Below are positions 1 to 64,000 of a DNA stretch of 64,000 nt, one piece after another. The notes under the pieces were generated by a model. That model was not told the DNA's origin. It worked only from the letters and a program-made list of their open reading frames with translations, and searched no databases. Both the position numbers and the translations under genes were made by a program. Location of the stretch: positions 1 through 64,000 of the forward strand of contig JAHBUW010000008.1 of assembly GCA_019637875.1 (NCBI GenBank), given 5' to 3'. Source of the DNA: Pseudobdellovibrionaceae bacterium (GTDB taxonomy: Bacteria > Bdellovibrionota > Bdellovibrionia > Bdellovibrionales > Bdellovibrionaceae). Numbering within the stretch: position 1 is the first letter of the stretch; every line of letters starts with the position of its first letter.

Positions 1-1
1 G

Positions 2-586
2 ATCCTAAGCCAAGATCTCAAATTCGAGATCCCCGCCTCGGACCGCACCCAGCATCACGGCGACGACTCGGTGACGATCACGATGACGCTGTCCCGCGAG
101 CAGTATGCGGACTGGTTGCGGGTCGCGGAACTCACATCGCATATCACTTCCGGAGGCAAGGCTTCGGAGCTCGCGGCTTACCTCGCGAAAAAGGAGATCG
201 CTCGTCGCACGAAGATTCGGGGTGAGACTCTCCCGAAACTCAAATCGGCTTCCGCTTCGGAAGTTCCGACCTCGAGTGTCACTTCCAAATCGGAAGCGCC
301 GACCCCGATACGCACTTCCGAAACGGCAGTGACCGCACCCCGCCGCAAGAACGAGTCGCAGAATCCGCGGCAAATCCTGCCTCGAAATCGCAAAATACTT
401 CTCAAAGACGCGGGTTGCCGCTTCCGCGATCCCCGAACCGGGAAAATCTGTGGGTCACGTCGTTATGTGCAGATCGATCACATTCAACCCGTCAGTGACG
501 GCGGCACCCGTGCGCCAGAGAATCTGCGCGCTCTGTGTGGACCACACAACCGGTATGTTTTTTCGTCGCCGACCAAAGACTCGTGA
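2..586 (+). CDS. HNH endonuclease-family protein, 5' end outside window
   Basis: The reading frame is open from the left edge, so the N-terminus lies outside the window and 194 residues are visible. An internal GTG at 71 is probably not the start, because the upstream codons read as normal protein. The visible N-terminal part (LSREQYADWLRVAELTSH) is followed by a Ser/Thr/Lys-rich linker. The C-terminal part is an HNH domain with a Cys pair near CRFRDPRTGKIC, the central IDHIQP motif, and ENLRALCGPHN. HNH domains bind a metal and cut DNA. This architecture, a helical region, a low-complexity linker and a terminal HNH, is one I associate with multicopy HNH proteins of Bdellovibrio-type genomes (recollection, not searched). 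The cellular target is unknown. It converges on the next gene with a 47-bp gap. Confidence 0.85.
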   Translation: MLSQDLKFEIPASDRTQHHGDDSVTITMTLSREQYADWLRVAELTSHITSGGKASELAAYLAKKEIARRTKIRGETLPKLKSASASEVPTSSVTSKSEAPTPIRTSETAVTAPRRKNESQNPRQILPRNRKILLKDAGCRFRDPRTGKICGSRRYVQIDHIQPVSDGGTRAPENLRALCGPHNRYVFSSPTKDS

Positions 587-633
587 TTCCGCGAGAAGAA
601 TCAGCCTTCGCACGACATCTCAGGCTCCGCGAC

Positions 634-1515
634 TCACGCACGCGCGCCCAGCTTCGCCTGACGCTGATGAACCTGTGCGAGCACGCGCTCGCCCGACTCT
701 CCCAGAATTTCGCGCAGATCTTTTTTCGTGAGCCCCTGAGCGATACGGTGACACTTCCGGAAAAATTCCGCAGGATCGTCGTAGTGATTCCACATCCGCC
801 GCGACTCCTGCGGCGTGATCGCGGGCAAGGCCCGACGTTCCAGATGGGTCTGTCGATCAATGAGCGGCAGCAGTTCTGACAGCTGGCGCGGCGAAAAGTC
901 GAGCTGCACGAGGCACTCTTCCATCACCGAGAGTTCGATCAAATGCAAAAGATCGCCGAGCGAGGACCAGAACGCGAGCCCGCGCGCGCCGGAGTTACTT
1001 TTACAGAAAAAACTCACGCAGACGTTCCCGCGGTACTTCCAGACGCCGCAGTTCTGCTGAACGCGGTCGTAATAAGGGCAAAGCCAGTCCTCGCGATTTC
1101 CGAACTCATGTTCGTCTTTGCGTAAAAACCTCCGCTGAAATTTCGTCGACGCGCGAAGACCCAGCGGCGAACACTCCTCGATCGAGTTCATCTTCGCCCG
1201 CACGGCTTGAAGCCCCGCCGCGCTGAGGGACGGATCTTCCAGCATCGCGCCGACCATGAAGTTCGGCACCCACGGATCGAAGGTGCAGCACTTCAAATCG
1301 GGCTCGTAAGTGATCTTCGCGCGAGGTCCACGGTGCTCGCGCGACATCGCGCACGAGTCGCAGGTCGCGAGCGTCTCGACGATTTGCGAGCGCATCAGGT
1401 CCGGATCCAGGAAACCCACCAGACGTTGGTAGAGATCCGGAACCTGGGCGCCGAGCGCCCTTTTCCCCTTCTCACCGAGGGCGTTTTTCGTTAGACACTT
1501 GACCACGGACTTCAC
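634..1515 (-). CDS. conserved cysteine-rich protein, probable metal binder
   Basis: This 293-residue protein starts with GTG, preceded by a good ribosome site (GGAAGG, 2 bases away). I do not recognise a named family. It carries many cysteines in clusters: CDSC near residue 52, KCC near 75, a CPYY...CGVWKYRGNVC...FFCKS block near residues 145-170, and a single Cys in MEECL further on. The spacing resembles proteins that chelate zinc or an iron-sulfur cluster, but no family is assigned. No signal peptide or membrane segment is visible, so a cytoplasmic location is likely. The gene is monocistronic, converges on the HNH gene, and diverges from the secreted protein at 1705. Confidence 0.75.
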   Translation of the reverse strand: MKSVVKCLTKNALGEKGKRALGAQVPDLYQRLVGFLDPDLMRSQIVETLATCDSCAMSREHRGPRAKITYEPDLKCCTFDPWVPNFMVGAMLEDPSLSAAGLQAVRAKMNSIEECSPLGLRASTKFQRRFLRKDEHEFGNREDWLCPYYDRVQQNCGVWKYRGNVCVSFFCKSNSGARGLAFWSSLGDLLHLIELSVMEECLVQLDFSPRQLSELLPLIDRQTHLERRALPAITPQESRRMWNHYDDPAEFFRKCHRIAQGLTKKDLREILGESGERVLAQVHQRQAKLGARA

Positions 1516-1655
1516 AACCTTCCACCGAACCCATCAAAATCACTCGGGAATCACGTCGGCCTTCGTCCCACATCGGCACGAAAGTGTCAAAAGACGTCGT
1601 GAAGTGAGACGTTTCCCCCTCACTTCATTTCATTCTGAGACTCTGCCCGTGTTTT

Positions 1656-1672
1656 GCAATTCACTCAATTGC
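1656..1672. promoter_or_regulatory. short inverted repeat upstream of the 1705 gene
   Basis: GCAATT and AATTGC are separated by five bases, about 33 bases before the chosen start codon. It may be an operator or part of the promoter. A TAAT stretch at 1680-1683 could belong to a -10 element. Weak evidence only. Confidence 0.25.
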
Positions 1673-1704
1673 TGTCAGAATAATTGGAAACAAAGGGGTT
1701 TCGC

Positions 1705-2484
1705 GTGCGTCACATTCTTCTCGCTTTCCTGATCGTGCACACATCGCTAATCAGCTTCGCGAACCGCAAGGTCGCTTCGACCGCGACTCCGGAAGCCAGC
1801 GCCGTGCAGGACTTCACCAAAGCTTTCCCGAATAAAAAAGTGAAGATCTCGGATCTGATCAAGCGCTTGGAAAAGAAAGTTCCCGAGAACTACATCGAGG
1901 CCCTGCGCGAAAAAGCGAAGCCCGTCCAAAACGAAACCCTCGAGTTTGAAATGCTCGGTGGCAACAAGGTCGTCTTCAAGGCCCAAGGCAACGAAGCGGT
2001 CGTGGAAGTTTTGAGCCTGGCCGAGGGTCGCTTCAAGGTGAATAACCGCACGACCACCATCGACTTCAAACTGAAGCCCGAGTATCTGCTTGAGGACATC
2101 AACGCACTCTTCCCGCAAAAGACCGCGATGAACCCGATCATGCTTCTTTTCCTGCCGCAGGCGGAAGCGTTCTGGGGCTGGGTCCTGGGGATCGGTGTCG
2201 CGGCCTTCGGTCTGTACATGTACAACAGCTCGAACTGCGAGACTTACAAGAACTACGCGGCCCAGTGTACGATGATCATGAACAACAACGTGACCACCGC
2301 GAACTTTGCGGGCCTGTACTACGACATCCGTAAACACGATTCGAGCTGGTTGAATCTTTCGCTCGGCTGCTCGAGTGAAAAAGCCACCGTGCGCTCGTGC
2401 CAGACTTATCTGGAAGGCCGCCTGAACGGGACTTCAAGCACCCTGCAACAAGACACGCCCGGCCTGATCCGCGGGACACGCTAA
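1705..2484 (+). CDS. secreted protein with internal membrane segment, unknown function
   Basis: I chose the GTG at 1705 rather than the upstream in-frame TTG at 1684, because an AAAGGGG ribosome site sits at the right distance before it. The protein has 259 residues. The N-terminus (RHILLAFLIVHTSLISFANR) is a typical signal peptide. The middle is charged, with lysine-rich helices. A hydrophobic stretch around residues 148-172 (IMLLFLPQ then WGWVLGIGVAAFGLYMY) is likely a membrane anchor. Four cysteines lie in the last third and could form disulfides in the periplasm. No family is recognised. The next secreted protein starts 5 bases after the stop codon, so the two are probably one operon and may act together in the envelope. 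Confidence 0.7.
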   Translation: MRHILLAFLIVHTSLISFANRKVASTATPEASAVQDFTKAFPNKKVKISDLIKRLEKKVPENYIEALREKAKPVQNETLEFEMLGGNKVVFKAQGNEAVVEVLSLAEGRFKVNNRTTTIDFKLKPEYLLEDINALFPQKTAMNPIMLLFLPQAEAFWGWVLGIGVAAFGLYMYNSSNCETYKNYAAQCTMIMNNNVTTANFAGLYYDIRKHDSSWLNLSLGCSSEKATVRSCQTYLEGRLNGTSSTLQQDTPGLIRGTR

Positions 2485-2489
2485 TCCGT

Positions 2490-2891
2490 ATGCGGAGCCC
2501 CCTTATTCTCAGTTTTCTTCTTCTCGCGGGCCTCTCGGCCCGCGCAGACGTTGAAGTGGAAGAGACCGGCCTTCAGAACGTGACCTACACCTGCCGCCCC
2601 GCCACGGGCCAAGGCCCCTGGGCCATGAGAGACACCGACGGCGGTATCCTCGGCGTCGATCCCCAAAAAGCGAACTTCGAGCTGCATCCGAAAGTGCAAA
2701 CAGCGCTGATCTGCGGGAACGCGGTCCGCACGCCCGAAGCCGAGATTCAAATCTATCCGTCCATTGAAGTGCGTTCGCACAAGAAGGGCACGACGCCGAG
2801 CTTTGAACGCCTCCCCGAAGGGGGCTTCAAATTCTGGCTCAGCCTCGCCGCCAAGAAGCGCGGCTGCGAAATCGTCTGCGTGAAGAATTGA
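2490..2891 (+). CDS. small secreted protein, unknown function
   Basis: The ATG at 2490 gives a 133-residue protein with a clean signal peptide (MRSPLILSFLLLAGLSARA). Longer in-frame starts would run into the previous gene and bury the signal peptide. The mature part has four cysteines, one in TYTCRP, one in ALICGN and two in the C-terminal CEIVC. This suggests disulfide bonds in the periplasm. No family is recognised. It follows the gene at 1705 by five bases and is probably cotranscribed. The stop codon is followed at once by the tandem hairpins at 2896-2948, which may end this transcript. Confidence 0.65.
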   Translation: MRSPLILSFLLLAGLSARADVEVEETGLQNVTYTCRPATGQGPWAMRDTDGGILGVDPQKANFELHPKVQTALICGNAVRTPEAEIQIYPSIEVRSHKKGTTPSFERLPEGGFKFWLSLAAKKRGCEIVCVKN

Positions 2892-2895
2892 TTGC

Positions 2896-2948
2896 GTCGA
2901 CCGCGAAGCGGTGACGTGAGTTCGGTCGACGGCGAAGCCGTGACGTGA
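2896..2948. repeat. two tandem hairpins differing by one compensatory pair
   Basis: Two 24-base copies (2896-2919 and 2925-2948) lie between convergent genes. Each folds as ACSGC-GAA-GCSGT with flanking GTC and GAC that can also pair. The copies are identical except that C2902/G2910 in the first is G2931/C2939 in the second, which swaps one base pair and keeps the stem. They may serve as transcript ends for both neighbours, although no T tract follows. Confidence 0.7.
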
Positions 2949-2957
2949 AACCAGACC

Positions 2958-3599
2958 CTACCGGCTAAAGCACTGCACGAAGTAGCGGTAACCGCCGCCC
3001 TCGGCGACGCCGATCCCGATGGAACCGTACTGCGAACCGAGGAGATTGCGCCGGTGCCCGGGGGAGTTCATCCAGCTGCGGACGGCGCCCGCGCCGTCCA
3101 TGTGGGTGCCCATGGCGATGTTCTCGGCCAAGACCGTCCAGCGGCCGTAGCGCTCGTAGCGGCTTTGCAAAGACGAACCGTCGGGCGAGGTGTGGCTGAA
3201 AAATCCCCGGCGGGCCATATCGCGGGCGTGATCGTCGGCGGCCCGCTGGCAGGCGGGATCCACGCGAAAACGCGAAAGTCCGTTGCGCTCACGTTCCACA
3301 TTCGTTGCGATCAAAACGGCGCAGACACTTTCGCTCATGCCGGCGCATTCGCCGCGCAGGGGGCGGCTCGCCGGGACTTCACGACGACGGGCGGGCGCAT
3401 CGAAGTCCGAAACGCCGATGCGACCGGGGTTGGCGCGCTCATCCCACTCGGGCACGTCCGAACCGAACATCTCGCGATTGTGCACCGGCAGCCGATCGCC
3501 TTTCAGCGTGCGGTTGACGGTTTCGGCTTGTGCGAAAGCTCCGCCCAAAAGCGGGCTCAGGAGCAATAGAAGCAGGGTTCGGCGAAATGTGTTGGACAT
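2958..3599 (-). CDS. secreted CAP/SCP-domain protein
   Basis: The ATG at 3599 is preceded by GAGAGG at a 7-base spacing, so I prefer it to the TTG two codons upstream. The 213-residue protein has a signal peptide (FRRTLLLLLLSPLLGGAFAQA). From about residue 90 it is a CAP domain: LIATNVERERNGLSRFRVDP, then a DHARDMARRGFFSHTSPDG motif with the conserved His, then LAENIAMG, and finally SWMNSPGHRRNLL with the second His. Bacterial CAP proteins (YkwD type) are exported and of uncertain biochemical role. The linker between signal and domain is basic and rich in Arg and Asp. It is a single gene facing the hairpins at 2896-2948. Confidence 0.85.
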   Translation of the reverse strand: MSNTFRRTLLLLLLSPLLGGAFAQAETVNRTLKGDRLPVHNREMFGSDVPEWDERANPGRIGVSDFDAPARRREVPASRPLRGECAGMSESVCAVLIATNVERERNGLSRFRVDPACQRAADDHARDMARRGFFSHTSPDGSSLQSRYERYGRWTVLAENIAMGTHMDGAGAVRSWMNSPGHRRNLLGSQYGSIGIGVAEGGGYRYFVQCFSR

Positions 3600-3795
3600 G
3601 ATCAAGCCTCTCTTCTTGCCCCAGTCTCACTCTGATCCAAGATTCGTGCCTCCGGGCGCCCTGGATTAGAGGGCGCAAACGGGTGTCAAAATCCGAGACA
3701 CCTGCCCAGCCCCCTTGAGCCCCGGGGCCGATTTCACATCTCCAGAAGCCCATGGATTTCTTCCCGCCGGTCTTAAGCTTGCTCTTAGGAAGGGC

Positions 3796-4140
3796 ATGGA
3801 ACAGACACACAAATTCCAATCGACGCTCGAGATCCTCCGGACCATGATTCAACTTCTGGCCGTGGTGCTGATGACCTTGGGGCTCGCGAAACCCACGTTC
3901 GCGGCCACCGACAAGGGAAGCGGCCACTTCGAATTCGTTTTCCGTTTGGACAGCGACACGAAGGCGAAACTTCCGAAGGCCGAAACGCCCTATAAATTCC
4001 GCACCCAGGCCGCAAGCTACGACGAGGCTTTCAAAAAGGCCGCTCAGTCCTGCTACAACCACTTCAAAGGTGGCGAGCGACTCAGCGAAGAGATTGGGCT
4101 TTCGGTCATCGACACCTGCGCGAACCCCCGCGGTTCTTGA
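3796..4140 (+). CDS. small secreted protein, unknown function
   Basis: AGGAAGG lies two to three bases before the ATG at 3796, which decides the start. The 114-residue product has a long n-region followed by a hydrophobic segment (MIQLLAVVLMTLGLAKPTFA), which reads as a signal peptide cut after TFA. A second ATG at 3844 would give a more conventional signal. The mature part is about 75 residues and includes ASYDEAFKKAAQSCYNHF and a C-terminal Cys. No family is recognised. A hairpin downstream at 4214-4233 may end the transcript. Confidence 0.55.
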   Translation: MEQTHKFQSTLEILRTMIQLLAVVLMTLGLAKPTFAATDKGSGHFEFVFRLDSDTKAKLPKAETPYKFRTQAASYDEAFKKAAQSCYNHFKGGERLSEEIGLSVIDTCANPRGS

Positions 4141-4213
4141 TTTGAGCACCATCCTGCCGCGCCGCTCCATGCCGTGACCCTGAAGGCATCTCCCCCTAAA
4201 TTGAAAGCCAGTT

Positions 4214-4240
4214 GAGCCGATGCCCATCGGCTCTTGTTAT
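4214..4240 (+). terminator. possible weak terminator hairpin
   Basis: GAGCCGAT (4214-4221) pairs perfectly with ATCGGCTC (4226-4233) around a four-base loop and is followed by a T-rich run (TTGTTAT). It lies 73 bases after the stop of the 3796 gene and just before the next start, so it could end the first transcript or act as a leader hairpin for the second. Confidence 0.45.
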
Positions 4241-4254
4241 TTGGGAGGCCTCGC

Positions 4255-4482
4255 ATGGGAATCTTGTCCACAATCGCTAACTTCTTGGTCGGCAAAGATC
4301 CGGATATTTTCGATGAGAACGGCAATGTCATGCACAAGCTCCCGAAGAAGAAATGGGATGCTTGGCAGAACCGCCTGAAGACCTCGTCCGAGTACAACTG
4401 GCGCAATCACACCGGCACCTTGGCGGGACACAATCCCCAACGCCAAAACCCGAGCTCCACGACCCCGCCGCCGAAGAACTAA
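4255..4482 (+). CDS. small conserved hypothetical protein
   Basis: GGGAGG is placed well before the ATG at 4255, so the earlier ATG at 4234 is rejected. The 75-residue protein is hydrophilic, without a signal peptide or membrane segment. The first 50 residues look folded (ILSTIANFLVGKDPDIFDENG, then KKWDAWQNR), and the tail is rich in Pro, Asn and Ser and probably disordered. I have a recollection of similar short proteins in Bdellovibrio-type genomes but cannot name a function. It converges on glnD with an 7-base gap. Confidence 0.65.
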   Translation: MGILSTIANFLVGKDPDIFDENGNVMHKLPKKKWDAWQNRLKTSSEYNWRNHTGTLAGHNPQRQNPSSTTPPPKN

Positions 4483-4489
4483 ATCGCGC

Positions 4490-6778
4490 TCACGGCTTCA
4501 CGCCCAGAAGCTCTCCGCGCAGACGTTTTTCGGTCTCGATCGTCGGAGTTTCGTTCCAGTCCACCACCAGATGATCCTCGGCCCGCGCGCCCCAGGTCTG
4601 AATGCGCGCGCTTTGAATGTTACCGCCCAGATCACGAATCTTTTCCGCCGTCCAGACGAGCAGTCCCCGCTGATCGTCGCCCGAGAGATGCAGCGTCCAG
4701 AGCTTTGACTCCGGCGGACGCTCGATCTCGACCTGCGACCATTTCACTTGGGGGAGCGTCACCTTTGCGGGATCCAGCAGCTGCAAGCGACGTTCAAAAA
4801 CTTCCGTCTGCAGCGTGGAACTCACGAAAAACCAATCGTAAACGCCGAAGCCGGGAATCCCGTGCACCCAGGCTTCTTGCACCGAAGCGCCCGCCGCGAA
4901 AAGTGATTTGAGCGCCGTGACCAGAACTCCGGGCGCGTCCTCGCGGGTGAAATAGCGGACCCAGTAACCTCCGCGCGTTTTCTCGATGTAAAAGCCCGTG
5001 TCGGTTTTTGATTTCACCAAACGCCGCAGATCCTTCGCGATCCGCACGGAGCCGACCGCTTCGATGAACGGAAGTTCAAAGCGGGTGAAACCGAATTCTT
5101 CGTGCAGCTTGCGCTGCGCTTTCAGACTTTTCAGGCGCGAAGGGTCGAGCAGATTCTCCATCAGCTCGAACATGAGTTTTTCTTTCCAAGGCGTCCACGC
5201 CTTGGGATGGGTCGCTTGGATGTCCAAGACGGTGAACAGCGCCAATCGGCGGATGCGGCCAGGATTCAAGCCCAGATCGAAAAGCCGCCGCCACGTCGTC
5301 TCGGAGCGTGGGTCTTCGCGAAACGCCGCCACCGAAAAATCCAGATGGTGACGAACGAGCCAGCCGACCTCTTCGGTGAACTGCTCGGAGCGTTCGAATT
5401 TGCGACCGTCGTCACGCACCCACTTCTCCCCGACCGCTTCGTGATCGCCGCCCTGCCCTTTTGCCAGATCGTGATAAAAACACGACCACGCCAGAATCGA
5501 CTCATCGCGGGCGGAAAGCGTCCGAAACGCCTTTGCGAAAAGTCCCTGCGTGCGCGGATGCTGCAATGACTTTTTCAAAAGCAGCAGCAAGTTCAAGATG
5601 TGGGTTTCGGCGGTGAAGGCATGGTACTGATCGTGCTGATTGTAGCCCACCAGCGCGCGCAGTCGCGGGTCAAGCTGATCCAAAAGGCGCGAGCGAAACG
5701 CCGCCCGCAAAAATTTCTCAGGCGTGGATTTCGCGAACAGAAATCCTTTGAACTCTTCGATCAGGTCGGCGTTTTTCTTCAGCCAGCCCGCCGTGATCAG
5801 ATCGTCCATCTGCCGGCGCACCTGGTACTGCGTAAGGAGTCCCGCGTCCTTCTTCAGCGCCCGCACAAGCTCCTCGCCCGTACTGAAGGGCCGCGACTGC
5901 ACCCGCGCACGGGTCTCGTTTGAGGCGAGCGCCATCTCGAACATCACGTCCCCGTAAAAAGCGACGCGCGAAAGGCAAAGCTGCAGCTCGCGCATGAAGT
6001 CCTTCATGTGCGGATAACCGAGCTTCGCGCCGATCTCGATTTGCAGTCCCGCCTGCAAAAAATCGCCCGAGCCGAGCGCCTGCAGCTCGAACCGGACCTG
6101 CAGCAAAAACCAACGGCACGAGTCCATGACCTCGATGAAATGTGGATCGCTCCAGACCTCGGGCAAAAGTGCCATGAGTTGAAACGCCTGTTGCGTATCG
6201 CGAAGCCCGCCCCGTCCGGTTTTCACGTGAGGCTCAAGAACGTTCTCGAACTCGTAACCTTTGCGGTGACGCTGTTCGCGCTCCACCTGCAGGGCCTTCA
6301 CCCATTTTTTCTTTTCCGCGCGACTCAATCCCATGATGCGCGTGCGTTCGCCCTCGGTCCTCACCGTGGACAATTCGGTCAAGGCTTTCGCCTCGAGAAA
6401 GGCGAGCTGCTCGGGGATGGGCCAGGCCCGGATCTCTTCCGGAGTCAAAAGTCGCGCGCGCAGTGGAAGCTTCGTCGCCTGCAACTCGCGGATGAAGGCC
6501 TGGGTGTCGGCGTTGTCGGTCCAGAAGCCCAGATCCAGATCGGACTTCGGCGTGATTTGCGCGCGCGCCCACGATCCCAAAAGAACGGGATCGCCTTGGC
6601 GAAAACGCGGGTCGTGATCGAACTCCGCCAAAATAAGGTCCGCGAGCCCCGCGGCCTTGTCTTTCAAAGGCTGAAAAAGCGAGGTGTCGGCGAAGCCGCG
6701 ATACAGCTCCGTCGGCACGGGAACGTCTTTGCGCGCCTCTTCAATCAGTGACCGGAGTCTTTGAGCGTCGATTGCCAC
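4490..6778 (-). CDS. glnD: bifunctional uridylyltransferase/uridylyl-removing protein GlnD-like
   Basis: GlnD senses glutamine and adds or removes UMP on the PII protein, setting nitrogen assimilation. The 762-residue protein has the GlnD order of domains. The nucleotidyltransferase core is at about residues 68-85 (GSWARAQITPKSDLDLGF), with the two catalytic aspartates in SDLDL but GSWAR instead of the usual GGYGR type. The family signature GRGGLRD is near 188. The YHAFTAETH motif and HD pair (FYHDLAKGQGGDHE) near 385-447 are the removing domain. ACT-like regulatory segments fill the last 200 residues. It is shorter than typical enzymes (near 890). The start is a GTG with a CAGGA directly adjacent, so the exact start is uncertain. 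It overlaps the end of mutS by 34 bases. Confidence 0.88.
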   Translation of the reverse strand: MAIDAQRLRSLIEEARKDVPVPTELYRGFADTSLFQPLKDKAAGLADLILAEFDHDPRFRQGDPVLLGSWARAQITPKSDLDLGFWTDNADTQAFIRELQATKLPLRARLLTPEEIRAWPIPEQLAFLEAKALTELSTVRTEGERTRIMGLSRAEKKKWVKALQVEREQRHRKGYEFENVLEPHVKTGRGGLRDTQQAFQLMALLPEVWSDPHFIEVMDSCRWFLLQVRFELQALGSGDFLQAGLQIEIGAKLGYPHMKDFMRELQLCLSRVAFYGDVMFEMALASNETRARVQSRPFSTGEELVRALKKDAGLLTQYQVRRQMDDLITAGWLKKNADLIEEFKGFLFAKSTPEKFLRAAFRSRLLDQLDPRLRALVGYNQHDQYHAFTAETHILNLLLLLKKSLQHPRTQGLFAKAFRTLSARDESILAWSCFYHDLAKGQGGDHEAVGEKWVRDDGRKFERSEQFTEEVGWLVRHHLDFSVAAFREDPRSETTWRRLFDLGLNPGRIRRLALFTVLDIQATHPKAWTPWKEKLMFELMENLLDPSRLKSLKAQRKLHEEFGFTRFELPFIEAVGSVRIAKDLRRLVKSKTDTGFYIEKTRGGYWVRYFTREDAPGVLVTALKSLFAAGASVQEAWVHGIPGFGVYDWFFVSSTLQTEVFERRLQLLDPAKVTLPQVKWSQVEIERPPESKLWTLHLSGDDQRGLLVWTAEKIRDLGGNIQSARIQTWGARAEDHLVVDWNETPTIETEKRLRGELLGVKP

Positions 6779-9366
6779 TCCTGAAGTCTGACGAGGGCCT
6801 GCAGCGGAGTCAATTGATCGAGGGGCAACTCACGGAGCTGACGCGCCAACATCTCGTGCGCGAGCCGACGTCCTGCCTCTTCTGGGTTTGTGGCCGGCTG
6901 AGGTGCGGCCGGCGGAGGTGCGGCGGGTCCGTCATCGGCCTCGAGATCGAAATGTTCGTCCTCGACCGGACGTCCAAGATCCATCAAGGACATCTGCGGC
7001 GCTTTGCCCCCATCGGCCTCGAGCGACTTCAAAAGATCCCCCGCCCGCTTGATCAAAGACTTCGGCAGTCCCGCCAGCTGGGCGACGTGGATCCCGTAGG
7101 ATTTCAGCGCCGGTCCCGGGCGAAGCGAGTACAAAAAGCGCAGCTCTTCGCCGCGATCCGTGACCGCCATGTGGGCGTTACGCACCTGCGGGTACAGCGC
7201 TTCGAGCTTCGTGAGCTCATGGTAATGGGTCGCGAAGAAGAAATAGCCGCCCTGACGTCCCAGCAAATACTCGAGGAGCGCCTGGGCGAGGCTCATGCCG
7301 TCGAACGTCGACGTTCCCCGTCCCAACTCATCCAAGATCACGAGCGAACGCGGGGTCAGGCCCTGCACGATCTCGCTCGCCTCTTTCATCTCGACCATGA
7401 AGGTCGAAAGCCCTTCCGACAACGAATCATTCGCCCCGATCCGCGTGAAGACGCGATCAAAGAGCGGAAGTTCCGCCTTGCGGGCAGGAACAAAACCGCC
7501 CGACTGGGCGAGGATCACACTGAGCGCGACCTGCCGCATGAGCGTCGACTTTCCGGCCATGTTCGGCCCCGTCAGCAGCAAGCATCCGCCGCGGTCGACT
7601 TCGATGTCGTTGGCGGTGAAGCGTACGCCGACTTTCTGCTCGACGACGGGGTGACGGCTGGCCGTCAGGCGAAGCACGCCCGATTCAGAAATCACGGGTT
7701 TAACGTACGAGCGTTCGAGCGCGAGCTGCGCCCACGACGTACTGAGGTCGATCTCGGCCAGGCGCAGGGCCAGATTCAAGATCAACGAGGTCTGCGCCAG
7801 GGTTTGATTCTTCAGGGTCTCGAAGACCTCGAACTCCAATTCAAAACGTCGCGTCTGACTGCTGAGAACCTTGCGCTCCAGCTCCACGAGCTCGTCGGTC
7901 GTGTAACGTTCGGCGTTCGTCAGCGTTTGTTTGCGCTGGTAGTGCTTGGGCGCTTTGTCTTTGTGGGTGTTCGTGATCTCGATGTAGTAGCCGAAGACGT
8001 TGTTGTAGCGCACCTTCAGACTGGAGATTTCGGTGGCCGCTTTTTCGCGCGCTTCGAACTCGGCCAAAAGGGCCTGCCCGTGAGTCGCGTATTTCAGTGC
8101 CTCGTCGAGTTCGGGTTTCACGCCCTCTTTGATCATGCCGCCCTGACGCACGGACAGGGGGAGTTCGTCCAGCAGGCAACGATCGATTTTCAAAGACAGG
8201 TCCAGCAGTTTTTCGCGCGCCCCCTCGGGTAAGACCTCGGGATGCGGAAACGCGGGTGTGATCGACTCGATCAGCGCGAGCACGTCCAGCCCCGCCTGCA
8301 CCGAGGACTGCACCGAACGCAAGTCACGGGCATTGGCCGTCGAAGGGCCGAGCCTTGTCAACCGACGCTCCAGATCGCCCACTTGCGTGAGTCGCTCACG
8401 GATGAGCTTCAGATCGCGATGGCGCGCGCCCCAGGCTTCCACTTTCGCCCAAGCGGCTTCGAGCTCTTTTTGATTCGTGAACGGAAACGCCAGACGCGAA
8501 CGCAACAAGCGTGCGCCCATGGAGGTCTTGGTCCGGTCGACCGCCGCAAGCAGACTTCCCGCGCGCTCGCCGCGCGAGGTTTCGAAAATCTCCAGATGCC
8601 GAAGCCCCGTGGGGGTGATCTCCAGACGTTCGTTCCAGAAGCGCTCTTCAAAAGGACGCAGGAACTTCAGTCGCGCATCCCCTTCCAAAGAGTCGATGTA
8701 ACCCAACAAAACGCCGACAGTCTCGAGCCCCGACGCCGACTTCATCAGGAATTCGTTCGTCGAGAGGGGACCGTCGTAGCGACTCAGCAGCCGACGTTCG
8801 CCGGTTTTCGGAAGCTCCGAATCGAAAACGTTATCTTTGTCGGGAGTGCGGGTCACGATTTCCGCGATGGGAAGCGCGCGCAGAAGCGCCAGCGTTTTCG
8901 CGGCGTCGAGGTTTTTCCAGTAAAGCGCTTCGCCGGTGGTGACGTCGACCACAGCCAAGGACGTCTCATTCGCCGCGGCCACGAAGTTCGGGCGCGTGGC
9001 TTCGAGAGTTTCGGCGTCGTAAACCATTCCCGGAGTCAGCACGCGGGTCACGGCGCGCTTCACGATCCCTTTCGCGAATTTCGGGTCTTCGATCTGATCG
9101 CAGATCGCGACCTTCAGCCCCGCCGTCAGCAGCTTGTTGATATGCCCACCGATGGAGTGATGGGGCACGCCGCACATCGGAGTTTCATCGGCGGATTTTT
9201 TATTGCGCGACGTGAGCGCGATCCCCAGGATCGGTGCGGCCTTCACGGCATCGTCGAAAAAGATCTCGAAGAAGTCGCCCATCCGGAACAGAAGGACCTT
9301 GTCCGTGTGGGCGGATTTCATTTCCCAATACTGACGCATCAGGGGAGTTTCATGCGTTTTTTCCAT
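6745..9366 (-). CDS. mutS: DNA mismatch repair protein MutS
   Basis: MutS binds mispaired or looped DNA and starts repair with MutL. The 873-residue length is normal. The mismatch-reading Phe-X-Glu is seen near residue 34 (GDFFEIF). The clamp and lever region lies in the middle, and the C-terminal ATPase has Walker A GPNMAGKST, Walker B VILDELGRGTSTFDG and FATHYHELT. A flexible linker near residues 815-832 is made of Pro/Ala/Gln repeats (PAAPPPAAPQPA), whose DNA matches a repeat inside ldcA. The tail after the linker is the usual dimer or tetramer helix region. The gene is followed by glnD in an overlapping arrangement, so the two are probably cotranscribed. Confidence 0.98.
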   Translation of the reverse strand: MEKTHETPLMRQYWEMKSAHTDKVLLFRMGDFFEIFFDDAVKAAPILGIALTSRNKKSADETPMCGVPHHSIGGHINKLLTAGLKVAICDQIEDPKFAKGIVKRAVTRVLTPGMVYDAETLEATRPNFVAAANETSLAVVDVTTGEALYWKNLDAAKTLALLRALPIAEIVTRTPDKDNVFDSELPKTGERRLLSRYDGPLSTNEFLMKSASGLETVGVLLGYIDSLEGDARLKFLRPFEERFWNERLEITPTGLRHLEIFETSRGERAGSLLAAVDRTKTSMGARLLRSRLAFPFTNQKELEAAWAKVEAWGARHRDLKLIRERLTQVGDLERRLTRLGPSTANARDLRSVQSSVQAGLDVLALIESITPAFPHPEVLPEGAREKLLDLSLKIDRCLLDELPLSVRQGGMIKEGVKPELDEALKYATHGQALLAEFEAREKAATEISSLKVRYNNVFGYYIEITNTHKDKAPKHYQRKQTLTNAERYTTDELVELERKVLSSQTRRFELEFEVFETLKNQTLAQTSLILNLALRLAEIDLSTSWAQLALERSYVKPVISESGVLRLTASRHPVVEQKVGVRFTANDIEVDRGGCLLLTGPNMAGKSTLMRQVALSVILAQSGGFVPARKAELPLFDRVFTRIGANDSLSEGLSTFMVEMKEASEIVQGLTPRSLVILDELGRGTSTFDGMSLAQALLEYLLGRQGGYFFFATHYHELTKLEALYPQVRNAHMAVTDRGEELRFLYSLRPGPALKSYGIHVAQLAGLPKSLIKRAGDLLKSLEADGGKAPQMSLMDLGRPVEDEHFDLEADDGPAAPPPAAPQPATNPEEAGRRLAHEMLARQLRELPLDQLTPLQALVRLQEWQSTLKDSGH
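6896..6925. repeat. 15-bp in-frame repeat in the mutS linker
   Basis: One perfect unit, GGCTGAGGTGCGGCC, and one diverged unit are adjacent. On the coding strand they encode Pro-Ala-Ala-Pro-X. The same unit occurs four times in ldcA at 14521-14580. Confidence 0.7.
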
Positions 9367-9478
9367 CCCTCGTTGCTCCCATAAAGCCCGGAACCTCTCA
9401 ATACTTACGGCAGATCGCCGCTCTATTTGCGGGCTGCGTCTAGAACATAATTCGAAACCTTCCCGACAACTCTTATGT

Positions 9479-9516
9479 TTTAAACAAGTGTTTAAATGCG
9501 CTGCGCGATCTATAAT
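9479..9516 (+). promoter_or_regulatory. promoter with overlapping inverted repeat upstream of 9606
   Basis: A perfect TATAAT (9511-9516) lies 90 bases before the next start codon. An inverted repeat, TTTAAAC-AAGT-GTTTAAA (9479-9496), covers the expected -35 position, which itself matches poorly (GTGTTT). This layout suggests an operator for a repressor or activator. It is also upstream of mutS on the other strand. Confidence 0.5.
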
Positions 9517-9605
9517 CCTTATCCTTCACAAGACCCGAACTATCGCCTCCTCCGAACTCCGACTATTCCCAGACTCATCAACGCTCATTCGAAGGGGGAA
9601 TGCCT

Positions 9606-10859
9606 GTGAAATCACTTTTCTTCGCCATTTCGTTACTCGTCTCTGCCTCGGCGGCCGCGTCGGTCGTCAAGATTCCCGGCTCCACGGGAGTTCTGATCAA
9701 CCACACCTCGCTTCCGCCCGAAGCCTTCAAAGTCTCGTACAGCGTGCGCTGCCAAAGCACCACGGGCGTGTCCTGCGGTTCGTTCGAGCTGGAGCAGAAC
9801 CTCAACGCCTTCGGCATCTACACGATCCCGGACTTCGAACTCGAAGTGGGCACGACCCGTCCGCAAGATCGCCGCTACTCGCTTTTCGTGTTTTTGTCTT
9901 TGCCGACCGAAGACGCGCGTTTTCCGAAAGGCGTCGCCCCGGGTGATCTCGCGCAGCTGACCGACAAACGTAAAATCAGCAACCTCGCGGAGCTGAAAGC
10001 GCCCGACTTCTCGCTGTTCCGCGCGGATCCCGGCGTTCTCGACATCCGTTTGCAAAGCGGCCGTGATCTGAACGAGTTTTTGAAAAACGAAGGCCGCGAC
10101 GTCGGCGTGACCGTCGAACTCGACTTCGGCCTGAGCGGAACCGACAATCTGGACACGACCGTGCGCCTGGAGCAAACCGGTTTCTCGCTTAAACGTTGGG
10201 TCGATCTGCGTGAGACCTACATGCTTCTTCCCGGCAAACTCGCGACCGACGCGGCCATCGACTACGTGGTCACTTACGAATACCAAACGGTGAAATCGGG
10301 TCGACTGAACTTCGCGCCGAACCTCGTGGGTCTTCTGGGCGCGCTCACGATCGACGATACGGCCGCGCGCACTGAGCAGTTACCGCTGGAGCGGAAATTG
10401 ACCGGCGAGTTCGCCGACACGAACTTCCACCTGGACTACGCCCTTCGCGACCGTATGAAATTCGACGAGATCGGATTTTCCTACGCGACCCTGAAAGCGG
10501 AGTGCGTGAACGGCCAAATCCAAGGCGAGCTCATCTACCGCGAAGGTCAGTTCACCGACGAACCCGAAACTTCGCGCGTTCCCGTGAGCGGCGTTTGCCA
10601 AGGCGAGACCGGAACCCTGCAGTGGCCCATCGAAAACATCTCGGGACAAACCGAGATGCTGTCGGCGAAGTACGCCCGCATCCGCGCGCAGACCTACGAA
10701 AAGCCGAACGGCACGAAAAGCATCGGCCGCCTGCTTTTCACCGACGACATCAGCGAAAGCCAAGGCATCTACAAAGGCGAAGAGCTCAGCATGTTCCTGA
10801 CCGTGCGCCTGGCCGACGGCACCTACGCGGGTCATATCTCGGTCGGAACCGACAACTAA
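9606..10859 (+). CDS. secreted protein of unknown function
   Basis: The GTG at 9606 has AAGGGGG seven bases away, so it is preferred to the ATG two codons upstream, which sits almost on the ribosome site. The product has 417 residues with a signal peptide (KSLFFAISLLVSASAAA). The mature chain is rich in beta-type segments and acidic residues, with one early Cys pair (VRCQSTTGVSCGSFE) and a later pair (AECVNGQ, SGVCQGE). No family is recognised. It is probably a periplasmic or outer-membrane-associated protein. A second secreted protein follows 26 bases downstream, likely as part of the same operon from the TATAAT promoter at 9511. Confidence 0.75.
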   Translation: MKSLFFAISLLVSASAAASVVKIPGSTGVLINHTSLPPEAFKVSYSVRCQSTTGVSCGSFELEQNLNAFGIYTIPDFELEVGTTRPQDRRYSLFVFLSLPTEDARFPKGVAPGDLAQLTDKRKISNLAELKAPDFSLFRADPGVLDIRLQSGRDLNEFLKNEGRDVGVTVELDFGLSGTDNLDTTVRLEQTGFSLKRWVDLRETYMLLPGKLATDAAIDYVVTYEYQTVKSGRLNFAPNLVGLLGALTIDDTAARTEQLPLERKLTGEFADTNFHLDYALRDRMKFDEIGFSYATLKAECVNGQIQGELIYREGQFTDEPETSRVPVSGVCQGETGTLQWPIENISGQTEMLSAKYARIRAQTYEKPNGTKSIGRLLFTDDISESQGIYKGEELSMFLTVRLADGTYAGHISVGTDN

Positions 10860-10885
10860 TCCATCCCTTTCGCCAAGGACCCAGC

Positions 10886-11245
10886 ATGAAAACCATCTTG
10901 ATGATCTTTCTGGGGGCGCTCGCGGCGCCCCTCTTCGCCCAAGCGAACTACGTCTGTAGCTACGACGAAGCCGGCTTCGGCTTGAAATACGAAACCCGCA
11001 TTCAACTTCACGCCGGCGGTCAGGCGGCCGACGTGCAAACGCTGTTCGTCGTCGAAGACGAAGCCCACCCGGCCTGCGCGAGCCTTGCGCCCTTCGCCGT
11101 CACCATGAACGCGGGCCGTATCGAACTCGCGGGACGTTTCCTTTGCGAAGACCGCACCGAGCACGACGCGGTTCTGAGCTACGATCCGCGCGCGAACGAA
11201 CTCGCGATCGGGAATCGCATCGAGAAGTGCCAGCGGGTTCCCTAG
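10886..11245 (+). CDS. small secreted protein, unknown function
   Basis: The ATG at 10886 follows AAGGAC at a suitable distance. The 119-residue protein has a standard signal peptide (KTILMIFLGALAAPLFAQA). The mature domain begins NYVCSYDEAGFGLKYETRI and contains four cysteines in all, consistent with disulfides in the periplasm. I do not recognise the family. It is the second gene of a two-gene unit with the larger secreted protein at 9606, and a perfect 12-bp hairpin lies 24 bases past its stop codon. Confidence 0.65.
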   Translation: MKTILMIFLGALAAPLFAQANYVCSYDEAGFGLKYETRIQLHAGGQAADVQTLFVVEDEAHPACASLAPFAVTMNAGRIELAGRFLCEDRTEHDAVLSYDPRANELAIGNRIEKCQRVP

Positions 11246-11268
11246 TTCTATTTCGGGGACCAACTCAA

Positions 11269-11296
11269 TCCTCACATTGGTATCCCAATGTGAGGA
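11269..11296. other. perfect 12-bp hairpin, possible transcript end
   Basis: TCCTCACATTGG (11269-11280) and its exact complement (11285-11296) flank a TATC loop. It lies just after the 10886 gene. No T tract follows on the plus strand, so it may be a processing or stabilising hairpin, or a factor-binding palindrome, rather than a classic terminator. Confidence 0.6.
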
Positions 11297-11358
11297 TTCA
11301 CGACTTCATTAAAAAAACGCCACGTCGGAAATCTAAGCTACGCCTGAAGATGAGGTAA

Positions 11359-11721
11359 CCACCACACGCAGGTCCCGGTGCCACCTTCAAAGATGGACGA
11401 CTCGCCCTGGAGTTCTCGGACGGGACTAAAATATCTGCGAGTTACTGGAGGATCATCCCCGTAAACCAAAAGCATTTCTCGTCGTTTGACGTAGGCCAGA
11501 AATACGGGATGGAAACACCCCTCGACATGGATTCAGAGATAAAAAAGTGCATCTTAAAACAAACCGTGACCTCGGCTGAGATCTCTTCAGCCGGAGATAT
11601 CACGATCACTCTCGCCAACCACGCGCATCTCCAGATTTTTAACTTCACTTCATATGAAGCCTGGGAGATTCAGTTCACGGATGGAACTAGCGAATACTCC
11701 AACTACTGGAAAAACCACTAG
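11359..11721 (+). pseudogene. 5'-truncated gene, possible immunity/DUF6188-like protein
   Basis: The frame is open for 120 codons from 11359, directly after an in-frame TAA at 11356, but the first ATG is only at 11509. The codons before it read like protein (GATFKDGRLALEFSDGTKIS, then YWRIIP), and the part after it contains ITITLANHAHLQIFNF and YEAWEIQFTDG. The two halves look like repeats of a beta-rich unit in which a short strand is followed by a DG turn. This resembles DUF6188-type proteins, often linked to immunity against toxins, but that link is from memory. The base composition is more A/T-rich than the neighbours. I read it as the remnant of a horizontally acquired gene that lost its start. 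A short product from 11509 remains possible. The rest of the 11246-11747 interval holds only the hairpin at 11269. Confidence 0.5.
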
Positions 11722-11747
11722 CGCCGAGACGACTTGCAGCCGTGCCC

Positions 11748-13184
11748 CTACCGCCCGCCGAGCGCAGTCATGAGCTTCGTGTAGATCCCGTCGAAGCCGC
11801 CGTTGGACATGATGACCACGACATCCCCCGAGCGGGTGCGGGCCTTCAAATCAGCGACGATGGCGTCGGCGTTGTCGAAGCAGGCCGCCGACTGGCCCTT
11901 CGCCTTCAAATCGGCGACGAGTTCGTCCGACGAAAAGCGCTCACCCTCATCGATCTTGGACTGATCGAACGCGCGCGCCAAGCAAGTCTCGTCCGCGATC
12001 CCGAAGCTTTCGGCGTAGTCTTTCTGGAAGATCTTGCGACGCGAGGTCGCCGAGCGCGGCTCAAAAACCGCCCAGAGTTTGCGGTTCGGATAACGGGCGC
12101 GCAAGCCCTTCAGGGTTTCGCGCACGGCTGTTGGGTGGTGAGCGAAATCCTCGATCACCAAGACCCCGCCCGGCTCGCCCAGGATCTCTTGCCGACGCTT
12201 CACGCCCTGGAAGCTTGCGAGCGCCGCGCGGACCTTCTCCAGATCCCAGCCGATTTTCAACGCGACACCGATCACCGCGAGTGCGTTCATCACGTTGTAC
12301 TCGCCCGTCAATACCATCTTGAAAACGCCCAGATCCTTGCCGTCGAGTGACGCCCGGAAACTCTGCCCCGCGGCGTCCGTGGCCAGTTCCGTCGCACGCA
12401 GGCCACCCTCTTTCAGGCCGTAACCGCGTTTCAGCCCCGCCTTCGACTGCGCGGCCAGCGCCGCCACGTTCGGATCGTCCGCCCAGTAATGCAGGCTTCC
12501 GCCCGCGGGAATCAGATCCATCAGCATCTTGAATGCCGACTTCACATGATCGAAATCCTTGTAGATGTCCGCGTGGTCGAACTCGCAGCTCGTGAAGATC
12601 ACGTGCCGGGGCCGGTAGTGGATGAACTTCGGCACTTTATCGAAGTACGCGGTATCGTATTCGTCGCCTTCGATGACGAAGATCTGCCCGTGCGGATTTT
12701 GAAAACTGCGCGAGAAGTTTTTCGGGATGCCGCCGATCAAAAATCCGGGACGCGCCCCGACCTGATCCGCGATCCACGCCATCATCGAGGTCGTGGTGGT
12801 TTTACCGTGAGTGCCGGCGACGACGATGGACGCGCGGTCCTCGATGATCATCTCGCCCATGGCTTTCGGCAATGACGTGTAAGGCACGCCGAGCTTCATG
12901 ACCTCTTGGGCCTCTTCGTTCGAGGCCGAGATGACGTTCCCGATGATCGCGAAGTCCGGACGCTCGCGCAGATGCCCCCGCGAATAGCCCGAATAGAGAG
13001 GAATCCCCAGATTCTGGATCTGGGTCGACATCGGCGGATAGGGGTTCGAATCCGAGCCCGTGACCTTGAAGCCGCGATCTTTCAAAAGCCCCGCGAGCGA
13101 AGCCATCGCGGTCCCGCAGATCCCCAGCATGTGGATGTGCGAGCCGGGCGGTAATTCAGAAATTGAGATCGAGCGATCTTCCAT
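11748..13184 (-). CDS. mpl: UDP-N-acetylmuramate:tripeptide ligase Mpl
   Basis: Mpl attaches the recovered murein tripeptide L-Ala-gamma-D-Glu-meso-DAP to UDP-MurNAc, so old wall peptides re-enter peptidoglycan synthesis in the cytoplasm. The 478-residue length fits. The N-terminal Rossmann-type UDP domain is at residues 15-45 (HIHMLGICGTAMASLAGLL), the ATP loop GTHGKTTTTSMMAW is near 129, and EGDEYDTAYFD near 170 is typical of Mpl within the Mur ligases. A later EDFAHHPTAV motif belongs to the central domain. AGGTGA precedes the ATG at a good distance. It is the last gene of the long purine block and follows a serine hydrolase and ldcA, which act on the same peptides. Confidence 0.95.
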   Translation of the reverse strand: MEDRSISISELPPGSHIHMLGICGTAMASLAGLLKDRGFKVTGSDSNPYPPMSTQIQNLGIPLYSGYSRGHLRERPDFAIIGNVISASNEEAQEVMKLGVPYTSLPKAMGEMIIEDRASIVVAGTHGKTTTTSMMAWIADQVGARPGFLIGGIPKNFSRSFQNPHGQIFVIEGDEYDTAYFDKVPKFIHYRPRHVIFTSCEFDHADIYKDFDHVKSAFKMLMDLIPAGGSLHYWADDPNVAALAAQSKAGLKRGYGLKEGGLRATELATDAAGQSFRASLDGKDLGVFKMVLTGEYNVMNALAVIGVALKIGWDLEKVRAALASFQGVKRRQEILGEPGGVLVIEDFAHHPTAVRETLKGLRARYPNRKLWAVFEPRSATSRRKIFQKDYAESFGIADETCLARAFDQSKIDEGERFSSDELVADLKAKGQSAACFDNADAIVADLKARTRSGDVVVIMSNGGFDGIYTKLMTALGGR

Positions 13185-13205
13185 GACGTCACCTCGTGCG
13201 GACGA

Positions 13206-14264
13206 TTAAATGCGTTTCAATTCTTCCACGACCCAGTTGTGGATCTGCGGACGGAGCTTCGCGAACTCTTTGATCTCGCGTCCGAGCAAGACCCGGTTCG
13301 ACAAAATCGTGACTAAAAGATCCGTATGGGGGTCGTACCACAAAGACGTTCCCGTAAAGCCCGTATGCCCCACCGAATACGGCGAGAAGTAATCCCCGCA
13401 AGAGGCCGCGCCCGGTGTTGGCATCATGAAGCCCAAAGCCCAGTCGCCTTTTCCCAACGGACGGGCGCGGGTCGTGAACGTGCGTGCGGTCTTCAGCTTG
13501 AAGCTCGTCTTCGAGATCCCCAGAAGCTGCGAGCGCAGAAAAAGACCGAACCAGCTGACGTCGTCGATGCTCGAGAAAAGTCCTGCATGCGTGCTGATCC
13601 CGCCCAAAGCGAAGCAGTTCTCGTCATGCACTTCGCCTTGAATCAGGCGTCCCCGCCACTTGCAACGCTCGGTCGGGCCGTAGAAACGCGCGGGCTGATG
13701 GGACTGATTGTCCAAATGAAAATCCAAAGTGGAAAGACCCGGATACAAAAGCTGCTTTTGCGCGGCCCAGATTTCCGGAAGCGATTTCTGCTCCATCTCT
13801 TCCAGGCAAGCGCCGAGGATCATGAAACCCACGTCCGAGTACACGCTTTCGTCGCGCGACTCAAAGGGCAGGGTTTTGATGATCTCTTTGAGCTGACGGC
13901 GGCGCTCGGGAATGGGTTTTGAAAGATCCAGCGTCTGGTAAAAGGGATGCCACCAGATCGCGCCCGAGCTGTGGGTCAGAAGCTGCACCACGCGCAGATC
14001 GGGCTGCGGAAAATCGGGCCAAAACTGGATGACCTTCGAGTCGAGATTCCACAACCCCTTTTCGAACGCGAGCATCATCGCCGGCACCGTGAAGATGATT
14101 TTCGTCAGACTCGCCAGATCGTAATAGGGATAGGTATCCCCAACCGAGACGTCGCAGAACTTGCGGCCGTTCTGGTGCACCTGCAATTGCAGTCCGGGCG
14201 CCGCGCCCGGAAGCTTCTCTTCGATTTTCTGTTTCAGACGGCTTTCCAGCAGCGTCGTGCGCAT
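13206..14264 (-). CDS. beta-lactamase-family serine hydrolase
   Basis: This 352-residue protein belongs to the class C beta-lactamase and penicillin-binding-like superfamily. The Ser-X-X-Lys active site is ASLTKI near residue 52, the Tyr motif appears as YSDVG (Asp in place of the usual Asn) near 142, and the third motif region is GHTGFTG near 298. No signal peptide is visible, which points to a cytoplasmic enzyme. Between mpl and ldcA, the likely substrate is a murein peptide or muropeptide, rather than an antibiotic (inference). An esterase or D-aminopeptidase activity is possible. It lies 21 bases from mpl and 6 bases from ldcA, in the same transcription unit. Confidence 0.85.
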   Translation of the reverse strand: MRTTLLESRLKQKIEEKLPGAAPGLQLQVHQNGRKFCDVSVGDTYPYYDLASLTKIIFTVPAMMLAFEKGLWNLDSKVIQFWPDFPQPDLRVVQLLTHSSGAIWWHPFYQTLDLSKPIPERRRQLKEIIKTLPFESRDESVYSDVGFMILGACLEEMEQKSLPEIWAAQKQLLYPGLSTLDFHLDNQSHQPARFYGPTERCKWRGRLIQGEVHDENCFALGGISTHAGLFSSIDDVSWFGLFLRSQLLGISKTSFKLKTARTFTTRARPLGKGDWALGFMMPTPGAASCGDYFSPYSVGHTGFTGTSLWYDPHTDLLVTILSNRVLLGREIKEFAKLRPQIHNWVVEELKRI

Positions 14265-14270
14265 GGGACT

Positions 14271-15350
14271 TTAACCTTTCCGAGTTTTCTTGCGGGTTTT
14301 ACCCGCAGCCATTTTCCGGCGGGTCTTGCCCGCAGGCGATTTCTCCGCCGTCAGCGGCGAGGCGATGACCAGACGATCCCCCTGGATCGTGGCCGTGGTG
14401 CCGAAGGGCACGGGGCGATTGCGATTTCCGTGGCCGACCGGAAGGCCCGCAAACAGCGGGATCCTCAAATCGCGCGCGAAGTTCTGCATCGCCCATTCAA
14501 CGCGGTTCACGGGTGCGACCGGCTGAGGTGCGGCCGGCTGAGGTGCGGCCGGCTGAGGTGCGGCCGGCCGAGGTGCGGTGGCCGTCGATGCCGTCGGCTC
14601 GTCACCGCCGATGAAGTCCCCGAGCACAACCGCCTTCGCGCCGTCGAAAAACTTCGCTTGGCGCAAATGCGTGAGCGTCCGGTCGATGCGATAACCCCGC
14701 TCGTTGATCTCTTCAAAAAAAACGATCTTGCCCGCGGGTTTCACCGCCTCGGGCACACCGATCAAATTCTGATAGACGGTCAGATTCCCGCCGATGACCT
14801 CACCCGAAAGACGACGCAGTTTGCGGGCCGCATCGTTCAAAGGCCGAAGCCCCTCGAACACCACGCGGTCCTCTTCGCCGAACAAAAGCCGACGCAGATC
14901 CTCGACGTCTGCGGGATCGAGCTCCCCCCGCCCCAGCTGCGTGAGTACCGGCGCATGCAGGGTCGGCCATTTCCAGTGCTTGAGCGCGCCGTTCAAAAGC
15001 GAGGTCGCATCCGAAAAACCCAAAATGAGTTTCGGCGTTTTGGGACGCGCGCCTTTGAACAATCCCGGCAAAAGCCGGTGCGTCCCCGACCCGCCCCGTA
15101 CGAACCACACGGCGCGCGAGTCTTTCGCGTGCAGCGCGGTCTTCAAAACGCGCAGGCGCTCTTCGTCGGTATTCGCAAAGAAGGTCGTGGGAACGATGAG
15201 ATTTTCGGGAACGCGGACCCGCAGGCCCCAGGACTTCAGGACCTCGACCCCACGCTGAAGTGCTTCCGCGGGCGCCGAGGAACCCGGCGCCACCACGTCG
15301 ATCAAATCACCGGGCCTGAATGGCGTTAACGGCGGTGGAGTTAAAGTCAT
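14271..15350 (-). CDS. ldcA: LD-carboxypeptidase (peptidase S66)
   Basis: LdcA removes the terminal D-Ala from murein tetrapeptides in the cytoplasm, giving the tripeptide used by Mpl. The protein has 359 residues. The nucleophile serine is in LGFSDATSLL near residue 111, the acid is in FFEEINERGYRID near 215, and the histidine is in PVGHGNRNRPVPFG near 315. Two features are odd. A Pro-Ala-Ala-Pro-Gln repeat (four units) is inserted after GDFIGGDE, between the acid and the histidine. The C-terminus is a basic tail of AGKTRRKM-type repeats. The ATG overlaps the end of purF by 44 bases, which suggests translational coupling. Confidence 0.93.
   Translation of the reverse strand: MTLTPPPLTPFRPGDLIDVVAPGSSAPAEALQRGVEVLKSWGLRVRVPENLIVPTTFFANTDEERLRVLKTALHAKDSRAVWFVRGGSGTHRLLPGLFKGARPKTPKLILGFSDATSLLNGALKHWKWPTLHAPVLTQLGRGELDPADVEDLRRLLFGEEDRVVFEGLRPLNDAARKLRRLSGEVIGGNLTVYQNLIGVPEAVKPAGKIVFFEEINERGYRIDRTLTHLRQAKFFDGAKAVVLGDFIGGDEPTASTATAPRPAAPQPAAPQPAAPQPVAPVNRVEWAMQNFARDLRIPLFAGLPVGHGNRNRPVPFGTTATIQGDRLVIASPLTAEKSPAGKTRRKMAAGKTRKKTRKG
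14521..14580. repeat. four tandem 15-bp units inside ldcA
   Basis: Three perfect copies of GGCTGAGGTGCGGCC and a fourth diverged copy run in frame and encode the Pro-Ala-Ala-Pro-Gln stretch of LdcA. The same unit is present in mutS at 6896-6925. Confidence 0.85.
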
Positions 15351-16770
15351 CCTCTAACTGTGTCGGATATTCCCCATCAAAGCAAGCCGCGCAGAAGCTC
15401 TTCGAGTCCGCGTGCACCGCCTCGTAAAGACCCGTCATCGAGAGGTAACTGAGACTGTCCGCCTCGATGAACTGACGAATCTCTTCCAGGCTCTGGTTCG
15501 CCGCGATCAGATGACTTTTCTGAGGCGTATCCACACCGTAGTAGCAAGGCCCGGTAGTCGGCGGCGAGGCGATCCGCATGTGGACCTCTTTCGCCCCGGC
15601 CTGACGGATCATGCGGATGATCTTCTGACTCGTGGTTCCGCGCACGAGCGAATCGTCGACGACGACGACCTTTTTGCCCGCAAGAACAGCGGTTTGCGGA
15701 TTCAACTTCACCTTCACCCCGAAGGCGCGAATGGCCTGCTGAGGTTGGATGAAAGTCCGGCCCACGTAGTGATTGCGGATGATTCCGAACTCAAACGGCA
15801 CGCCCGATTCACTGGCGTAACCCAGCGCCGCGGGCACACCCGAATCCGGCACCGGAATCACGACATCCGCGTCCACCGGATTTTCACGGGCGAGCCAGCG
15901 CCCGAACTGCTTGCGCGATTCGTAAACACTCTGACCGAAAACGATGGAGTCCGGACGCGCGAAGTAGACATGTTCAAAAATGCAGCGCGCCCCGCGCGGC
16001 GCTTTCGGCAGATGCGCCGTGTGCGTCCCCTGAGCGTCGCACCAGAAGATTTCGCCGGGTTCGAGTTCGCGCACGTACTGCGCGCCGATCAGATCCAGCG
16101 CGCAGGTCTCGGACGCGACGACGTACGAGGTCTCGCCCACCGCATTCGCCTTCATCCCCAGAACCAAGGGACGGAAACCGTAAGGGTCCCGCACCGCGAT
16201 CATGGAGTCCTTGGTCAGGAAAACCAGACTGTAAGCGCCGACGACTTTCGAGAGAACCTGCGGCAGAAGCGAAATGAGGTTCTTCTCGGAACTGCGTGAA
16301 ATGAAATGCAAAAAGAGTTCGGTGTCGGTCGTCCCCTGGAAGATCGCGCCCATCTCTTGAAGCTCTTTACGCAGCGAGGCGCTGTTCACGATATTGCCGT
16401 TGTGGGCGACCGCGACCGGCCCCCAACGCAGCCCCGCCGTCAGCGGCTGGCAGTTCGCCAGATGATTTTGCCCCGTGGTCGAGTAGCGGTTGTGACCGAT
16501 GGCCGCCATCCCCTTCAGCGTATCGAGGACCGCGTCGTTGTAGACGTCTCCCACAAGGCCCATGCCCTTGTGGACCCGGTGCTCGCCCTGGTCGAGCGAG
16601 ACGACGCCCGAGGACTCCTGCCCCCGATGCTGCATGGCGTACAGACCCAGGTAAGACAGCTTCGCCGCCTCGTCATGATTCCATACGCCGATGACCGCGC
16701 ACTCTTCCTTCCAGGAGCTGAGTTCGCTGTCGTGATCGTCCAAGAATTCATTCCCAATGGGATTATTCAA
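15307..16770 (-). CDS. purF: amidophosphoribosyltransferase PurF
   Basis: PurF makes phosphoribosylamine from PRPP and glutamine, the first step of purine synthesis. I chose the TTG at 16770, which has GGAGG seven bases upstream and overlaps the last codons of purL by 8 bases. This gives 487 residues. The reading frame stays open upstream, but those codons are antisense to nothing useful and lack PurF character. A propeptide of about 25 residues (ending LSSWKEE) precedes the nucleophile Cys of ECAVIGVW, as in the Bacillus-type enzyme that is self-cleaved. GLYAMQHRGQESSG and the PRPP loop VVVDDSLVRGTTS are clear. Cysteines near the C-terminus could bind an iron-sulfur cluster. Confidence 0.96.
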   Translation of the reverse strand: MNNPIGNEFLDDHDSELSSWKEECAVIGVWNHDEAAKLSYLGLYAMQHRGQESSGVVSLDQGEHRVHKGMGLVGDVYNDAVLDTLKGMAAIGHNRYSTTGQNHLANCQPLTAGLRWGPVAVAHNGNIVNSASLRKELQEMGAIFQGTTDTELFLHFISRSSEKNLISLLPQVLSKVVGAYSLVFLTKDSMIAVRDPYGFRPLVLGMKANAVGETSYVVASETCALDLIGAQYVRELEPGEIFWCDAQGTHTAHLPKAPRGARCIFEHVYFARPDSIVFGQSVYESRKQFGRWLARENPVDADVVIPVPDSGVPAALGYASESGVPFEFGIIRNHYVGRTFIQPQQAIRAFGVKVKLNPQTAVLAGKKVVVVDDSLVRGTTSQKIIRMIRQAGAKEVHMRIASPPTTGPCYYGVDTPQKSHLIAANQSLEEIRQFIEADSLSYLSMTGLYEAVHADSKSFCAACFDGEYPTQLEDDFNSTAVNAIQAR

Positions 16771-18967
16771 AGTCCATCCTCCACGCCTGGTGGCGTGATT
16801 GTGTGAATTCCGAACCCGAAGTCTCGTAACCCCAAGCGCGAATGGCGCCAGAGGTGGTCTCGCCAAGCTCCGCCACCGAAGCGTCCGCGCCCGAATCTTT
16901 CTGGAGCTGCGCCAAAACGCGGGCCGCTTCCGCCTTCGGAACCTCGAAGATGAGTTCATAAAGGCCGAAGTCAAAGGCCGTCGCGCGAAGTTCTTCGGAA
17001 GATTCCGCCGCTCCCGAGAGCGCGAAGCCCTTTTCGCCCGCCATTTTCGCCAGGGTCCAGAACCAACCCCCCGCGCCCACGACCTGCGACGACAAGATCG
17101 GGAGTGAATTCACCCAAGCTTGCGTCTGCTTCACCATCTTCGCGGCCCGCGCGAGGTCGAAGCCGCCGCAAAACTTCCCGTTCTCCACGCGCGCGAAGGG
17201 GAACTTCACTTTAAGTAGAGTGTTTCCCGCCGCCGTGAAGAAGTCCTGGGGCACCTTCGTTACATCGGCACGCAAGCCCACCAAACCCACCGCCGGAGTC
17301 GAGGTGATGCCGCGACCTTCGGTTTCGTTGTAGAAGCTGACGTTTCCGGAAATGACCGGGACCCCGAGCGCGATCGAAACGTCGCGCAGACCTTCCACGG
17401 ACGCCACGAATTCAGACATGATCTCGGGTTTTTCGGGATTTCCGAAATTCAGACAATCCGTCACGCCGATGGGATAACCGCCCTTCGCCGCCATCTTGAG
17501 CGAAGGCTCGACCACCGCATCGTAAGCGCCGATCTGCGCGTCCACCTGCATGAGCTTCGGTCGACAACCGGTCGCGACGAACATTCCGCGCCCCGACGCG
17601 GGCAAACGCAGAAGCGCCGTTTGCGCCTCGGCCCCCCGCGCGGTCTTCGCGCCCACGCGCTGATCGTACTGGTGATAGATATCTTCACGGGACGCCCAGA
17701 CCGCACCCGTCAGTCGTTCTTTCATGACACCCGCCACCTTCGCCTTCATCTCGGACGAAGCCGGGGCGGTCGGCAGAGCGTAGTCGCCCGCGCGGCGCTT
17801 CGGTAGCCACGCCTCATAGGGGCGTTTATACTCGGGTGAGTTATCCACGACCAAAGAGGGATCGATCTCGGTCAGCACTTCACCTTTCCAGGTCAGGCGC
17901 ATGATCTTGTCGCTGCGGACTTTACCGACGCGAACGGCGTCCAGACCCCAGCGCGCGAAGACCTTTTCGATGGCCGCGAACTTTCCGGGCTCACAGATCA
18001 GCAGCATCCGCTCTTGCGATTCGGACAGAAGAATCTCTTCCGGCCCGATGGAGGAATCACGCACGGGAACTTGATCAAGCTCCAGGTCAAATCCCAGTCC
18101 GCCTTTCGAGGACATCTCGAAGCTTGAGCTCGTCAGCCCCGCCGCGCCCATATCCTGAATGGACACGACGAGATCCTGGGCGATGACTTCCAGGCAGGAC
18201 TCGATCAGGAGTTTTTCGTAAAAGGGATCGCCGATCTGAACGTTGGGCTTTTTCGCTTCGTTATTCGCGCCGAAGGACTCCGACGCCATCGAAGCGCCGT
18301 GCACGCCGTCTTTCCCGGTTTTTGCGCCGACGTAAACGACGTCGTTCCCCGGACCTTTCGCGCCCGAAAGCGCGATGGGTTCGCCCTCAAGGACGAGGCC
18401 CACGTTCATCGCGTTGACGAGGATGTTTTTATTGTAGCTCGCATCGAAGTTCGTCGCACCCGTGACGGTGGGAACCCCCACCGAGTTTCCGTAACCGGAA
18501 ATCCCGCGCACGACGCCGTCCACCAACACCTTCATGCGGTCCGCTTTCGGTTCACCGAAACACAGAAAATCCGCCGAAGCGAGGGGACGCGCGCCCATGG
18601 TGAAGATGTCACGCAAGATCCCGCCCACGCCCGTCGCCGCGCCCTGGTAGGGCTCGATGAAGCTCGGGTGATTATGGGATTCCATTTTGAAAACGACTTT
18701 TTCGCCCTGACCCAAATCAACGACGCCCGCGTTTTCGCCTTGCGACTGCATGACCGAAGGCGTGAGCGTTTTGCCAAATTTCTTCAGATGCACGCGCGAA
18801 CTTTTGTAAGAACAGTGCTCAGACCACAGGGCCGAAAACAGCGCCCACTCGACCGAGCGGGGCTCACGTCCCAAAAGGCCGCAGATCATTTCGTATTCGG
18901 GTTTCGAGATGCGGTACTGCTTCAGCTTGAGTTCGAACTCCGCCGCGCTCAATTTTTGTTCGCTCAT
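16763..18967 (-). CDS. purL: phosphoribosylformylglycinamidine synthase subunit PurL
   Basis: PurL is the ATP-dependent synthase subunit of the PurSQL complex, which converts FGAR to FGAM. The 734-residue size is the small form that needs separate PurS and PurQ partners, both encoded just upstream. WSEHCSYKSSR near residue 47 and VFKMESHNHPS near 88 are signature motifs, followed by GAATGVGGILRDIFTMGARP. I place the start at the ATG at 18967, whose ATGA overlaps the purQ stop codon and follows GGGGG. An alternative ATG four codons upstream is also possible. The C-terminal codons contain the ribosome site and start of purF. Confidence 0.96.
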   Translation of the reverse strand: MSEQKLSAAEFELKLKQYRISKPEYEMICGLLGREPRSVEWALFSALWSEHCSYKSSRVHLKKFGKTLTPSVMQSQGENAGVVDLGQGEKVVFKMESHNHPSFIEPYQGAATGVGGILRDIFTMGARPLASADFLCFGEPKADRMKVLVDGVVRGISGYGNSVGVPTVTGATNFDASYNKNILVNAMNVGLVLEGEPIALSGAKGPGNDVVYVGAKTGKDGVHGASMASESFGANNEAKKPNVQIGDPFYEKLLIESCLEVIAQDLVVSIQDMGAAGLTSSSFEMSSKGGLGFDLELDQVPVRDSSIGPEEILLSESQERMLLICEPGKFAAIEKVFARWGLDAVRVGKVRSDKIMRLTWKGEVLTEIDPSLVVDNSPEYKRPYEAWLPKRRAGDYALPTAPASSEMKAKVAGVMKERLTGAVWASREDIYHQYDQRVGAKTARGAEAQTALLRLPASGRGMFVATGCRPKLMQVDAQIGAYDAVVEPSLKMAAKGGYPIGVTDCLNFGNPEKPEIMSEFVASVEGLRDVSIALGVPVISGNVSFYNETEGRGITSTPAVGLVGLRADVTKVPQDFFTAAGNTLLKVKFPFARVENGKFCGGFDLARAAKMVKQTQAWVNSLPILSSQVVGAGGWFWTLAKMAGEKGFALSGAAESSEELRATAFDFGLYELIFEVPKAEAARVLAQLQKDSGADASVAELGETTSGAIRAWGYETSGSEFTQSRHQAWRMDFE

Positions 18968-19605
18968 AGGAACCCCCATCCGTCACGACCGCCCATCCAG
19001 TCTTCGATCGCGCGCTCGGGGTGCGGCATCAGCGCCGCGACATTCCCCGCCTTGTTGGTCACGCCCGCGATATCGTTCAACGAGCCGTTCGGATTTTTCA
19101 GATAGCGCATCCACACCTGACCGCCGTCTTCGATGGCTTTCAAATCGTCAGCGGGCGCGTAGAAGCGTCCGTCGCCGTGGGCGATGGGAAGCTTCAAAGT
19201 GTCCGTCGCGAAGCCCTTCGACCACGCGGTGTTTTTTCCTTCGACTTTCAACTCGACCCAGTCATCGCGGAAGCGTTGACTGACGTTCTTAACCAGCGCA
19301 CCTGGTAGAAGGCGAGCCTCGGTCAAAATTTGAAAGCCGTTGCAAATACCAAGAACCCGTCCGCCCTGGCCCGCGTACTCACGGATCGAATCCATGACCG
19401 GCGCTTTCGCGGCCAGCGCGCCCGAGCGCAGATAATCGCCGTAGCTGAAGCCACCGGGCAAAAGCACGGCGTGATAGTTTTTAAGATCGTAACGATCGAG
19501 ATGCCACAACCACTCGACGCTGAAGCCCTTCTTTTCCGCGAAGGCGAAAACGTCACGGTCGCAGTTCGTCCCGGGGAACCGGGCGACGCCGACTTTCAGA
19601 CTCAT
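18964..19605 (-). CDS. purQ: phosphoribosylformylglycinamidine synthase subunit PurQ
   Basis: PurQ is the glutaminase subunit, passing ammonia to PurL. The 213-residue class I amidotransferase has the nucleophile Cys in RVLGICNGFQIL near residue 87, and the His and Glu of the triad in LMPHPERA near 196. The N-terminus KVGVARFPGTNCDRDV is typical of PurQ. Its ATG overlaps the purS stop codon by ATGA, and its own stop overlaps purL in the same way. This tight order suggests that the three subunits are made in fixed amounts. Confidence 0.97.
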   Translation of the reverse strand: MSLKVGVARFPGTNCDRDVFAFAEKKGFSVEWLWHLDRYDLKNYHAVLLPGGFSYGDYLRSGALAAKAPVMDSIREYAGQGGRVLGICNGFQILTEARLLPGALVKNVSQRFRDDWVELKVEGKNTAWSKGFATDTLKLPIAHGDGRFYAPADDLKAIEDGGQVWMRYLKNPNGSLNDIAGVTNKAGNVAALMPHPERAIEDWMGGRDGWGFL

Positions 19606-19844
19606 TTTTTCACCGTTTCCAGGGTGTAGGTTTCGATCAAGGGATTGTGCAAAACGCTGTCCGCGATCTGTTTCGCGCGGGTCATCGCGGTCGCCTCGTC
19701 GCCTTCGACTTCGAGCTCGATGAATTTACCGACACGGACTTTCACGCCGCCCGATCCGCCGCGCGCGAGCGTTTGTTCCACCGCGCGACCTTGCGTATCC
19801 AAGATCACTTCCCGGGGCATCACCTTCACACCAATTGTCGCCAT
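19602..19844 (-). CDS. purS: phosphoribosylformylglycinamidine synthase subunit PurS
   Basis: PurS is the small dimeric bridge between PurL and PurQ. The start is an ATG at 19844 just after GGTGGGAG. A GTG three codons upstream is possible. The 80-residue product (ATIGVKVMPREVILDTQGRA, then FIELEVEGD) has the length and beta-alpha pattern of the family. The stop codon overlaps purQ. It is 27 bases or so downstream in the mRNA from the purC stop. Confidence 0.94.
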   Translation of the reverse strand: MATIGVKVMPREVILDTQGRAVEQTLARGGSGGVKVRVGKFIELEVEGDEATAMTRAKQIADSVLHNPLIETYTLETVKK

Positions 19845-19878
19845 CACTCCCACCCTTCAAACTTTATGTTTCAAATAT

Positions 19879-20607
19879 CTATTCGGTCACGACACTGGCC
19901 AGGCGATTCAAAACCGCTTGGTAGCTTTCGTCCACTTTGCCCAGATCGCGGCGGAAGCGGTCTTTGTCGTATTTCTCGTTCGTTTCGACGTCCCACAGAC
20001 GGCAGCAGTCCGGCGTGATCTCATCCGCCAAAACGATCTGCCCCAGATCCATGCCCTGCTCCAACCGACCGAACTCCAATTTGAAGTCGATGAGCTTCAG
20101 CCCGATCTTCAAAAAGAGCGTCCTTAAAACGTCGTTCACTTTCAGCGCCTGAAGCTTCAGCTCTTTGATTTCGTCTTCGGTCGCGATATTGAAGATCGTG
20201 ATTTGATCGTCCGAGACGAAAGGATCCGCCAAGGCGTCGTCTTTGTAGTAGAACTCCACGAGCGGCTTCGGCAGCACGCGCCCCTCTTCGATCCCCATCT
20301 TCTTCGCGGTGGAACCGGCCAGTACGTTGCGCACGACCACTTCCAAAGGAATGATCTTCACCGCGCGCACCTTCATATCGAAGTCGCCCTGATTTTCCAC
20401 GAAGTGCGAGTTCACGCCCGCCTTCTTCAGTTCTTTGAAGATCAAGGCCGCGATATTGCGGTTCACTTGGCCTTTCCCTTCGAAAGATCCTTTTTTAAGG
20501 GCGTTGAACGCGGTCAGCGAGTCTTTGAACTCCATGATGAGGATGCCGGGCTCGTCCGTCGAGAAAATGCGTTTCGCTTTTCCTTCGTAGATCATTTCCT
20601 TTTTCAT
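19879..20607 (-). CDS. purC: SAICAR synthase PurC
   Basis: PurC joins CAIR and aspartate with ATP. The 242-residue length is normal. Motifs include IYEGKAKRIFST near residue 6, the DSLTAFN segment near 29, VVRNVLAGSTAKK, and the C-terminal LVLADEITPDCCRLWD. The start is the ATG at 20607. Its likely ribosome site (TAGGAATAGG, 7 bases or so upstream) lies inside the outer arm of the inverted repeat that fills the purB-purC spacer, and the repeat ends one base before the ATG. Translation may therefore depend on how this structure opens. Confidence 0.97.
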   Translation of the reverse strand: MKKEMIYEGKAKRIFSTDEPGILIMEFKDSLTAFNALKKGSFEGKGQVNRNIAALIFKELKKAGVNSHFVENQGDFDMKVRAVKIIPLEVVVRNVLAGSTAKKMGIEEGRVLPKPLVEFYYKDDALADPFVSDDQITIFNIATEDEIKELKLQALKVNDVLRTLFLKIGLKLIDFKLEFGRLEQGMDLGQIVLADEITPDCCRLWDVETNEKYDKDRFRRDLGKVDESYQAVLNRLASVVTE

Positions 20608-20608
20608 A

Positions 20609-20879
20609 TAGGGCCTATTCCTAAATTAGATAGGGGTTGAACATATCCGAATGAGCCTTGACCGAGGCGCGTCCGGCGAAGGACTGGCCAAAGCCAATTC
20701 GAGCCGGATGTAACGAAGGGCAAGCCTCATTCGGATATGCCCTTCGGGTCGAATGGAAAAGGGCCACCTGACGGCGTCGCTCCTCCGCCCCATAGACGGG
20801 GCTATGATTTGTCGTCGCTCCTTGCATCTGTCCCTTTTCCATTCGATTCAACCCCTATCTAATTTAGGAATAGGCCCTA
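20609..20879 (-). other. three-way-junction element bridging purB and purC
   Basis: A perfect 33-bp inverted repeat (20609-20641 with 20847-20879) closes the whole spacer. Inside, 20642-20655 pairs perfectly with 20726-20739 (14 bp) and 20749-20763 with 20832-20846 (15 bp). No unpaired base separates the outer helix from either inner helix, and only nine lie between the inner two. Smaller hairpins fill both arms (20672-20677 with 20703-20708, 20787-20791 with 20798-20802). The purB stop codon is the first triplet of the repeat in the mRNA, and the purC ribosome site is in the last arm. It could be a regulatory RNA, a coupling device or a MITE-like element. Ends begin and finish with TA. Confidence 0.85.
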
Positions 20880-22163
20880 AAGAACCCTCTTGATGAGTGT
20901 GCCGACGTTCTTTTTGTTCCGCTCGCCCGAGAAGATCTTCTGCAGATCCTTCGCTTTCAAAAGCCGCGAGACCTCGGGATCTTTTTTGATCTTATCAACC
21001 AGTTGCTCGCCCTTACCCAAAGCGTGGCAAAGACGCTGCACGTGGCGGTACGCCAGATCGCGGTCGAGGCCCTTTTCCACCAGCGCCAAAAGCACCTGGG
21101 AGCTGAAGAGCTGTCCCTGCGAGAGCGCGATGTTTTCGAGCATCCGCTTCTTGTTCACGTCCAGCCCCTGGATCAGGACCGCCATCCGGTGGGTCGCGTA
21201 GTCCGCCAGGATGAAGGCGTCGGGGAAGATCACGCGCTCAACCGAAGAGTGGCTGATGTCGCGTTCGTGCCACAGGGCCACGTCTTCCAAAGCCGCTTGC
21301 GCGTAGGAGCGTAAAAGCCTTGCGGCGCCCGTGATGTTTTCCGCCGAGATCGGGTTTTTTTTGTGCGGCATCGCGCTCGAGCCCTTTTGACCTTGCGTGA
21401 AACCTTCGGTCACTTCCGACACTTCCGAACGTTGCAAGTGACGAAGCTCGATCGCCAGTCGTTCAAGACCCGTCCCGAGCATGGCGAGTGCCAGCATCAC
21501 TTCCGCGTGACGATCCCGGGGCACGACCTGGGTCGCCACCGTTTCGGGCTGCAGCTTCAGTTTTTTACCGACCCGCGCCTCGACTTCCGGGGGCTGCCCC
21601 GAATAGGTGCCCACCGCGCCCGAAAGCTTCACGACCATCATCTGATCCATCGCGCGCTCCAGGCGCTCGCGATTGCGGTAAAGCTCGGCGACGAAGCCCG
21701 AAAGCTTCAACCCGAAAGTCGTGGGCTCGGCGAACATGCCGTGGGTGCGGCCCGCGCACAGGGTCTCGGAATGCTTCTTCGCTTGGGTGCGCAGCGATTT
21801 TTCAAGGAAGTCGATGGACTGTGAAAGCACCTTAAAGGCTTCGCGGACCTGCAGCGAAAAGGCCGAGTCCAAGACGTCGGAGCTTGTCATGCCGAAGTGG
21901 ACGAAGCGACCGTACTCGCCGACGTTTTCCGAAACGTTGGTCGCAAACGCGATGACGTCGTGTTTAGTCATCTTTTCGATTTCATTGATACGCTTGATGG
22001 AGAACTTCGATTTTTCGCGGATCGCTTTCGCGGCGGGTTTCGGAATGATCCCCAGCTCAGCTTGCGCCTCGGCCACCGCGACCTCGATTTCGAGCATCTT
22101 CGCGAAGCGGTTTTCCAATTCCCAGATCACGCCCATCTCGGGGCGCGTATAACGTTCGATCAC
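20877..22163 (-). CDS. purB: adenylosuccinate lyase PurB
   Basis: PurB catalyses two steps, release of fumarate from SAICAR and from adenylosuccinate. The 428-residue protein has the superfamily signature GSSAMPHKKNP near residue 262 and the TSSDVLDSAF motif near 92, plus HGMFAEPTTFG near 140. The start is a GTG that overlaps the stop of the upstream unknown gene (GTGA), with GGAG eight bases before it. Its TAG stop codon is the first triplet of the 33-bp inverted repeat, so the coding sequence runs right up to that element. Confidence 0.97.
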   Translation of the reverse strand: MIERYTRPEMGVIWELENRFAKMLEIEVAVAEAQAELGIIPKPAAKAIREKSKFSIKRINEIEKMTKHDVIAFATNVSENVGEYGRFVHFGMTSSDVLDSAFSLQVREAFKVLSQSIDFLEKSLRTQAKKHSETLCAGRTHGMFAEPTTFGLKLSGFVAELYRNRERLERAMDQMMVVKLSGAVGTYSGQPPEVEARVGKKLKLQPETVATQVVPRDRHAEVMLALAMLGTGLERLAIELRHLQRSEVSEVTEGFTQGQKGSSAMPHKKNPISAENITGAARLLRSYAQAALEDVALWHERDISHSSVERVIFPDAFILADYATHRMAVLIQGLDVNKKRMLENIALSQGQLFSSQVLLALVEKGLDRDLAYRHVQRLCHALGKGEQLVDKIKKDPEVSRLLKAKDLQKIFSGERNKKNVGTLIKRVL

Positions 22164-23500
22164 TTCTCAGACTCCGTTTCCACTCGGGCGGCGTTTTTCT
22201 GCGCTTGGGCCAGGGCTTTCATTTCACGTTTTTTGCGTTCTTCTTCACGGACCAGCCACCACGCCTTCACGTCGGCGGCGGATTTGCGCGCGCGCAGGAA
22301 CAGGAAGTTCCATCCGAGCCCCAGGCTCGTCTCGGGGGCAACCCAGTCGAAGTTGCGCCACTTCGGGTGGGAATAGTCTTGCCACTCTTTCTCATCGTAC
22401 AAAGGAAAACGCGACGGGCCGACCTCGACCGAGGTTTTACGAATCGTCACGGGGTCTTCGTAAAGCGTGATCCCGCTGGTCCCCATACGGGCTTCGAGCG
22501 CGTCCACGCAAGCTTGGATCTGCCCCTGGACGTAATCCTTCTGGAAGCGGAAAGACTCCGGCAGGCGCAACCACAAATCGAAAAGTTCCGCGTTCGTCGT
22601 GCGCGCGACGACGAAAAGATTGTCGTGCGTCCACGGCAGATCCGTATCCTGAACCCAAGCGGAAGACAGCGGCAGCGAATCCCGGGGCGGACTCGGCGGC
22701 ACTTTCAAGCGCGCCCGCACCCACGAGCCCTTCGGGCGCAAGACTCCGGACGGCAGAAGTTTTTCCTGAAGTTTCGGCGCCAGGCGTTCGGTCTCTTCAC
22801 CGCTCAAAAACCAGACCGCCGTTTCAAAACCCAGAAGTTCCGTCGAATCCGAACCCGCACGGCGGATTTCGAAACTCTTCAAGCGAGTATTGCCTTCGCG
22901 CGCGACGTCCAGAATCTCAACCGGCGCTTTGACGACGACGCCCACCTGCGCGAGCGCCTCGAGCGACTTCTGGTGACCGGCCCGGTGAACCGAACGCAGC
23001 ATGAAATCCGAACCGAAGGGCAATGAGCCCTCCACCAATCCCGCGCGGTAATTCGGCGACCAGTGATTGGAATGGAACGCGCGGCTGACATGGTAGAACC
23101 AAGTCTCGGTGAAGTCTCCGTTCAAAAGGTACTGGTGATCTTTCACCGTCGAGGGTCCCTCGCCGTACACCCAGTTCCAGACCGTTTCGGGAATCCCGTA
23201 GGACTCGCGGTGAAGGTTCGCCAAAGCCCCGCGCATTTCGATCGGCCCGCGCGGAAGCATCCACGCGAAACCCTGAATCTGCAGTAGCGGCGACTCTTCC
23301 AAGAGACGCTGACTTTCCGTGGCGGTCAGGCCCTGACTGAAAAATCCGAAGGGGCCTTCCTCATCATCCGCCGAGGACTCGCCGAGCGAGGGGCTGACGT
23401 CCAAGAGCGCCACGGGAATATCCTGCAAGCGCAGCTCGTGCGCCAGCGCATGTCCGCGTCCGAACGCCGAAACGATGACGACGGGCTGGGATTCAATCAT
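22160..23500 (-). CDS. unknown protein inside the purine operon
   Basis: I do not recognise this 446-residue protein. Its N-terminus (PVVIVSAFGRGHALAHELRL, then PVALLDVSPSLG) reads like a Rossmann fold with a glycine-rich turn and an acid at the end of the second strand, as in NAD- or FAD-binding proteins. The middle holds many Trp, Tyr and His residues, and the C-terminal 60 residues are highly charged and probably helical. No signal peptide or membrane helix is apparent. Both ends overlap purine genes, by ATGA with purN and GTGA with purB, so it is translated with them. A flavin- or nucleotide-dependent enzyme or a structural partner is possible, but no function can be stated. Confidence 0.85.
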   Translation of the reverse strand: MIESQPVVIVSAFGRGHALAHELRLQDIPVALLDVSPSLGESSADDEEGPFGFFSQGLTATESQRLLEESPLLQIQGFAWMLPRGPIEMRGALANLHRESYGIPETVWNWVYGEGPSTVKDHQYLLNGDFTETWFYHVSRAFHSNHWSPNYRAGLVEGSLPFGSDFMLRSVHRAGHQKSLEALAQVGVVVKAPVEILDVAREGNTRLKSFEIRRAGSDSTELLGFETAVWFLSGEETERLAPKLQEKLLPSGVLRPKGSWVRARLKVPPSPPRDSLPLSSAWVQDTDLPWTHDNLFVVARTTNAELFDLWLRLPESFRFQKDYVQGQIQACVDALEARMGTSGITLYEDPVTIRKTSVEVGPSRFPLYDEKEWQDYSHPKWRNFDWVAPETSLGLGWNFLFLRARKSAADVKAWWLVREEERKKREMKALAQAQKNAARVETESEK

Positions 23501-24045
23501 GAGACCTCCTTGTCGGCGAGAAATTGCAGCGACTGGCTTCGCGCAAATTCACGCACGAGATGTTGCTCGACCGCCGAGAATCCGATCTCGGAATGGTCCT
23601 GGGCTGTTGAGACCCACTGTTGGCGACGCATTTGCCCCGCGTCCATTTCGGGAATCACGTCGTGGATCGTCACGCCCAAATCATCCCCCGCCGCGATCGC
23701 GGCTTCGAGGGCTTTCGCCCCGGGATGTTTCGGCAGAAGACTGGGATGCACATTCCAGATCCGTCCGGTCCAATTGTTCAAAAAAGATTCGGGAATCAGG
23801 CGCATAAAACCCAACAGGAAAAGACGTTCGATCCCGCGCTTCTGCAAAGAGCGGCTGAGTTCGTCCCACTGGATCTCTTTCGGTAGCAGCATCGTGGGGA
23901 CCCCGGCACGACGGGCACGAAAAAGTCCGGGAGCGTTCGCGCGGGACGAAACGACGAGCCGCACGTCGACCGAGTCCATGATGTCCATCACGGATTGGGC
24001 GGTTGAGCCCCGGCCAGAAATCAGCAGGGCCCAACGCGGACTCAC
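23497..24045 (-). CDS. purN: phosphoribosylglycinamide formyltransferase PurN-like
   Basis: PurN transfers a formyl group from 10-formyl-THF to GAR. I chose the GTG at 24045, whose GTGA overlaps the purM stop codon. The much longer open frame upstream is only the antisense-like shadow of purM. The 182-residue product starts ALLISGRGSTAQSVMDIM, close to the family's ISGxGS motif. The catalytic region is NVHPSLLPKHPGAKA near residue 99, with His followed by GVTIHDVIPEMDAGQ near 126, which contains the family's His and Asp. It is somewhat diverged and slightly short, yet the operon position fits. Confidence 0.9.
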   Translation of the reverse strand: MSPRWALLISGRGSTAQSVMDIMDSVDVRLVVSSRANAPGLFRARRAGVPTMLLPKEIQWDELSRSLQKRGIERLFLLGFMRLIPESFLNNWTGRIWNVHPSLLPKHPGAKALEAAIAAGDDLGVTIHDVIPEMDAGQMRRQQWVSTAQDHSEIGFSAVEQHLVREFARSQSLQFLADKEVS

Positions 24046-25061
24046 CGACCCACCTCGCCCAGGTGGTGAACGTCGAAGCCGAACTGTTTCGCGATCCGGC
24101 GGGTTTCCGCCTCGTTCGCTTTTTCGGTGACGATACAAAAGCCGATGCCGCAATTCAGAGTCACGAGCATTTCGTCTTTCGTCATGCCGGTCCGGCGTTG
24201 CACTTCTTGAAACTGTTCGGGCCAGCCCCAGTCTTTCTTTTCCCAGGTGAAGCCTTCCGGCAAAACCCGCGGGATGTTCTCGATGCCGCCGCCGGTAATG
24301 TGGGCCGCGGCCGCGATGGGGAAGGCCTCGCGCAAAGCGCGGGCGGCCCTCACATAAAGCGCGGTCGGACGCAGCAAGGTCTCTTTCCACTGATCCAGAT
24401 CCGCGGCGAAGACCTTGCGCAGAAGAGAGTAGCCGTTCGAGTGAAACCCCGAGGACGACAGAGCGAAAATGTGCTGGCCTTCTTTCACACGGTGCGCGCC
24501 CCAAGTCTTATGTTCATCAACCACGCCCACGGCGAACCCCGCGCAGTCGAAGTCCTTGTCCTGATACACGCCGGGCATTTCAGCGGTCTCGCCGCCGACG
24601 AGCGCGCAGTCGCTTTCCGCGCAGGCGCGCTTCACGCCGCCAAGGAAGGAGCGAGCCGCCGCGAGATCGAGTTTGCCGGTGGCGTAGTAATCCAGAAAAA
24701 GCCACGGATCGCCGCCCGTGCAGGCCAGATCGTTCACGCACATCGCGACCAGATCTTGCCCCACGGTGGAGTAGTCGCCGAAGTAGGACGCCAATTTCAC
24801 TTTCGTGCCGACGCCGTCGGTGCAGGTGATGAGCGCGGGCTTTTCGTATTTTTCGGAAGGAAAGCGAAACAGCGAAGCGAAGCCGCCGATGCCGTCCAAG
24901 ATGCGCTCTTGATGGGGCATGGGCGTTTTGTCGTCTTTGAGCCAGTCGACCAGCGCGTCGCCCGCTTCGATATCGACGCCCGCATTTTTATAGTTGAGGC
25001 CTTGAGTCGGCGTTTGGTCAGACGTTGATGACGAGCGCGAAGGATTCGAGTCCTGGGCCAA
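24042..25061 (-). CDS. purM: phosphoribosylformylglycinamidine cyclo-ligase PurM
   Basis: PurM closes the imidazole ring, turning FGAM into AIR with ATP. The start is a TTG at 25061 with GGAGG six bases upstream. The frame is open further upstream, but those codons do not resemble PurM. The 339-residue protein has LNYKNAGVDIEAGDALV near residue 21, then ITCTDGVGTKVKLA, VNDLACTGGDPWLFLDY, GGETAEMPGVY, and HITGGGIENIPRVLP, all PurM motifs. It is the first gene of the purine block. The upstream 155 bases hold a hairpin at 25161-25180 and presumably the operon promoter, which I could not locate. Confidence 0.97.
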   Translation of the reverse strand: MAQDSNPSRSSSTSDQTPTQGLNYKNAGVDIEAGDALVDWLKDDKTPMPHQERILDGIGGFASLFRFPSEKYEKPALITCTDGVGTKVKLASYFGDYSTVGQDLVAMCVNDLACTGGDPWLFLDYYATGKLDLAAARSFLGGVKRACAESDCALVGGETAEMPGVYQDKDFDCAGFAVGVVDEHKTWGAHRVKEGQHIFALSSSGFHSNGYSLLRKVFAADLDQWKETLLRPTALYVRAARALREAFPIAAAAHITGGGIENIPRVLPEGFTWEKKDWGWPEQFQEVQRRTGMTKDEMLVTLNCGIGFCIVTEKANEAETRRIAKQFGFDVHHLGEVGR

Positions 25062-25160
25062 GTTCCGCCTCCAAAATAGGTGTGGCCGCATACAATCACG
25101 CGAGGGGGGATTTGTCGAGAATACGTTAAGGCTTGAGGCCTCGGCCGGGAACACATTTCC

Positions 25161-25180
25161 AAGCCCGGCTTTCCGGGCTT
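25161..25180. other. 8-bp hairpin between ubiG-like gene and purM
   Basis: AAGCCCGG and CCGGGCTT flank a CTTT loop. It could end the polyketide operon, but no T tract follows on either strand. It may equally be a leader element for purM. Confidence 0.35.
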
Positions 25181-25216
25181 TCGCGCCGCGAGAAAGGGGT
25201 CAAATAGAGCCCGGAT

Positions 25217-25963
25217 TCAGGCCTTTTTCCGGGCGAAACCCGTATATCCGGTCAAACGCCCCCGCTCCCAGGTGAAACGGAAGTCGGGACCGACATGCCC
25301 CGTGAAAATCATCCTCCAGAACGCCCACTGTAGAAACACGGGCCGCAGTCCCCGCTCTTCCACGGGCTCGAGGCCCTCGGACTCCATCCAAGCCCGCAGC
25401 TCCCGGGGTTTGATGAAAAGTTCGATCACGTGAAGGTCCTTCGGCGTGTTTTTCACGAACCACTCCACGCCCTTGATGACGATCAAGTGCGCGACCGGAT
25501 TGCGGTTGAAAGTATGGTAAAAAAAGACCCCGCCGGGCTTCAAAACCCGGGCGGCCTCGGCGACAACCTTTGCCGGTTCCGAGACATGCTCCAGAAAATC
25601 CATGCACGTCACCGCATCGAAACTCGCATCAGAAAACGGCAAACGGTAGGCGTCCCCCTCCACCAGCCGCGCGCGGCCCGCGGTCAGGCGACCCGCGACC
25701 TCAAGGCTCGCTCCCGATGCATCCAAGCCGGTCACCGTATGACCGGCGTCCAATAGACTTTTCAGCAAAAATCCGGCGCCGCAGCCGATATCCAAAACCT
25801 CGTGACGACGACCGGCCAAGACTTCGCGCACCCACTTCGCGCGGAAGGCGCCCTCTTGCCGCAAGAGCGCGACGGGATCATCTTCCGCCGTAAGCCAGCG
25901 GTCTTTGAGGTCGTCGTAGTAGGCGTTATTCACGATCTCGCGGTCTTTACGAAAATCGGTCAC
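25217..25963 (-). CDS. UbiG-like SAM-dependent O-methyltransferase
   Basis: The 248-residue protein is closest in feel to UbiG, which methylates quinone precursors. The SAM motif VLDIGCGAGFLLKSLLDAGH is near residue 56, followed by GLDAS, the MDFLEHV segment near 120, and FYHTFNRNPVAHLIVIKGVEWF near 148, a pattern seen in UbiG enzymes (TINRN and VGAEYI). The GTG start overlaps the stop codon of the type III polyketide synthase gene (GTGA), so the two proteins are made together. A methylation of the polyketide product (alkylpyrone, resorcinol or quinone) is therefore more likely than ubiquinone synthesis. That is inference from gene order. Confidence 0.85.
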   Translation of the reverse strand: MTDFRKDREIVNNAYYDDLKDRWLTAEDDPVALLRQEGAFRAKWVREVLAGRRHEVLDIGCGAGFLLKSLLDAGHTVTGLDASGASLEVAGRLTAGRARLVEGDAYRLPFSDASFDAVTCMDFLEHVSEPAKVVAEAARVLKPGGVFFYHTFNRNPVAHLIVIKGVEWFVKNTPKDLHVIELFIKPRELRAWMESEGLEPVEERGLRPVFLQWAFWRMIFTGHVGPDFRFTWERGRLTGYTGFARKKA

Positions 25964-27081
25964 GGACGCCCCCGCTTCTGCAGGAGGGCCGCCGCCACCG
26001 TGAGTCCCGGACCGAAAGCGTAACTGAAGACCCGCTCGCCGTCGGGAATTTCATTCAACATCGCGGTCCAGATCTGCGGAAGCGTCGCCGAGCTCATATT
26101 CCCGCGCTCGCGCAAAACCCGTCGCGAATGCGTGAGTTTTTCCTCGGGAAGTTCCAGCGTTTCTTTCACCTGATCGATGATGCGCGGACCGCCGGGATGG
26201 ACCGCGAAGCTCGAAGCTTGAAATTCGGAAAGCGAAAGACCCAGCTCTTTCAGCCACCGCAGCTGAAAATCACGCAAGTGGAGCTGAATATGTTTGGGCA
26301 CTTCTTTTTTAAGACTCATATCCATGCCGTTTTCCGAGATCACCCAGGCCATCAAGCCCGCGCTGTCCGGTAACAGCTCCTGACGAACCGAGAGGACTTC
26401 GAAGTGCGGTTCATCGGGCGCCTGAGCGCTTAAGCGGTACGTGGCGCCCCCATCGGCGAAAAGCGATTCGATCACCATGCGCTCGGGCGTGGGATCCTTG
26501 GGCCGGAGATGCAGAGTGCAGAGCTCCGTATGAATGACGTCCACATCCTGCCCGCGCGCGGTCAGTCCCTGCGCCACCCGCAGGGCCGGAATCGCGGCGT
26601 AACAGCCCATATGATAAAGATGCGTCACCGTCGTCGCGGCCGCGGCCCCGCGCTCGAGAACATGAAGTTCCGCCGGCGACGGCGCGACGTACCCGGTGCA
26701 GGTCACGTGCAAAAGATGCGGGGCCAGAGTCGACGTAGGCTGAAGGAGCTGATCGAGCATGACACGGGACTCACGCGCAAAGACCTCCATACGGAGTTTC
26801 GTTCCCGCACCGGGATGCCCCTCGACCTCGGGGAAAAGTTCGGCGTCACCGGCGCCCATGAAGGCGGGTGAGTAATGCGCGCGGGACTCGATGTGCGGCG
26901 GGCGGCAAGCGACCCGCTCCAAAAAACGATCAAGCCCCGTCGTTTGCGGATTCGCGCGCAGATAAGCTCGCGACAGCCACTGAAGGGCGTCGGTTTGTGA
27001 TTTGAGGAAAGGAGGACGATCGATCCGCAGTCCGCTCAGAAACATCCCGTCGAACCTAGCTAAAATTGACCGCAATTCCAT
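25960..27081 (-). CDS. type III polyketide synthase (chalcone synthase family)
   Basis: Type III synthases are homodimers that extend an acyl-CoA starter with malonyl-CoA units and cyclise the product. The 373-residue protein has the catalytic Cys in LYHMGCYAAIPALR near residue 158, the His in FAVHPGGPRIID near 292, and the Asn in RGNMSSATL near 325, so the triad is complete. In bacteria, such enzymes make alkylpyrones, alkylresorcinols or naphthalene-type quinones. A methyltransferase gene follows and overlaps it. The start at 27081 has no clear ribosome site. An ATG 12 codons downstream (MFLSGLRIDRP) is an alternative. Divergent to the outer membrane barrel gene at 27237. Confidence 0.92.
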   Translation of the reverse strand: MELRSILARFDGMFLSGLRIDRPPFLKSQTDALQWLSRAYLRANPQTTGLDRFLERVACRPPHIESRAHYSPAFMGAGDAELFPEVEGHPGAGTKLRMEVFARESRVMLDQLLQPTSTLAPHLLHVTCTGYVAPSPAELHVLERGAAAATTVTHLYHMGCYAAIPALRVAQGLTARGQDVDVIHTELCTLHLRPKDPTPERMVIESLFADGGATYRLSAQAPDEPHFEVLSVRQELLPDSAGLMAWVISENGMDMSLKKEVPKHIQLHLRDFQLRWLKELGLSLSEFQASSFAVHPGGPRIIDQVKETLELPEEKLTHSRRVLRERGNMSSATLPQIWTAMLNEIPDGERVFSYAFGPGLTVAAALLQKRGRP

Positions 27082-27236
27082 GGCTTTTCGGGGCCCGCCC
27101 GCTCGCGTCGCTCACTTTTCCGGCGCCGGTTCCCGGGATGTCTCATTGCGGGACGTTTCATTCGAATCCAGCCCCCGCCCGACCTCCGTCGAGGCGAGGC
27201 TTTGCTCCCTCGCGGTAAATATCCGATACTTGGGAC

Positions 27237-27956
27237 ATGGGGAAATTCCGCGCGCTCGTCCTACTTTTGACTCTGTGTTTACCCGTGTTCAGCTACGCGC
27301 AGTACGACGGCGAGGATGCCTACGATCCCTTCGCGGACTATTCGGAATTTGATGAAGCATCCGAGGAAGAAGCGGACATCAACTTCTTCCGTCACGGTCG
27401 TTTCTTCACGATCGGGTTCGGCGGCGGCCTTCGTGGATTCACCGAAAACATGGCGAAGGTTTACTCCAGTAACCCCACCTACGGCCTTTTCATGTCTTAC
27501 TTTTTCGATCTGCGCACAGCCGCGCAATTCGGTTTTTTGACCGGCGATCATGCCTTCGATCTGTCGCATCCGTCCGAGCGCATCGCGGGGAACGTCAGCT
27601 TCACGATCATCAGCCTCGACTACAAATACTTTCTGACTTCGCAGAACGTGACCCGCGGGCTTGCGGATTTGAATCCCTACGTCATCGGGGGCCTCGCGCA
27701 GGTTTACCGCACGATCTCGATCACCGGCGACACCGGCGGCGGACGTGACGCAACGATGGGGCTTTCCCTCGGCGGCGGGATCGAGATCCCGATCATGCGT
27801 AAGAAGAACTTCATCGGCATTCAGGGCGTCTATCGCTATTTCAACTTCAAGGACGAGAATAAAAACGTCGTCCTGCCGCAGTCACAGATCACGACCAGCA
27901 CGAAGGTCAACGGGGACTCGTTCGACATCGTATTCCTACTGGGCTCGAATTTCTAA
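27237..27956 (+). CDS. outer membrane beta-barrel protein
   Basis: The 239-residue product has a signal peptide (GKFRALVLLLTLCLPVFSYAQ) and then an acidic stretch (DGEDAYDPFADYSEFDEAS). The remainder is made of alternating hydrophobic strands (FFTIGFGGGLRGF, YGLFMSYFFDLRTAAQFGF, FIGIQGVYRYFNF) and ends with a strand whose last residue is Phe (FDIVFLLGSNF), the usual outer membrane insertion signal. About eight strands can be counted, as in OmpA or OmpW-type barrels. The function is unknown. Its stop codon lies in the 9-bp target duplication of the following insertion sequence, and before that insertion it overlapped the stop codon of the symporter gene on the other strand. Confidence 0.8.
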   Translation: MGKFRALVLLLTLCLPVFSYAQYDGEDAYDPFADYSEFDEASEEEADINFFRHGRFFTIGFGGGLRGFTENMAKVYSSNPTYGLFMSYFFDLRTAAQFGFLTGDHAFDLSHPSERIAGNVSFTIISLDYKYFLTSQNVTRGLADLNPYVIGGLAQVYRTISITGDTGGGRDATMGLSLGGGIEIPIMRKKNFIGIQGVYRYFNFKDENKNVVLPQSQITTSTKVNGDSFDIVFLLGSNF

Positions 27957-27968
27957 GAAACTGCCCCC

Positions 27969-28889
27969 TTATGGTGTTGCAAGCCTCCGGTTATGCTCAA
28001 GGGCGTAAAGCTCCAGATTGATCTGCAACTGAGGCATCCGCTTCGTCGTGCACCATGTTTTGCGTGAAAGACGTTTGATGTTGTCCCGGATCATCGCGCA
28101 GGTGTGATTCAAAGAGAAGATCGGGTCATATTTCAGCTTCTTCAATTCCCCCTGGCCCACGACCGCAGCTCTACCACCCTTCACCGTTTTATGAGTGGCC
28201 TTCGGAAAGACGCGCCTGAGATCTTTGGGATAGTGGGGATTGGAATCCGAGGTGAAGGTTGCAAATGGGTTCACCAGCTCTTTCAGCCCCTCAAACATTT
28301 TCACTCGAGCTGGCGACCTTCCGTCCACCCGAGGTCCGTACTTCTTGCGAGACAGATGAGCCAAGCCCCCCTTCGCGGGCATCGAGGAGCATTCTATACC
28401 TAAGATCCGGCGTGACTCTTCCTCGACCGCAAGCGTGATTGAAATGGGTTTTAACTTCGTGTGCTCAAAGGTTTCCATATCATCGAACTGCACCTTTTCA
28501 GAAAGCGGGAACTGCAGGTTCCAACGACGATTCTCTTCCCGCGCCAAAGCCCCCGCGAAGCGGAACTTCCGAATCACGGTCTTCGCGTTTAAACGAAGTA
28601 GCTTGGCGGCCTTTCGCTGACTTACGCCGGCGGTCATAAGTCGAACCACACGGCGGTTGTAGGTGCGTTTTTTCTGAGAGTAAAGCGGACTGGAAGTCGC
28701 GGCAGAGAAGGATTTTCCGCAGCGAAAGCATCGGTATCGGACCAGAATCTGGCCATCGGACTTACGACGATAAAAACCCCAGCGACGAATCGTCCGGGAG
28801 GCGAACTCTTTTTGTCTTTGAATATGACAATACGGGCATTTGAGGATCATGAACGACGAAGGGCGCAATTTCTGCGCCCTTCCAGTCAT
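27969..28889 (-). CDS. IS transposase with zinc ribbon and DDE core
   Basis: AGGAGATGA precedes the ATG at 28889 and fixes the start. The 306-residue protein has a Cys4 zinc ribbon at residues 18-58 (CPYC and CFRC), then a helix-turn-helix (VRLMTAGVSQRKAAKLLRLN) that probably reads the element ends. The catalytic region holds candidate acids in VQFDDMETFE near residue 139, FTSDSNPHY near 215, and LELYALEHNRR near 295. All look intact, so the element may be active. A 9-bp hairpin sits in the first codons (28858-28880) and may reduce translation on transcripts coming from outside. Confidence 0.9.
   Translation of the reverse strand: MTGRAQKLRPSSFMILKCPYCHIQRQKEFASRTIRRWGFYRRKSDGQILVRYRCFRCGKSFSAATSSPLYSQKKRTYNRRVVRLMTAGVSQRKAAKLLRLNAKTVIRKFRFAGALAREENRRWNLQFPLSEKVQFDDMETFEHTKLKPISITLAVEEESRRILGIECSSMPAKGGLAHLSRKKYGPRVDGRSPARVKMFEGLKELVNPFATFTSDSNPHYPKDLRRVFPKATHKTVKGGRAAVVGQGELKKLKYDPIFSLNHTCAMIRDNIKRLSRKTWCTTKRMPQLQINLELYALEHNRRLATP
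28858..28880 (-). promoter_or_regulatory. hairpin in the first codons of the transposase
   Basis: AAGGGCGCA and TGCGCCCTT pair perfectly around a five-base loop, starting 9 bases inside the coding region. Hairpins near the start of transposase genes often limit expression from read-through transcripts. This role is inferred. Confidence 0.45.
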
Positions 28890-28927
28890 TCATCTCCTGC
28901 CACACGTTAGTGGGGCAGTTTCAATTT

Positions 28928-30286
28928 CTAACGGAAAAGTCCCACGACCTGCAGTGCCAGCCCCAAAAGAATCAAGCCGGGAATCCCCCACTTGAGCGCG
29001 AAGTACCAATGGGAAAAGAGCGATTGGGTTTCGGCGCTGGCGCCCTCCCCCTTGAAGTTCGCTTCGATCTCGGAGCGTTTCATCCCCTTCGCGATCGCCA
29101 CGCAAACGAAAAGACACGTCAGCGGCAAAAGCCAGTTGATCAAAATGGCGTCGAGGTTTTCCAGAACCGAACGCGAGGAGTCCTCTTTGCGCATGGAGCC
29201 CAGCACCGCCGGCACCACCGAAAAGAGCAGCACGATAGAGCCCGAAAGCCAACTTGCGAACAAACGCGAAACCCGGAAGACCTCTTTCGCGTTCGAGACG
29301 ATGACCTCCATCAACCCCAAACTTCCGCCGAGGGCCGCCAGGTACAGACAGACGAAAAAGCCCAAACCGAACAAGACCCCGCCACTGCGGTTTTGCAAAA
29401 ATCCGGGTAGCGATTGGAAAAGCAGACTGGGATCGTTGAGCGGAACGTTCGAAACCGCCAGCGCGATCGGGATGATCACCAGACCCGCGATGAGCGAAAA
29501 GCTCGTATCCATCAGCGCCACGCGGTAACCCACGGCGGGGATGTTTTTCTTTTCGAGCAGATAGCTACCGAAAGTCACCATCGTCCCTAAACCCACGCCC
29601 AACGTGAAGCAGACATGCCCGATGGCATGTCCCAACGAGTTCCAGGTCAACGCCGAGAAGTTCGGGTAAAACAAAAACCGGAAGGCTTCGGTCGCCGTGG
29701 GCAGGCTCAAACTCTGCCAAAGCAGAAAGACGAGCAGCACACCGAAAACCGGCATCATGCTGCCGATCCAACGCTCGATCCCCTCATGCACCCCGCGCGC
29801 GATGACCGCGGTGCAGATGATCAGGTGAACCGAGGCCAGACCGATCTGCAGAAAACCGCTGTCGGTCAAAGCGCTCAAACTCATGACCTGATCGGGCCCG
29901 CGGGGCACGAAGGCCTCGGACAGGAACTGGACCACAAAGTAAAGAACCCAGCCGCTGATGACCGCGTAATAGGATAAAACCAAAAGCGCGAGGCCGAAGC
30001 AGATGCGGCCCACCCAACGGAAGCTGCGCCCGCCTTCGCGCATCTTGAGGGAGCGCGTGGCCGCGATCACGGGTTGACGCTGACTTTGCCCCAGGATGAG
30101 CTCGGCGATCAGGATCGGCAGCCCCAGACTCATCGCCAAGAGCACGTACAAAAGCACGAAGGCCCCGCCGCCATTTTCACTGACGATGTACGGGAAGCGC
30201 CACAGGTTCCCCAGCCCGAAGGCCGAGCCGATGGCGGCAAGGTAAAATCCGTAGCGCGTACGCCACTTCATCCGCTTGGGCGTCAT
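28928..30286 (-). CDS. neurotransmitter:sodium symporter family transporter
   Basis: NSS (SNF) transporters import amino acids or related solutes with sodium. The 452-residue inner membrane protein begins with the family's TM1 signature (GFYLAAIGSAFGLGNLWRFPY near residue 12), where sodium and substrate bind in the unwound helix. It has about 11-12 further hydrophobic segments. The substrate cannot be told. The ATG overlaps the der stop codon (ATGA), so it ends the translation and tRNA operon, an unexpected place for a transporter. Its TAG stop codon lies in the target duplication of the insertion sequence and is preserved. Confidence 0.94.
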   Translation of the reverse strand: MTPKRMKWRTRYGFYLAAIGSAFGLGNLWRFPYIVSENGGGAFVLLYVLLAMSLGLPILIAELILGQSQRQPVIAATRSLKMREGGRSFRWVGRICFGLALLVLSYYAVISGWVLYFVVQFLSEAFVPRGPDQVMSLSALTDSGFLQIGLASVHLIICTAVIARGVHEGIERWIGSMMPVFGVLLVFLLWQSLSLPTATEAFRFLFYPNFSALTWNSLGHAIGHVCFTLGVGLGTMVTFGSYLLEKKNIPAVGYRVALMDTSFSLIAGLVIIPIALAVSNVPLNDPSLLFQSLPGFLQNRSGGVLFGLGFFVCLYLAALGGSLGLMEVIVSNAKEVFRVSRLFASWLSGSIVLLFSVVPAVLGSMRKEDSSRSVLENLDAILINWLLPLTCLFVCVAIAKGMKRSEIEANFKGEGASAETQSLFSHWYFALKWGIPGLILLGLALQVVGLFR

Positions 30287-31626
30287 TCACCCTTTCCGCG
30301 GGACTTCATGACGAAGATCCGGATCGGCACGCCCTGCAGGTCGAAGCGCTCCTTCATGTTGTTGATCAAGAAACGGCGGTACGCATTGTCGACGCCGTCC
30401 GGATGATTCGCAAAGGCGATGAAGGCCGGCGGTTTTTGCTGCGTTTGCGTGAGGTAGTAGAACTTCACGTTGTGCACGCCGTAGACGGGGCTCGGCGCTT
30501 TACGGATGGTCTCGAAGAAGAAATCATTCAGCTCGCGCGTCGAGATGCGCATATTCATCTTCTCGTGCATCCACTCAATCCCCTCGAGCAGATCGCGCAT
30601 CCCTTTGCCGGTCACGGCCGAGGTGAAAACGATCGGCAGATCCCGGTAGAAGTGGAAGACCTGATGGCACTGGGCGCGGAACTTCTCTTTGAATTCGGCT
30701 TCGCCCTCGCCCAGATCGGCTTTGTTCGCGACCAAAAGAACCGCTTTGTGATCCTCGAGAATGCTTTGCAGAATGCGCGCATCCTGATCCGACGGACCCA
30801 AGGTCGCGTCCACGACCAGCATCACGACATCGGCCTTGCGGATCGAATCGTGGGATTTGAAAGCGGCGATGATCTCGAGGTCTTCATCCCGGCGCGCGCT
30901 TTTACGCAAACCCGCCGTATCGATCAGGATGAATTTCTTCCCGTTATAGGTGAACGGCGTATCCACCGCGTCGACGGTCGTGCCTGCGATTTCGCTGACG
31001 AGCATGCGGTTTTCACCCAACAGGCGATTCACCAACGACGACTTCCCGGCATTGGGTTTACCGACCATCGCGAGCGTCATCCCCTGCACCACGTTCTGTT
31101 CGGTCGGCGCGGGCAAATGGCGATCGAGCCACTCGAGCATCGGCGACAAATTGCGACGGGACTCGAAAGACGTCGCCACGACATCCACGCCGAACTCGAA
31201 GAACTCGGCGATCTTCATGTCCTGGTCATGCTCGCGATCCACCTTGTTCACGACAAGGCAGAAGGGCTTGCCGGTTTCGAGCACGATGCGGACCACGTCA
31301 CGATCTTCAGGCACGAGACCGTCGCGGCCGTCCATCACCAACAGAATCAAATCCACGCTATCCAGGAAGTCGACGACCTGCTCACGAATAAGCTTCGAGA
31401 CCAGGTCGGGGCTTTCCGTCAGTCCGCCCGTATCGATCAGATCGAATTCTTTTCCCCAGAGCTCCGCGGTTTCAACGATCAGATCGCGCGTGACCCCGCG
31501 CTGATCCTTCACGACCGCTTTGCGCGTTTCGGTCAACAGGTTGAACAGCGTGGATTTCCCCACGTTGGGACGACCGACGATCGCGACTTTCTTTGTGTCC
31601 AGGCGGAAGGACTCATTCAACGACAT
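30283..31626 (-). CDS. der: ribosome biogenesis GTPase Der
   Basis: Der (EngA) has two GTPase domains and helps late 50S subunit assembly. The 447-residue protein shows the first P-loop GRPNVGKST near residue 18 with DTGGL and NKVD, and the second P-loop GKPNAGKSS near 190 with DTAGLRKSARRDEDLE and NKADL near 313. A KH-like C-terminal domain ends the chain. The start overlaps era by 14 bases, and the stop overlaps the transporter gene. Confidence 0.97.
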   Translation of the reverse strand: MSLNESFRLDTKKVAIVGRPNVGKSTLFNLLTETRKAVVKDQRGVTRDLIVETAELWGKEFDLIDTGGLTESPDLVSKLIREQVVDFLDSVDLILLVMDGRDGLVPEDRDVVRIVLETGKPFCLVVNKVDREHDQDMKIAEFFEFGVDVVATSFESRRNLSPMLEWLDRHLPAPTEQNVVQGMTLAMVGKPNAGKSSLVNRLLGENRMLVSEIAGTTVDAVDTPFTYNGKKFILIDTAGLRKSARRDEDLEIIAAFKSHDSIRKADVVMLVVDATLGPSDQDARILQSILEDHKAVLLVANKADLGEGEAEFKEKFRAQCHQVFHFYRDLPIVFTSAVTGKGMRDLLEGIEWMHEKMNMRISTRELNDFFFETIRKAPSPVYGVHNVKFYYLTQTQQKPPAFIAFANHPDGVDNAYRRFLINNMKERFDLQGVPIRIFVMKSRGKGE

Positions 31627-32515
31627 AACCGAACTCCTTCATGAGGCGCGGGTTTTTCTCCCAGCCCTCTTGGACGCTGACGTGCAGCTCGAGAAAGATC
31701 TTGCGGTCGAATGCCTTTTCCATGGCCTTGCGCGCTTGGGTGCCGATCTCTTTGATTTTAGTGGCGCCTTTACCGATCACGATCGCCTTGTGGGATTCGC
31801 GCGAGACCAGGATCTCGGCCGTGATTTTATCGAGATCGCCAGTTTCTTCGTACTTCATGATCCGCACGGCGATTCCGAAAGGGATCTCTTGTTCGAGGTT
31901 TTCGAAACACTTCTCGCGCACGAACTCCACCGCCAATTCGCGTGTCGTATGGGGCGTCGAGAACTCGGGGTCGTACAGCGGGGCCTTCGCTTCGGGCATG
32001 TTTTTGAGCGCCCACTGACGGATCGCTTCGGGATCGTCCGAATCACGCCCCGGCTCGGTCGAGACCTCAAAAATCGTGGCGTCCGGCACATGCTCGCGGA
32101 TCAAGCCCTTGATCATCGTGCGACGGTGATCCAAAGCGATGATGTCAATCTTCTGCACGACGAAGGCCTTCGGCTTTGTCGTCGTGAGCGCGAGCTTGAT
32201 CACGTTTTCGATATTGTCTTTTTCTTTCTGATCCACGTTCAGCACGAAAAGAAGCGCGTCGCTATTTGCGATCACGTCTTCGGCTTCCTTTTGCAAAAAG
32301 GCGTTCAGACCGCCCTCGCTGCGGATCAAGCCCGGAGCATCGACGAAGACGACTTGCGATTGCTCACTACTCCACAGCCCCAGCACGCGGCGACGCGTGG
32401 TTTGCGGCTTCGCGGTGACGATAGATAGCTTCTCTTTACACAGCCAATTCATCAGGCTGGATTTTCCCGCATTGGGAAGACCGATCAGTCCGCAGTAGCC
32501 AGCACGGTAACTCAT
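31613..32515 (-). CDS. era: GTPase Era
   Basis: Era binds the 3' end of 16S rRNA and guides 30S assembly. The 300-residue protein has the P-loop GLPNAGKSS near residue 11, the switch region TAKPQTTRRRVLG, then VDAPGL, and VQKID near 123. The C-terminal KH domain includes VIGKGATKIKEIGTQAR near 245. Its ATG overlaps the rnc stop codon (ATGA), the widely conserved rnc-era pairing. Confidence 0.97.
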   Translation of the reverse strand: MSYRAGYCGLIGLPNAGKSSLMNWLCKEKLSIVTAKPQTTRRRVLGLWSSEQSQVVFVDAPGLIRSEGGLNAFLQKEAEDVIANSDALLFVLNVDQKEKDNIENVIKLALTTTKPKAFVVQKIDIIALDHRRTMIKGLIREHVPDATIFEVSTEPGRDSDDPEAIRQWALKNMPEAKAPLYDPEFSTPHTTRELAVEFVREKCFENLEQEIPFGIAVRIMKYEETGDLDKITAEILVSRESHKAIVIGKGATKIKEIGTQARKAMEKAFDRKIFLELHVSVQEGWEKNPRLMKEFGYVVE

Positions 32516-33234
32516 GATTTTCGACTCTCTTTCTCTTCTTCCGGAACGGGATGCGCCTCGGACTCTAGAACCGCTAAGGCCGCGCGGGCGGCCTCTTGTT
32601 CGGCGGCTTTTTTACTTGAGCCCTCGGCCTCCGCCCAAACGCGACCATCCGTTTCAACCCGCACCGTGAAACGGCGCGCGTGGGGCGGACCGTCCTCGGA
32701 TGTCAGTTTGTAAACCGGGGTCACTTTGTCGCGGGCCTGGACGGCCTCTTGGAAACGGGTTTTATAATCAGAACGAAAATCCTCGGTGACGTCATCATTC
32801 GCCAAGAGCGCGTCGAAAAGGCGAAAGACGAGCTCGCGCGTTTTCTCGAAGCCCTGATCGAGGTACACGGCGCCCATGAGCGCCTCGAGGGTGCTGGCCA
32901 AGAGCCGCGGCTTCAGCGCTCCCTGGCTTTGCAATTCGCTTTTCCCCAACCGCAGATGGTCGCCCAACTTCAAAGAGCTCGCGACGGCGGCCAGACTTTT
33001 TTCATTCACGAGGCTCGCCCGCTTTTTCGAAAGACGACCTTCGTCATTATCCGGAAAGCGCTTCATCAGCAAATCCGCGAGGGCGAGATCCAAGACCGCA
33101 TCCCCCAGGAACTCGAGCTTCTCGTTGTGGGTCTCGGGCTTCACGCCGAAGCTTTTATGCGTGAGCGCTTTCTGCAGAAGCTCCGCATTCTGAAACCGGA
33201 TCCCGAAGCCTTGAAGAAGATTTTCGATGCCCAT
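32512..33234 (-). CDS. rnc: ribonuclease III
   Basis: RNase III cuts double-stranded RNA and matures rRNA. The ATG at 33234 overlaps the mtaB stop codon by one base (TGATG). A GTG directly before it is an alternative. The 240-residue protein has the catalytic motif NEKLEFLGDAVLDL near residue 38, with the second acid cluster (LEALMGAVYLDQG) near 112. The double-stranded RNA-binding domain fills residues 155-228 and contains SSKKAAEQEAARAAL. The large folded purB-purC spacer in this window is the sort of RNA this enzyme could cut, but this is speculation. Confidence 0.97.
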   Translation of the reverse strand: MGIENLLQGFGIRFQNAELLQKALTHKSFGVKPETHNEKLEFLGDAVLDLALADLLMKRFPDNDEGRLSKKRASLVNEKSLAAVASSLKLGDHLRLGKSELQSQGALKPRLLASTLEALMGAVYLDQGFEKTRELVFRLFDALLANDDVTEDFRSDYKTRFQEAVQARDKVTPVYKLTSEDGPPHARRFTVRVETDGRVWAEAEGSSKKAAEQEAARAALAVLESEAHPVPEEEKESRKS

Positions 33235-34595
33235 CACAGACGTCCCCCGACCGGACGCCCCAGCAGAACACCTTCCATACGCGGACTTTGATCGAAACGG
33301 TAGCCCGTGATCTCGACCGGGATTTCCCCGGGTGCGTCGGCCTCACCGCCACTCATGCCGTCGATCAGGATATTCCAGTAGTCGCGTGAAAGTCCCAGAC
33401 GCGAATCGTTTTCGGGTTTACGATCCTTCAAGAGCAGAACCTCTTTGCGCAACCCCAGCTGCTTGTCGGCCTCTTCGCGAAAACGCGCCAAGCTCAATTC
33501 ACGCAGGCGACGCGCGCGGGCCTTACGGACTTCGTTCGGGATTTGTTTGAAGGTCTCGGCGCGGGTCCCTTTGCGTTCGCTGTAGGGGAAGACGTGCAGC
33601 CGCGTCCACGGCGTTTCGTTCAGCGTACGGTAGGTCTCTTCAAAGAGTTCTTCCGTTTCGGTCGGGAAGCCCGCGATGACGTCCATACCGATGAAGGCGT
33701 CAGGAAGGCGCTCACGGATACGCGCCAGCGACTCGCGCACTTCTTTTTCGCCGTAGTGGCGCTTCATATCCTTCAGCACCGCGGTGCTGCCGCTTTGAAT
33801 CGACATGTGAAAGTGACGACATAGACGAACGTCCGAAACATAAAGTTCCAGAAGGCGTTCGCTGACTTCGACGGGCTCGAGACTCGTCAAACGGATGCGC
33901 GGGATCTTCGTGTACTTCAGCACGTTTTCCACAAGGTCTTCGAGTTTGCGCGGCTCTTTCGCCTGCACATCTTCGTAGTCACCGATGTGTACGCCCGTCA
34001 GGACCACCTCTTCAAATCCCAGCTTCGTCAGCTCGTTCACGCGCGCGACGAGGTCTTTGATCGGGATCGAGCGGCTTTTCCCACGGGCGTAGGGAATGAT
34101 GCAGTAGCTGCAGAACGAGTTGCAGCCGTCCTGGATTTTCAGAAAGGCGCGCGAGTGATTTTCTTCCAGCCCCCCGCCCGCTTCCAGATCGTCTTTGCGG
34201 AAGATGTTCGACTTCAAAACGCGCGCGGGCAATGTGCCCTTGAAGTGCTGATCGAGGATGCGGGGCAGATCCCCTTTGTGCGAATTGGCGACGACCAGAT
34301 CGGCGCCCGGCAAATTTTCGAAAGAACCCGTGTCCACCTGGGCCGCGCAGCCCGTGACGACGACCGTCGCCAGCGGATCGCGCGCTTTCAGTTTGCGAAT
34401 CAGGCGAACCGCTTCTTTGGTCGCCTCGGCCGTGACCGCGCAGGTGTTCAGGATGTGGATACGGGGCTCGTCTTCAGTCGTGGCGGAGCGCGCGCCATCA
34501 ACTGTGGTGAACCCCTGACCCGCCAGATTTTTCTGGATCAGGCCCGAATCATAGGTGTTCACTTTGCAGCCGAAGCTATGGAGCTTGAACTTCAT
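33234..34595 (-). CDS. mtaB: tRNA methylthiotransferase MtaB
   Basis: MtaB adds a methylthio group to t6A37 in tRNAs that read ANN codons, using two iron-sulfur clusters and SAM. I chose the ATG at 34595, whose ATGA overlaps the mnmA stop. An ATG four codons upstream is possible. The 453-residue protein begins KFKLHSFGCKVNTYDS, typical of the family, with three N-terminal cysteines. The radical SAM motif is DGCNSFCSYCIIPYARGKSRS near residue 150. A TRAM domain ends it. The neighbouring mnmA and iscS also act on tRNA sulfur, which fits. Confidence 0.94.
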   Translation of the reverse strand: MKFKLHSFGCKVNTYDSGLIQKNLAGQGFTTVDGARSATTEDEPRIHILNTCAVTAEATKEAVRLIRKLKARDPLATVVVTGCAAQVDTGSFENLPGADLVVANSHKGDLPRILDQHFKGTLPARVLKSNIFRKDDLEAGGGLEENHSRAFLKIQDGCNSFCSYCIIPYARGKSRSIPIKDLVARVNELTKLGFEEVVLTGVHIGDYEDVQAKEPRKLEDLVENVLKYTKIPRIRLTSLEPVEVSERLLELYVSDVRLCRHFHMSIQSGSTAVLKDMKRHYGEKEVRESLARIRERLPDAFIGMDVIAGFPTETEELFEETYRTLNETPWTRLHVFPYSERKGTRAETFKQIPNEVRKARARRLRELSLARFREEADKQLGLRKEVLLLKDRKPENDSRLGLSRDYWNILIDGMSGGEADAPGEIPVEITGYRFDQSPRMEGVLLGRPVGGRL

Positions 34596-35677
34596 TGCTG
34601 AATCCATCCCCCGCCGACCAGAGCCTGACCGCGATAGATGACCGCCGCCTGTCCGGGCGTGATCGCGCGTTGGGGTTCATCGAACTCGATGCGCGCGCGT
34701 CCGTCTTTGTCCTTGATCACCCGTCCCGGACTTCCACGGTGCTGGTAACGGATCTTCACGTTGAGGGTCTCCCCCTCTTCGAAATCCTGCAGCCAGTGCG
34801 TGCGTTCCATCTGCAAGGACGACGCGAAAAGATGTTTCTCTTCGCCGATCCAAACGGTCTTGGTGTCCGCATCGATTTTCAGAACGAACATCTTTTCGTG
34901 GTGGTCGAGGCCCAAACCCTTCGACTGACCGTAGGTGTAATGATGAATGCCGTCGTGCTGGCCCATGACCTCGCCGCTCGGATAGCGGCGCAGATCCCCG
35001 CGCAGATTCTTCAGGACCGAACCCGCGACCTGGGTTTTGATGAAATTGTCGTAGCCCTGATTGCCGACGAAACAAATGCCGGTGGAGTCTTTTTTGCGCG
35101 CGACCACGAGCCCGCGCTCTTCCGCGTATTTTCGGACTTCGGGTTTATTCATGCCGCCCACCGGGAAAAGAAGCTTCGGCAGAAGCGTTTTTTCCATGGT
35201 GAACAGGAAGTAAGTTTGATCCTTCCACGAGTCCTCGCTGGTCACGAGCTCGGGCTCACCCTTCGCGTTCGTGCGGATCTGCGCGTAGTGCCCGGTCGAG
35301 AGATAATCGCACTCGAGCTCTTTCATTTTGCGCACCAGGTGATCGAACTTCAGGAAGGTGTTGCAGTTCACGCAAGGGAGCGGCGTTTTACCGTTCAGAT
35401 ATCCCTGCACGAAAGGATCGATGACCGCTTCCTTGAACTGCGTTTCGCAGTTCAGAACGTAAAACGGAATGCCCAGATGATCCGCCACCGAGCGCGCATC
35501 ATCCACATCGAGCGACGAACAGCAGGTGCCGTTCCCCTCTTCGATGTCGCAGTTCGAGTAATCCCAAACCTGCATGGTTGCGCCGATGACCTCATAACCT
35601 TGATCCACCAAGAGACTTGCGGCGACCGAGCTGTCGACCCCGCCGCTCATCGCGACCAGCACACGACCTTTACTCAT
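34592..35677 (-). CDS. mnmA: tRNA 2-thiouridylase MnmA
   Basis: MnmA makes 2-thiouridine at position 34 of Lys, Glu and Gln tRNAs. The ATG at 35677 overlaps the iscS stop codon, and the longer open frame upstream is rejected as a shadow of iscS. The 361-residue protein has the PP-loop VAMSGGVDSSVAA near residue 8, the first catalytic Cys in PCVNCNTFLKF near 103, and the second Cys in DSTGICFVG near 200. All are present. The sulfur donor is probably the cysteine desulfurase encoded just upstream. Confidence 0.96.
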   Translation of the reverse strand: MSKGRVLVAMSGGVDSSVAASLLVDQGYEVIGATMQVWDYSNCDIEEGNGTCCSSLDVDDARSVADHLGIPFYVLNCETQFKEAVIDPFVQGYLNGKTPLPCVNCNTFLKFDHLVRKMKELECDYLSTGHYAQIRTNAKGEPELVTSEDSWKDQTYFLFTMEKTLLPKLLFPVGGMNKPEVRKYAEERGLVVARKKDSTGICFVGNQGYDNFIKTQVAGSVLKNLRGDLRRYPSGEVMGQHDGIHHYTYGQSKGLGLDHHEKMFVLKIDADTKTVWIGEEKHLFASSLQMERTHWLQDFEEGETLNVKIRYQHRGSPGRVIKDKDGRARIEFDEPQRAITPGQAAVIYRGQALVGGGWIQQ

Positions 35678-36885
35678 ACCGAGACTCCTTCGCCCGACGC
35701 CGAAGCGCTTTCGGTGGCGATCTGACGCAAATGACGGACGACCTCTTTCAACGTATCGACAAACGCGTCGACCTGCTCCCGCGTCGTCGTCCAGCCCAGA
35801 CTGACCCGGAGCGAGTTCTGCGCTTCCGCGCGCGTGAGCCCCATGGCGAGCAGCACGGGACTGGGCTCGGGACTGCCGCTGGAACACGCGGCGCCGGTGG
35901 AGACGGCGAAACCTTTCAGGTCCAAACTCATCAGCAATGTTTCTCCGTCGACGCCTTTCAAGACGAGGCTCGAGGTGTTGTTCAACCGGCAGCTGCCCGC
36001 GCCCGTGCGCGTGACTTGCGTGATCTCATTCAAGATGCGCGCTTCCATGTGATCGCGCAATTCGCGGATGCGCGGCACTTCGGTTTCAAGTTTCACCAGA
36101 TCCTTCACGGCTTCGCCGAATGCGATCTGCCCCAAAGTGTTTTCGGTGCCGCCGCGACGCTGGCGTTCCTGCGCTCCGCCGTAGATCAGCGGACGGTAGG
36201 GACTGCCACGCTTCACGTACAAAAGCCCCGTCCCCTTCAGCGCGTAGAATTTATGTCCCGAAAGCGAAGCGTAGTCGACGCCCATTTCGCCTAAGTGAAG
36301 CTTCGCCTTTCCCAGGGCCTGCACGGCGTCGGTGTGCACGAGCGCGCCCGCCGCTTTCGCGCGCGCGACGATCTCGGAGAGCGGCAACAGATTTCCGGTT
36401 TCGTTGTTCGCGAACATCGCCGAAACGAGAAGCGTTTTCGGTCCGACCACTTTCGAGAAAGCCTCAAGATCGAAGACGCCTTCGCGATTGACGGAAATGC
36501 GGTGCACTTTCGCGCCCCACGTCTCGATCATCTGGAAGGTCTTCGCGATGCTCGGGTGCTCGACGTCGGTGGTGATGAACTCGTCGCGACCTTGCAGCGG
36601 TGCCGGGAGTTCGTTCGCCTTGAGCATCGCGAACACGCCCTGAATGACGGTGTTACTGGACTCGGTGGCGCCGCTCGTGAAGATGAGTTCCAGCGGACTG
36701 GCCCCGAGCGCGAGCGCGATATTTTGCCGCGCCTCACGGAGCTTTTGTTTGATCTCTCGACCGGCCCAGTGAATCGAACTGGGATTGCCCCAAACCGCCA
36801 AAGTTTCGGTCAGCTTTTTTTGCACGCGTTCCGACAGCGGGGTGGTGGCATTGAAATCGAGGTAAACTTTTGAAAATTCTTGCAT
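35674..36885 (-). CDS. iscS: cysteine desulfurase (IscS/NifS family)
   Basis: This PLP enzyme removes sulfur from cysteine for tRNA thiolation and iron-sulfur clusters. The ATG at 36885 gives 403 residues and an N-terminus VYLDFNATTPLSERV typical of the family. The PLP lysine is in SLSGHKFYALKGTG near residue 207, and the active Cys is in STGAACSSGSPEPS near 330. There are no scaffold genes (iscU, iscA) beside it, so the link to mnmA and mtaB suggests a main role in tRNA modification (inference). It leads a run of seven overlapping or nearly overlapping genes ending at 28928. Confidence 0.94.
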   Translation of the reverse strand: MQEFSKVYLDFNATTPLSERVQKKLTETLAVWGNPSSIHWAGREIKQKLREARQNIALALGASPLELIFTSGATESSNTVIQGVFAMLKANELPAPLQGRDEFITTDVEHPSIAKTFQMIETWGAKVHRISVNREGVFDLEAFSKVVGPKTLLVSAMFANNETGNLLPLSEIVARAKAAGALVHTDAVQALGKAKLHLGEMGVDYASLSGHKFYALKGTGLLYVKRGSPYRPLIYGGAQERQRRGGTENTLGQIAFGEAVKDLVKLETEVPRIRELRDHMEARILNEITQVTRTGAGSCRLNNTSSLVLKGVDGETLLMSLDLKGFAVSTGAACSSGSPEPSPVLLAMGLTRAEAQNSLRVSLGWTTTREQVDAFVDTLKEVVRHLRQIATESASASGEGVSV

Positions 36886-37005
36886 TTCGCCCGTCTTTAA
36901 GTGGATGGGACATAGCACAATGCCCGACCTAGGACAAGGTCAATCGCCCGGCTTTTCCTCACCTAAATCCGCAAGCTTTCAGGGCGCTTAGCCGATAAAG
37001 AAAAC

Positions 37006-38559
37006 GTGAACTGGGCGCAACTGCAATCGCAATTTTTCACGGACCATCCGCCAAGCCGGGAGTTCTTCGAACTTCACCTGGGCTCATTCCCTTGGAACGA
37101 AGAGGTTTTGCCCGTTTACGCCTGGGAAAGGCATGTCTATATCGCCGCCGTCAATCCGGCCGCCATCTCGGAAATGATGAGCACCTGGCCCGAAAACTGG
37201 GTCCTGCTTCAGGCCGACGCCGCGGACCTGCGCGCGCTCTGGCAAGGTTGGCATCCCGCCGAGACCGTCGCCCCCGAGTCGAACCCTTTCGACTCGGAGC
37301 CGCGCTCGATGCACTTCGAAGATTCAACCCAACCGCGCATCCCCATCGAGATGAACGAGGACACCAGTCCCCCGGTCGAGATGCCGCGACTGCCTTCGGA
37401 TGAATTCGAGCTGCCCGCCGCATCCGGGAAAGCGTTCCCGCCGGCCATGGAAGCGACGCCCCCGCCGAGCGCGCCGCTGCCCGAGATTCCCGAGTTCAAT
37501 CCCGCCGAATTTCTTGAAACGGCCGACGCCGCCCCCGTCGCGGAAATCAACGCGAGCGAAGAGTCCCTGGATCTGACCGGAGGTTTCCCCGATGCCGAGG
37601 AAACTCCGGCCGCCGCCGACGGCGATGAAGGGCTGACCCCGGCCGTTGATGAATCGGAAATGGACGGCGCCCCCGAAGGCTTCGAGTTCGCAAGCGACGT
37701 CAAGCCCGTCGCGAAAGTCGAAGTCCCGGACGAATTCGCGGGGATCGAGAACTTCTCGACGACGAATACCGGCGCTTCGCAGGTCACGATCTCGAGCCTG
37801 CAACGCGCACCGGATGACGGCGCGCCCGCAAAAATTCCGCAAGGCGTTCCCAAGGCGAAGACTCCGCCCATTCCCGCAAGCGCTCCGGCGACCGCGGGCA
37901 TGTCGAAACTCGATCCGCCCCCGGCCGCCGTGGACCGCGGACGTCCGCCCGTGGCGGCCGCGCCGAAAGCTCCTCCGCATCAAGACGTGAAGCCCGCATC
38001 CACTCCGAAGACCGCACCGCCCCCGGCGGCCGCATCCGCCGCCGTCGCCGCGGCACCGAGCCCGGCGACCCCCGAGGCTCCCGTCGAAGCGAGCGTGACG
38101 TTCCACGGTTTGAAAGTCACCGCCGAGACGAAAGCGATGCTCGCGGGACTGCCGCCCACGTTCACCGCCGCTCTGCTCGCCAGCAAAGCGGGAAATTCAC
38201 TGCGCGTGATCGCGAGCTCCAAACCCGAGTTCGCGACGCCCGAATCCGAACGGGATTTTTCACTCAGTACGCCTTCTCCGTTCCGGATCGTGACCCGTAC
38301 CGAAAAGTCGTACCACGGCTATTTGATCAATAGCCCCTACCTCGACCAGTTTTTCCAATCCTGGAATAAAGGGAATTATCCCGAGCATCTGACGGTCGCC
38401 CCGGTCTTGTCGGGCGCGAACATCATGGGCTTCGTTATCGCCTTCGGCTCCGCGCAAGCGGCCGGCAAAGCGGGACTGCAAGCGGTGGAAGCGCTCGCCG
38501 AGAATCTGGTGCGCAACTGGCCGGCGGCGCCCGCGAATCCGAAATCCAAAGCCGGCTAA
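37006..38559 (+). CDS. large Pro/Ala-rich protein of unknown function
   Basis: This 517-residue protein starts with GTG at 37006. The first 80 residues look folded and rich in Trp (FFTDHPPSREFFELHLGSFP, VLPVYAWERHVYIAA). Residues 85-360 are a long acidic then Pro/Ala-rich linker, probably disordered. The last 150 residues are a compact alpha/beta domain (VTFHGLKVTAETKAMLAGLP, YHGYLINSPYLDQFFQSW, ANIMGFVIAFGSAQ) that faintly resembles a GAF or roadblock-like fold. No signal peptide is seen. Function unknown. Its TAA stop overlaps the TAG stop of the MraY-family gene on the other strand. Confidence 0.8.
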   Translation: MNWAQLQSQFFTDHPPSREFFELHLGSFPWNEEVLPVYAWERHVYIAAVNPAAISEMMSTWPENWVLLQADAADLRALWQGWHPAETVAPESNPFDSEPRSMHFEDSTQPRIPIEMNEDTSPPVEMPRLPSDEFELPAASGKAFPPAMEATPPPSAPLPEIPEFNPAEFLETADAAPVAEINASEESLDLTGGFPDAEETPAAADGDEGLTPAVDESEMDGAPEGFEFASDVKPVAKVEVPDEFAGIENFSTTNTGASQVTISSLQRAPDDGAPAKIPQGVPKAKTPPIPASAPATAGMSKLDPPPAAVDRGRPPVAAAPKAPPHQDVKPASTPKTAPPPAAASAAVAAAPSPATPEAPVEASVTFHGLKVTAETKAMLAGLPPTFTAALLASKAGNSLRVIASSKPEFATPESERDFSLSTPSPFRIVTRTEKSYHGYLINSPYLDQFFQSWNKGNYPEHLTVAPVLSGANIMGFVIAFGSAQAAGKAGLQAVEALAENLVRNWPAAPANPKSKAG

Positions 38560-39605
38560 CGGATTTTAATCAGAAAAATCAGAAGCGTCATGGTGATCAT
38601 CACCTGAATGAGCGCGAAGCGCACGAGCACCTGCGTATTGGACCAGCCTTTGTTGTGACGAACGTGATCGTGCAGCGGAAAACGGACGTTCTTCAAAAAG
38701 GCGACTTTGAAAAACCGCATGATCGCAACTTTCACCAGACCGGTCCCGCCGTTCACCATCAAAACCGCCGAAACGATCAGAATACAAAACGGATTTCCCG
38801 ATTTGATGACGAAGACCCCCAGCAAGAATCCGAGCGCGCGCGAACCCGCATCGCCCATCAGCAGAATCGACGGATTCGCGTTGTACCAGAGGTATCCCAG
38901 GATGCAGCCCACCATGGAAAACGCCATCATCCCGAAGGTCGCGCCGTCCGCATCGTGCGGAATGAGAAGATACTGCGCGATCTCGCGGTGACCGATGATG
39001 AAATAAAGGAGCGAACCCAGACTCGTGAAAGCGAAAGCGGTCAACGTTCCGGAGAGGCCGTCAACACCATCTGAGCAATTGGTCGAGTTGATCGTCGCCC
39101 ACAATAAAACGGTCGCCAGCGGAATGAAAAGCCAAAGGGGAACCAAAAAAAGCCCCGAGGTGAACGGCAACCAAATCGGGACGTCCTGAAATCCGCTCAG
39201 AACCAAGGCCGCCGCCACTGCGAGCAGCAGATCGATCAAACCTTTTTTGTACTCGCCCCACGAGGTGACCGATTTATCGTCCAGCCATCCCGAAAGCATC
39301 GCACCGAACGTGAGCGCCAGCACCCCGAGCACTTCGATCGACCAGGGTAAAAACAAAATCTCGATCAGGATGAAGAGGCTCACGAAAATGACGCCCGCGC
39401 CGGTGGGCTTTCCGGCGGCGACCGCGCCCTGAACCGCGTGACTGCGACCGCGATCCCGCGGAAGTTTGTTCATCAAACGGGGCAGCAAATAAAAACTCAA
39501 TAGAAAGCAGAAAAAGACGCTGAGTCCACTCAAGAACAAATGCGACGTCAAAAGCCGAAAGGGTCCGTAATACTGCGAAAGAAACTCGCCGAGCCAATAA
39601 ACCAT
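38556..39605 (-). CDS. MraY-family phospho-sugar transferase
   Basis: MraY links UDP-MurNAc-pentapeptide to undecaprenyl phosphate to form lipid I at the inner membrane. The 349-residue protein starts at the ATG at 39605, where GGTGG precedes it. It has about ten membrane segments and the family motifs: WLDDKS, NSTNCSDGVDGLSG with the catalytic Asp, GDAGSRALG, and FPLHDHVRHNKGWSNTQV. The HHH motif of typical MraY is replaced by His-Asp-His, and the isolated position outside a dcw cluster suggests a paralogue or a diverged enzyme. It may still be the only MraY of the genome, which cannot be judged here. The stop overlaps the convergent gene by CTAA. Confidence 0.85.
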   Translation of the reverse strand: MVYWLGEFLSQYYGPFRLLTSHLFLSGLSVFFCFLLSFYLLPRLMNKLPRDRGRSHAVQGAVAAGKPTGAGVIFVSLFILIEILFLPWSIEVLGVLALTFGAMLSGWLDDKSVTSWGEYKKGLIDLLLAVAAALVLSGFQDVPIWLPFTSGLFLVPLWLFIPLATVLLWATINSTNCSDGVDGLSGTLTAFAFTSLGSLLYFIIGHREIAQYLLIPHDADGATFGMMAFSMVGCILGYLWYNANPSILLMGDAGSRALGFLLGVFVIKSGNPFCILIVSAVLMVNGGTGLVKVAIMRFFKVAFLKNVRFPLHDHVRHNKGWSNTQVLVRFALIQVMITMTLLIFLIKIR

Positions 39606-39677
39606 CTTCGCCACCACCCCGTTCCCCAACGATAAGGCGGACCGGCGGCGTTCGCCAAGCGAAAATCGAGAACGTAA

Positions 39678-40112
39678 TCAGCGCGAAGAATCGTCCACCC
39701 GACGAACCCCGCGAGGCTCTGCCGCAAACTCTAAGGTCACGATCCGGCGATCACGCGGAAAATGCGAAAGCGGAATCATCTCGGGCCACTCGATCACGGT
39801 CAGCCCCGCGGCGTCTTCCAACATCTCCCAAAATCCCGCGGCGTCGAGCTCGGACTCCTCCTTCACGCGGTAAAGATCCCAATGATCGACGTGCGTGAAA
39901 ATACCACCACCCGGATAGGCGTGATGAAGCGCGTAGGTCGGCGAAGCCACGTCCCGCACCCCCAAAGACTCCAGCAGAAAGCGCGTGAAGGTGGTCTTCC
40001 CCGCCCCCATGGGACCGATCAGCCGCAAGACGGTGCCCGGCGCAAGCGCCGCCGCGCACTCATTTGCGAAACCGCGTAGGGCCGCGAGATCCGGCAAGGG
40101 GTGAAAACTCAT
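39678..40112 (-). CDS. tsaE: tRNA t6A biosynthesis ATPase TsaE
   Basis: TsaE is the ATPase that supports TsaB and TsaD in making t6A37. The ATG at 40112 overlaps the pdxJ stop codon (ATGA), giving 144 residues. The Walker A loop is RLIGPMGAGKTTFTRFLL near residue 30, then SPTYALHHAYP near 57, VDHWDLYR near 76, and VIEWPEMIP near 105, all typical. MtaB, encoded elsewhere in this window, uses t6A as substrate. Confidence 0.95.
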   Translation of the reverse strand: MSFHPLPDLAALRGFANECAAALAPGTVLRLIGPMGAGKTTFTRFLLESLGVRDVASPTYALHHAYPGGGIFTHVDHWDLYRVKEESELDAAGFWEMLEDAAGLTVIEWPEMIPLSHFPRDRRIVTLEFAAEPRGVRRVDDSSR

Positions 40113-40864
40113 GGACGTTTTCCGTCGAGGATCCGGCGCATTTTTTTCACCGCGGGGCCCAGCCCCTCTTCCAGCGCGTAGCAGATGAGCGAGTGGCCAA
40201 TGTTCACTTCCTTCAGATACGGAAGCCGGCGGATCGTTTGCGTCGTGGCGTAATCGAGACCGTGCCCCGCGTGCACCGAAAGGCCCAAAGCGTCGCCGAT
40301 CTCGGCCGCGCGGACCAGGCGTTTCCACGCGCGGTTCGCTTCGGCTTTGCGGCCCGCCTGTACGGATTCACACCAGTGCCCCGTGTGCAGCTCGATCGCT
40401 TCGGCGCCCAGGATGGCCGCCATCTTCACCTGCGCGGGGTCCGCCTCGATGAAAAGCGAGACCTCGATGCCGATCGCTTGAAGTTTTGGGATCATGACCG
40501 CGAGCTCTTTTTCCGCGCGGATGACGTCGAGTCCGCCTTCGGTCGTCAGCTCTTGGCGTTTTTCGGGGACGAGGCAAACCCAGTCGGGCTTTTCCTTCAG
40601 CGCGATCTTCATCATCTCACGGGTCACCGCCATTTCGAGATTGATGAGTGCCGGCCGCGCTTTGCAGATCCGGGTGACGTCGCGATCTTGAATATGACGG
40701 CGGTCTTCGCGCAAGTGAATGGTGATCTGTTCGGCGCCGTTTTTCACGGACAAGCGCGCCAGGTTGAGCAGATCGGGATAGGGCGTTTTACCGCCGCGGA
40801 CTTGGCGCAGGGTCGCGCCGTGATCGATGTTCACTCCGAGACGGATGCGGGGGCTCTTTTTCAT
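40109..40864 (-). CDS. pdxJ: pyridoxine 5'-phosphate synthase PdxJ
   Basis: PdxJ condenses aminoacetone phosphate with deoxyxylulose phosphate to make vitamin B6. The 251-residue TIM barrel begins RLGVNIDHGATLRQVRGG, which contains the family signature, followed by ITIHLREDRRHIQDRDV near residue 47, ELHTGHWCESV near 157, and HAGHGLDY near 196. It sits between glmM and tsaE and shares a short overlap with tsaE. Confidence 0.97.
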   Translation of the reverse strand: MKKSPRIRLGVNIDHGATLRQVRGGKTPYPDLLNLARLSVKNGAEQITIHLREDRRHIQDRDVTRICKARPALINLEMAVTREMMKIALKEKPDWVCLVPEKRQELTTEGGLDVIRAEKELAVMIPKLQAIGIEVSLFIEADPAQVKMAAILGAEAIELHTGHWCESVQAGRKAEANRAWKRLVRAAEIGDALGLSVHAGHGLDYATTQTIRRLPYLKEVNIGHSLICYALEEGLGPAVKKMRRILDGKRP

Positions 40865-40932
40865 AAGCCCCTCGTACCGCGAAATCCGCGCGATAGCAAA
40901 GGCTGCCGCGCGGGCGGCCCCAGACGCGAGGG

Positions 40933-42330
40933 CTATTCGCCGAGGTGTTTTTCCAAGAAGCCGGCGATCTTTTCGGCCATGACGGTGATCCGCGCCTGAT
41001 CCGGGCCCTCGATCATGACCCGCACGAGCGGCTCGGTTCCCGAGAAGCGCACGAAGACGCGCCCTTCACCCTTCAGGTCGTCGCTCGTGGCCTTCACGAG
41101 CTCCTTATAACCCGGGATGGAGTCGAGGTCCTGGCGTCGTTTCACGCGCAAGTTCACCAGCACCTGGGGAACGTCTTCGACGATCCGGTTGAGTTCGGAC
41201 ATCTTGGCGCCAGTCTCGCGCATAACGGACAAAACACTGAGCGCGGCGACGCAACCGTCCCCGGTCGTCACGTGATCCGAAAAGATGATATGTCCCGAAG
41301 ACTCCCCGCCCAGATTGAAACCGTTGCGCCGCATTTCTTCGACGACGTATTTGTCACCGACCCCGGTCTTGACGACCTTGATGCCGGCTTCGGTCATTTT
41401 GCGCTCCAACCCGAAGTTCGCCATCTGGGTCGTCACGAGGGTGTTCCCCTTGAGGAGCCCCTTCTTTTTCATGTGCAGAGCGCAGATCCCGAGGATGTGA
41501 TCCCCGTTCATGATATGCCCTTTTTCATCGACCAGGATCACCCGATCCGCATCGCCGTCGAGCGAGATACCGAGATCCGCGCGGAATTCCAAAACCGCTT
41601 CGGCGAGCTTCGCCGGATGAAGCGCGCCCACCTTATCGTTGATGTTCGTCCCGTTCGGATTGTCGCCCAGCTGGATAACTTCCGCGCCGAGCTCTTCAAA
41701 GATGGCGGGCGCGACTTTGTAAGCCGCGCCGTTCGCCGTATCCAAAACGATGCGCAGACCATCGAGGGTCTGCTCGAGCGGGAACGTGTTTTTCACGAAG
41801 ACGATGTAACGGCCTTGGGCATCGTCGATCCGGCGCGTACGTCCGATCTGCGGAGAAGGCGGCATCAGCTTCTGAAAGTCCTCGCCTTGGACCAGGCGCT
41901 CGATTTCGCGCTCCATGTCCTCGTTCAGTTTGAAGCCATCCGCGCCGAAAATTTTGATGCCGTTATCTTGAAAAGCGTTGTGCGAAGCCGAGATCACGAT
42001 CCCCGCCGACGCCCGCATATTGCGGGTCAGAAAGCCGATCCCCGGTGTCGGCAGCGGCCCCACGAGCTGCACGTGCACGCCCATCGAGTTCAGTCCCGAC
42101 GCCAGCGCCTGCTCGATCATGTAACCCGACAAACGGGTGTCTTTACCGATGACGACCTTTTTATCCCGTGACGACCACGGATTCGTTTCTTTTTGCAGGA
42201 GGTAGCCGATGGCCTGCCCGATCCGGATCACGGTTTCGGGAACCATGGGGAAGACGTTCGCGGTGCCACGAATTCCGTCCGTGCCGAACAACTTGGATTT
42301 TTTTTCGGTGGTCTTCGCGTCGCTGCTCAA
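40933..42330 (-). CDS. glmM: phosphoglucosamine mutase GlmM
   Basis: GlmM converts glucosamine-6-phosphate to glucosamine-1-phosphate for cell wall and LPS precursors. The TTG at 42330 follows GAGGA at a 7-base spacing. The 465-residue protein has LFGTDGIRGTAN near residue 14, the phosphoserine loop ISASHNAFQDNGIKIFG near 113, the metal site LDGDADR near 255, and the sugar-binding GGESSGH near 338. It follows cdaA and cdaR, the classical order in Gram-positive bacteria, where GlmM binds and restrains CdaA. Confidence 0.96.
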   Translation of the reverse strand: MSSDAKTTEKKSKLFGTDGIRGTANVFPMVPETVIRIGQAIGYLLQKETNPWSSRDKKVVIGKDTRLSGYMIEQALASGLNSMGVHVQLVGPLPTPGIGFLTRNMRASAGIVISASHNAFQDNGIKIFGADGFKLNEDMEREIERLVQGEDFQKLMPPSPQIGRTRRIDDAQGRYIVFVKNTFPLEQTLDGLRIVLDTANGAAYKVAPAIFEELGAEVIQLGDNPNGTNINDKVGALHPAKLAEAVLEFRADLGISLDGDADRVILVDEKGHIMNGDHILGICALHMKKKGLLKGNTLVTTQMANFGLERKMTEAGIKVVKTGVGDKYVVEEMRRNGFNLGGESSGHIIFSDHVTTGDGCVAALSVLSVMRETGAKMSELNRIVEDVPQVLVNLRVKRRQDLDSIPGYKELVKATSDDLKGEGRVFVRFSGTEPLVRVMIEGPDQARITVMAEKIAGFLEKHLGE

Positions 42331-42361
42331 AATCAGGTCCTCACTTTTTTCTACCGTGCAC

Positions 42362-42751
42362 TCACTTCTTTTCGATCTGCACTTCGATCCGCTCGGGCTG
42401 AAGGGTGACCAGCTTTACGCCGAAAGGCACATCGACTCGTCCGCGCGGGATCTCGACTTCATAGCGGCCCGGGCCCTTGGAACTCAAGTCCAATGTGACG
42501 ATTTGGCTGACGCCATTTTCAATAAAACGGCGAAGCGCCGTTCTTGGTCCCGAAACTTTGATTTTGATGGTGTCCACGGACTGAAAAACGACGGAGTAGC
42601 CCGGCGGCGGGATCAGCTCGATGTCGACTTTTTTGGCAACCACGAAATCCCGACGCCCCAGGATCGTGATCCACAAGATGAGCGCGATGAACAGCGACAC
42701 CATCTTGTAACTCAGATTTTCGGTGAAAAAAGCGCGCATCCTGGGTTTCAC
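42362..42751 (-). CDS. YbbR-domain protein, short CdaR-like
   Basis: The 129-residue protein starts with GTG that overlaps the cdaA stop codon. It has one N-terminal membrane helix (YKMVSLFIALILWITILG) and one YbbR-type beta domain outside (VVFQSVDTIKIKVSGPRTAL, then VTLDLS and VTLQPERIEVQIEKK). Usual CdaR proteins carry three or four such repeats, so this is a minimal form. CdaR binds and regulates the diadenylate cyclase CdaA. The gene order cdaA-cdaR-glmM supports that role. Confidence 0.85.
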   Translation of the reverse strand: MKPRMRAFFTENLSYKMVSLFIALILWITILGRRDFVVAKKVDIELIPPPGYSVVFQSVDTIKIKVSGPRTALRRFIENGVSQIVTLDLSSKGPGRYEVEIPRGRVDVPFGVKLVTLQPERIEVQIEKK

Positions 42752-43551
42752 GCGAACTCCTCGGTCTTACGGAACTTCAAGCCGAAGACGCCGTAGAGCG
42801 CTTTACGTAGACGATTGGAATCTTCCATCGTCGTCAGGTGGCCCCCTTGAACCAAGCCCACGTTGCGATTCTCTTCGCTGACGATGATGACGATCGCGTC
42901 GGTTTCTTCCGTGAGCCCTATGGCCGCGCGGTGACGCGTCCCCAAGTTCTTATCGAGGACGGGATTTTTACTGAGCGGCAAGAAGTTCCCCGCCGAATGA
43001 ATCTTCCCCCCGCGGATCAAGACCGCGCCGTCATGCATGGGGCTCGTCGGGTGAAAGACCGAACACAAAAGCTCCGACGAAACTTTGGAGTCGACTTCGG
43101 TTCCGAACTCGATGTGGTAGTCGATCATGATGTCGCGTTCGAGCACGATCAAAGCGCCGTAACCCCGCTCGGCCATCTGGAAGGCGGACTTCACGATCTC
43201 TTCGACGACCTGGGTTTCCTGCGCGCCGCTGACATCCGAGAAGAAGGGATTCGAACCGATCTGCGCGAGCGCGCGACGGATCTCGCCTTGGAACAGGATC
43301 ACGACGATGACGAAAAGATTTGAGAAGAATTTCTCGAGAATCCAGTTGAAGGTGTAGAGCTCAAGACCGATCGAGGCGATGTAAAGAATCGCGAGGACGC
43401 CGAGACCGGAGAGCATCTGGATTGTGCCGGTTTTACGAATCAGGATCAGCACCCGGTAGACCACGACCCAAACGAGGATCATGTCCAACAAGTCCTGCAA
43501 ACGCAGGTGCGTGAGAATAAAAAGAACGTTGTCCTTAATCTGAAGGAACAT
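42748..43551 (-). CDS. cdaA: diadenylate cyclase CdaA
   Basis: CdaA joins two ATP molecules into c-di-AMP, a second messenger for potassium, osmotic and wall control. The 267-residue protein has three N-terminal membrane helices within the first 85 residues, then the DAC domain. The catalytic motifs DGAVLIRGG near residue 177 and GTRHRAAIG near 208 are complete. It is followed by a YbbR protein and glmM with overlap. A terminator separates it from ftsH upstream, so it likely has its own promoter in 43552-43608. Confidence 0.95.
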   Translation of the reverse strand: MFLQIKDNVLFILTHLRLQDLLDMILVWVVVYRVLILIRKTGTIQMLSGLGVLAILYIASIGLELYTFNWILEKFFSNLFVIVVILFQGEIRRALAQIGSNPFFSDVSGAQETQVVEEIVKSAFQMAERGYGALIVLERDIMIDYHIEFGTEVDSKVSSELLCSVFHPTSPMHDGAVLIRGGKIHSAGNFLPLSKNPVLDKNLGTRHRAAIGLTEETDAIVIIVSEENRNVGLVQGGHLTTMEDSNRLRKALYGVFGLKFRKTEEFA

Positions 43552-43610
43552 GGGGCGTGGTTGCTCCGCTGGGTATTCGAATCCCGTACCCCTACCTTAA
43601 CTCAACTCCC

Positions 43611-43642
43611 AAAAAGAAAAAAGCCACGTCTTAGCGTGGCTT
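43611..43642 (-). terminator. Rho-independent terminator after ftsH
   Basis: On the minus strand, AAGCCACG and CGTGGCTT pair around a six-base loop and run into TTTTTTCTTTTT. It lies 34 bases past the ftsH stop codon, so it ends the tilS-ftsH transcript. Confidence 0.9.
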
Positions 43643-43676
43643 CGTTTCTCGTGATTGGTCCGGACGAGGTCTCGAC

Positions 43677-45632
43677 CTAGCTGCGAGCCGGTCCGGGTTC
43701 GCCGACGGGGTCGTCTCCCGTGTTCTTCGCGGCCTTGTTCTCGCTCGCGGCGGCGGCACCCAGGCCTCCGTCGTGACCTTTGTTACCGCGGACTTTACGA
43801 ACTTCCGAAACCCCCGCTCCGTTGACCAACATCTCGACCTCGTGACCGTCGATGGTCTCGAACTCCAGAAGAGCCTGGGTCAGCGCCTCGAGCGCTTCAC
43901 GGTTATCGGAGAGGATCTTCAGCGCCGTTTTGTATCCGCCGTTCACCAGACCAAAGACCTCTTCGTCGATCTCTTGTGCCTTCGCTTCGGAGTAGTCGCG
44001 ACTTTTCTGACCGCTCCCCATGCCCAGGAAAACCGGACCTTCGCCTTTTTCATAGGACAAGGGTCCCAGCTTTTCGCTCATCCCCCACTCGCAGACCATC
44101 TTGCGGGCGATATCGGTCGCACGTTCAATATCATTGCCCGCACCGGTGGTGATGTCTTTGAAGACGAGCTCTTCCGCGGCGCGACCGCCGAACAGGAAGG
44201 CGATCATATTGATCGCTTTCGACTTCGACAAATTGAGCGAGTCCTTTTCGGGCAAAGTCTGCGTGATCCCGAGCGCCATGCCGCGGGGGATGATCGTGAC
44301 TTTGTGAATGGGGTCCAGACCCACGAGCTTTTTGCCGACGAGCGTATGCCCCGCTTCGTGGTACGCGGTCACACGTTTATCTTCGTCACTGATGACCATC
44401 GAGCGGCGCTCCGAGCCCATCATGACTTTGTCTTTCGCGTGTTCAAAATCCGACATTTCCAAATATTTCTTATCGGCCCGCGCCGCGCAGAGCGCCGCTT
44501 CGTTGACCAAGTTCTCGAGATCCGCGCCCGAGAATCCGGGAGTCCCGCGAGCGATTTTATCCAGCTGCACCGAGGGCGACAGCGGCGTCTTGCGGGTGTG
44601 GACTTCGAGGATCTGCTGACGACCGGCCAGATCGGGTTTGTTGACGACCACGCGACGATCGAAACGACCGGGACGCAGCAGCGCCGGATCGAGAACGTCA
44701 GGACGGTTCGTCGCCGCGATCAGGATCACGCCATCATTGGACTCAAAACCGTCCATCTCAACGAGCATTTGGTTGAGCGTCTGCTCCCGCTCATCGTGAC
44801 CACCGCCCATGCCGGCGCCACGGTGACGTCCCACGGCGTCGATCTCATCGATGAAGATGATGCAGGGAGCGTTTTTCTTCCCCTGTTCAAACAGGTCGCG
44901 CACGCGGCTCGCACCGACACCGACGAACATCTCGACGAAGTCCGAACCCGAAATCGTGAAGAAGGGGACGCCCGCTTCACCCGCGACGGAACGCGCGAGC
45001 AAGGTCTTACCGGTTCCGGGAGGTCCCACGAGCAGAACGCCTTTGGGAATGCGCCCGCCGAGTTTGGTGAATTTCTTCGGATCTTTCAAAAAGCTGACGA
45101 CCTCTGCGAGCTCTTCTTTCGCTTCTTCGACGCCGGCGACATCTTTGAACATCACTTTGTTTTTGTTCTCGGTCAAAAGACGCGCGCGTGATTTCCCGAA
45201 AGACATCGCCTTACCGCCGCCCACTTGAATTTGGCGCAGCAGATAGAAAAAGATCCCGGCGACCAGAAGAAGCGGCAGCCAGTTCACGAGGAAACTTTGC
45301 ATGAAGTCCGAGGACTTGCCGCGCTCATAATTCGGGGTCAGCCCCGCATCGCGGACCAAACGGTAGCCTTCGTCACCGGTGTTGCCGATAATGCGGAAAT
45401 GTTTTCCGCCGTAGGCTTTCTCGAAATCGGGCTTCACTTCGCCCAAAATTTCGCCCGTGTCTTCACGGAAGGTGACGGACGCGATCTCTTGGCGTTTCAC
45501 CGATTCGGCGAACTTCGAGTAATTGAAATCCGTAATGAGTTTATCTTCGCGGCCCTCGATCGCCTGGAAAAGAAAAACGGCGACGACGACGAGCAGAAGC
45601 CAGAGGACCATCGTTTTTTGAGTTGCCTTCAT
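43677..45632 (-). CDS. ftsH: ATP-dependent zinc metalloprotease FtsH
   Basis: FtsH degrades misfolded membrane proteins and short-lived regulators. The 651-residue protein has two membrane helices, near residues 8-25 and 110-130. The AAA domain contains Walker A GPPGTGKT near 205, Walker [12 protein letters not shown] near 262, and the second region of homology with [20 protein letters not shown]. The zinc site HEAGH is near 427. The C-terminal tail is Ala/Gly/Lys-rich. GGGAGG precedes the ATG. The 213 bases upstream contain no other gene and probably hold its promoter, though I cannot pinpoint it. Confidence 0.98.
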
Positions 45633-45845
45633 GTGCAGAAGCCTCCCTGCGTATCAAGTCTTGCGAGGACCGCAAGCATCGCACGCTTCTTGACAGTTTA
45701 AACCCGCGCGCGACCGGGAACAACCTCTGTTCCCGAAAAGCGTCTTGAATCTTTGGCAAAGTCGACGCCTCCGTTCGATGCTCCCAAAAACCCTTCGCTT
45801 CGACTGAAGTCTAGGATCAATGAAGGCGATACGAAGACGGCGTCG

Positions 45846-46805
45846 CTATTTTCCCTCGAGAGAAACGCGGATCTCTTGAGATTTCACGGCGAACGCCAGA
45901 CCCGCCACATTGAATGTGTACTCGTTTTGGGAATTGTCGAGGCGCTTTTGAATTTCTTCGATCTGGCCGCGTGAATAATCAGCGCCTTTGAGGGAATGAA
46001 TCAGGTAGGCCCAAGCCCGTCTCTGCTCAGACGCACTCAGGCGAAGGTAGAACGCACGATGCAGACTTTGCGCTGTCGAGAACAGGCCCTCGGGCGGGAA
46101 CTGCTCATCTCGCGAGCGCTCGACCTCGACCCAATTCTCCATTGAGCGCGCAAAACTGCGCAGTGCGCCCGGGGACTTCGCCTCGAGCTGAGGCAGCCAC
46201 TCTTGACGCAACCAATTGCGCAAATAACGAGAGTCCCCATTGGACGGATCTTCAACGAAATCAAGAGCCCGCGCATTGGCTTCCTCGGCGAGCTCCTCTC
46301 GAGAACAGGGCAGAAAAGGATGGTCACTTTCGCTCATGGCATCCCATCCTTGACGACCCGTTCCGCGAATCAAGCGAAGCAGTCTGGTTTCAAGCAGATC
46401 CTGGGCGTGATGTCCCAAAAAAACCACGGCGAGCCCTTCTTGAGCGGAGACTTCACGGAAAAATTCACGCCGGAAATCGCGGAACTCTTCTTCGCTGGTG
46501 AGTGGCGTTTTTGAAATTCGAAGGGAAAACGGCAAACCCAGGGCGCGCGCTTTTTGTTCGACCAACGCGCGCGCAGCCTCGCGAAATTCCGCCTGCGCCG
46601 GTTCGTCCGTGGGGCCGTGGTGCGCATGCAGGACATGCAGTTCCAGGCCCAAGGCTTCGCGCAGATCAGACAAGACCTCGAGCAGCAGCATCGAGTCCCG
46701 CCCCCCGCTGACGGCCACCCCCACACGGCGCGGTCCCGCCCCTTGCGCTTTGAGGGCGCGGTGGACGCGGTGAACGAGGGCGGACCAGGGCTTCTTCGCG
46801 GACAT
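45846..46805 (-). CDS. tilS: tRNA(Ile)-lysidine synthase TilS
   Basis: TilS changes the anticodon of tRNA-Ile(CAU) to read AUA. The ATG at 46805 gives 319 residues. The PP-loop is GVAVSGGRDSMLLLEV near residue 28 (Arg in place of the common Val or Pro), followed by HAHHGP near 61, GHHAQDLLETRLLRLIRGTG near 145, and EDPSNGDSRYLRNWLRQ near 205. The C-terminal domain is reduced compared with the longer enzyme of E. coli. The neighbour ftsH follows, as in many bacteria. A palindrome lies in the divergent promoter region. Confidence 0.93.
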   Translation of the reverse strand: MSAKKPWSALVHRVHRALKAQGAGPRRVGVAVSGGRDSMLLLEVLSDLREALGLELHVLHAHHGPTDEPAQAEFREAARALVEQKARALGLPFSLRISKTPLTSEEEFRDFRREFFREVSAQEGLAVVFLGHHAQDLLETRLLRLIRGTGRQGWDAMSESDHPFLPCSREELAEEANARALDFVEDPSNGDSRYLRNWLRQEWLPQLEAKSPGALRSFARSMENWVEVERSRDEQFPPEGLFSTAQSLHRAFYLRLSASEQRRAWAYLIHSLKGADYSRGQIEEIQKRLDNSQNEYTFNVAGLAFAVKSQEIRVSLEGK

Positions 46806-46863
46806 GGGAAGGTTAAAGCATGAAAAGCCTCTCTGGACAATGTTTTGACAGTGCCGGGAATTT

Positions 46864-46883
46864 CGATTTCCCAAGGGAAATCG
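46864..46883. promoter_or_regulatory. 20-bp palindrome between tilS and the 46905 gene
   Basis: CGATTTCCC and GGGAAATCG are separated by AA, 22 bases before the ATG at 46905. A TTGACA at 46845-46850 could be a -35 element. The palindrome may be an operator for a dimeric regulator or a leader hairpin. Confidence 0.45.
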
Positions 46884-46904
46884 TGTAAATTCACGGGTTC
46901 TAAT

Positions 46905-47765
46905 ATGCGCCGTTCACTGGGTCTTTTCATTCTGATCATGAGCCTGTTTGCCGGACCGATGGCTCCGTCGTTCAGCCATGCCGCGCCCGCGCCGCGCGTG
47001 TACAACAAAACGAATTTACTGACCGCCCTGAAGGATTGGGAGGTCTCGCTGAAAGACCGCGCCATGGATGCGTTCGAGCGGGATCTGGAACGCGAGTTCA
47101 TCTTGCGTCTGCGCTTTCAAGTCGAACGACGCTATACCGGCGACGACGCTTCGCTGATCCGAATTCTGGCGTTTCTCTTGGAGCTGGAAGAGCAGCCGCA
47201 GAACCTGAGCCTGTCGTACACGACAAGCTATCTGCGCGAACTTCTCGAAGCGGTGCGCACGATTCGCGAACCGAACGAGAACCTGGCCCGCTTCATTCGT
47301 CAGTTCACCGAAGCTTCGGGAATCAAAAACGTGATGAGCGCCAATCAGTTTCTGGCCTCACGCGCCTACTTAAATGGCCAAGAATCCGTCAGCGCCCGCG
47401 AGATGGACGAAGAGAATTGGAATGATCTCGCCGCACGCATGACGCTGATTTCTGAAGAGGACACGACACCCGTCACCCTGCTTTCGCCCCTGACTCCGGA
47501 GGCCGAGGCGCCCGTGGATGAAGCGATTCAACTGATCGGCCCGGGGATGCCCGAGGTTCCGACCTTGACCGCGACCGAGGAGCCGCAAACCGCCCTGCCG
47601 GAGACCATCGAGGCGGAAAGCCTCGATCCGGAACTTCTCGCGGAACTACAGGGCGAAAACGAAACGCCGACGCCCGCCCTGGAAGACATCATCGGCAGCC
47701 CGCCCCCGCCCGCCCCGCGGATTCAAAGCATTCGCTCCACCGACGACAGCGCAACGCTTCGTTAA
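46905..47765 (+). CDS. secreted protein with acidic disordered tail
   Basis: The ATG at 46905 gives a 286-residue protein with a signal peptide (RRSLGLFILIMSLFAGPMAP to about residue 27). Residues 30-165 are helical and charged (KDRAMDAFERDLEREFILRL, LAFLLELEE). The last 110 residues are rich in Glu, Pro and Thr and end in a proline run (GSPPPPAPR), probably disordered. No cysteines occur in the mature part, and no family is recognised. It diverges from tilS. Confidence 0.7.
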   Translation: MRRSLGLFILIMSLFAGPMAPSFSHAAPAPRVYNKTNLLTALKDWEVSLKDRAMDAFERDLEREFILRLRFQVERRYTGDDASLIRILAFLLELEEQPQNLSLSYTTSYLRELLEAVRTIREPNENLARFIRQFTEASGIKNVMSANQFLASRAYLNGQESVSAREMDEENWNDLAARMTLISEEDTTPVTLLSPLTPEAEAPVDEAIQLIGPGMPEVPTLTATEEPQTALPETIEAESLDPELLAELQGENETPTPALEDIIGSPPPPAPRIQSIRSTDDSATLR

Positions 47766-47858
47766 TCGTCCCATTTCGCCCTTTATCGCGCGATTTTCGA
47801 CACAAGCCTGGAGGGCCTGGCCTTGCAATGAAGGGTCTTCGTGAACCAAGGAGGACCT

Positions 47859-48107
47859 ATGGAACCGAAAGTCAAACCCGACCAGCACCCCTTGAAACAT
47901 CAAGGCGACGAACAAGAAAAACCGCAGAAGACCACGGGCACACCGCCGCCGCCGCAGTCCAATCCCGATCATTCGGTGCCGGACCTGCAAGCCGACGACA
48001 AACGTTCGGTGGAGCATGACGAAGGCGACGTCCGCAGCGGCATCGCCGAAAGCCCCCGCGCCACCGTCGAAGACGCCCCCGGGATGAACCAACAGCAGCA
48101 GGGCTGA
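47859..48107 (+). CDS. small disordered hydrophilic protein
   Basis: AAGGAGG four bases before the ATG at 47859 is a strong ribosome site. The 82-residue product contains almost no hydrophobic residues, and is rich in Asp, Glu, Pro, Gln and Lys (EPKVKPDQHPLKHQGDEQEK). It ends in a glutamine run (NQQQQG) encoded by the start of the 33-bp tandem repeat. The protein is probably disordered, like stress hydrophilins. The function is unknown. Confidence 0.6.
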   Translation: MEPKVKPDQHPLKHQGDEQEKPQKTTGTPPPPQSNPDHSVPDLQADDKRSVEHDEGDVRSGIAESPRATVEDAPGMNQQQQG

Positions 48108-48177
48108 TGTTGCAATAGACCAGCACAGCAGCAAGGCTGATGTTCCAGTAGACCAGCACAGCCGCAGGGCTGATGTG
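48092..48177. repeat. 33-bp tandem repeat, about 2.6 copies
   Basis: The unit contains CAGCAAGGCTGATGTTCC and AGTAGACCAGCA. CTGATGT recurs at 48104, 48137 and 48170, exactly 33 bases apart. The array begins in the last codons of the 47859 gene and supplies its stop codon. Confidence 0.8.
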
Positions 48178-48201
48178 CCTGAAGATTCTGCAGAGACGCG
48201 A

Positions 48202-48228
48202 ACTCCCGCTGGCTTCGCTCGCGGGAGT
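48202..48228. other. hairpin between the 33-bp repeats and slyX
   Basis: ACTCCCGC pairs with GCGGGAGT around an 11-base loop that can itself form a small GC-GAA-GC hairpin on the minus strand. It may end the preceding transcript. No T tract is present. Confidence 0.4.
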
Positions 48229-48245
48229 CTCGCTATACCTCGGCT

Positions 48246-48470
48246 ATGGAAGATAAAGTCCTTGAGCTCAGCCGACTGATCGTCGAACTCGAATCCAAAG
48301 TCGCGCATCAAGAGCAACTCTTAGAATCTCTTAATCAGAGCGTGACGCAACAGCAGGATGAAATTGGCAGTCTGACTGCCAAATTCGATGCGATCATCAA
48401 GCGACTTCGCGATTTGGGCACGGTGGACGCGTTCGTTCGCCCCGGCCACGAGAAACCCCCGCATTATTGA
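48246..48470 (+). CDS. slyX: SlyX-like protein
   Basis: The 74-residue protein is one long coiled coil (VLELSRLIVELESKVAHQEQ and QQQDEIGSLTAKFDAIIKRL) ending in EKPPHY, the ending shared by SlyX proteins. The role of SlyX is not known. It lies 83 bases upstream of norB on the same strand, but the NO operator and probable promoter of norB lie between them. Confidence 0.8.
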   Translation: MEDKVLELSRLIVELESKVAHQEQLLESLNQSVTQQQDEIGSLTAKFDAIIKRLRDLGTVDAFVRPGHEKPPHY

Positions 48471-48472
48471 CA
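48467..48472 (+). promoter_or_regulatory. possible -35 element upstream of norB
   Basis: TTGACA at 48467-48472 (a second copy is at 48474-48479) could be a sigma-70 -35 element. No good -10 hexamer is visible at the right distance, so this is weak. Confidence 0.25.
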
Positions 48473-48501
48473 ATTGACATAGAACTCGAATTCCCGAAGG
48501 C

Positions 48502-48522
48502 TGTTCTCGTCCGATGAGAACA
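48502..48522. promoter_or_regulatory. putative NsrR operator upstream of norB
   Basis: TGTTCTC and GAGAACA flank seven bases (GTCCGAT). The site is 32 bases before the norB start and has the same TGTT-N13-AACA frame and total length as the palindrome at 52454-52474, so both may bind the Rrf2 protein encoded at 50836. Confidence 0.6.
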
Positions 48523-48553
48523 CGCATCAACGATTTCACATCTCGAGGTTCAA

Positions 48554-50842
48554 ATGAGTTTTCGTAGGCTATGGGTCGGCTTTGCTCTAGTGGTCGGCCT
48601 TTCGTTCGCCGTCCTTCTTTTTTATGGGTATGAGATCTACCGCCAAGCCCCACCCATCCCTGATCGGATCGTCACCACCCAAGGTGAAGTGATCTTCACC
48701 GGCGACGACATCCGCAATGGCCAGAACGTTTGGCAGTCCATCGGGGGCCAACAGGTCGGCTCGATCTGGGGACACGGCGCTTACGTCGCGCCGGACTGGA
48801 GCGCCGACTGGCTTCATCGCGAAGCCCTGCACATCTTAGAGCAGTGGGCGCGCGCGGAACACCAAACAAGTTACGCGGACCTCCCCCCTGAAGCGAAAGC
48901 TGTTTTGGAAATGCGTCTCAAAAAAGAGATGCGGACCAATACTTACGTGGCCGAGGGCGCGATCCTCACGGTTTCACCGACGCGAGCGGCGGCGATCGCC
49001 GGTAATGGCGATCACTACCGCGGTCTGTTCATGGATGACCCCGCGCTCGCGGACTTGCGGGAAGCTTACGCGATCCCCGCGCACACGATTCGCGATGCCG
49101 AACGGATGCGTTGGATGAACGCGTTTTTCTTCTGGGCCTCTTGGGCCGCGATCACCGAACGTCCCGGCGAAAAAGTCACCTACACGAACAATTGGCCGCC
49201 GGATCAATTGATCGGCAACGTGCCGAGCGGTTCGCTGCATTTGTGGACGGGATTTAGCGTCATCATCCTGCTTTTTGGCGTTGGTCTTTTGGCTTTCTAC
49301 TACGCCACGAACCGCGAAGAGCCGCCCGAATCCTCAAGCCTTCCCGAAAAAGATCCGCTGTTGGGGCTCTCGCCGACGCCGTCGATGCGGGCGACGGTTA
49401 AATACTTCTGGGTCGTCACGGCGCTCATGGTCGTGCAGGTTCTGCTGGGTGCGGTCACGGCCCACTACGGCGTGGAGGGCACCGCTTTCTACGGGATTCC
49501 GCTCGCCGAGATTTTCCCTTACTCGGTCACCCGTACTTGGCACGTCCAACTCGGCATCTTCTGGATCGCGACCTCATGGCTCGCGACGGGACTTTTCATC
49601 GCCCCCGCGGTTTCAGGCCACGAGCCGCGCTTTCAACGCGCGGGCGTGAACTTTTTGTTCCTCGCACTTTTGGTCATCGTCGTGGGCTCGATGGTGGGTC
49701 AGTGGATGGCCGTGCAGCAACGCCTGGGCTTTGAGGTGAACTTCTGGTTCGGACATCAAGGCTACGAGTACGTGGATCTGGGCCGCTTCTGGCAGATCTT
49801 CCTTTTCGTGGGACTCTTCCTGTGGCTGACGCTGATGGTCCGCGCGATCCTTCCCGCCTTTAAAAAGGTGAAAGAGCAGCGTCATCTGCTGGCGCTCTTC
49901 TTGATTTCCTGTGGTGCGATCGCCCTGTTTTACGGCGCGGGCCTCATGTGGGGACAGCACACGAATCTCGCCATCGCGGAGTACTGGCGCTGGTGGGTTG
50001 TCCACCTTTGGGTCGAGGGCTTCTTCGAAGTCTTCGCGACGGTCGTCATCGCGTTTCTTTTTGTGCGTATGGGCCTGATCCATCCGAAGATCGCGACCGG
50101 AACCGTGCTGTTTTCGACGGTGATCTTTTTGTTCGGCGGAATTCTTGGCACGTTCCACCACCTCTACTTCACGGGGACTCCCACCGCGGTGATCGCGATC
50201 GGCGCTTCGTTCAGCGCGCTGGAATGCGTGCCGCTGATTTTGATCGGGTTCGAGGCCTACCACAACCTGAAGCTCGGCAAGGCGACGCCGTGGTTACGGG
50301 CGTACAAATGGCCGATTTACTGTTTCGTGGCGGTCGCGTTCTGGAACTTTTTGGGCGCCGGGATCTTCGGCTTCCTGATCAACCCGCCCATCGCGCTTTA
50401 CTACATGCAAGGTCTGAACACGACACCGCTGCACGGCCACACCGCGCTCTTCGGCGTCTACGGTGTTTTGGGAATCGGCTTGATGCTTTTCGTGCTCAAG
50501 GGACTCGCCGCGCGCAATCAGTGGAAAGACGGCGTCATCTCTTTCGCGTTCTGGAGCATCAACATCGGACTGCTGCTGATGGCGCTTTTAAGCTTACTGC
50601 CGTTGGGACTTTTCCAAACGGTGGCGAGCGTGGAGCATGGCCTGTGGTACGCGCGTTCCGCGGAGTTCATGCAACAACCGCTTTTCGACACGATTCGCTG
50701 GCTACGTGTGATCGGCGATACCATCTTCGCGATCGGGACGCTCGCGCTCGGCTGGTTCGTGATCGGTCTTAAAACCGGGCACTCGCTGAAAACCGAAGTC
50801 GATCTTTCCCACGAAGACTACCCGTCCCCGCGCGGTCACTGA
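48554..50842 (+). CDS. norB: quinol-dependent nitric oxide reductase
   Basis: qNOR reduces two NO to N2O with electrons from quinol at the inner membrane. The 762-residue length fits the single-chain form, in which a cytochrome c-like N-terminal domain without heme is fused to the NorB core. The periplasmic part has GQNVWQSIGGQQVGSIWGHG near residue 57. The core has about 13 helices with heme ligand candidates in RTWHVQLGIFW near 324, VVHLWVEGFFEVFATVV near 480 (with the Glu typical of NOR), FHHLYFTG near 535, and HGHTALFGVYG near 625. It likely detoxifies host or prey NO. Its stop overlaps the nsrR gene on the other strand. Confidence 0.96.
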   Translation: MSFRRLWVGFALVVGLSFAVLLFYGYEIYRQAPPIPDRIVTTQGEVIFTGDDIRNGQNVWQSIGGQQVGSIWGHGAYVAPDWSADWLHREALHILEQWARAEHQTSYADLPPEAKAVLEMRLKKEMRTNTYVAEGAILTVSPTRAAAIAGNGDHYRGLFMDDPALADLREAYAIPAHTIRDAERMRWMNAFFFWASWAAITERPGEKVTYTNNWPPDQLIGNVPSGSLHLWTGFSVIILLFGVGLLAFYYATNREEPPESSSLPEKDPLLGLSPTPSMRATVKYFWVVTALMVVQVLLGAVTAHYGVEGTAFYGIPLAEIFPYSVTRTWHVQLGIFWIATSWLATGLFIAPAVSGHEPRFQRAGVNFLFLALLVIVVGSMVGQWMAVQQRLGFEVNFWFGHQGYEYVDLGRFWQIFLFVGLFLWLTLMVRAILPAFKKVKEQRHLLALFLISCGAIALFYGAGLMWGQHTNLAIAEYWRWWVVHLWVEGFFEVFATVVIAFLFVRMGLIHPKIATGTVLFSTVIFLFGGILGTFHHLYFTGTPTAVIAIGASFSALECVPLILIGFEAYHNLKLGKATPWLRAYKWPIYCFVAVAFWNFLGAGIFGFLINPPIALYYMQGLNTTPLHGHTALFGVYGVLGIGLMLFVLKGLAARNQWKDGVISFAFWSINIGLLLMALLSLLPLGLFQTVASVEHGLWYARSAEFMQQPLFDTIRWLRVIGDTIFAIGTLALGWFVIGLKTGHSLKTEVDLSHEDYPSPRGH

Positions 50843-51270
50843 CCCGCGGGACGGCTGATCTCCAGGAATCTTCGGCCGGGCGTGACCTCGTTCAGCGTGG
50901 TCGCGCCCAGGCTTTCCAAAAAGGCTTTCAACGCATCGTTCAGACGTCGTCTGAGCAAGCATCCCCGCAAGAAACTGCAGTCCTTATGACCCTCCGTAAA
51001 ACAGTCGGCCATCTCGAAAGACTCTTCGGTCTTTAAGATAATCTCTTTGAGCGTCAGTGCACCGGTCGACGGCGGCAGCGAAAGCCCCCCACGACGACCG
51101 CGACTGGTTTCGATGAAACCCGCGTGCGCCAGCCGCCGCGAAATCTGGATCAAATTGTTTTTAGATATTCCGAGCGCCGCCGAAATTTCATTCAGCGTGG
51201 TCTGCTTCGCGCGTTGGTTCAGGTACATCAAAACACGCAGCGAATAGTCGGTATGGTCGGTCAGCCGCAT
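50836..51270 (-). CDS. nsrR: Rrf2-family NO-sensing repressor NsrR-like
   Basis: NsrR is an iron-sulfur repressor that lets go of DNA when NO attacks its cluster. AAGGAGG five bases before the ATG at 51270 fixes the start. The 144-residue protein has a winged helix (RLTDHTDYSLRVLMYLNQRA, then ISAALGISKNNLIQISRRLA) and three cysteines in DCFTEGHKDCSFLRGC near residue 90, the cluster site. It is downstream of nnrS on the same strand and converges on norB with a 7-base overlap. The neighbours are NO-related, which supports NsrR rather than IscR. Confidence 0.92.
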   Translation of the reverse strand: MRLTDHTDYSLRVLMYLNQRAKQTTLNEISAALGISKNNLIQISRRLAHAGFIETSRGRRGGLSLPPSTGALTLKEIILKTEESFEMADCFTEGHKDCSFLRGCLLRRRLNDALKAFLESLGATTLNEVTPGRRFLEISRPAGQ

Positions 51271-51298
51271 GATCGCCTCCTTATGCGGTTTCGCTCGT

Positions 51299-52408
51299 TT
51301 AACAAGAGGGTTTTTGTTGAGGTCCGGGAATAAAAATTTTCGGCAAAAACGAAACGCTCCACGAACCGAGCGCGAGGAACCACAACACTCCCCCGCCGTG
51401 CAGAAACATCGTTTTGAAGGGCGGATCCACAAGGCCGTACCCTACCCGCATCAGCGCGCTGAAAGCCAGAAGCACAAACATCCCCCAAAGGGCCGGCGCG
51501 CGCGTTTCGATCTCGGTCGGATAGGACCCGTGCGCAAGGGTCACGCGGGTCGATACGGCCAAAGTGATCAAAGCAAAGCCCGCAATGAAAAGCAGATGCA
51601 GCCATGCGAGCGCCAACTCCGGCCAGGACCACGCGAGAAAAAACGTCAGCGGGATGACCGCCGCCACGACCCGCATCGCCCACTTCAGCGCCGACGGGCG
51701 CGTGGCGGGACGTTGGATGCGCCAGATACCGAAAAGGTAAACCAGCCCCACAACCGCTAGTCCCAAATAGGCGCTCGCAAAGCCCCAGCCCGCACAAATC
51801 AACAGCAGCGCGGTCAACGCTCCAAGCGCATGAAAGCCACGACGCGCCCACGAGGGAGCGTTCGTCTCGAAGTCCGAAGGCAATCCCGAGAGAAAAGCGA
51901 AGAATCGCGTCCCGATGCCCAACACCAGCAGAAGGACCGTCCCCACATGATAAAGGTGAAGCCCCAAATAGCTTTCGCCCTTGGCGTGGGCGAATGCGCC
52001 CCCCAAGGCGAGTCCGAACGCCAGCCCCACGTGCGAGAAAAAGACCGGCGGCACCTTCACCGCAAGCCACAGTCGGCGCCCCGCAAAGACCGCCAGAAAC
52101 AAAACCTGCGCGATCACGGCGCTATAAAAAGGAACCGGATCCAGCATCCACGCCGTGACGAAAAGGACCGCCGTAATTGAAAGGCCCACGACATATTCCC
52201 AAATCCGCGCGGCCGGGGTCCCCGTCATCCGGGGGACCGCCGTCATCAAAAAACCGACGATGTAACTCCACAAAAAGACGCCGGCGATCAGCTTTCCGTG
52301 GATGAACATCGCGGGCGAGCCCAGAACCGCCGTCGGCACGAACCACACGCCCACCGCCCAAAGCGCTCCCAAAAGACCGATGGGAAAGAAGATCTGATAG
52401 GGAGCCAT
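51299..52408 (-). CDS. nnrS: NnrS-family heme/copper membrane protein
   Basis: NnrS proteins protect cells during NO stress by an unclear route, perhaps by keeping metals or iron-sulfur clusters safe. The 369-residue protein has about 12 membrane segments. Typical features are the FFPIGLLGALWAVGVW start, the HGKLIAGVFLWSYIVGFLMT AVPRMTG region, the LHLYHVG histidines, and the end with HGGGVLWFLALGSW. TGGAGATGAC precedes the ATG. It heads the nnrS-nsrR operon and diverges from the truncated hemoglobin gene. Confidence 0.93.
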   Translation of the reverse strand: MAPYQIFFPIGLLGALWAVGVWFVPTAVLGSPAMFIHGKLIAGVFLWSYIVGFLMTAVPRMTGTPAARIWEYVVGLSITAVLFVTAWMLDPVPFYSAVIAQVLFLAVFAGRRLWLAVKVPPVFFSHVGLAFGLALGGAFAHAKGESYLGLHLYHVGTVLLLVLGIGTRFFAFLSGLPSDFETNAPSWARRGFHALGALTALLLICAGWGFASAYLGLAVVGLVYLFGIWRIQRPATRPSALKWAMRVVAAVIPLTFFLAWSWPELALAWLHLLFIAGFALITLAVSTRVTLAHGSYPTEIETRAPALWGMFVLLAFSALMRVGYGLVDPPFKTMFLHGGGVLWFLALGSWSVSFLPKIFIPGPQQKPSC

Positions 52409-52453
52409 GTCATCTCCAATCGAGATTTGCGTCAGTAGGACGAAGGTGCTATT

Positions 52454-52474
52454 TGTTGCATCCGATTTGCAACA
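52454..52474. promoter_or_regulatory. putative NsrR operator between nnrS and the globin gene
   Basis: TGTTGCA and TGCAACA form a perfect 7-bp palindrome with seven bases between (TCCGATT). It is 21 bases before the globin start and 46 before nnrS, well placed to control both. The norB upstream region holds a site of the same shape. Confidence 0.65.
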
Positions 52475-52495
52475 TTTATCTTTTCGGAGTCAAGC

Positions 52496-52915
52496 ATGAA
52501 CCCTCCGCTTCCCGAAACCTTCGTGACCGTGAACGGTCAGCAATTCACCCACGCCGACATCTTCAACGTCGTGGATCTCTTCTACTCGCGAGTCCAAGAG
52601 GATGCGGAACTGAGCGTTCCTTTCCGCTCCGTGCACGACTGGCCCGAGCATGTCTCGCGGCTGACCCATTTCTGGTGGATTCGTTTTGGCGGCGAGCCCT
52701 ATCAGTGGACTCACTACAACCCGGTCCCCAAACACTTCCATGCGGGCTTCAACGCGGAACTGCTGGCCCGCTGGCTGAAGCTCTTCGAACGGACTCTGAC
52801 TGAAACCCTTCCCGAAGCTCCGGCCCAGCTCTGGAGCGAGATCGCCCGCCGGATGGGGCACGCCCTTTCACTTAAAAACGAAATCTACGGTCGGGCGCAG
52901 GGCGAATCCGTCTAA
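52496..52915 (+). CDS. group III truncated hemoglobin
   Basis: The 139-residue protein matches group III truncated hemoglobins, small heme proteins that bind O2 and NO. The helices FTHADIFNVVDLFYSRV, VPFRSV and WPEHVSRLTHFWWIRFGGEP are followed by HYNPVPKHFHAGFNAELLAR, which contains the likely proximal His. GGAG lies before the ATG. It is controlled from the same region as nnrS, so it is probably part of NO defence. Confidence 0.9.
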   Translation: MNPPLPETFVTVNGQQFTHADIFNVVDLFYSRVQEDAELSVPFRSVHDWPEHVSRLTHFWWIRFGGEPYQWTHYNPVPKHFHAGFNAELLARWLKLFERTLTETLPEAPAQLWSEIARRMGHALSLKNEIYGRAQGESV

Positions 52916-53070
52916 ACTTTCGACGAACCTGTAGAGTTCTCTGCCCGTCTTTTCGGAGGATGGAAGACATGTTAAATTCCGCGCGAATCAGAGACAAAAA
53001 TTGTCCATCGCGAGGGATTCAGGGATCATTCGGGGATCGATCGCGGGGCGTAACCTTTTAAAGGAAGAAC

Positions 53071-53895
53071 ATGAATACCGCAGTGAAGTTCATGATGGGG
53101 ACTCTGCTCGCCTTCGCGCTGAGCGCCTGCTCGCAAGAAACGACCGAGAAAAAAGTCGACGACATGAACGGCAAGATCAGTCGCCTGAACGCGATCTCCG
53201 TCGCCCTCGCGCAAGAGGGAATTTCCCTGAACGACAGCTCGCTCTATTCCACACGCTCGTCGTCGCGCACACTTCCTTCGAATATGTCCAACGACAAGGC
53301 CACTTACGTCCGCGGTCTTTTGAACGAGTACGTGACGCTCGGAAACCAAGTTCTGATGCGCACGAACGACAAAGACGTCTATTTCAGTGATACCGCCAAG
53401 CTCAAATCACAAGTCAGCTCGGCGCAATCTTACCTGACCCAAATGGACGGCTACGAAGCTCGCCGTGATCGTGAAAAAGCCGACTCGCAAAAACGCTTCG
53501 ACCGCAAACGCACCGACGGCGAAAACATGCACATCGCCCTGGACGAGTTGAAGTCGGCGGAAAAACTCGAGGAAGAAATCCGTTCGCGCTACAACCACAA
53601 CGTCACCGGCACGCAGTCGCTGCGTGGCCTCGACCGGATGGACACGCGCAAACTCGAGAACATGCGTGACGACGCGAAAAAACTGATGGCGCACTCGATG
53701 AAAGCGCAATCCCTGATGAAGGGCATCGACCGTTCGAACCTGTCCTACACGTCGGCACTGGACCGCGCCCTCACGGCGCTGGCGACCAACATCCAAAACG
53801 TCGAAGCGCGTTTGGGTGAAATGAACCGCGAGCTCAGAAAGCGCACGGGTGATCCCCGCGAAGACATGCCGCGCGCCAAACCGCGCATCCAGTAA
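53071..53895 (+). CDS. lipoprotein with coiled-coil body, unknown function
   Basis: AAAGGAAG precedes the ATG at 53071. The 274-residue product has a lipoprotein signal peptide with the lipobox LSAC (Cys about residue 20), so it is anchored in a membrane and faces the periplasm. The rest is helical and strongly charged (ARRDREKADSQKRFDRKR, LRGLDRMDTRKLENMRDDAK), suggesting a coiled coil. It ends in a basic Pro-rich tail. No family is recognised. A terminator follows directly. Confidence 0.8.
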   Translation: MNTAVKFMMGTLLAFALSACSQETTEKKVDDMNGKISRLNAISVALAQEGISLNDSSLYSTRSSSRTLPSNMSNDKATYVRGLLNEYVTLGNQVLMRTNDKDVYFSDTAKLKSQVSSAQSYLTQMDGYEARRDREKADSQKRFDRKRTDGENMHIALDELKSAEKLEEEIRSRYNHNVTGTQSLRGLDRMDTRKLENMRDDAKKLMAHSMKAQSLMKGIDRSNLSYTSALDRALTALATNIQNVEARLGEMNRELRKRTGDPREDMPRAKPRIQ

Positions 53896-53904
53896 AGAGA
53901 AACA

Positions 53905-53937
53905 AAAAAGCCGGGACCTCCCGGCTTTTTTTATTTT
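53905..53937. terminator. bidirectional Rho-independent terminator
   Basis: AAAAAGCCGGG and CCCGGCTTTTT pair around a small loop and are flanked by A and T tracts on both sides. It ends the lipoprotein gene on the plus strand and crcB on the minus strand. Confidence 0.92.
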
Positions 53938-53964
53938 TGAAACCGAGCGCTCCGATCCCCGACC

Positions 53965-54333
53965 TCAAAACCCGACGACCGCCGCCCGTCCGAGCGTCAC
54001 GGCCAAAATCCCAAGCAGCAAGCTGAGCCCCAAATTCAAAGCGAGAAGTCCCAGCTCCCGCATCTGCAAAAGCGAAAAGGACTCCACCGCCAAAGTCGAA
54101 AAGGTCGAATAAGACCCCAGAAACCCCATCCCAAGAAAAAGAACCAGCGTCGGCGAAACGGCCCGCACCTCGGCCACCCCCATCAAAACTCCGGCCAGCA
54201 AACAAGCGACGAAGTTAATCAATAAGGTCGCGAGCGGAAACGCCTGCCCCCAAAACCGCGCCACGAGAAGCGCACTCGAGTACCGCGCCAAAGCCCCCAA
54301 ACATCCACCGAGACCGACAACAAAGAAGTTCAT
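53965..54333 (-). CDS. crcB: fluoride channel CrcB/Fluc
   Basis: CrcB forms a dual-topology dimer that exports fluoride. The 122-residue protein has four helices with the family motifs GGCLGALARYSSALL near residue 9, PLATLLINFVACLLAG near 33, and GFLGSYSTFSTLAVE near 70, in which the Asn, Phe and Thr line the pore. No ribosome site is visible close to the ATG, and I find no fluoride riboswitch upstream. It may be translated from a leader that runs through the hairpin region at 54421-54585. Confidence 0.94.
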   Translation of the reverse strand: MNFFVVGLGGCLGALARYSSALLVARFWGQAFPLATLLINFVACLLAGVLMGVAEVRAVSPTLVLFLGMGFLGSYSTFSTLAVESFSLLQMRELGLLALNLGLSLLLGILAVTLGRAAVVGF

Positions 54334-54409
54334 TCACAAACGATAAAAACACCCTCACCCCCAAAGCAAGCGATGAGGGAGCAAAGCGACCTCAGAGCCC
54401 AAACCACTT

Positions 54410-54585
54410 CGAGAAAAAAATGGGAGCGCGAAGGCGCGACCAGCCCTTGCGGAGCAAGGGCGACACGAAGAAAAAATGGAGCGTCCGGAGGACGCGACAG
54501 CCTCTGCGGAGCAGAGGCGAACACAACAGAAACGAAACAAACCAGGGGAGCGTTTGCAGTTGAAGGGCCGCGCGAAGCGCAGCCC
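54410..54585. repeat. array of paired small-loop hairpins with compensatory changes
   Basis: Two copies 56 bases apart each contain two hairpins after an A-rich stretch. Copy one has GCGC-GAAG-GCGC (54426-54437) and GCCCTTGC-GGA-GCAAGGGC (54443-54461). Copy two has GCGTCC-GGA-GGACGC (54481-54495) and GCCTCTGC-GGA-GCAGAGGC (54500-54518). The stems differ in sequence but keep pairing. A further hairpin with a GAA loop is at 54565-54585. On the minus strand the first hairpin of each copy is followed by T runs and may act as terminators. No gene is supported in 54334-54626. Confidence 0.7.
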
Positions 54586-54592
54586 GAAAACG

Positions 54593-54617
54593 AAAAAACC
54601 GACCAGAGGTCGGCTTT
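54593..54617 (-). terminator. terminator after tRNA-Gly
   Basis: On the minus strand CCGACC and GGTCGG pair around a three-base loop and are followed by TTTTTT. It lies about 13 bases past the 3' end of the tRNA gene. Confidence 0.85.
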
Positions 54618-54626
54618 TGTGTAGAG

Positions 54627-54702
54627 TGGAGCGGGAAACGGGACTCAAACCCGCGACCTATGCCTTGGCAAGGCATCGCTCTATCAACTGAGCTATTCCC
54701 GC
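54627..54702 (-). tRNA. tRNA-Gly (anticodon GCC)
   Basis: The minus strand reads as a full cloverleaf. GCGGGAA pairs with TTCCCGC in the acceptor stem, GCTC with GAGC in the D arm, and the anticodon loop TTGCCAA carries GCC. The T arm GCGGG-TTTGAGT-CCCGT is standard with one G-T pair. The CCA end is encoded. Length 76 bases. Confidence 0.97.
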
Positions 54703-54766
54703 GCTCTTGAAACTTCAATCCCTCAAGACTCAAAAAACTTGATCCCCGAGAAACTGTGAGAAACAC

Positions 54767-54795
54767 TTAGATCATGTTTCGCGGAATTCTGTCAA
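54767..54795 (-). promoter_or_regulatory. probable promoter of tRNA-Gly
   Basis: On the minus strand TTGACA (54790-54795) is followed about 17 bases later by ATCTAA, a poor -10 match. The distance to the tRNA 5' end is about 65 bases, which would give a short leader. Confidence 0.45.
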
Positions 54796-54986
54796 CGCCC
54801 CAAAATCGACATTTCAGAAACCTCGGTTTCAAACGCCTTGTGTTAAAGTGGAGCTTGGTCGTCCTCGCCGGGCTCGGTGCTTGGTCCCTAGGCTATGCTC
54901 ACGGAACTAGCGATTGGCAGACTTACCGAAACGACCTCTGGCCCGCTCGTACGCCCAAGCGTATTGCGCCCCCGAGTACAAACTAA
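54774..54986 (+). CDS. possible small membrane protein
   Basis: A 70-codon frame starts with ATG at 54774 and contains one good hydrophobic segment (LVLKWSLVVLAGLGAWSLGY). The first part of the frame lies across the tRNA promoter and the last 80 bases are antisense to the end of pgsA, so it may not be a gene. No clear ribosome site precedes it. Confidence 0.3.
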   Translation: MFRGILSTPQNRHFRNLGFKRLVLKWSLVVLAGLGAWSLGYAHGTSDWQTYRNDLWPARTPKRIAPPSTN

Positions 54987-55479
54987 GTAGCGTCGAAAGC
55001 CACAGCATCCAGCCGCCCACCGTCTGAAACGGAATGCCCAAAAACTGATCTCCGACCATCACCGCCGGGATCGCGCCCATCTGTAGAGCGGTCTTCCATT
55101 TGCCGCCGGGATTGGCCGCGATGATCATCTGTTCGGCCGCGGCCACCGAGCGAATTCCACCGATCAGAAGATCGCGCGCGACCAGAATGATCACGATCCA
55201 CGTTTCAATTTTCCCGACGGGAATGAACATCACAAGGATCGTGGTCACCAGTATTTTGTCGGCGATGGGGTCCATGATTTTCCCCCAGTCCGAGATCAGA
55301 TTCCATTTTCGCGCGTAGTAACCGTCGAGATAGTCCGTGAAGGACGCCAGCGCGAAAAGCGCCGCCGCCACGACCCGCACCCACAGCTCGGGATGATTCA
55401 TGATGAGGGCGATCGGGATCGCGAACGCCATCCGCGACATGGTCAGCAAGTGAGGCAGATTCTTTTGCCAAGGCTTCAT
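54907..55479 (-). CDS. pgsA: CDP-diacylglycerol-glycerol-3-phosphate 3-phosphatidyltransferase PgsA
   Basis: PgsA makes phosphatidylglycerol phosphate in the inner membrane. The ATG at 55479 (MKPWQKNLPHLLTMSRM) is typical of the family and replaces the longer open frame. The 190-residue protein has about five helices and the CDP-alcohol phosphotransferase motif from DYLDGYYARKW near residue 48 to GKIMDPIADK near 64, with all conserved aspartates. It diverges from the thioesterase gene. Confidence 0.95.
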   Translation of the reverse strand: MKPWQKNLPHLLTMSRMAFAIPIALIMNHPELWVRVVAAALFALASFTDYLDGYYARKWNLISDWGKIMDPIADKILVTTILVMFIPVGKIETWIVIILVARDLLIGGIRSVAAAEQMIIAANPGGKWKTALQMGAIPAVMVGDQFLGIPFQTVGGWMLWLSTLLSLYSGAQYAWAYERARGRFGKSANR

Positions 55480-55515
55480 CGTCCCAATAGACTCTGGGCG
55501 ACTGAGGACTGTCAA

Positions 55516-55950
55516 ATGTTCAAGTATCGCCGTGAGATCCATTTTTACGAGACCGACCTGATGAAGATCGTCCATCACGCGAACTATCTGCGTTTCGCCG
55601 AAGAGACGCGGGTCGCGTGGGCGTTTCATGAAAAAGTTCTCGCTCGCACGCGCCCTGAAGAGGCCGCGAGCCTCGCCGTCCTTTCGACCGCGGTGAGCCA
55701 CATTTCCCCTCTGCGATTCGGCGATACGTTCGAGGTGGAGATGCAGGCGAAACGGGACGGAATCCGCATTGTCTTTGAGTACAAAATATGGAATTTAGGG
55801 GATGCTTCTTTACCCCCGAAACTGTCCGCCGAGGTCCGCAGCACGCACGTGGCGATCAACGCCCAGGGCCGCCCGGAAAAACCCACGCCGAATTTGAAGG
55901 CCGTGATGGAGAAAGAAACATGGACCGCAACCTGGCTCTCGAATTTGTAA
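55516..55950 (+). CDS. YbgC-like hotdog acyl-CoA thioesterase
   Basis: The ATG at 55516 gives 144 residues. The hotdog fold is clear: REIHFYETDLMKIVHHANYL, with the catalytic Asp of the ETD motif near residue 14, then RFAEETRVAWAF. Such proteins hydrolyse acyl-CoA or acyl-ACP, often near phospholipid metabolism, which fits the divergent pgsA. The end overlaps the start of glpX by 31 bases. Confidence 0.88.
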   Translation: MFKYRREIHFYETDLMKIVHHANYLRFAEETRVAWAFHEKVLARTRPEEAASLAVLSTAVSHISPLRFGDTFEVEMQAKRDGIRIVFEYKIWNLGDASLPPKLSAEVRSTHVAINAQGRPEKPTPNLKAVMEKETWTATWLSNL

Positions 55951-56891
55951 GGATCACTGAAGCCGCCGCCCTGGCCTCTGCGCGCTGGATGGGCCGCGGG
56001 AACGAGAAGGCCGCCGACCAAGCCGCGGTCGATGCCATGCGCCGGGCGTTTGATTCGGTCCGTATCGACGGCACGGTCGTCATCGGTGAAGGTGAACGCG
56101 ACGAAGCGCCCATGCTTTACATCGGCGAAAAGGTCGGCCGCAAAGGCGAAGACGCCCCCAAAATCGACATCGCGCTCGACCCCCTCGAAGGCACGACCAT
56201 CTGCGCGACCGGCGGCGTGGGCTCGATCTCGGTCATCGCGGTCGCGGAGAGCGGCAAATTCCTGCACGCCCCCGACACCTACATGGACAAAATCGCGTGC
56301 GGACCGGGCGCCAAAGGTCAGATCGACATCGACAAGACCCCGACCGAAAATATCAAAGCCGTCGCGAAAGCGCTCGGCAAAAATCTGGAAGACATGACGG
56401 TCGTGATTTTGGATCGTCCGCGCCACGCGGATCTGATCGCGGAAGTCCGCAAAACCGGCGCGCGTATCCAGCTGATCGGCGACGGCGACGTCTCGGCCGC
56501 CATCGCGAGCGCGTGGCCGAACAGCGGGATCGATCTTCTGATCGGCATCGGCGGCGCGCCCGAGGGCGTGATCTCGGCCGCGGCGATGCAATGTTTGGGC
56601 GGCGATTTCCAAGGCCGTCTTAAGTTCCGCAACGACGACGAAAAACAGCGCGCTTTGAAAATGGGAATGAAAAATCCCGACGCCAAACTGAAACTCGAGG
56701 ACCTGGCGACGGGTTCGGTGATGTTCTCGGCGACGGGCGTGACCGATGGTCCCTTCCTGGACGGCGTGAAATTCCTGGCGAATGGCCGCGCGACCACCCA
56801 CTCGGTCGTCATGCGCTCGCTCACCGGCACGATCCGTACGGTCGAAACCCATCACGACCTGACCCGCAAACCTGAAAACCTCCGGGGCTAA
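55920..56891 (+). CDS. glpX: class II fructose-1,6-bisphosphatase GlpX
   Basis: GlpX removes the 1-phosphate from fructose-1,6-bisphosphate in gluconeogenesis. The ATG at 55920 follows GGAGAAAG, giving 323 residues and the usual N-terminus DRNLALEFVRITEAAALASA. Motifs include VVIGEGERDEAPMLYIGE near residue 56, the metal site ALDPLEGT near 85, DRPRH near 160, and GIGGAPEGVISAAA near 212. The longer open frame upstream belongs to another reading frame inside the thioesterase gene. Confidence 0.97.
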   Translation: MDRNLALEFVRITEAAALASARWMGRGNEKAADQAAVDAMRRAFDSVRIDGTVVIGEGERDEAPMLYIGEKVGRKGEDAPKIDIALDPLEGTTICATGGVGSISVIAVAESGKFLHAPDTYMDKIACGPGAKGQIDIDKTPTENIKAVAKALGKNLEDMTVVILDRPRHADLIAEVRKTGARIQLIGDGDVSAAIASAWPNSGIDLLIGIGGAPEGVISAAAMQCLGGDFQGRLKFRNDDEKQRALKMGMKNPDAKLKLEDLATGSVMFSATGVTDGPFLDGVKFLANGRATTHSVVMRSLTGTIRTVETHHDLTRKPENLRG

Positions 56892-56893
56892 GT

Positions 56894-57190
56894 TTGGCGG
56901 CGGTGAAGTGTTTTTCTTGCGGGAAGGAAAACATCGTCCCCGGCCAGGTCGGCCGCAAGGATGAATGCAGCCAGTGCGGGGCCGACCTGCACTCCTGCAA
57001 GTGCTGCGTGCATCATGACCCGAAAGTCTACAACGAGTGCAAAGAACCCCAAGCGGACGTCGTGAAAGAGCGCGACCGCGCGAACTTCTGCGACTACTAC
57101 GACCCCTCGACCACGGGCGGGAAATCGGGACCTTCCAAGGCCGATCTTCTGGCCGCGGCGGAAGCCCTCTTCAAAAAGAAAGGCGAGTGA
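56894..57190 (+). CDS. conserved zinc-ribbon protein
   Basis: The 98-residue protein may start with TTG at 56894 or with a GTG at 56903. It has two CXXC pairs (CFSCGKENIVPGQVGRKDE CSQC) and then LHSCKCCVHHDPKVYNECKE, followed by RANFCDYYDPS. At least nine cysteines and nearby His suggest two metal sites. I recognise this as a conserved family of uncharacterised small proteins, with no known role. It follows glpX by two bases, and the next gene follows at once, so they form one operon. Confidence 0.8.
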   Translation: MAAVKCFSCGKENIVPGQVGRKDECSQCGADLHSCKCCVHHDPKVYNECKEPQADVVKERDRANFCDYYDPSTTGGKSGPSKADLLAAAEALFKKKGE

Positions 57191-57191
57191 C

Positions 57192-57698
57192 GTGATGGAT
57201 ATCTCGAGTTTCCCCCATGCGGACTTCTGGGCTTGGGCCATTTTGATTCTCGGCTTTTTCATCGCCGTCGTGGGAACCCTTATGCCGGGACTTCCGGGGG
57301 CCGCCATGATCGTCATCGCGGTCGCGGCACATGAATATCTACGTCCTGACACCTACACCTGGGTCGCCCACGTGAGCTTGATTCTGCTGGCTATTTTGAG
57401 CTGGCTTCTGGATTTTTTGGCGGGGATCTGGGGGGCGAAGCTCGGCGGCGCCACCAAGGCGGGCCTCTGGGGCGCCATGATCGGCGGGGTCCTCGGGATT
57501 CCGTTCGGCTTTTTGGGGCTCATCCTGGGCCCCTTCTTTGGCGCCATCATCGGCGACCTTTACGGACGCCGGCGCGACCTCGTACTGCTCTTGCGTTCGG
57601 GATCGGGCGCGGCCCTGGGCTTTATCCTTTCGCTCGTGGGACGTTTCGCGATCCTGCTCGTCATGGCGCTGATCTTGATCTTCGGGGCCATCTTTTAG
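57192..57698 (+). CDS. DUF456-family membrane protein
   Basis: The 168-residue protein begins with GTG at 57192 or the adjacent ATG. It has about five membrane segments with many glycines (AILILGFFIAVVGTLMPGLP GAAM and FGFLGLILGPFFGAIIGDLY), the pattern of DUF456 proteins, whose function is not known. The motif with Pro-Gly-Leu-Pro-Gly in the first helix pair is typical. It overlaps nothing but follows the zinc-ribbon gene by one base. Confidence 0.85.
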   Translation: MMDISSFPHADFWAWAILILGFFIAVVGTLMPGLPGAAMIVIAVAAHEYLRPDTYTWVAHVSLILLAILSWLLDFLAGIWGAKLGGATKAGLWGAMIGGVLGIPFGFLGLILGPFFGAIIGDLYGRRRDLVLLLRSGSGAALGFILSLVGRFAILLVMALILIFGAIF

Positions 57699-57752
57699 CG
57701 CGTCTGCGACACGGTTTTTTAGCGCGTTTTCAACACGACTTTTTCTAACGCA
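57693..57752. repeat. 24-bp tandem repeat, about 2.5 copies
   Basis: TTTTAGCGCGT recurs at 57693 and 57717, and a diverged TTTTCTAACGC at 57741, exactly 24 bases apart. The first copy includes the stop codon of the DUF456 gene. No function is apparent. Confidence 0.65.
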
Positions 57753-57796
57753 TCCCGCAGTGCCAGGCTCCCGAGTGCGCGATAGACTCTCGCTCT

Positions 57797-58225
57797 ATGG
57801 CAGGCGCACAAACATCCGAAGTCTTCAATTGCACTCCCGAACAGTTCTACAAGATCGTGGCGGACTATGAGTCCTACCCCCAATTCCTGACCGAAGTGAA
57901 GGGCTGCAAAGTCCTGAAGACGGAAGGAAACCGTAAGCTCGTCGAGTACAGCGTGCAGGTCGTGAAGAACTTCAAATACTCGCTCTGGATGACCGAAACT
58001 CCGTCGTCGGAAATCACCTGGGAGTTCGCCGGCGGCGACATCTTCAAGACCTCCAGCGGAAAATGGAAATTGACCGACGAGGGCGGCAAATGCCGCGCGC
58101 ATTACGAGGTCGAAGCGACCTTCAACATGTTCGTCCCGGGCCCCATCGCCAAAGCGCTGGTGAACGTGAACTTGCCGAATATGATCGCGGCCTACCAAAA
58201 ACGGGTGAGTGAGCTTTATGGCTGA
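57797..58225 (+). CDS. SRPBCC-fold protein (RatA/COQ10 type)
   Basis: The 142-residue protein matches the START-like RatA and COQ10 group: EVFNCTPEQFYKIVADYESYPQFL near residue 8, then VEYSVQVVKNFKYSLWM, and the C-terminal helix NVNLPNMIAAYQKRVSELYG. These proteins bind hydrophobic molecules such as ubiquinone in a helix-grip pocket. E. coli RatA was named for blocking ribosome association. The true ligand here is unknown. It overlaps the next gene by 8 bases. Confidence 0.85.
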   Translation: MAGAQTSEVFNCTPEQFYKIVADYESYPQFLTEVKGCKVLKTEGNRKLVEYSVQVVKNFKYSLWMTETPSSEITWEFAGGDIFKTSSGKWKLTDEGGKCRAHYEVEATFNMFVPGPIAKALVNVNLPNMIAAYQKRVSELYG

Positions 58226-58574
58226 AGACGATCGTCAGGATCCCAAGTGGTCGGATGTTTTAAAACGCGTCTTCGCGGCGGGCGTCAGCGGCGCCATGCT
58301 CTCGGAAGAGGCGATCCGGACCTACCTGCAAGACGTCAAGCTTCCGAAAGATGTGCTGAATCTGATCGTCCAAGGCGCGGCGAAATCCAAAGAAGAAGTC
58401 ACCAGCCGCGTGACCAAAGAAGTCATCGGGATTCTGCGGAAGGTGGATGTCGTGAAAGAGGTCTCGCGTTTCGCCGAAGACCATAAATTCAAAATCACGG
58501 CCGAAATCGAAATCACCCGCAAAGACCGGAGCGCGGCGCTCCCACGCGACCCAGCCCAAAAAAACGAGGGTTAA
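58218..58574 (+). CDS. small helical protein, unknown function
   Basis: The ATG at 58218 lies inside the end of the SRPBCC gene. The 118-residue product is amphipathic and helical (KWSDVLKRVFAAGVSGAMLS, VIGILRKVDVVKEVSRFAED) and ends with a beta-type segment (KFKITAEIEITRK) and a charged tail. No membrane segment or signal peptide is visible. No family is recognised, though the helix pattern faintly recalls phasins. It is likely cotranslated with its neighbours. Confidence 0.7.
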   Translation: MAEDDRQDPKWSDVLKRVFAAGVSGAMLSEEAIRTYLQDVKLPKDVLNLIVQGAAKSKEEVTSRVTKEVIGILRKVDVVKEVSRFAEDHKFKITAEIEITRKDRSAALPRDPAQKNEG

Positions 58575-58576
58575 TC

Positions 58577-59938
58577 ATGGCGACGTTTCAGACCGAAAAC
58601 CCGACGAATCTGGAACCCCTTGCCGAGTACCGCTACCACGATCCCCACGAGATCGAGTCCGCCCTGAAGCTCGCCGACGTGCGCGCGAAAGAATGGCGCT
58701 GGACCGGCAGCGAATTGAAGTCTTCGCAGCTGCGCTTTCTCGCGCTGAAATTGCGCGAGAAAAAAGAAAACCTCGCGCTCACCATGGCCCTCGAAATGGG
58801 AAAGCCGATTCACGAAGGACGCGGTGAGGTCGAAAAGTGCGCCGCGACCTGCGAACACTACGCCACCCTGATCCCCGACCTCGCGCCCATCGAAACCCTC
58901 CGCTTCGATCAACGCGACCACCGCATCCAACGCGAGCCCATGGGCATCGTCTTTGCGATCATGCCGTGGAATTTTCCCCTGTGGCAGGTCATCCGCTCCC
59001 TGGTCCCGATCCTCGCGGCCGGAAACGCGTACGTACTTAAGCACTCGGACATCGTCGCCGGTACCGCCGACATTCTCGAGAAGATCACCGACGAAGCCTT
59101 CGGTAAGGGACTCGTCACCAATCTTTGCCTGACCCATGACCAAGCGGCCGAACTGATCCGCGATCCCCGCATCAAAGCGGTCACCCTGACCGGCTCAAGC
59201 CAAGCGGGAGCCGCGGTCGCAAGTGAAGCCGGACGCGCGCTCAAAAAATGCGTTTTGGAGTTGGGTGGCAGCGATCCCGTTTTGGTTTTGAGCGACGCGG
59301 ACATCGATCTTGCGGTGGAACTCTCGGCGCAAAGTCGACTGATCAACACCGGACAAAGCTGCATTTCGGCGAAACGTTTTCTGGTTCCGGAGGATCACTG
59401 GATGGCCTTCACGGAAGGGCTCATCGCGAAAATGGACGAAGCCCCGATGGGCGTCCCCCACGAAGAAGCGACCCGCATCGGGCCCCTGGCCCACCGCCGC
59501 TTCGCCGAAAAGACCCGTACGCAAGTCGAAAAAATCCTGGGTCAGGGCGCGAAGCTTCTTTGGCAGAAAGACGTCAAGGATCTGCGCGGAGCTTTCGTCA
59601 AACCCGCGGTCATTCACGCCGATCCCGCGCAACCTTCGTATTTGAAGGAAGAGTTCTTCGCCCCCGTCGCGCTGGTCACGCCCTACAAAGGCGTCGAAGA
59701 GGCGATCGCGCTCGCGAACGCAACGAGCTTCGGCCTGGGAGCGACCGTCGTCAGCGGAGACAAAACCCGCGCCGAAAATCTAGCCGCCCGCTTGGAGTGC
59801 GGGGTCGTCGCGATCAACCGCATCGTGGCGAGCGATCCGCGACTGCCCTTCGGCGGCGTCAAAGAATCCGGTTACGGACGCGAACTCGGCCGCCAAGGTG
59901 TTCAAGAATTTCAGAACATCAAAACGATTCTTCTGTAA
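58577..59938 (+). CDS. aldehyde dehydrogenase, succinate-semialdehyde type
   Basis: NAD(P)-dependent aldehyde dehydrogenases oxidise aldehydes to acids. The 453-residue protein has the cofactor segment MPWNFPLWQVIRSLVPILAA near residue 133, the TLTGSSQAG motif near 196, the catalytic Glu in LELGGSDPV near 218, and the catalytic Cys in NTGQSCISAKR near 252. The C-terminal RLPFGGVKESGYGRELG is typical. The overall look is of the Gad-type succinate-semialdehyde dehydrogenases. The exact substrate cannot be told. It follows the helical protein gene by two bases. Confidence 0.93.
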   Translation: MATFQTENPTNLEPLAEYRYHDPHEIESALKLADVRAKEWRWTGSELKSSQLRFLALKLREKKENLALTMALEMGKPIHEGRGEVEKCAATCEHYATLIPDLAPIETLRFDQRDHRIQREPMGIVFAIMPWNFPLWQVIRSLVPILAAGNAYVLKHSDIVAGTADILEKITDEAFGKGLVTNLCLTHDQAAELIRDPRIKAVTLTGSSQAGAAVASEAGRALKKCVLELGGSDPVLVLSDADIDLAVELSAQSRLINTGQSCISAKRFLVPEDHWMAFTEGLIAKMDEAPMGVPHEEATRIGPLAHRRFAEKTRTQVEKILGQGAKLLWQKDVKDLRGAFVKPAVIHADPAQPSYLKEEFFAPVALVTPYKGVEEAIALANATSFGLGATVVSGDKTRAENLAARLECGVVAINRIVASDPRLPFGGVKESGYGRELGRQGVQEFQNIKTILL

Positions 59939-59947
59939 CGCGATCTA

Positions 59948-60361
59948 CTAATGGTGCCCACCGGGCAAAACGAGCTGAAGACTTTGCGTTTCGCGCTGGC
60001 CGTTCGGCGCGGTCAGATGCACGCGGACATCCCAATCGCCACCCATCACGAAATAGATCTTCGAAACCTCATAACCACCCACCACGCCCGGAATCGCCTT
60101 GGTGACGGTGGGACGCGAACCATGATTCATGGACGGCATCCAGAGCTCTACGCTGACGCTTTCTTCCGGCGACGCCGCGACCAGATCGCTCACGCGCTGG
60201 AACTGCAAGGTCAGCTTGTTTTCCACTCGCGGCGCGGGAGCGCTCTCCCAGACGGCGATGGCCAGCAAGCCATTTGAGAAAACCAAACGTTCTTGCCCGA
60301 ACGCGGTCGAGGCGATCAAACCCACACCCGCCACCAGCAAACCCAACAAAAACTTCCGCAT
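59948..60361 (-). CDS. secreted YtkA/FixH-like protein
   Basis: The 137-residue protein has a signal peptide (RKFLLGLLVAGVGLIASTAF). The mature part is an immunoglobulin-like beta domain with the motif VELWMPSMNHGSRP near residue 72 and VGGYEVSKIYFVMGGDWDVR VHL near 95, features of YtkA or FixH-type domains. The Met and His residues of MPSMNHG can bind copper in related proteins. It ends in GGHH. A second protein with the same motif is encoded at 61023 on the other strand. Confidence 0.75.
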   Translation of the reverse strand: MRKFLLGLLVAGVGLIASTAFGQERLVFSNGLLAIAVWESAPAPRVENKLTLQFQRVSDLVAASPEESVSVELWMPSMNHGSRPTVTKAIPGVVGGYEVSKIYFVMGGDWDVRVHLTAPNGQRETQSLQLVLPGGHH

Positions 60362-60470
60362 AGTTCCTCCCCTACGAATCGATGGTGCCCCGACCTACTC
60401 CCGTGAAATTCCCGACGCAAGCTCTCGTTTCCTGTTGCCGCATGAAGAAAACGGGAGCAGACCCGAAGGT

Positions 60471-61022
60471 ATGGGTTATCTCTTTTTCACGTTCCTGCTC
60501 GTTTTACAGTCGATTCCCGCCCTCGCGCTGATCCGTCCCCATGATCTCCACGCCCGCGATCTTGTGACCGGGAAGACCTTCGATCTGAAGTCCGCCGAAG
60601 GCTCCCCCCTCGTGGTCGTCTTTCTGTCTTCGGTGTGCCCCTGCTCGGATAGCCATCGCTCCGAACTCACCCAACTCAAGGCCGACTTTCCGCGAGCGAT
60701 CATCGTCGGCGTGAATGCGAACGCCGACGAAGAGCTCGTTTCCGCGAAAAGTTATTTTGAAAAGTCGGGACTCCCGTTCCCGGTCATTCGCGATCCGGGT
60801 TCGAAACTGGCCAACGATCTAAAAGCGCTGCGCACGCCGCACGCGTTTTTGTTTTCGCCTGAAGGAAATCTTGTTTACCAGGGCGGCGTCTCGAGCGTCT
60901 CGCATTTCGAACCGGAGGCGCGAAAATATTTGCGCGAAGCCCTTGAAGACGTGACCGCAAACCGCAAGGTCCGCACCGCGCAGGCCCGCCCTCTCGGCTG
61001 CATCATCGAACGGGAGGACTAG
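60471..61022 (+). CDS. exported redoxin with CPC motif
   Basis: The ATG at 60471 gives a 183-residue protein with a signal peptide (GYLFFTFLLVLQSIPALA). The mature domain is a thioredoxin-like redoxin: PLVVVFLSSVCPCSDSHRSE near residue 48 has a CPC site, and FPVIRDPGSKLANDLKALRTPHAFL near 103 contains the cis-proline segment. Such proteins act on thiols or peroxides in the periplasm, and some serve copper centres. The lipoprotein gene at 61023 follows at once, which suggests joint work. A CDS start with AAGG one base away is weakly supported. Confidence 0.82.
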   Translation: MGYLFFTFLLVLQSIPALALIRPHDLHARDLVTGKTFDLKSAEGSPLVVVFLSSVCPCSDSHRSELTQLKADFPRAIIVGVNANADEELVSAKSYFEKSGLPFPVIRDPGSKLANDLKALRTPHAFLFSPEGNLVYQGGVSSVSHFEPEARKYLREALEDVTANRKVRTAQARPLGCIIERED

Positions 61023-61463
61023 ATGCGGTTCGCCGTTTTATTCGCCCTGCTGCTGACCGCGTGCGCGCGGCCAAACTACGCTCCGCCCGCGCCGTCCCCC
61101 CTGACTCCCGCCGGCGAAACCGCCGCCTGCGCGATCCCGCTTCCGAAGTCGGGTCAGTGCGTGCACCTCACCTGGACGAAACTTCCCACGGCCGAAGAAA
61201 CGGGCACGCTCTGGCTGAGCGTCCGCTCCACTTCGACCTACGGACTTCCCACCACGACCGAACTCCAGGGCGAGCTGCGTGCTCATTTGTGGATGCCCAG
61301 CATGAGTCACGGCTCGACCCCAATGACGATCGAGAAATTCGGCGTCGGTCTTTACCGCTTGGACGAGGTCTATTTCATCATGCCGGGCGATTGGACGATC
61401 AACATCCAAGTCTGGAAGGACGGCGCGCTTTTCGAGGAAGGACTTTTCGCCCTTGAGATCTAA
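61023..61463 (+). CDS. lipoprotein with YtkA/FixH-like domain
   Basis: The 146-residue product has a short lipoprotein signal with LLTAC, so it is lipid-anchored. The domain contains two cysteines (ETAACAIPLPKSGQCVHLTW) and LRAHLWMPSMSHGSTPMTIEK near residue 85, then YFIMPGDWTINIQVW. The core motif is nearly the same as in the protein at 59948. Met and His in the motif could bind copper. It overlaps the barrel gene at 61453 by 11 bases, and follows the redoxin gene directly. Confidence 0.78.
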   Translation: MRFAVLFALLLTACARPNYAPPAPSPLTPAGETAACAIPLPKSGQCVHLTWTKLPTAEETGTLWLSVRSTSTYGLPTTTELQGELRAHLWMPSMSHGSTPMTIEKFGVGLYRLDEVYFIMPGDWTINIQVWKDGALFEEGLFALEI

Positions 61464-62349
61464 GGCGATCTTCTTTCTCTCTTTTTTCATCGCGCTGATC
61501 GCGGGGTCGCAGGCCTGGGCGGCCGCATGCTGTGGCGGCGGCGTCAGCCTCCCCGCGCTCATCCAAGGTGATGAACGCGCACAGTTCGCCGCGCAAATCC
61601 TCCGCCAAGACCTGCTTGTGGATTACGTCGATCCCAACGGCTACTGGAAAAACACCGGCGTCCCGACTTCGGTGTCCACGTTGCGTGTCGAAGGGGCGTG
61701 GCTTTTGTCCGATCGCGCCCAGATGGGCGTCGTCGTGCCGGTCATCTCGCGCACAAGATTGAACGAACGTCACGCGGGCCTGGGGGACGTCGCCGGCTCA
61801 CTGGGTTACGAATTCCTTCCGGATTGGGATTACAATCCGTACCGCCCCAAAGGCGTCGCTTATCTGCAAGTCGTTCTTCCCACGGGCTTAGGACGCGCCG
61901 AGAGCGAACGCGGGGGCCTCGACAGCCGAGGTCACGGATTTTGGGCGCTGGGCACGGGCGCGGTTCTCACGAAGTCCTGGGGCGCGTGGGACGCGCTGCT
62001 GGCGGGCGAAGTGCACCATGGCTTCGAAAAAACGAGCGGCGTGCGCCGACTGGTCCCGGGCTGGGGTGGCCAACTGCAAACCGGAGCGGGATTCAATACC
62101 CGCCAGTTCCGCTACGGCGCCCTCGCGACCTGGACTCACGAAGACCCCGTTCGCCTGGAGTCCACGGGCCTGTCCCTTCCCGGAGGGCGCGAACGTTACG
62201 CGACCGCCAATCTGAGCGTTTCGTACCTCCCCTCGACCGACTGGGGATTCACCCTCTCCTACGTCAATCAAACGTGGCTGGGCCTTCCGGAAAACACGAG
62301 CCTCGCGAGCGGCGTGGGACTGCATATGCAAAGGCGCTGGGCCCGCTAA
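61453..62349 (+). CDS. outer membrane beta-barrel protein
   Basis: The start is a TTG overlapping the lipoprotein gene by 11 bases, with GGAAGGA about ten bases upstream. The 298-residue protein has a signal peptide (FFLSFFIALIAGSQAWAAA) followed by ACCGGG at the mature N-terminus. The rest has many amphipathic strands (RVEGAWLLSDRAQMGVVVPV, TANLSVSYLPSTDWGFTLSY). It probably forms a barrel of 12 or so strands. The double Cys near the N-terminus is unusual for a barrel and could be a metal or disulfide site linked to the redoxin. Confidence 0.75.
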   Translation: MRSKAIFFLSFFIALIAGSQAWAAACCGGGVSLPALIQGDERAQFAAQILRQDLLVDYVDPNGYWKNTGVPTSVSTLRVEGAWLLSDRAQMGVVVPVISRTRLNERHAGLGDVAGSLGYEFLPDWDYNPYRPKGVAYLQVVLPTGLGRAESERGGLDSRGHGFWALGTGAVLTKSWGAWDALLAGEVHHGFEKTSGVRRLVPGWGGQLQTGAGFNTRQFRYGALATWTHEDPVRLESTGLSLPGGRERYATANLSVSYLPSTDWGFTLSYVNQTWLGLPENTSLASGVGLHMQRRWAR

Positions 62350-62429
62350 AATCGATCTCGGCTTCATTTCTCTTAAGCGGGACAGTAATTTTTTGCATTC
62401 CGCCCAAACGCTAGGTTAACACTTCCGTC

Positions 62430-63131
62430 ATGCAAAGAATTTGGAACGAAACACTCATCTCCGCGGTCACCGAGGATGCGGAATTCCTCGGAGCCCTGGC
62501 GAGTCAGGTGGAGTCCCACTTCCACCTCAAGGTTCATGACGGAGCTTCCGTCCGTGACGGAACCCTCAATGGCTGTGAACACTCTTTGATCGTCTGGGAC
62601 CTGACGACCCTCGAGGCCAGCGAACTCGAAAAATTTCTTTGTGCCAATCCACAGGTTTTGCGCACATGTTCGCTGTTCTTGATCTGTGATCGTTCCACTT
62701 TGGCGAGCGCGGCGCAGCTCACCGAAAAAGGTGCGATCGATTTCATCGTGAAGCCCGTCCAACCCGCGGAGCTCAACATCCGTTTGAAACTCGCCCGCCG
62801 TCCCTGGGTGCGTGCGATGCGCACGACCTTTGATTTCCTTGGCTCGCTCCACGTGGAGTTCACCACGATGGAGCAAAGAATTCTTTTGTGCTTCTTGGCG
62901 AGCCCCGATTTCGCGGCCTCGCGCGCGTCGATCAACGCAGAGCTTTGGAATTCAAGTTCCGTGAACTCAAACTCGCTGGACGTTCACCTCTTCAATATTC
63001 GACGCAAGATTGCGCCGACCGGCCTTGAAATTCGTTTTAATAATAAACGTGGCAGCTGGATTTTAACGACGAAAAACCCGCCCCACACGATGACCAGCGC
63101 AGCCGCGCACGGAGGACACCATGACTCGTAA
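62430..63131 (+). CDS. response-regulator-like winged-helix protein
   Basis: The 233-residue protein has an N-terminal receiver-like domain. An Asp in LIVWDLTTLE near residue 56 sits at the phosphate site, and the Lys in DFIVKPVQPAEL near 108 is present, but the usual acid pair at the N-terminus is not clear. The C-terminal OmpR/PhoB-type winged helix (FTTMEQRILLCFLAS, VNSNSLDVHLFNIRRKIAP, FNNKRGSWIL) is well formed. It may be regulated by other means than phosphate. No kinase gene is nearby. The end overlaps the next gene by 11 bases. Confidence 0.85.
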   Translation: MQRIWNETLISAVTEDAEFLGALASQVESHFHLKVHDGASVRDGTLNGCEHSLIVWDLTTLEASELEKFLCANPQVLRTCSLFLICDRSTLASAAQLTEKGAIDFIVKPVQPAELNIRLKLARRPWVRAMRTTFDFLGSLHVEFTTMEQRILLCFLASPDFAASRASINAELWNSSSVNSNSLDVHLFNIRRKIAPTGLEIRFNNKRGSWILTTKNPPHTMTSAAAHGGHHDS

Positions 63132-63438
63132 CGACGACTCTTCCCGTCCCGCCTTGCAGGTCTTAAAAGCCCGTGGCCGCATCAGCGACCTTCTGCGCGA
63201 AGGGCGTGTTCAAGCACAGCTTTCGCCCGAAACGGCGGCCGAGCTTTTGGAGATCAGCGTCCAAGATCTGCGCGATGCGGAGTCGGGACGCCTCGAGATC
63301 CCGCTGCAGCGAATTTTCGCGGCCGCGAATATCTACAACATCGATCCCTCCGCGATCATGGACGTCATCTCGGACATCCACACGGGAAACGCCGAATCGT
63401 CCGACGATCTCGAGCGCATCTCGAAAATCAAAATTTAA
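63121..63438 (+). CDS. helix-turn-helix (XRE-like) protein
   Basis: The 105-residue protein contains a five-helix HTH: QAQLSPETAAELLEISVQDLRD near residue 30, ESGRLEIPLQRIFAAANIYN near 53, as in Cro/C1-type domains where LEIS and the SGR turn are typical. The C-terminal tail is acidic. The ATG lies inside the response regulator gene, so both are made together and may act on common genes. It converges on the last gene and overlaps it by four bases. Confidence 0.8.
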   Translation: MTRNDDSSRPALQVLKARGRISDLLREGRVQAQLSPETAAELLEISVQDLRDAESGRLEIPLQRIFAAANIYNIDPSAIMDVISDIHTGNAESSDDLERISKIKI

Positions 63439-64000
63439 AGAATCAGGATGTCGGGACTCGGCGACGCGTCCCGCAGCAACGAGATGTGCCCCGTGCTGAC
63501 GAAGGCGCAGGTGCGTCCCGTCGACTTATCCAGAAGCGGTGACGCGTACTTCATCCGGAACAGCAGGCGACGATTGTGCTTCTGCAGTCGTTCCGTCATG
63601 ACGTACTCGGGAATATTGTAGGCGATGGTCTTCTGACCGGGTTCGAATAGCCTCGGCATCATGTCCCACAGCGTCTTCGCGACCCAGGACGGACGTTGAT
63701 AAAGCGTGTCCCAATCATAGAGCTTCAGTTCGAGCACCGAATAAGAACAGTGGCGATAGCAGGACCAGCTGCGGTAGAGCTGCACGCCCTGCTCGGAGTA
63801 GACCTCGATGATGTCATCCTCTTCGAAGTAGTCGCAGAAATCCGGATCGGCTAAATCCAGATCCGCTTTCTTGAGCGCCCACTTGAAACTCTGGATTTCC
63901 GCTTGGCGCGAAAAACTTTTGCGACCCGCCAGAACTTCGTTCGCGACGGCGGGAAAGCCCGCCGCCATGCTGGCCAAACGCCAGGAAAAACGCGCCTCCA
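63435..64000 (-). CDS. protein of unknown function, 5' end outside window
   Basis: The frame stays open to the right edge and the codons there read like protein (EARFSWRLASMAAGFPAVAN), so the start is probably outside. About 188 residues are visible. The sequence has two Cys in YRSWSCYRHCSYSVLELKLY, many aromatic residues, and ends LRDASPSPDILIL. No signal peptide or membrane segment is visible in this part. The family is unknown, and the fold may be a PilZ-like barrel, but that is only an impression. Confidence 0.75.
   Translation of the reverse strand, partial: EARFSWRLASMAAGFPAVANEVLAGRKSFSRQAEIQSFKWALKKADLDLADPDFCDYFEEDDIIEVYSEQGVQLYRSWSCYRHCSYSVLELKLYDWDTLYQRPSWVAKTLWDMMPRLFEPGQKTIAYNIPEYVMTERLQKHNRRLLFRMKYASPLLDKSTGRTCAFVSTGHISLLRDASPSPDILIL

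Follow-up and report, generated by a model that had tools for sequence, protein, structure and literature searches.

REP elements, among them those of the GTAG and CGTC super-families, are intergenic palindromes of 20-40 nt with stems of mostly 6-9 pairs, and the CGTC families occur without an associated RAYT (Y1) transposase (PMC3733652). The hairpin array at positions 54410-54585 of the window (the whole stretch of 64,000 nucleotides analysed here), located in the intergenic gap between crcB and a tRNA-Gly gene, resembles them in consisting of short imperfect intergenic palindromes of 20-40 nt with short loops, in being paired, as REPs often are, and in its stem variants that keep pairing. 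In contrast, REP elements are dispersed, whereas the units at 54410 stand head to tail, and in 3.98 Mb of genome there are just these two and not the many copies expected of REPs. An unpaired GTAG or CGTC tag, as in the definition of these elements (PMC3733652), is absent from the units, which contain no GTAG and a CGTC solely within the stem of hpA2. A search of the literature for REPs in Bdellovibrio returned nothing on point. The array can be described as a local, non-dispersed group of REP-like intergenic palindromes, a reading to which we give about even chances.

Table 1. Features of the hairpin array and its surroundings (positions in the window).
Feature	Position	Strand	Basis
Unit 0 short hairpin TGAGG-GA-GC[AAA]GC-GA-CCTCA	54374-54394	+	sequence; folds on both strands
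A-run preceding unit 1 (minus-strand T-run)	54414-54420	+	direct repeat D5, spacing 56
hpA1 TGG-GA-GCGC[GAAG]GCGC-GA-CCA	54421-54442	+	sequence, folding
hpB1 GCCCTTGC[GGA]GCAAGGGC	54443-54461	+	sequence
A-run preceding unit 2	54471-54476	+	direct repeat D5
hpA2 TG-GA-GCGTCC[GGA]GGACGC-GA-CA	54477-54499	+	sequence
hpB2 GCCTCTGC[GGA]GCAGAGGC	54500-54518	+	sequence; compensatory pairs vs hpB1
Fifth hairpin GGGCcGCGC[GAA]GCGCaGCCC (+); minus strand GGGCTGCGC[TTC]GCGCGGCCC	54565-54585	-	sequence
crcB, fluoride channel	53965-54333	-	Pfam PF02537, E 6.4e-23
Intrinsic terminator of tRNA-Gly	54594-54618	-	context
tRNA-Gly(GCC)	54627-54702	-	context gene

The gene context given in the preliminary description, between crcB and the tRNA terminator, is correct (Table 1), and so are its two units 56 bases apart with an A-rich run before the hairpins. 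These units (54412-54467 and 54468-54523) each consist of an A-run, a hairpin A with a tandem GA/GA mismatch and a hairpin B with an 8-pair stem and a GGA loop, in this order; the distance is 56 nt from A-run to A-run and 57 nt from hpB to hpB. Outside the two units, the array is flanked by the unit 0 hairpin, whose tandem GA/GA mismatch is identical to that of hpA1 and hpA2, and by the fifth hairpin. The GNA-type loops ascribed to all hairpins hold for hpB1, hpA2, hpB2 and the fifth hairpin, which have three GGA loops and one GAA loop, but not for hpA1, where the loop is a GAAG tetraloop.

That these hairpins exist can be read from the sequence, and the region folds far better than expected, with minimum free energy z scores of -6.3 as RNA and -6.5 as DNA and not one shuffle as good. 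Local alignment of unit 1 with unit 2 yields a score of 47, far above the maximum of 28 among 1000 shuffles, and the units are therefore paralogous. In the preliminary description, their stems were considered different in sequence but equal in layout; the layout is indeed shared, but "rewritten" is too strong a word for hairpin B, since only two of the eight pairs differ between hpB1 and hpB2, with both partners exchanged in each (C-G to T-A in one, T-A to C-G in the other). The stem of hpA2 exceeds that of hpA1 by two pairs. In the two-unit alignment, all 28 scorable cells pair and all pairs are standard. The covariation, which consists of two pairs in two sequences and reaches a count equalled by 133 of 500 shuffles, is suggestive, not strong. 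Hairpins with C(GNA)G loops, a loop type generally known for unusual stability in DNA, cluster beyond chance: neighbouring ones are rare, with seven pairs in 849 kb of the genome, two of them at the 54410 array, and Markov simulations (n=8) gave 0-2 such pairs each.

A module of about 57 nt, composed of A-run, GA/GA hairpin and C(GNA)G-loop hairpin, was duplicated head to tail, as the alignment shows, and the copies then diverged with pairing kept, as seen in the two compensatory pairs and the one two-pair stem extension. Pairing may have been kept by hairpin-templated correction (template switching at quasipalindromes) or because a stable folded strand was under weak selection, alternatives between which two copies cannot decide. 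That three hairpins, unlike in the rest of their stems, share the GA/GA mismatch is a hint of selection for one particular folded strand rather than of neutral correction, and nearest-neighbour energies indicate that the GA/GA hairpins are more stable as plus than as minus strand. In favour of a local array speak the paralogy of the units, the two compensatory changes in hpB with all scorable pairs standard, the strong folding, the single locus, the clustering, a spacing unlike that of terminators, the lack of Rfam and Pfam matches and the presence of dispersed GNA-loop palindromes in the same genome; against it count the total of two copies, the small, frequently equalled covariation and the GA/GA mismatch common to three hairpins.

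For searches of further copies, a covariance model was built from the two units, with two N pairs put into unit 1 to accommodate the longer unit 2 stem. Applied to the whole genome (3.98 Mb, E<=10), this model returned two matches, which are the units themselves, and the additional copies anticipated in the preliminary description did not appear; a consensus pattern search of the genome likewise revealed no further locus. The model was also run on wider sets of genomes, from the family (66) through the order (141) to the phylum (369), the own genome being counted each time. No match above noise was obtained in the 65 other genomes of the family, and at phylum level the 368 genomes besides the own one gave matches close to noise, with at most 28 bits; those read at 20-27 bits are mostly coding sequence. 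A DNA search of the family gave short or A-rich, chance-like matches alone, and a degenerate pattern (GCGACAGC-CGNAG-GCGAA) matched four times in 144 genomes, compared to seven times in its control. Generic hairpin scans covered the window and 785 kb of sampled stretches, together 849 kb or 21% of the genome, whereas model searches covered all of it. Tandem GA/GA hairpins occur at background level genome-wide. In the sample, intergenic triloop hairpins most often carry a C(GNA)G loop, with CGAAG the most frequent one, although over all sequence hairpins with GNA triloops show no strong enrichment. A plasmid search produced weak matches, mainly to the tRNA terminator region, and no copy of the tRNA 3' end was found near 54410, so that there is no sign of an integrated element.

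Among the model matches outside the family, L098 (612-770, minus strand) deserves notice. It occupies the intergenic space that separates a TatD-like gene from gapA (both named by eye from the sequence) and consists of double-hairpin units, each about 60 nt long and arranged in tandem, which contain tandem GA mismatches. Like the 54410 array, it has two tandem units with two hairpins each and the same order of parts, the GCGACAGC linker, a GGA loop in one and a GCGAAC tail. However, its similarity to the 54410 units is within the range of shuffles, and common descent does not follow from it; its model score of 28 bits is little higher than the 26.6 bits reached by a chance match in coding sequence. 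There is a slim chance that 54410 and L098 represent a lineage-specific element, acting as structured RNA or as single-stranded DNA, with two GNA-loop hairpins and a tandem GA mismatch, which occurs at rare single loci in the order and whose stems are rewritten while the layout is kept. Other intergenic look-alikes, L099 and L100, are weaker than L098. The matches L109-L113 are located in coding sequence and were rejected as chance, and L092 and L104, which appear to sit in reading frames (read by eye), were discarded as candidates.

The preliminary description had further proposed that the 54410 hairpins and those at 2896-2948 form one class of repeated element. The loop type is indeed common to both, C(GNA)G in either case, and repetition applies to the latter: the stretch 2890-2948 is a member of a dispersed hairpin family, also present in L129-L144, with the consensus GCGTCGACSGCGAAGCSGTGACGTGC, whose pattern occurs at 24 genome sites compared to none for the reversed control and whose covariance model finds 27 matches in the genome. 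Copies are frequently in tandem at about 29 nt. In an alignment of 24 copies, one pair is flipped, G-C in 12 and C-G in 11, and the covariation score lies above all of 500 shuffles, a score that relatedness of the copies can inflate. Of 17 loci with rough gene calls, eight lie between convergent, five between same-direction and one between divergent genes, and three lie within a called frame, a distribution that resembles the one reported for REPs (PMC3733652). In G008, which belongs to another genus of the same family of bacteria, there are 22 matches of a stem-rewritten version with the consensus GCGTGGGCGGC-GAA-GCCGCCACGKGC (GCGTGGGCGGCGAAGCCGCCACGKGC), in which the loop is the same and the ends are similar but the stem is different. 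This GTCGA..GAA..TGACGTG family resembles the 54410 units in its C(GNA)G loop, its tandem arrangement and its compensatory stem variants; it differs in its consensus, a bulged G, its spacing of about 29 nt and its dispersal.

One might suppose that 54410 is a cluster of degenerate members of some dispersed REP-like family akin to that of 2896-2948, as the matching loop and the presence of such a family in the own genome and one other genus would suggest. However, the 2896 model, run in full and without filters, attains at most 6.9 bits at 54410, on the bare GCGAAGC core, compared to 41-55 bits on most of its own members, and model searches of the genome found no second locus with the 54410 layout. 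This relationship is already weakened and appears rather doubtful; with the 54410 model finding itself alone and the 2896 model scoring so low at 54410, the units and the family are separate, and the proposal of one class does not extend to 54410.

As to possible functions, GC-rich hairpins followed on the minus strand by a T-run are reminiscent of intrinsic terminators, and the array might consist of tandem back-up terminators insulating crcB from the tRNA-Gly transcript, since both genes are on the minus strand, 6-7 T follow each hairpin A on that strand and one hairpin was called terminator-like. In this genome, however, intrinsic terminators have the T-run abutting the stem directly (gap 0), as in 40 of 82 stem/T-run pairs in 849 kb (the window and L035-L074) compared to 2 in the reversed control, whereas the T-runs of the 54410 hairpins begin 4-5 nt past the strong stem, none having a U-run directly after it. 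Pairs with a 4-nt gap are at background (6 versus 8 in the control in the same 849 kb), and a canonical tRNA terminator already exists next to the array. Because of this distance termination by the units is unlikely, and we regard the insulating role as improbable.

A functional structured RNA is likewise unlikely, whether as small RNA of the plus strand or as 5' leader of crcB on the minus strand, even if the strong folding, the position upstream of crcB, the two compensatory pairs and the greater stability of the A hairpins as plus strand would agree with it. A search for promoters of the sigma-70 type found no promoter-like site, on the plus strand the array runs opposite to crcB and tRNA-Gly, and the 65 other genomes of the family offer nothing above noise. 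With the Rfam covariance models, tRNA alone was above threshold, and neither the fluoride riboswitch nor any other family matched. A dedicated gene-regulatory role of the array is not supported. Very remote, finally, is the possibility of a short stretch that codes for protein or used to do so: one plus-strand frame gives QPLRSKGD and QPLRSRGE for the units, in which the changes in hpB are synonymous or conservative, but six-frame translation gave no Pfam match, the frame belongs to no long ORF with a plausible start, and pairing accounts for the identical changes.

The 54410 array, best read as a local array of REP-like palindromes, matters little and looks like a modest local curiosity, albeit a clean case of a diverged hairpin duplicate that still pairs. 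More useful is the dispersed 2896 family, which has a counterpart with rewritten stems in a second genus of this bacterial family and so opens the question of how stems change while loop and ends stay.

Other palindromes were encountered in this genome. A further family comprises long perfect hairpins of GGTACC blocks, for example GGTACCATCTACCCTGC[GAA]GCAGGGTAGATGGTACC, adjoining GGTACCACGTACCG hairpins, with sites at L038:14238-14274, L044:6432-6515 and L051:10981-11036 and possibly related ones at L069:10827-10864 and L074:14566-14620. In the window, positions 11267-11298 form a perfect 14-pair hairpin, AATCCTCACATTGG[tatc]CCAATGTGAGGATT.
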